Of a stretch of 13,929 nucleotides of DNA, positions 1-13,929 are shown in pieces (the first letter of the stretch is position 1; the number at the start of each line of letters is the position of its first letter). The notes under the pieces were generated by a model. That model ran no database searches. It was not told the DNA's origin and worked only from the letters and a program-made list of their open reading frames with translations. The translations under genes were made by a program, and so were the position numbers. The DNA comes from an uncultured bacterium. Lineage in GTDB: Bacteria; UBP6; UBA1177; JAKLFG01. The stretch is taken from positions 1 to 13,929 of the forward strand of contig CALITV010000004.1 of assembly GCA_938048925.1 (NCBI GenBank). Reading direction: 5' to 3'.

Positions 1-2934
1 GGTGTCTACATAGATATCGAAGGTCTGTTTCGCGCTCTCGTTGCCTACTTCGTCGCGCAGCCATGCCGTCACCGTATGCTTGGTCGCAAAAAGGTTGCTC
101 TTGTCGGTCTCCGCTAAATCGCCGAGATGTTCGCTGCTCTCCCACGAGGAGCCGGTCGTCTGGTGGCTCACCGCTTCGTTTACTCCGCCGCGGCTCACTA
201 CATACCGGTAGGTTATCGTGCTCCCCGGTCGGTCGCTCACATTGCTGAACGCTATCTTGAAGTCCTTCACATTCACCCACTTGCTCGCCGTCGGGATCGT
301 CCGCGGGATATCTTCGAGCGTCTCCATCCGGATGAGTCCGCTCGGGGCCGTCGTGTCCCGCGTCCGCGTAAAACTCTGCGAGCCGCGGTTGCCTGCTCGG
401 TCTTCCGCCGTGAAGGTTATGCTGTAGATCCCGTCTTCGCTTATCCCGCTCACCGTTATCGTGCCGGAGGGAAGTGCCGGAACATGTTCGTAAGTCGCCG
501 AAACTCCCCCCTCCTTCGTGATTGTGTAGTACTCCTTCCAAAGATACTCATCGCTCGCTGTGAAATCGAAGATAATCTCCCCCTTAATCACTTCAGCACT
601 CGGCGGGGTCACTGTCACGATGGGCGCCTTGGTGTCTTTGATGGCACGGATGACTCGCTGCCCACGGTTGTTCTGGTCGTCGGTCGCTTTCACGGTGATC
701 TGATGTTCGCCGTCGCTCCCGCCGATCACTAGACCGTCACCACGATACCAGCTTCCCTCTTGCACGAGGTCGTTCTTCTCGGCAAGAACCGTTGTCCCGT
801 CAAGGAGAATCTCGAGACTCTCGAGGTGTGCCGTTTCCCCGAGGCTCACCTCGAACCGCAGATCGAGTCCGTCCCGAATAAACGGTATGCTGTAGGGCTC
901 GTGATACCCGTAAAATGTGCTTTCTTCGGGTCGTTTGAACAGAAGTTCCTCTATCTCCGGCGGTTGCGCGACCACCGCTATCGGCGCTTTGTCGGCGGGG
1001 AAGAGTTCCGAGGTGTCCATCGCACTGTGGTAGATCATCCCTTGAAAGTCCTGATACGCATAGGTCGTCTTCTCTTCGATGTACCGTTTCATCGCCACCG
1101 CGTAATGGTACCGGTAAAGATACGAGTCAACCGTAAAGCCCTTTATCTTGAGCGCTTCTTCGTTCCGATCGGAGCCGTCGAACAGCGCGTTCTCCTCCAC
1201 GAGATCGGCCGCCAGTGCTTCGAGTACATCGTCTATGAGCACCGCTCCGCTCGAAAGCCCTTTCGCAGCCGCAATGTCTGCCGCCAGTTGTTCGAATGCG
1301 CCGTTCGCTACCCAGTGCCGCGTCGCCAACTCCCCCGGTTCACCCGCCACCGGACGACCGTAGGGCTGTATCTCGCCATAGTGCTCTTCCAAAAGCGACA
1401 GCGCATCGTCTATCGCTTCTTCTTCGCTGCGGCCACCTTTCTCGCGGAGACCTTGATAGATGATCTCCCGCATCGTCGTCAGCGGCGTCACATACGCCTT
1501 CGTCGTCTTCCCCCCCTCCACCACAAAGCGGCTCCTCAGCACCGTCGCCAGTTCGAGCACCTTCGGGGCCCCCTGCGCATCCCTAAATACCGCCGACTCG
1601 TAGGTCCCTCCGCTTACCTTCACCGTGTACTCCCCCGGTGGCAGGTCGCCCGTCACCGCACCGTTCTCTTCTTTCAAGGTCGCCACTTTCTTCGCCGAAC
1701 GATCGTATATCTCGGCAGATTCGATTCCCGAAACTTTTCCGGTGACATAGGCGAGGATCGTCACCTGATTGTGGTTTGCGAGCGTTATTTTGACGCTCTT
1801 CGTAACCTGTTCGATACCGTTCGATCCGCTGCAGGTAATGGTGTAAGCGCCATCGGCGAGTTCGGCAGACACGGTATCGAGCGTCGCCTCGAAGATTTCG
1901 GGATGGGTGTGGGTATCGGTGAGTGTCGCCGCCAGCGATCCGCCAGCGTCGGCCATGGTGCAGGTCACCGCCACCAGCGGGCAGGAATCGAGGGTCCGTT
2001 GGGCGCGGATGCGAATGGTCCCGAAAAGGACGGTGTCGTTCTTTGGAGTGATTATCTCTATCGCCGGCGGGTTGCCGACGGTGTCATAGTCGGGGTAGAG
2101 GTGTTCGTCGCTTGATTCATCGGGCATCGTATCGCCGTCGCTCTCCGCGCCCCCTTCGAGAAAAGCGGCTGGGGTCACGGCAAGGTGGTGTGCCCAGTCG
2201 GCGAGATCGGCCGCCGAGAAGGCACTGGAGACTGCGGGAAGCGCGGCCGGTATAAGCGTTCGTAGCACCTGTTCGTCAACAGCGAGCACCGGTCCGAACT
2301 TCGCACCGGACGATCCGTCTATGACCCGGTTGTCGGCAAGATCGTCGAGTATGAGATTCCAGAGTTTTTCGGTGGAGAGCGCCGTTTCGACACCTATCTC
2401 GTTGACTTTCGCGATGTCACGCGCAACGATCGCGAACGCCTCCTGCCAGAGATACCGTTTCGTCGCATCGGTGAGCGTCGTTTCGGCGACCGCCGCCGAA
2501 TCGCCCGCAAGGGCCAGATAGGAGCGCACCTCTTCTTGGGCCGTTTCGATGCCATAGGTTGCCGCAAGGGTCGAGACAAAGTCAACGAACACGCTCACCT
2601 TCTTTTGGTCGGTGACGACCACCCGTGCCACGAGGCAGCCGTTGAAGGCAACCGTTTCCTGCGCCCCGGCGCTGAAGAATCGGCCGCCGCAGGCCTTCAC
2701 GCGGAGGGTGCCGACAGCGCTCACCGCCTCGAACGAAAAGAATCCCTCTTCATCGCTCACCTCCTCGGCGATAACCGCGTCACTTCCCTCTTTCGTTACC
2801 TGTACCGTCGCATTCGTGAGCAGCGAACGCCCTTCGATGGCGACGGTAAAAGATCCGTTCCCCTGCGGCCGTTTGCTTTCACAGGAGATGAGCGCAACCC
2901 AGAAAACCATGAACAAAACACCGAGTTTTTTCAT
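1..2934 (-). CDS. Giant multi-domain lipoprotein, last visible gene of the T4SS operon (C-terminus off the left edge)
   Basis: The frame is open for 978 codons from the ATG at 2934 to the window edge, so the C-terminus is missing. An excellent ribosome site (AAAGGAGG, 2939-2946) precedes the ATG. The N-terminus is a lipoprotein signal peptide with lipobox LISC, lipidated Cys18, then Glu-Ser. Domains seen: a carboxypeptidase-regulatory-like beta-sandwich (about 26-85), a helical segment to about 210, a first Ig-like domain near 285-380, a second beta-sandwich with the phrase YVTPLTTM and helical segment (about 385-600), then tandem bacterial Ig-like domains from about 660 onward with linkers D-T-K-A-P (near 767) and D-T-T-A-P (near 860). 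The two sandwich-plus-helix modules look duplicated. It follows the beta-barrel-like gene by 29 bp with no visible terminator, so it is probably co-transcribed. Inference: an outer-membrane-anchored, probably surface-exposed protein that is substrate, adhesin or accessory of the T4SS. No enzymatic motif was recognised. Confidence 0.85.
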   Translation of the reverse strand, partial: MKKLGVLFMVFWVALISCESKRPQGNGSFTVAIEGRSLLTNATVQVTKEGSDAVIAEEVSDEEGFFSFEAVSAVGTLRVKACGGRFFSAGAQETVAFNGCLVARVVVTDQKKVSVFVDFVSTLAATYGIETAQEEVRSYLALAGDSAAVAETTLTDATKRYLWQEAFAIVARDIAKVNEIGVETALSTEKLWNLILDDLADNRVIDGSSGAKFGPVLAVDEQVLRTLIPAALPAVSSAFSAADLADWAHHLAVTPAAFLEGGAESDGDTMPDESSDEHLYPDYDTVGNPPAIEIITPKNDTVLFGTIRIRAQRTLDSCPLVAVTCTMADAGGSLAATLTDTHTHPEIFEATLDTVSAELADGAYTITCSGSNGIEQVTKSVKITLANHNQVTILAYVTGKVSGIESAEIYDRSAKKVATLKEENGAVTGDLPPGEYTVKVSGGTYESAVFRDAQGAPKVLELATVLRSRFVVEGGKTTKAYVTPLTTMREIIYQGLREKGGRSEEEAIDDALSLLEEHYGEIQPYGRPVAGEPGELATRHWVANGAFEQLAADIAAAKGLSSGAVLIDDVLEALAADLVEENALFDGSDRNEEALKIKGFTVDSYLYRYHYAVAMKRYIEEKTTYAYQDFQGMIYHSAMDTSELFPADKAPIAVVAQPPEIEELLFKRPEESTFYGYHEPYSIPFIRDGLDLRFEVSLGETAHLESLEILLDGTTVLAEKNDLVQEGSWYRGDGLVIGGSDGEHQITVKATDDQNNRGQRVIRAIKDTKAPIVTVTPPSAEVIKGEIIFDFTASDEYLWKEYYTITKEGGVSATYEHVPALPSGTITVSGISEDGIYSITFTAEDRAGNRGSQSFTRTRDTTAPSGLIRMETLEDIPRTIPTASKWVNVKDFKIAFSNVSDRPGSTITYRYVVSRGGVNEAVSHQTTGSSWESSEHLGDLAETDKSNLFATKHTVTAWLRDEVGNESAKQTFDIYVDT

Positions 2935-2963
2935 CTGATGACCTCCTTTCATGTGTGTTATGC

Positions 2964-3584
2964 CTAGAGAAAGTAGTAACTCTTGAGAAACCAAGTCGCT
3001 CCAACGAAGAAGGTGGTGTCGAGGTGCATCGCCGCGGGTGACCAAGTAAACGCCATCTGAACCGAAAGAAGGAGCCATTCCCACACGCGGTACTGAAGGT
3101 CGAAGCCGGCGGTCAGGCTGGGCTGCACCCGCGCATAGTCGGACCCCTCGAAGTCCTCAACGAGGAGGCCTCCTTTGGTATAGAAGGCACGCTCACGAAA
3201 GGTTTCCACCAGCATACCGCCGCCGGCAAAGAGGTGCGGCGAGAACGGATATCCGGGGTAGATGTTGTAGCGGGCAAGAAGCGTCAGGCTGTTCGAGAGA
3301 TAATTGAAATATTCCTTCCCCGCGACCCCGTTGAAGGTCTTTTTTGCGTAGATGTCGGCCAGATAGGTAACGCCGTACTGGAGCCCGAGGTCGAAGTTGT
3401 CGGTAACCCCGAAAAACGAACTGGCTGAGACACGCCACGAGGCAAGCACGACCACCGTGCGGTCATCGGTTCTTAGCGAGAACGGGAAATAGCCGCCGCC
3501 GCCGAGGTGGAACTGCCACTCGCCTTCCTCGGCCCGCAGGAGAAACGCCCCGAAAATCACGATCATCAGAAGTACGCGGCGCAT
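2964..3584 (-). CDS. Small outer-membrane beta-barrel-like protein
   Basis: A 206-residue protein with an N-terminal signal peptide (basic MRR, hydrophobic to about residue 16, likely cleavage near LRA/EEGEW). The rest alternates aromatic, glycine and polar residues in amphipathic strands, for example HLGGGGYFPFSL, NFDLGLQYGVTYL, HLFAGGGMLVETF and DTTFFVGATWFL. This is the look of an 8- to 10-stranded OmpA/OmpW-like barrel. The C-terminus ends in aromatic SYYFL rather than the classic terminal Phe. The ATG at 3584 is 2 bp past the stop of the VirB9-like gene, with a weak TAGGG ribosome site. Its place between virB9 and the giant lipoprotein suggests it is part of the secretion system, perhaps an outer-membrane partner of the core complex or an anchor for the surface lipoprotein. 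It has no specific family name that I recognise. Confidence 0.8.
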   Translation of the reverse strand: MRRVLLMIVIFGAFLLRAEEGEWQFHLGGGGYFPFSLRTDDRTVVVLASWRVSASSFFGVTDNFDLGLQYGVTYLADIYAKKTFNGVAGKEYFNYLSNSLTLLARYNIYPGYPFSPHLFAGGGMLVETFRERAFYTKGGLLVEDFEGSDYARVQPSLTAGFDLQYRVWEWLLLSVQMAFTWSPAAMHLDTTFFVGATWFLKSYYFL

Positions 3585-3586
3585 GG

Positions 3587-4522
3587 TCAGAACCCTACCG
3601 TGAGGCGAATTTTGCGCATCTTTCCGCTCTCTTCGGTCACCTCGATGACATACTGCGGCGTGTAGTCCTTTATCGTGAAGCCGACCGCTCCTTTGAGCAC
3701 CTCGTCGAACTTGATGCCGTATTTGTCAACCCAGTAGAAAGCCTCCATCTCGATCTCCGAGCCGCCCTGCAGCGCATAGACCTTCACCTCCTTGAGATAG
3801 AAGTAGTTACGGTAGCGGTTTTTGATAAGGAAGTTGATAACTACCGTTTCGGGACCGATCTTACAGATACGGTCGCTCGACAGAAAGACGAGGTCCTCTT
3901 CCTCGCGGTTACGGTAGGTGTTGCACATGAAGAATTCGCCGAATTCGCGAGTGAGGAATTCGAGTTTCTTCTGCTCGGCCAGCTTATCCACCGCCGCCAT
4001 TGCCGTTTTGTGCTCCTCATGCAGTTTGTTCTTGAGTTCGATGAGTGTGTCCTGCATCGCCTTCTGTTTCGCCGTGAATTCCGGGTAGGTGAAGACGATG
4101 CGGTTCGACGCTTTCGCCGGTTCCGATATACGGAAATTGATGATAAAGGTGATGCCGACATTGGTCTTCAGTTGGAGGTTGGTATTGAGTCCCCACATCT
4201 CGTTCTCGGCGACGCCGGCGAACGGAAGTGCCCAGACCTTCATGGAAAGCGGACTTACTTCGACTTCCGCCTTGAGAAGCGCATGATCGCCGACGACCGG
4301 ATCGCCGACGAGGGTCATCCCTTCGGGGAATTCGAGGACGAGCACCTCGCCGATCGCGATGCCAACGGTCCGGTAGAGAATCGTGTCGCTGTTTTTGAGT
4401 TCTACCGTCGCCACCTTGTCGGTAATCGGGATGAAGCGTTCGTCGGGTTTCACCGCCTTTGTCGCCTCGGCGGCCGAAAGAAAAAAGCAGCCCAGCACCA
4501 TGATAAAAAAGAGTTTTCTCAC
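3587..4522 (-). CDS. virB9-like: VirB9/TrbG-like periplasmic core component of the T4SS
   Basis: I place the start at GTG 4522 (311 residues): a strong AAGGAGG lies 7 nt upstream, and this start gives a clean signal peptide with Ala-Glu-Ala cleavage near residue 20. An in-frame GTG at 4564 overlaps the previous stop but lacks a ribosome site and would bury the signal. The N-terminal half (about 25-145) is a beta domain with VirB9-like features: hydrophobic strand and FPEGM, then a GDPVVGD segment, and a phrase NLQLKTNVGITFIINFRI resembling the family's N-L-x-V-x-T strand. The C-terminal third (about 225-311) is a second beta domain (FLIKNRYRNYFYLKEVKVYAL). Between them is a charged, Lys/Glu-rich helical stretch (about 150-204) that is longer than I expect for the linker. 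In the family this protein forms the outer-membrane core ring with VirB10 and VirB7; no VirB7-like gene is seen. Family assignment is by pattern and position, not by alignment. Confidence 0.6.
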   Translation of the reverse strand: MRKLFFIMVLGCFFLSAAEATKAVKPDERFIPITDKVATVELKNSDTILYRTVGIAIGEVLVLEFPEGMTLVGDPVVGDHALLKAEVEVSPLSMKVWALPFAGVAENEMWGLNTNLQLKTNVGITFIINFRISEPAKASNRIVFTYPEFTAKQKAMQDTLIELKNKLHEEHKTAMAAVDKLAEQKKLEFLTREFGEFFMCNTYRNREEEDLVFLSSDRICKIGPETVVINFLIKNRYRNYFYLKEVKVYALQGGSEIEMEAFYWVDKYGIKFDEVLKGAVGFTIKDYTPQYVIEVTEESGKMRKIRLTVGF

Positions 4523-4529
4523 CGTGTTC

Positions 4530-4536
4530 CCTCCTT
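4530..4536 (-). promoter_or_regulatory. Ribosome binding site that decides the virB9-like start
   Basis: AAGGAGG on the minus strand, 7 nt before GTG 4522. It argues against the longer reading from 4564, which has no Shine-Dalgarno sequence in front of it. Confidence 0.7.
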
Positions 4537-4560
4537 TTTCTGCCATCTGTCGCCGCCACC

Positions 4561-5550
4561 TCACTCAATATACACCACAAACACCGTTCCGGCGCCGACG
4601 CGATATTCGTAGCGGGCCCGTTCCTGTTCGTTCTTTTCCTTGAATTCGCCCGCTGTGCCGCTGATGACGCCGCTGGTAGCTCCACCGGTCGCCGTCGCCG
4701 CAAGGTTGTCGAGCACCCGCCCCGCCGCGTCGGTGACCCCGGAGGTGAAGGTTATCTTCGCATTGTTCCCTATCTCGATGACCTCGGACGGAATGCCGGG
4801 GTCTCTGCCGCTTATCGCATAGCCTTTGATGGCGTATTCGGCCTCTCCGACACGCATCTTGGTGAACTGCACATAGGTTCGCTTGTTGGCGAAACTGCCG
4901 CTCCCATAGAGGAGGCTTCCCGCCGGAATCCCCGCGGCTTCCTGCGTCGTTTCGGCAACGATCGCGTTCGAGGCCGACGAGCGAATACTGAACTTGAGCC
5001 GCGCCTTGAGCGAGACATTGTGCAGATCTACGCTGCCCTTCTCTTCCCCCGCGCCGCGCCCGACCACCCGGACACCGCCCGGAGCACCCTGTTGACCAGC
5101 ACCGGCGGCAAAGGGGCGCGGGCGGTAGCGGAGTACACTTTCGCCGTTTGAGGAAACGCCTTCCTCATCTGCCGCCGCCGCAGGGTTTATTGCTCGATAT
5201 TGCTCGATGATCTCCTTGTCCTTGAGATAGTTCTGACTGCGCGAAGAGGTTGTGCGCAGTCGTTCGGAAGCGGCCGGCTGAGATGCCGTCTCCAGCGCAG
5301 CCGGCGATGAGGTTTCGCTTGCCACACGGGACGCCGGGCGCATGAGTCCTCGTATTTCCTGCGGCGTTACACTCCGCAACGCTTCGATCATCTTCTTCGT
5401 ATCCGATGACGGCCCCTCATTCCCCGCTGGGGTCTCGGTTGCCACGAAGCGGCTCACCATGAAAAGCAGGATAATGAACCCCCCGGCGGCGATGGAAAGC
5501 CCCACCACCTTCGCCCGCTTTTCGGCGCTCGACGAATGCCGCTCGCTCAT
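4561..5550 (-). CDS. virB10-like: VirB10/TraM-like inner-to-outer membrane spanning T4SS core protein
   Basis: A 329-residue protein with a short basic cytoplasmic tail, one membrane segment (about 15-36), a long Ser/Ala/Pro/Glu-rich periplasmic linker (about 37-170) and a C-terminal beta domain (about 178-329). That domain has IPAGSLLYGSGSF (208-220), a later ISGRDPGI phrase (246-253), an Ala/Gly-rich insertion (about 275-300) where VirB10 proteins carry the outer-membrane antenna, and the terminal strand RVGAGTVFVVYIE. This architecture is that of VirB10/TrbI/TraB; the IPAGxxLYGxxSF and GRDPGI pair recalls the Bacteroidetes conjugative TraM variant. The start overlaps the stop of the second VirB8-like gene as ATGA, with GGAGG 7 nt upstream. 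Known role of the family: senses inner-membrane energy and gates the outer-membrane channel. The C-terminal domain makes this one of the more secure calls in the cluster. Confidence 0.8.
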   Translation of the reverse strand: MSERHSSSAEKRAKVVGLSIAAGGFIILLFMVSRFVATETPAGNEGPSSDTKKMIEALRSVTPQEIRGLMRPASRVASETSSPAALETASQPAASERLRTTSSRSQNYLKDKEIIEQYRAINPAAAADEEGVSSNGESVLRYRPRPFAAGAGQQGAPGGVRVVGRGAGEEKGSVDLHNVSLKARLKFSIRSSASNAIVAETTQEAAGIPAGSLLYGSGSFANKRTYVQFTKMRVGEAEYAIKGYAISGRDPGIPSEVIEIGNNAKITFTSGVTDAAGRVLDNLAATATGGATSGVISGTAGEFKEKNEQERARYEYRVGAGTVFVVYIE

Positions 5551-6242
5551 TCGGCTTCCTCCGGGAAAACGATGTCGCGCTTGAGAAGGAACGCCTGTCG
5601 CAGGTCGGGATCGTCGAAGAATCGTATCTGGTAGAAATCAACGAGGAGTCCGTAGGGAGTCACCGCGGTCACCGGCACCGGCTGGAGCGCAGCATGCACA
5701 TAGGCATAGAGCGTCGAACGCTCATAGGGGCGATGATCGCCCGCGAAACCGACGGCGGGGCGGAAGACGAACTTGCCGAGCATCTCGACCGTCAGACGCC
5801 CCTCCTCCCCCGCCGAAAGGCGCGCCTTTTCGCGGAGAAAATCGCTGCGGATGTTTTGGTTCATCCATTTCTCGGCACGGCCGGCATCGGCGCGTTCGGC
5901 AAGAAGCACCTGCTGGAGGCGCGGCGTCATCATGCCGTAGGCCTCGGCAATAGCAACCGCCGCATCGGGGCGCTGAGCCGAGTAGCGATCAACGAACTGA
6001 TCAATGAACAGAAGCGCCTGCGGACGCGGAACCGGCAACGCCACCGGCGCCTCGGAGATGCCGCAGTACTCAACGACGGCGACGGGACGAAGGATAACGC
6101 CCCACCACGCGCCGGCAAGAGCAACGACCACGAGAAAGAGCACCCCTGCCGCCAGCCAGACCGCGCGCCGTGCCATACGCCGCGCCGCTTCGACCTGAGC
6201 AATACGATAGGCGCTAAAAAACTGTTCGGCTGGCTGTTTCAT
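5547..6242 (-). CDS. virB8-like: VirB8-like inner-membrane protein, second paralogue
   Basis: A 231-residue bitopic protein: a cytoplasmic N-terminus of about 27 residues rich in Arg/Ala, one membrane segment (about 28-50), then a periplasmic domain with an NTF2-like helix-then-sheet composition. The end carries TPYGLLVDFYQIRFFDDPDL (195-214). The same signature recurs in the preceding gene, so the two are paralogues. Length, topology and position between the VirB6-like and VirB10-like genes fit the VirB8/TrbF/TraE family, an assembly factor that bridges the inner-membrane platform and the core complex. The ATG at 6242 overlaps the upstream stop as ATGA. Sequence similarity to any named VirB8 is too low to see by eye, so the call rests on architecture and synteny. 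Confidence 0.6.
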   Translation of the reverse strand: MKQPAEQFFSAYRIAQVEAARRMARRAVWLAAGVLFLVVVALAGAWWGVILRPVAVVEYCGISEAPVALPVPRPQALLFIDQFVDRYSAQRPDAAVAIAEAYGMMTPRLQQVLLAERADAGRAEKWMNQNIRSDFLREKARLSAGEEGRLTVEMLGKFVFRPAVGFAGDHRPYERSTLYAYVHAALQPVPVTAVTPYGLLVDFYQIRFFDDPDLRQAFLLKRDIVFPEEAE

Positions 6243-6883
6243 GGCACTTCTGCCTTGTCCAAAAAGACCTTGAGCAGGTCTTCGCTTTCGAAAAAACGCG
6301 CCTCGAGCCAGTGGACGAGCAGCCCGTAGGGAATCCGTTCACTGAACGGCTCGACCAGAAGCGTCGCCTGAAAGAATATCGGCACCGGTGCTTCGGAGGC
6401 ATCAGCCGCCTCGAAGCGCGCCGCAGGGGTGAATAACACCTCGCCGGTTCCCATAACCTGCAACGAGGTTCCCGGCACCGGATTGCCCGACAAAGTAAGC
6501 CGGTGCACCCGCGCCACCACCCGGAGCGCTTCATCCGGCCACTGCGGTGGCCGCCACGCGGCAGAAGCGGCATGGGTAAAAGCGGGGGAAACCATCTTCT
6601 CGAACGACGGGGATGCGTTCTTCCGCTCCGCTTCGAAGGAGGCGCTCAAAAATCGTTCGAGGAAGAATCGCACCGCCTTCTCGTCACGCGGCGCATCGGC
6701 GGCAGCCGGTTCGGCGATCACCGCGGCACCGGTCGCGGCGCACCGCACGATCACCGTCGAGGGCTGCACCGCGCGATGGACGAGCGCAGCAAGCAAAACG
6801 ACAACAGCAATCGCCAGCACACCGAGCGTTATCCAACCTGCCCCGAGCACTATGCGGTGGGTCGCCGTTGCCGCAATTCTCAC
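6239..6883 (-). CDS. virB8-like: VirB8-like inner-membrane protein, first paralogue
   Basis: A 214-residue bitopic protein with a very short N-terminal tail, a membrane segment (about 12-36) and a periplasmic domain ending in IPYGLLVHWLEARFFESEDL (184-203), closely matching the end of the following gene. The start is a GTG that overlaps the VirB6-like stop as GTGA (6880-6883), with a weak GGGGGTG ribosome site, so it probably depends on translational coupling. Compared with its neighbour it has almost no cytoplasmic tail, so the two copies may differ in what they contact inside the cell. Family knowledge: VirB8 proteins dimerise and bind VirB10/VirB9. I infer that the two could form a heteromeric assembly, but cannot exclude that this one is a diverged accessory protein. 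Confidence 0.55.
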   Translation of the reverse strand: MRIAATATHRIVLGAGWITLGVLAIAVVVLLAALVHRAVQPSTVIVRCAATGAAVIAEPAAADAPRDEKAVRFFLERFLSASFEAERKNASPSFEKMVSPAFTHAASAAWRPPQWPDEALRVVARVHRLTLSGNPVPGTSLQVMGTGEVLFTPAARFEAADASEAPVPIFFQATLLVEPFSERIPYGLLVHWLEARFFESEDLLKVFLDKAEVP

Positions 6884-7863
6884 ACCGCACCCCCATTCCG
6901 GCCCCCCATGACGGCGCCGATCCGCTGAGACAGGGCATTGGCCACCGCCGCTCCCGACTCGCTGCGCACCACCATCGCGGCGATAGCCGGCGTGAGAGCG
7001 CCGAGCGTGATGAGAAACAGAAAATAACCGATGAGCGGTGCCAGCGTCGTCAAGTTCGCGAGCAGGCTGCCAACCACCGTCTCGTAATCATGCTCCTTCA
7101 TCATAGCGGAAAAAGCGTCGAACAGCGGCGAACTCACCTGCGCCGCCACACCGAACCCGATGTTGTAGATGACCGGCCAGACACTTACCTCGATAACCAG
7201 TGCCGCGAAGCGTTTTACCGGATCCCACCCGGCAAACGAGGTAAAGGGCACCGCGAACACAAAACCGAGGAGTACTAGTTGGTGGACGAGCGGCCAGAGG
7301 ATATCGAGCAAAAGGAACTTCACGGCAAGCGCAAGGACCAGAAGCCCTTTGAACAAAAAAGCCAACGCAAGCCCCCAGAGAAACGGCGGCGTAACGAGCG
7401 CCGCTGGCGCGACCGCAGCCGGTTCCTCACCGGGGTTGTCTCGCACCGCATCCTGCGGCCCGAAGGCGAGGCGCATGGTCACCTCGTCGAAGCCGGCATA
7501 GGTGTCCGCCATGGACGCGGCGGGACCGGCAGTCGCCGTGACGACGAGGGCCGCCGCCTCGCTCATTGCCCGCCCCCCGTAATCGTAGAGAAGAAAAAGC
7601 ACCGCATAGAGCGCGACGGTGCGAAAAACCCCGGCGCTCGAGGCGCTCCCCAGCGTGATGCGTACTACCTGCACCACGAGCGACACGACGAACGCTGCAC
7701 CGAGAAAAAGATTTCCCGCAGTGAGGAGCCATGAAATTTCGGGGCGCCGGAGGTTTTCTTCGAAGGTCGCCAGCGGCATATAGGGCGTTTGGGCAAACAC
7801 AAATGGAAAAGCGACGCCGATGATGAGGAGGGCAACGCCCCCGCGCAGCGCGACATTTCTCAT
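6880..7863 (-). CDS. virB6-like: VirB6/TrbL-like polytopic inner-membrane channel protein
   Basis: A 327-residue protein starting at ATG 7863, overlapping the virB4 stop as ATGA, with a perfect AGGAGG 6 nt upstream. The same frame is open farther upstream, but that is the shadow of virB4 and is arginine-rich. The N-terminus (residues 1-24) resembles a signal peptide or first membrane helix ending FVFAQ. Further hydrophobic segments lie at about 43-70, 79-95, 161-190, 195-212, 222-246 and 268-300. A tryptophan-proline phrase (SVWPVIYNIGFG, about 227-238) sits in the central membrane region, as in VirB6/TrbL/TraG-type proteins. Family role: inner-membrane conduit for the substrate. The assignment relies on hydropathy, size and its place between the VirB4- and VirB8-like genes. 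Confidence 0.7.
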   Translation of the reverse strand: MRNVALRGGVALLIIGVAFPFVFAQTPYMPLATFEENLRRPEISWLLTAGNLFLGAAFVVSLVVQVVRITLGSASSAGVFRTVALYAVLFLLYDYGGRAMSEAAALVVTATAGPAASMADTYAGFDEVTMRLAFGPQDAVRDNPGEEPAAVAPAALVTPPFLWGLALAFLFKGLLVLALAVKFLLLDILWPLVHQLVLLGFVFAVPFTSFAGWDPVKRFAALVIEVSVWPVIYNIGFGVAAQVSSPLFDAFSAMMKEHDYETVVGSLLANLTTLAPLIGYFLFLITLGALTPAIAAMVVRSESGAAVANALSQRIGAVMGGRNGGAV

Positions 7864-10196
7864 GACGCCTCCTGCGCCGCGATGGCACATGCCTCGATGA
7901 GCGAACAGCGATGCCGCGACGCGATCTCGTCGAGATGTTCGTTGTCGCCCCGGTCGCTCGTCGCCAGCCAGTACTCGAACGGCGAAAGTTCTATCCGAAC
8001 CGTCGCCCGCTCGAGACGATCGCCGATCTGGAGTCGTGCGAGGGCGAGCGCATACTGCCGCTTGACCGTTTTCAGCGCCTCGAACTCGCGCCGCTCGAAT
8101 TCGGAAAAACCGAAGTCGTCGGCCACGAGCCGCTTCGCCTCGGGCGCCTCGGCGTGGGAAAGAATGAAGGAGGCGGTCGTGTTGAGCGCGATCTTCGAAG
8201 AAAGATGACACTCCTTGTAGGAGAGGTAGTTTTGCGTGATGGTGTAGATCTGCGCATGGTATTTGCGCGCTGTCGCATACATCTCTTCGATGAGCGAGGC
8301 CATCCGCGGATCTTTGATGAGTTGCGCCGCTTCGTCGAAGAGAAGCGATTTGTAGCCGCTCCGGCGGAACGCCGCGTTCTTTGCCTCCTGAATCACCACG
8401 AAGGTCATCAGTTCGCGCATCCGCGGCGTAAGGCTCGAAAGCCCCTGCAAATCGAACACCACCATCGGGGCATCCCCGTAATCGAGCGTCGTTTCGCCAT
8501 CGAGGAGCCGACTTTCGGGGCTTGCGAGGAACCCGCGCAACAGCGCGATCGTTTCCTGCCGAATGGCCGCATCGGCGTCCGCAATCGTTTCGAGACACGA
8601 CACCAGATCGGCAAGGCGCGGTCGCTCGTGTGTGCGGTAGAGCGCCTCGATTCCCTTCAGCACGAAAAAACGCACGAGATTGGCCCGCGCATCGTCGCCG
8701 CGGTTTCCCACGGCGAGATCAATCACCACCTGCAGAAAGGTCGTTTGCGCCGCATCGAGCACCCCGTCCCGCATCATGCGATCACGCGCCGGAAACGGGT
8801 TGATGGTGTGGGTCGCCGCCGCATCGAGCGCAAAGAAACGACCATCGAGAAGGCGCACACACTTGCGATAGGAACTGTTTTCGGCACCCGCGAAATCCAC
8901 GACGAAACAGACGCCGCCGTAGCGGGCGATCCGCCGGTATATCGAAGAAAGGATGATCATGTTCATGAGCACCGACTTCCCCGACCCGGAAGCGCCGAGC
9001 ACCATGGTATTCCACGGCTGACGCCGACTGCTGAACGAATCGAACGCAAAGAGGGTCCCGAACTTGGTGCGCAGGTAGAGCGGGAACTCTTCGCCGCTGT
9101 CGCCGCGCGCAAGGCGGCCGATCCGCAGGAGCGCAATCGCGTGCGGGGTAAGCGCCTTGAGTCCACGCGTCGAGAAAAAGGTCGTCGCCGGCAGGGAACG
9201 GAAAAACTCGCGGTCGTGGCAGAACTCTTCCTCGAAGAAGTAAAAACCCTGCCGTTTGAACGCAGCCACCACCGCGCGCGCTCTTTCGTCGAGATGCCTT
9301 TCGTCACGGTCGCGAAGAATGATTTTTTGCGTGGTTGCGACGATGAGATGCCCCGACTCCTCGAGATATTTCTTGAGTTCATCCGATTCCTCATAACGGC
9401 GGAGCGCCGCGTGATTGACCGGCCGCTTGACCGCATGCCCCGCTCCATCCACCGCGTTGGTCGAAGAATAAGAGAGATTGCGCACGAGCGAAATCGCTCC
9501 GGCAGCGGTGCGCTGATCGAGCACGGAGCACGAGGAAACGAAACAGTAGGACCCACCGATTTCATCGAGGATACGGTCAATCATAAAATAGTCGAGACGA
9601 TCGGGCAGGTGCTTGAGCGTCAGCACCTTGACGAAATCACCACCGATACGCATCCACTCGGGGCTGTAGCGCACCGGCCACTGCACGAGCGCTTCCCGCA
9701 CCGACATATCGGCGGCGGCGCTGAAATCATCGTCGCCGTTGACGAGCCGGTAATACCACGCCATTATCTCAGCGGTCGTCAGACGGCGCGCCTCGATACC
9801 GAGAAGATCGAAGAAGGTCTGCCAGCGATCGAACTGAGGTGCAATGCTCGATGGCCGCCCGGTGGCACGATCAGTCGTCACCGTAAGGTAGGTCTCGAAG
9901 CGCCGCACCGGCCGCTCGGCAAGGAACCGGCCCCGCTCACGCACGAGGCGATCAACATCGTCGCGACAGCGATCCAGTTCAGGATCGCGGTCGTGGGCTA
10001 TCGCGAAGCACGCTATTGTCGCATCGAGTGCTCCGAGTTCGCGATTGAAAAAGGTTTCGGCGGCCTCGAAGCGGTGCGCATGGAAGTAGTGGTCAACTCC
10101 ATTCACCGAAAAGACGGCGGAGCGCTGCCACGCGTCGTTCACGATGAGATCGTCCTCGATACCACGGATCGCAAGCAGATCGAACACCGACCTCAT
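7860..10196 (-). CDS. virB4-like: VirB4-family T4SS ATPase
   Basis: A 778-residue protein with the hallmark order of VirB4/TrbE/CagE. An N-terminal domain of about 350 residues precedes the ATPase core. Walker A is GASGSGKS at 401-408 (catalytic Lys407). Walker B is LLFDEA with Asp621 and Glu622. A downstream ATARKYHAQIYTITQN segment holds Arg644, Lys645 and Gln655 of the VirB4 C-terminal motifs. The ATG at 10196 overlaps the VirB3-like stop as ATGA and has AAAAGGA upstream. VirB4 powers pilus biogenesis and substrate movement on the cytoplasmic face of the inner membrane. It is the strongest family call in the window and anchors the interpretation of the smaller neighbours. All ATPase motifs look intact. 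No VirB3 fusion is present, since virB3 is a separate gene. It is the only ATPase of the system visible here. Confidence 0.95.
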   Translation of the reverse strand: MRSVFDLLAIRGIEDDLIVNDAWQRSAVFSVNGVDHYFHAHRFEAAETFFNRELGALDATIACFAIAHDRDPELDRCRDDVDRLVRERGRFLAERPVRRFETYLTVTTDRATGRPSSIAPQFDRWQTFFDLLGIEARRLTTAEIMAWYYRLVNGDDDFSAAADMSVREALVQWPVRYSPEWMRIGGDFVKVLTLKHLPDRLDYFMIDRILDEIGGSYCFVSSCSVLDQRTAAGAISLVRNLSYSSTNAVDGAGHAVKRPVNHAALRRYEESDELKKYLEESGHLIVATTQKIILRDRDERHLDERARAVVAAFKRQGFYFFEEEFCHDREFFRSLPATTFFSTRGLKALTPHAIALLRIGRLARGDSGEEFPLYLRTKFGTLFAFDSFSSRRQPWNTMVLGASGSGKSVLMNMIILSSIYRRIARYGGVCFVVDFAGAENSSYRKCVRLLDGRFFALDAAATHTINPFPARDRMMRDGVLDAAQTTFLQVVIDLAVGNRGDDARANLVRFFVLKGIEALYRTHERPRLADLVSCLETIADADAAIRQETIALLRGFLASPESRLLDGETTLDYGDAPMVVFDLQGLSSLTPRMRELMTFVVIQEAKNAAFRRSGYKSLLFDEAAQLIKDPRMASLIEEMYATARKYHAQIYTITQNYLSYKECHLSSKIALNTTASFILSHAEAPEAKRLVADDFGFSEFERREFEALKTVKRQYALALARLQIGDRLERATVRIELSPFEYWLATSDRGDNEHLDEIASRHRCSLIEACAIAAQEAS

Positions 10197-10462
10197 CGCC
10201 GATCCTTTTCGAGAAGGATGTAACTACCCCGACCGCCCGTAAGGACACGCCACATAAGAAACAGTATCTCATCACGGCCATCGAAGAGGCGACGGAGGAG
10301 CCAACCGAATCCATAGGCGGCAAGGAGTGCTATGAGCATGGCGAAGAAGCGACCTTTCCCACGCCACAAAAGCGCAGTCGCCGCGAACGCGCCGCCCGCA
10401 AGGAAGACAACCTGCGGCGGCAGGGCACCCCCGCGGGCGCCGAGAACCCGCCAGACCTTCAT
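10193..10462 (-). CDS. virB3-like: VirB3-like small inner-membrane protein
   Basis: An 89-residue protein with two adjacent hydrophobic segments (about 17-33 and 39-56) in a short basic context, then a C-terminal tail ending ILLEKDRR. Two membrane helices, a length near 90, and placement between the pilin and the VirB4 ATPase match VirB3/TrbD. In the family VirB3 associates with VirB4 and is needed for pilus assembly. The ATG at 10462 has no good ribosome site and lies 17 bp after the pilin stop, so translation is probably coupled to the pilin gene. Its stop overlaps the virB4 start. The protein is too short for a confident call on sequence alone. Confidence 0.65.
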   Translation of the reverse strand: MKVWRVLGARGGALPPQVVFLAGGAFAATALLWRGKGRFFAMLIALLAAYGFGWLLRRLFDGRDEILFLMWRVLTGGRGSYILLEKDRR

Positions 10463-10479
10463 GACGACGCGGGTATTCG

Positions 10480-10785
10480 CTATTTCATCATCTCGACGAG
10501 CGACGAAGCGAGCGCGATGACCACCGCGCCGATGAGCGCCCCGATCACCACCCCGCGCCCCCGCGGATTGCCCGTCCCCCAGAGGATACCGCCGATGATC
10601 GCGCCGAGGGTGAAGAGCCCATAGCCGACATTGGTGGCAACCGAAATGACCGAATTGACCTTGGCGGTCAGTTTCTGTTCCACATCGCCGCCGGCTGCCC
10701 AGAGCACCTCCGAGAAACCGAGCAACAGCACACCAGTCACCAGCGCAAAGACGAGAAAAGACCTGCTCCGAGAAAGAATCGCCAT
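10480..10785 (-). CDS. virB2-like: VirB2/TrbC-like major pilin precursor
   Basis: I choose the ATG at 10785 (101 residues) because AAAGGGAG lies 6 nt upstream; the frame is open to 10860, but the extension is basic, not signal-like, and includes the promoter. Residues 1-30 form a long signal peptide (SRSR, then a hydrophobic core, ending LWAAGG). The mature part has two hydrophobic helices (about 45-69 and 79-96) separated by a short basic, glycine-rich turn GNPRGRG, the classic VirB2 pilin hairpin. It is first in the operon, as expected for the most highly expressed subunit. Family role: polymerises into the pilus or channel-lining filament. Cyclic or processed forms cannot be judged here. 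Confidence 0.8.
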   Translation of the reverse strand: MAILSRSRSFLVFALVTGVLLLGFSEVLWAAGGDVEQKLTAKVNSVISVATNVGYGLFTLGAIIGGILWGTGNPRGRGVVIGALIGAVVIALASSLVEMMK

Positions 10786-10791
10786 GTGATA

Positions 10792-10799
10792 CTCCCTTT
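10792..10799 (-). promoter_or_regulatory. Ribosome binding site of the pilin gene
   Basis: AAAGGGAG on the minus strand, 6 nt before ATG 10785. It selects this start over upstream in-frame ATGs, which lack such a site. Confidence 0.65.
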
Positions 10800-10830
10800 C
10801 CAGCATGTTTCTACTTCGGAATCGGTTGGC

Positions 10831-10860
10831 ACCATAACGACGGGGAAACACTGTTGTCAA
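10831..10860 (-). promoter_or_regulatory. Predicted sigma-70 type promoter of the T4SS operon
   Basis: On the minus strand a perfect -35 box TTGACA (10860-10855) is followed after 18 bp by TATGGT (10836-10831), which matches four of six -10 positions. Transcription would begin near 10824, giving a leader of about 39 nt before the pilin ATG. It lies directly downstream of a terminator, which supports an independent operon start. Confidence 0.6.
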
Positions 10861-10861
10861 G

Positions 10862-10888
10862 AAAAAATTAACGAGGCGCTATCTCGTT
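10862..10888 (-). terminator. Rho-independent terminator between the CrtC/AttH-like gene and the T4SS operon
   Basis: On the minus strand AACGAG (10888-10883), a 7-nt loop, CTCGTT (10875-10870), AA, then six T. The T-run is only on the minus-strand sense, so it ends transcripts coming from 12404-10986. It lies 2 bp upstream of the -35 box of the pilin promoter. The stem is short (6 bp), so efficiency may be moderate. Confidence 0.65.
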
Positions 10889-10942
10889 GAGATTACTACT
10901 TTTTCACAAAACAGAATGACAAAAATCCTTCTCTTGGACAAA

Positions 10943-10983
10943 TCTCTTCGGTAGGCCTCGGACCTCCGAGAGACTCGAAGAGA
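10943..10983 (-). repeat. Nested inverted repeat just after the CrtC/AttH-like lipoprotein stop
   Basis: Outer arms TCTCTTCG (10943-10950) and CGAAGAGA (10976-10983) are exact complements. Inside them CTCGGA (10957-10962) and TCCGAG (10965-10970) form a second stem, separated from the outer one by unpaired 5-6 nt on each side. It begins 2 bp past the stop codon and is followed on the minus strand by only three T, so it may protect the mRNA 3' end or act as a weak terminator before the one at 10862-10888. Confidence 0.6.
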
Positions 10984-10985
10984 GA

Positions 10986-12404
10986 CTACTCCGGTAGCGG
11001 CGCAGAGAATTTGGCTCCCCACGCGGCGCACTCGTCATCGCTCAGAGCGGTCGTTTCTTCGGAAGCCCGTTCGGTTGAGAACTCGCCGCCGCCGCGCCCT
11101 TGAAAGGTGGTAACCACCGAACCGTCGGCAACCCGTTTGATGACCCCTTCGAACCACGGTATCTGAATCACGATGACATATTTCTTTACCACATCGGTCG
11201 CATCGGAGAGCATCGGCACCTGCCCGTTCCCGATGGTTATCTGCGCCTCGACACGGTAGGTGTCGTTCTGGGCGACGAGCGTGGTATCGTGCGGGGTGCA
11301 CTGGCGGGCAACCGGATCGAATTTCCATGTATGATGCTCCCAGCCCAGTTCCCCCCGATCGGCGCGGAAATTGACGAGTCGGTAGTCGTCGCCGTCATAA
11401 AAGCCGAGATCGAGATAGTCGAGTCGCGTCGATTTGAAGTGGTAGGACTGCCAGCCGAACATTACCTTCGTCGCGGCGTCGGAACAGGTCCCGAAGTCCC
11501 AGCCCCCCTGATTGAACGCCCAACGGCCCCACGAATTCTCGCGGTAGCCGTGCGCGTCTATCGGTATGGTCTCGTCGGTTCTCAGGTCTTTTATCCAGCC
11601 GGTGATCTTGGTGCGCGGCCAGAACATGTGGACATTCCACACCTGCGACACCGGGAATCCCATCACCTGCGTGTCCACCTTGTCGTCGGTCACTTTGACG
11701 AAGGTCTCCGCTCCGCTCGTGAGGATCGTCCAGTCCTGCCTCACGGTGAGTTCCCATGCGAAAGTGCCCGTTTTTCCTTCGAGGAGCATCGTGTTAGTTA
11801 CCGGATCGGGCGTCATGCGACCCCAGTAGCCTTTGTCCTTGTTCTCGACCCAGAAGGATCGCTCTTCGCCCGAGGCCTCGAAGGTGTGCCCGTTGTCGGG
11901 ATCGAAGTTCTCGTAATCGGCGACCGGCGGTTCCCCATGGTCGAAGCGCCCCGCTATAGCAATGTTGCCGCCGCCCGGCACCAGTTTCCCGAAGGCGCCT
12001 CCCGCAATCTGAGCATTGCGCGGATTCGCGATGAGGTAGCCGACCGAGCCGCTGAACGAATCATCCTCGTTGTGAATCATGAAATAGTCCCACTCGAACG
12101 AGAGGGCATCCCACTGCGGGTCTATCTCATAGGTCGGCTTGAGGATTTCCCAGCCGTAGGTTCCCTCATACGCAGGAAAGGCGTTGAGATCGGCGAACGG
12201 ATCGTCGGCATCGGTCGCCGAATCATCGCCGATCAGATCATCGGTCACCGCCGTATCCTCATCGGTGCCCACCGCATCGTCGCCAGCCGTTACGCCGTCA
12301 TCGGAGACCGCCATGGTGTCGTTCCTGTTGTCGCCCCCGCCATCACAGGCAGCCGCCACAAACGCCGTCAGCGCCGCCACGATCACGCTTGCCGCTTTCA
12401 TCAT
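10986..12404 (-). CDS. Asp-rich lipoprotein with CrtC/AttH-like (lipocalin-type) body
   Basis: A 472-residue protein with a lipoprotein signal peptide and lipidation Cys at residue 20 (VAAAC). A linker of about 50 residues follows, packed with Asp, Thr and Ala (about 21-72). The remaining 400 residues are Trp/Tyr/Gly-rich beta structure, including WDALSFEWDYFMIHNEDD, TFAWELTVRQDW and a central AHGYRENSWGRWAFNQGGW (274-292). The last resembles the GYxDHNWG-type phrase of carotenoid 1,2-hydratase (CrtC) and AttH-like double-lipocalin proteins. Function is unknown: such folds bind or hydrate hydrophobic molecules, but I see no proof of catalysis. GAGGAGG lies upstream of two adjacent ATG codons (12404 and 12401). 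It seems monocistronic, with a terminator before the T4SS promoter, so it is probably not part of that operon. Confidence 0.75.
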   Translation of the reverse strand: MMKAASVIVAALTAFVAAACDGGGDNRNDTMAVSDDGVTAGDDAVGTDEDTAVTDDLIGDDSATDADDPFADLNAFPAYEGTYGWEILKPTYEIDPQWDALSFEWDYFMIHNEDDSFSGSVGYLIANPRNAQIAGGAFGKLVPGGGNIAIAGRFDHGEPPVADYENFDPDNGHTFEASGEERSFWVENKDKGYWGRMTPDPVTNTMLLEGKTGTFAWELTVRQDWTILTSGAETFVKVTDDKVDTQVMGFPVSQVWNVHMFWPRTKITGWIKDLRTDETIPIDAHGYRENSWGRWAFNQGGWDFGTCSDAATKVMFGWQSYHFKSTRLDYLDLGFYDGDDYRLVNFRADRGELGWEHHTWKFDPVARQCTPHDTTLVAQNDTYRVEAQITIGNGQVPMLSDATDVVKKYVIVIQIPWFEGVIKRVADGSVVTTFQGRGGGEFSTERASEETTALSDDECAAWGAKFSAPLPE

Positions 12405-12444
12405 CGCAACCTCCTCGGTACCGAATTAGTGAACTCCCTCGCCG

Positions 12445-12473
12445 ACGCTATCGGGTAACCGGGGCAAAGTCAA
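12445..12473 (-). promoter_or_regulatory. Possible promoter of the CrtC/AttH-like lipoprotein gene
   Basis: On the minus strand TTGACT (12473-12468), a 17-bp spacer and TAGCGT (12450-12445). The -35 box is good and the -10 box is poor (three of six). Confidence 0.35.
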
Positions 12474-12484
12474 GAGTCCTCTTG
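12471..12484. repeat. Short inverted repeat in the divergent intergenic region
   Basis: CAAGAG-TC-CTCTTG, a 6-bp perfect inverted repeat with a 2-bp centre. It overlaps the possible -35 boxes of both divergent promoters (12468-12473 and 12482-12487), so it could be an operator. It is short enough to be chance. Confidence 0.35.
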
Positions 12485-12510
12485 CGCCCACGGTGCTTAT
12501 ATGATATGGA
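12482..12510 (+). promoter_or_regulatory. Possible promoter of the zinc-ribbon/Yip1 - ispF pair
   Basis: TTGCGC (12482-12487), a 17-bp spacer and TATGGA (12505-12510). A better -10-like TATGAT (12500-12505) lacks a matching -35 box. The promoter is probably in this stretch, but its exact position is uncertain. Confidence 0.3.
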
Positions 12511-12525
12511 TGAGATACCTGTTTC

Positions 12526-12531
12526 GGAGGA
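12526..12531 (+). promoter_or_regulatory. Ribosome binding site that decides the zinc-ribbon/Yip1 start
   Basis: GGAGGA, 4 nt before ATG 12536. An in-frame ATG at 12506 has no such site and would overlap the candidate -10 region, so the shorter start is preferred. Confidence 0.7.
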
Positions 12532-12535
12532 ACCG

Positions 12536-13438
12536 ATGCTTACGAGTTGTCCTCACTGTCATCAGCCGATAACGGTTCCGGGGCCGGGGCCGTGCGCCTG
12601 TCCCAAGTGCCGTGCGCTCATTTTCGTCGGAGAACCTCTCCGCGACGAGGAAAATCGCATCTTGCGCACGCCGGAAGAAAAACCGGAGAAACCACAAACG
12701 GAACCTGTCGAAGAATTTGACGAAGAAGATGGTTTCGACGATGTCGGCCCCGCCGAAGGGGCGCATGCCCGCGGCGAGATACCGAGCCCGGAGCGTCGCT
12801 CCCAGAGCGCGGCACGCGATCCGTTATGGATAATCGGCGTACCGTGGGACCATGCCGAAAATATAGGATTCACCGAGGCGTTCTACGAGACGACCCGCAA
12901 AATTTTTCTTTCGCCGCGCCACTTCTTCACCGCGATGGTGTTTTCGGCGAAAGCCTCGCGATTCATCCCCCTTTACGGCGTCATTGTCGGCACGGTAGGC
13001 GCCGCTTTCAACCTTTTCTGGATCCTGTGGCTCGTCCGACACCACCGGCCGCTCCTCGAGCGCTACGTGCCGCCGGCGCTCCTCGACTATTTCGGTCAGA
13101 TGCAAACCGGCGACATTCTCGCGCAGGTGTTCCTCTCGCCGATCGCCGGCATCGTCATCGCGGCGTTCCTGTTGTTCGCCTTTTCGCTTCTCCTCGGGGC
13201 ACGCACCGACCTCTACCATTTCTACCGTCTGAGCGGTTTTACTGCGGCGATCGATCTTTTCTACGCTGTCCCCCTCCTCGGGTGGGTGATCGCCTTCGTT
13301 TGGCGCAGCGTGCTCCTTGTTATAGGGGTGCACACCATCACGAACCTGTCGCTCAAAAGGTCGTTCGCCGTGTTTGCACTGTATCTTCTTCTTTCTGTCA
13401 TCATGCTGGTCCCGGCAGGCCTGTCGGGGGGAGGATAA
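12536..13438 (+). CDS. Zinc-ribbon plus Yip1-like integral membrane protein
   Basis: A 300-residue protein in three parts. An N-terminal zinc ribbon has CPHC (Cys5, Cys8) and CPKC (Cys22, Cys25), plus an extra Cys20. A disordered, Glu/Asp/Pro-rich linker spans about 34-95. A membrane domain follows, beginning with the amphipathic phrase PWDHAENIGFTEAFYETTRK and SPRHFFTAM (about 103-134), typical of bacterial Yip1-domain proteins (classically IPWE...P..FF..M), with hydrophobic helices at about 144-168, 196-220, 236-267 and 279-296. The molecular function of bacterial members is not established; membrane organisation or trafficking-like roles are guesses. The start is set by GGAGGA 4 nt upstream. 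The stop lies 3 bp before ispF, so the two genes are probably co-transcribed. Confidence 0.8.
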   Translation: MLTSCPHCHQPITVPGPGPCACPKCRALIFVGEPLRDEENRILRTPEEKPEKPQTEPVEEFDEEDGFDDVGPAEGAHARGEIPSPERRSQSAARDPLWIIGVPWDHAENIGFTEAFYETTRKIFLSPRHFFTAMVFSAKASRFIPLYGVIVGTVGAAFNLFWILWLVRHHRPLLERYVPPALLDYFGQMQTGDILAQVFLSPIAGIVIAAFLLFAFSLLLGARTDLYHFYRLSGFTAAIDLFYAVPLLGWVIAFVWRSVLLVIGVHTITNLSLKRSFAVFALYLLLSVIMLVPAGLSGGG

Positions 13439-13441
13439 CAG

Positions 13442-13929
13442 ATGACCGTTTTCCGCGTCGGTCTCGGTTTCGACATTCATCGCTTCGCCACCGGGAGACC
13501 TCTTTTCCTCGGCGGCGTTGATATCCCCTCCGAGAGGGGACTTCTCGGCCACTCCGACGCCGATGTTCTGCTCCACGCGGTTACCGATGCGATCCTCGGT
13601 GCGGCGGGAATCGGCGACATCGGCGAACTTTTTCCCGATAGCGACCCGAAATTCAAGAACATACGGAGCACCCTCCTTCTCGAAGAGTCGCTCCGGCGCC
13701 TCCACGACGCCGGCTGGCGGGTGGTCAACTGCGATGTGGTCCTCGTCTGCGAGGCCCCGAAGATCCTGCCGTACCGTGCAGCGATTCGCGGTTCGTTGGC
13801 AACGCTCCTCGGCATCGCCCCCGAAGCGGTCATGGTAAAGGGAAAGACCGCCGAACAACTCGGGTTCATCGGCCGCGGCGAAGGTATCATGGCACAGGCG
13901 ATCGTGCTCATTGAACAAACGAAAGACTA
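13442..13929 (+). CDS. ispF: 2-C-methyl-D-erythritol 2,4-cyclodiphosphate synthase
   Basis: IspF converts CDP-methylerythritol 2-phosphate to the cyclic diphosphate with release of CMP, in the cytosolic MEP route to isoprenoids. The visible 162 codons hold all the landmarks: GFDIH with metal ligands Asp11 and His13, GHSDADVLLHAVTDA with the third ligand His45, GDIGELFPDSDP for the cytidine/phosphate site, CEAPKILPY, and TAEQLGFIGRGEGI at the C-terminal end. Length already equals the usual 155-162, and the final two bases are TA, so the stop is very probably TAA or TAG cut by the window edge. GGAGG lies 7 nt upstream of ATG 13442. It is a housekeeping gene and marks this locus as chromosomal. 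Confidence 0.97.
   Translation, partial: MTVFRVGLGFDIHRFATGRPLFLGGVDIPSERGLLGHSDADVLLHAVTDAILGAAGIGDIGELFPDSDPKFKNIRSTLLLEESLRRLHDAGWRVVNCDVVLVCEAPKILPYRAAIRGSLATLLGIAPEAVMVKGKTAEQLGFIGRGEGIMAQAIVLIEQTKD

Follow-up and report, generated by a model that had tools for sequence, protein, structure and literature searches.

A TraC/VirB4-type secretion operon with a giant Ig-domain lipoprotein in an uncultured bacterial phylum

What does a type IV secretion system (T4SS) do when its operon encodes no coupling protein, VirB11 or relaxase? The question is raised by a locus from an uncultured bacterium. The window, meaning the whole stretch of DNA analysed, is 13,929 nucleotides long. It is one whole contig of a genome that is 65% complete (1.47 Mb, 293 contigs). 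The original prediction gave a gene order for the operon and this order is present on the minus strand: B2, B3-like, B4, B6-like, B8a, B8b, B10, B9, barrel and lipoprotein (Table 1). The genes are tightly packed, with gaps of −4 to +38 nt. The contig end cuts the giant lipoprotein gene; the window therefore stops inside the operon. The start of virB2 had been placed at position 10860. The TTG at this position coincides with a −35-like TTGACA and the likelier start is 10785. For comparison, we used 28 genomes of the host phylum, in families f1 to f4. The genome of the window (G000) belongs to f1.

Table 1. Features of the window and the basis of each assignment.
Feature	Position	Strand	Basis
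Giant lipoprotein, N-terminal 978 residues only	1..2934	-	Lipobox, Ig-like domains; runs off contig; Pfam Big_13 6.7e-9
8-strand outer-membrane barrel, 206 aa	2964..3584	-	Predicted structure
VirB9 homologue, 311 aa, two beta domains	3587..4522	-	Predicted structure matches VirB9 structures
VirB10/TraM-like protein, 329 aa	4561..5550	-	Pfam Transposon_TraM 6.7e-4; conserved C-terminal core
VirB8 paralogue b, 231 aa	5547..6242	-	Aligned family with Pfam VirB8 in 10/20 members, best 5.1e-7
VirB8 paralogue a, 214 aa	6239..6883	-	phmmer to B8b E 3e-13; Pfam VirB8 0.065 alone
VirB6-like polytopic membrane protein, 327 aa	6880..7863	-	Position, size, hydrophobicity
VirB4/TraC-type ATPase, 778 aa	7860..10196	-	Walker A GASGSGKS, FDEAAQ box
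VirB3-like small membrane protein, 89 aa	10193..10462	-	Position between B2 and B4, size, hydrophobicity
VirB2-like pilin, 101 aa, signal peptide	10480..10785	-	Pfam TrbC/VirB2 E 7.8e-6 (26.5 bits; cut-off 27.9)
Sigma-70-like promoter match ahead of virB2	10831..10860	-	10/12 consensus positions; 0.8 expected by chance; weak
Flanking lipoprotein, outside the machine	10986..12404	-	G005 orthologue E 1.7e-219, near Yip1/ispF without T4SS
Flanking zinc-ribbon/Yip1 protein, chromosomal marker	12539..13438	+	Pfam Yip1 6.8e-5, below cut-off; 5/5 family genomes including own
ispF, chromosomal marker	13442..13927	+	Runs off contig; adjoins Yip1 gene in G005, G006, G007 too

A T4SS of the VirB superfamily should have a VirB4-family ATPase with an intact P-loop, and the operon encodes one. 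The window VirB4 was matched best by the NCBIfam TraC-F-type model (E 1.1e-42) and next by VirB4_CagE (3e-34), neither score coming near the curated cut-off. The G-x-S-G-S-G-K-S and D-E-A-x-Q columns were invariant in all 15 aligned VirB4 sequences. A VirB9/VirB10 outer-membrane core was also found. Here, VirB9 was recognised by predicted structure, profile searches giving no convincing sequence-family match, and VirB10 by weak family matches (TraM in 3/19 members, TrbI in 2/19). VirB8 and VirB2 were recognised at the level of aligned families, where 9/16 VirB2-like members match TrbC at E≤0.1; the window's own copies are weak, and the two VirB8 proteins alone gave only 0.065 and 0.47 against Pfam VirB8. 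A PH-domain identity for the VirB2-like protein was rejected: 12/16 members match and the best value, 0.0037, is at chance level. The VirB3 assignment is weak because the protein, which we aligned with 12 relatives, has no family match in Pfam or NCBIfam. Profile searches also gave no family match for the VirB6-like protein, which is 49% identical to the G006 copy and 14–19% identical to members in f2 and f3. VirB5 had no match among the operon proteins. The gaps between the window's genes leave no room for VirB7, and the PVNK-type motif described for the VirB7 lipoprotein in PMC3093366 occurs in 0/17 giant lipoproteins.

The system is widespread. VirB4 is present as one copy in each of 21/28 genomes, or 21/25 outside f4. 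It is carried by 14 of the 18 genomes with at least 90% completeness and at most 5% contamination. Where it could be read, the order of the T4SS unit was constant; the B9 and B10 pair stands as B9-B10 in 17 loci and as B10-B9 in 2. Contigs bearing the T4SS reach 422 kb in G023 and 204 kb in G016; the contigs given for the barrel (P0180) and for RecA (P0049) both have a length of exactly 2,829,024 bases. The T4SS unit is under purifying selection, with dN/dS of 0.026–0.196; four species pairs were compared, three over nine genes and one over eight. Within the family of the window, the distribution of the T4SS is patchy (2/5 genomes). The system is absent from G005, a member of the same genus as G006, and G006 has the closest T4SS to the window's among the 28. 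The proposed chromosomal setting is supported because G005 keeps the flanking genes together in the absence of the T4SS: ispF and the Yip1 gene adjoin, with the flanking lipoprotein two genes away. The operon is cut by the contig end; up to that point, no integrase was found among the window genes searched and no tRNA gene in the window.

The original prediction was of a dedicated non-conjugative T4SS, with VirD4, VirB11 and relaxase missing locally. For the wider lineage, our genome searches support a dedicated, chromosomal T4SS that lacks these three at the locus. In 26/28 genomes, no VirD4 match was found outside VirB4 itself. For the 19 carriers in f2 and f3, PF02534 matched in none and PF12696, outside VirB4, matched in one. 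This weak match, in G009, is on a different, small contig with a ParB-like gene. VirB11 was above the TIGR02788 cut-off in 0/28 genomes (250 bits). The best TIGR02788 scores in f1–f3, among the matches listed, were ~66 bits and came from frames of PilT, PilB or GspE size. The relaxase search covered two classes, MOBP and MOBF. MOBP was found in 0/28 genomes; MOBF with a strong VirD4 was found in one, G006, where two contigs other than the T4SS contig carry the MOBF relaxase beside VirD4. The prediction is less secure for the window's own genome, which gave no VirD4 match and is 65% complete, its contig ending inside the operon. Conjugation in this strain may be possible because of that incompleteness, the patchy distribution of the system in its family, and the MOBF/VirD4 contigs of G006.

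The giant lipoprotein is the last gene of the operon. Across the 28 genomes, lipoprotein and VirB4 are both present in 20 and both missing in 6, and the two remaining genomes have one without the other, one of each kind (Fisher p 1.2e-4, with no correction for kinship). All 17 giant lipoproteins, the window's included, have the C-x-x-K-R-P motif; in the window's, it follows the lipobox. Downstream of the lipoprotein, a sulfatase-family gene occurs in at least 5 loci and is the only gene recurring there among the loci listed. In G004, the T4SS unit is followed downstream by a YhgA-like gene of a transposase family; we counted this against the best explanation.

A related system is found on the Myxococcus stipitatus plasmid pYRE (NZ_CP102771). 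Profiles for VirB4 (6.6e-62), B6 (3e-5), B8 (1.2e-10) and B9 (9e-14) match in collinear order, E-values being computed for a set of 13 proteins with filters off. Downstream is a 1605-aa Ig-domain lipoprotein that matches the lipoprotein profile at 2.1e-21, one stretch of the profile matching twice. The barrel and VirB10 profiles gave nothing significant in pYRE, and B2 and B3 are positional only. Conversely to the system in the window, that of pYRE is plasmid-borne and has its own coupling protein upstream. Since a coupling protein and a related lipoprotein occur together on pYRE, the lipoprotein alone is no argument against conjugation. The same collinear relative suggests that the T4SS is probably a domesticated conjugation machine; alternatively, the plasmid may have gained VirD4.

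We favour, at a probability of about one half, a chromosomal, conjugation-type T4SS, driven by a TraC/VirB4 ATPase and stripped of its DNA-loading parts, that now serves as a contact or adhesion apparatus. VirB4 would drive the building of a pilus or pseudopilus of VirB2 through the VirB9/VirB10 outer-membrane complex. In the outer membrane, the barrel would flank this complex and serve as its anchor or collar; with 8 strands, it is too narrow for the channel. The giant lipoprotein would take the normal lipoprotein pathway across the inner membrane. Its lipidated N-terminus would keep it at the complex, and the protein would be exposed on the outer surface or pushed through it. There it may bind other cells, surfaces or the pilus itself. 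Such a role has been proposed for the VirD4-less Trw system of Bartonella, and the giant Ig-type partner would have its parallel in the RSP proteins of IncHI plasmids. Against surface display, the lipoprotein may simply be periplasmic. An unlikely extension of the scheme is that the lipoprotein takes the place of an apparently missing VirB7, its C-x-x-K-R-P N-terminus docking on the VirB9 ring. Each outer-membrane complex would then be crowned by very long surface arms on a dedicated barrel, making this a new class of T4SS, a contact organelle inherited vertically through the entire order.

Other explanations share parts of this evidence. The unit could be a resident mating-pair machine, through which plasmids or islands equipped with a relaxase and coupling protein of their own are conjugated. 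The two MOBF and VirD4 contigs of G006, the VirD4-like gene that shares a small G009 contig with a ParB-like gene and the coupling protein adjoining the pYRE system all point this way. However, 26/28 genomes have no VirD4 outside VirB4, though 14/18 good-quality genomes carry VirB4, and selection keeps the unit without visible clients; we consider this explanation doubtful. We are slightly more sceptical of a two-step exporter, like Ptl or the Brucella VirB system, that releases the giant lipoprotein or other periplasmic proteins outside. Such an exporter would suit the absence of VirD4 at the locus, the place of the lipoprotein as last gene and its co-occurrence with VirB4; a parallel is RSP2 of the IncHI plasmid R27, the export of which needs the ATPase TrhC, as described in PMC8730810. 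Conversely, the lipid anchor points to display, not release, and the sulfatase-family gene is the only recurring downstream gene among the loci listed. That the operon is a decaying remnant of an integrated conjugative element is very improbable. The in-frame TGA in VirB4 of G019, the absence of transfer genes at the locus and the patchiness in f1 would fit decay. Conversely, dN/dS was 0.03–0.20 on the genes compared, the other 20 of 21 matched VirB4 frames have no internal stop, and the ATPase motifs are invariant.

The original prediction also allowed a DNA importer of the ComB kind, which would serve natural transformation. Against this, all 28 genomes have ATPases with the size of PilT and PilB (named by size), and PilT and PilB are the usual uptake route. 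A comEC check had been suggested for a link to competence. ComEC was found in 26/28 genomes, comprising 7/7 without VirB4 and 19/21 with it; thus, ComEC does not track the T4SS. The roles B2–B4, B6 and B8–B10 are those of Helicobacter pylori ComB, and VirD4 and VirB5 are absent in both, here at the level of the locus. However, the idea that ComB can work without VirB11 has been superseded. As reported in PMC13395361 (2026), ComB requires the VirB11-family ATPase HP1421/ComB11, and no such partner exceeds the cut-off here. The same report places ComB in the MPF-T clade, whereas the TraC-F-type model gives the window VirB4 its highest score; neither the barrel nor the giant lipoprotein belongs to the ComB set that the report describes. 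We therefore regard the importer as improbable. The original prediction's alternative, in which the machine is linked to the lipoprotein, agrees better with the co-occurrence of lipoprotein and VirB4. Over ComB-like uptake, we prefer an inferred function in pilus/adhesion or surface display.

How does this proposed contact or adhesion apparatus compare with other known systems? Like F-type (MPF-F) systems, it has a VirB4 best matched by the TraC-F-type model and no VirB11 over the cut-off; unlike them, it lacks VirD4 at the locus, and F-specific TraU, TraH, TraW, TraF and TraN had no match among the ten operon proteins. We take TrhC of R27 to be a TraC/VirB4-type ATPase. The Big-domain proteins RSP and RSP2 of R27, compared by description, are also large Ig-domain proteins encoded with a T4SS, and bind pili and flagella (PMC8730810). 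They differ in being secreted, not described there as lipoproteins, and in that conjugation is intact. Section 20 of PMC12857230 describes VirD4-less T4SSs (Ptl, Brucella VirB, ComB and Bartonella Trw) from a handful of host-associated bacteria. The present T4SS, in contrast, occurs across an order within an uncultured phylum, and its operon adds two envelope components. Trw, for which that section gives a proposed pilus/adhesion role, is likewise a VirB-type set without VirD4. It has multiple VirB2 and VirB5 copies, whereas our operon has one VirB2-like gene and no VirB5, plus the barrel and giant lipoprotein. Dot/Icm porin III (entry 9nh2) ranked with the top structural matches of the barrel model. 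In the Dot/Icm porin rings that PMC12857230 describes from Yue et al. 2025, an outer-membrane barrel lies next to the T4SS outer-membrane complex, and the barrel here may be placed likewise. According to PMC12857230, porin arrays round such complexes are possibly general and of unknown role. The OmpW/OmpA-type fold is common; here, the barrel gene sits inside the operon. A barrel kept with the machine is a genetic handle on the role of T4SS porin arrays, and the turning of a conjugation machine to another use can be studied by comparison with the related plasmid system, which has a coupling protein.

The window's own genome (1.47 Mb in 293 contigs, 65% complete) holds the window as the whole of contig C4. 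Ten abutting or overlapping minus-strand genes encode B2, a B3-like protein, B4, a B6-like protein, B8a, B8b, B10, B9, an outer-membrane barrel and a giant lipoprotein. The operon has the gene order set out in the original prediction; its last gene is interrupted by the contig end. The gene caller also placed a plus-strand ORF over B6. Pfam model PF03135 gave no match in this genome even though VirB4 is encoded there; it is the wrong model for VirB4 of this type. Features located by coordinates are collected in the table. Relative G005 has the flanking lipoprotein gene clustered with Yip1 and ispF but no T4SS. Hence, the window locus is a chromosomal presence/absence site.

Features at the T4SS loci and elsewhere in the genomes examined
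Locus	Genome	Coordinates	Feature
Window	G000	10986-12404	Flanking lipoprotein gene; long, acidic low-complexity start; conserved in G005; Pfam search without match
Window, right flank	G000		Lipoprotein gene, zinc-ribbon/Yip1 gene, ispF
L001	G006	8344-8838	164-aa gene after the barrel; Pfam search without match
L023	G006	4467-4733	88-aa gene between the two B8 genes
L032		2988-4436	AlbA_2/Schlafen-domain gene inserted between B2 and B3
L037	G004	2887-3852	YhgA-like transposase-family gene ~2 kb downstream of the lipoprotein gene
L042		4402-5463	YhcG nuclease gene inserted between B10 and the barrel
L087	G009	3006-4481	VirD4-like gene, not detected by PF02534; small contig that also bears a ParB-like gene

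VirB4 of this family was found, always as a single copy, in 21 of the 28 genomes examined for the phylum. By family, it occurs in 21/25 genomes outside f4 and in 0/3 of f4. Distribution is patchy in the window's own family, f1, where 2/5 genomes have the VirB4-bearing T4SS. A synteny check confirmed that the regions of 20 relatives carry the same T4SS unit wherever the contig allows. Loci of families f2 and f3 have one B8 gene, and B9 precedes B10 in all 17 loci where both were seen; the window and G006, also of f1, have two B8 genes and the order B10-B9. The gene caller skipped B3 in three loci (L029, L030 and L040) and B8 in two (L039 and L040), leaving gaps of 181-730 nt. One VirB4 gene (L036, G019:C172) contains an in-frame TGA, and may be a pseudogene or reflect an assembly or sequencing error. 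In three f2/f3 loci, the genes identified beyond the unit are diacylglycerol-kinase/YegS, aromatic amino acid lyase, sulfatase and radical-SAM genes in G023, a phosphorylase-family gene in G016 and the YhgA-like transposase-family gene in G004; the last fits less easily with a domesticated machine.

The VirB4 family is discrete. Scoring was applied to the 7,992 candidates with most words in common: 16 database proteins reached at least 380 bits and the next at most 53 bits; one relative, P0014, is labelled Spirochaetia bacterium. For the barrel, 7,995 scored candidates gave a family of 68 clusters, all at E 2e-39 or better. Barrel P0180 and RecA P0049 each lie on a contig of 2,829,024 bases, which we read as one chromosome. 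Four species pairs were compared, three with nine genes each and the fourth with eight, and dN/dS values spanned 0.026-0.196; the giant lipoprotein had the lowest amino-acid identity in 3/4 pairs. In the VirB4 tree, f2 and f3 form one clade with f2 outermost, and G013 is placed outside its genus. The VirB4 tree matches the RecA tree only in broad outline; both are quick trees with long branches flagged. Alignment A1 includes 15/22 VirB4 pieces. Searched by sequence against the PDB, the VirB9, VirB10 and barrel profiles gave no useful match, and matches to the VirB8 profile were attributed to chance. Among viral contigs, 67 pattern stretches were found, none of them a relative. Taken together, the T4SS variant is real and conserved. 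It is apparently undescribed; among the papers listed in topic searches of one literature collection, none described it.

The giant lipoprotein was detected in 21/28 genomes (E ≤ 1e-8). It occurs together with VirB4 in 20, and six have neither (Fisher p 1.2e-4, uncorrected for kinship). The remaining two are G027 (59% complete), with the lipoprotein and without VirB4, and G012, with VirB4 and without the lipoprotein, where the contig ends in the barrel. In G006 the lipoprotein is on a separate contig (C70) and lacks its N-terminus. Copies that do not run off a contig, together with one that is almost complete, are 1,619-1,762 residues long. All 17 N-termini have the lipid-type cysteine followed by x-x-K-R-P, and Ig-like domains were present in all four proteins scanned, including that of plasmid pYRE. 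A small separate VirB7 would have no room between the window genes, where gaps reach 38 nt. Assignment of the giant lipoprotein as VirB7 by the PVNK-type motif, as described in PMC3093366, was rejected (0/17 carry it). Only by elimination might it fill the VirB7 role.

The top-ranked plasmid match was pYRE of Myxococcus stipitatus (L048, NZ_CP102771.1; 1e-27). Profile searches showed pYRE to be collinear with the operon in B4, B6, B8 and B9; profiles for B2, B3, B10 and the barrel gave nothing significant on it. A coupling protein is encoded upstream of its T4SS and a 1605-aa lipoprotein downstream. The latter matches the giant-lipoprotein profile in two places, and was not found with the window lipoprotein as single query. 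A plasmid search with the window's VirB9 gave no match. Plasmid pYRE is typed as non-mobilizable and carries the topoisomerase gene topA. The simplest reading is that a conjugation machine of this type would have moved into the chromosome and lost its VirD4.

VirD4 (PF02534) was found in 1/28 genomes, G006. Matches to PF12696, apart from those in G006, sit within VirB4, except for a weak one in G009. MOBP relaxases were found in 0/28 genomes and MOBF in one, again G006, where five contigs have MOBF matches (L054, L055, L088, L089 and L090) and the relaxase adjoins VirD4 on two. No genome had VirB11 above cut-off, and matches of PilB/PilT size occurred in all 28. Much stronger VirB11-model matches, still below cut-off, were seen in the f4 genomes G001-G003 (E to 2.8e-65); these are perhaps of Tad/CpaF type. 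On these results the f2 and f3 systems look non-conjugative, as originally proposed for the window. The case is weaker for f1, the window's own family, given the patchy presence of the unit and the possible clients in G006.

The original prediction offered either a ComB-like DNA importer or a lipoprotein/protein exporter. ComEC is encoded in 26/28 genomes; it is absent from G009 and G024, each of which has VirB4. PMC13395361 weakens the ComB-like reading, which we do not favour and retain only as a rival. By analogy, we infer that the T4SS may instead have surface display, pilus and adhesion roles. As described in PMC12857230, Bartonella Trw and other VirD4-less systems provide functional analogues for this T4SS, and porin rings round Dot/Icm an analogue for the barrel. 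For the giant lipoprotein, the analogue is the Ig-domain RSP proteins, as described in PMC8730810.
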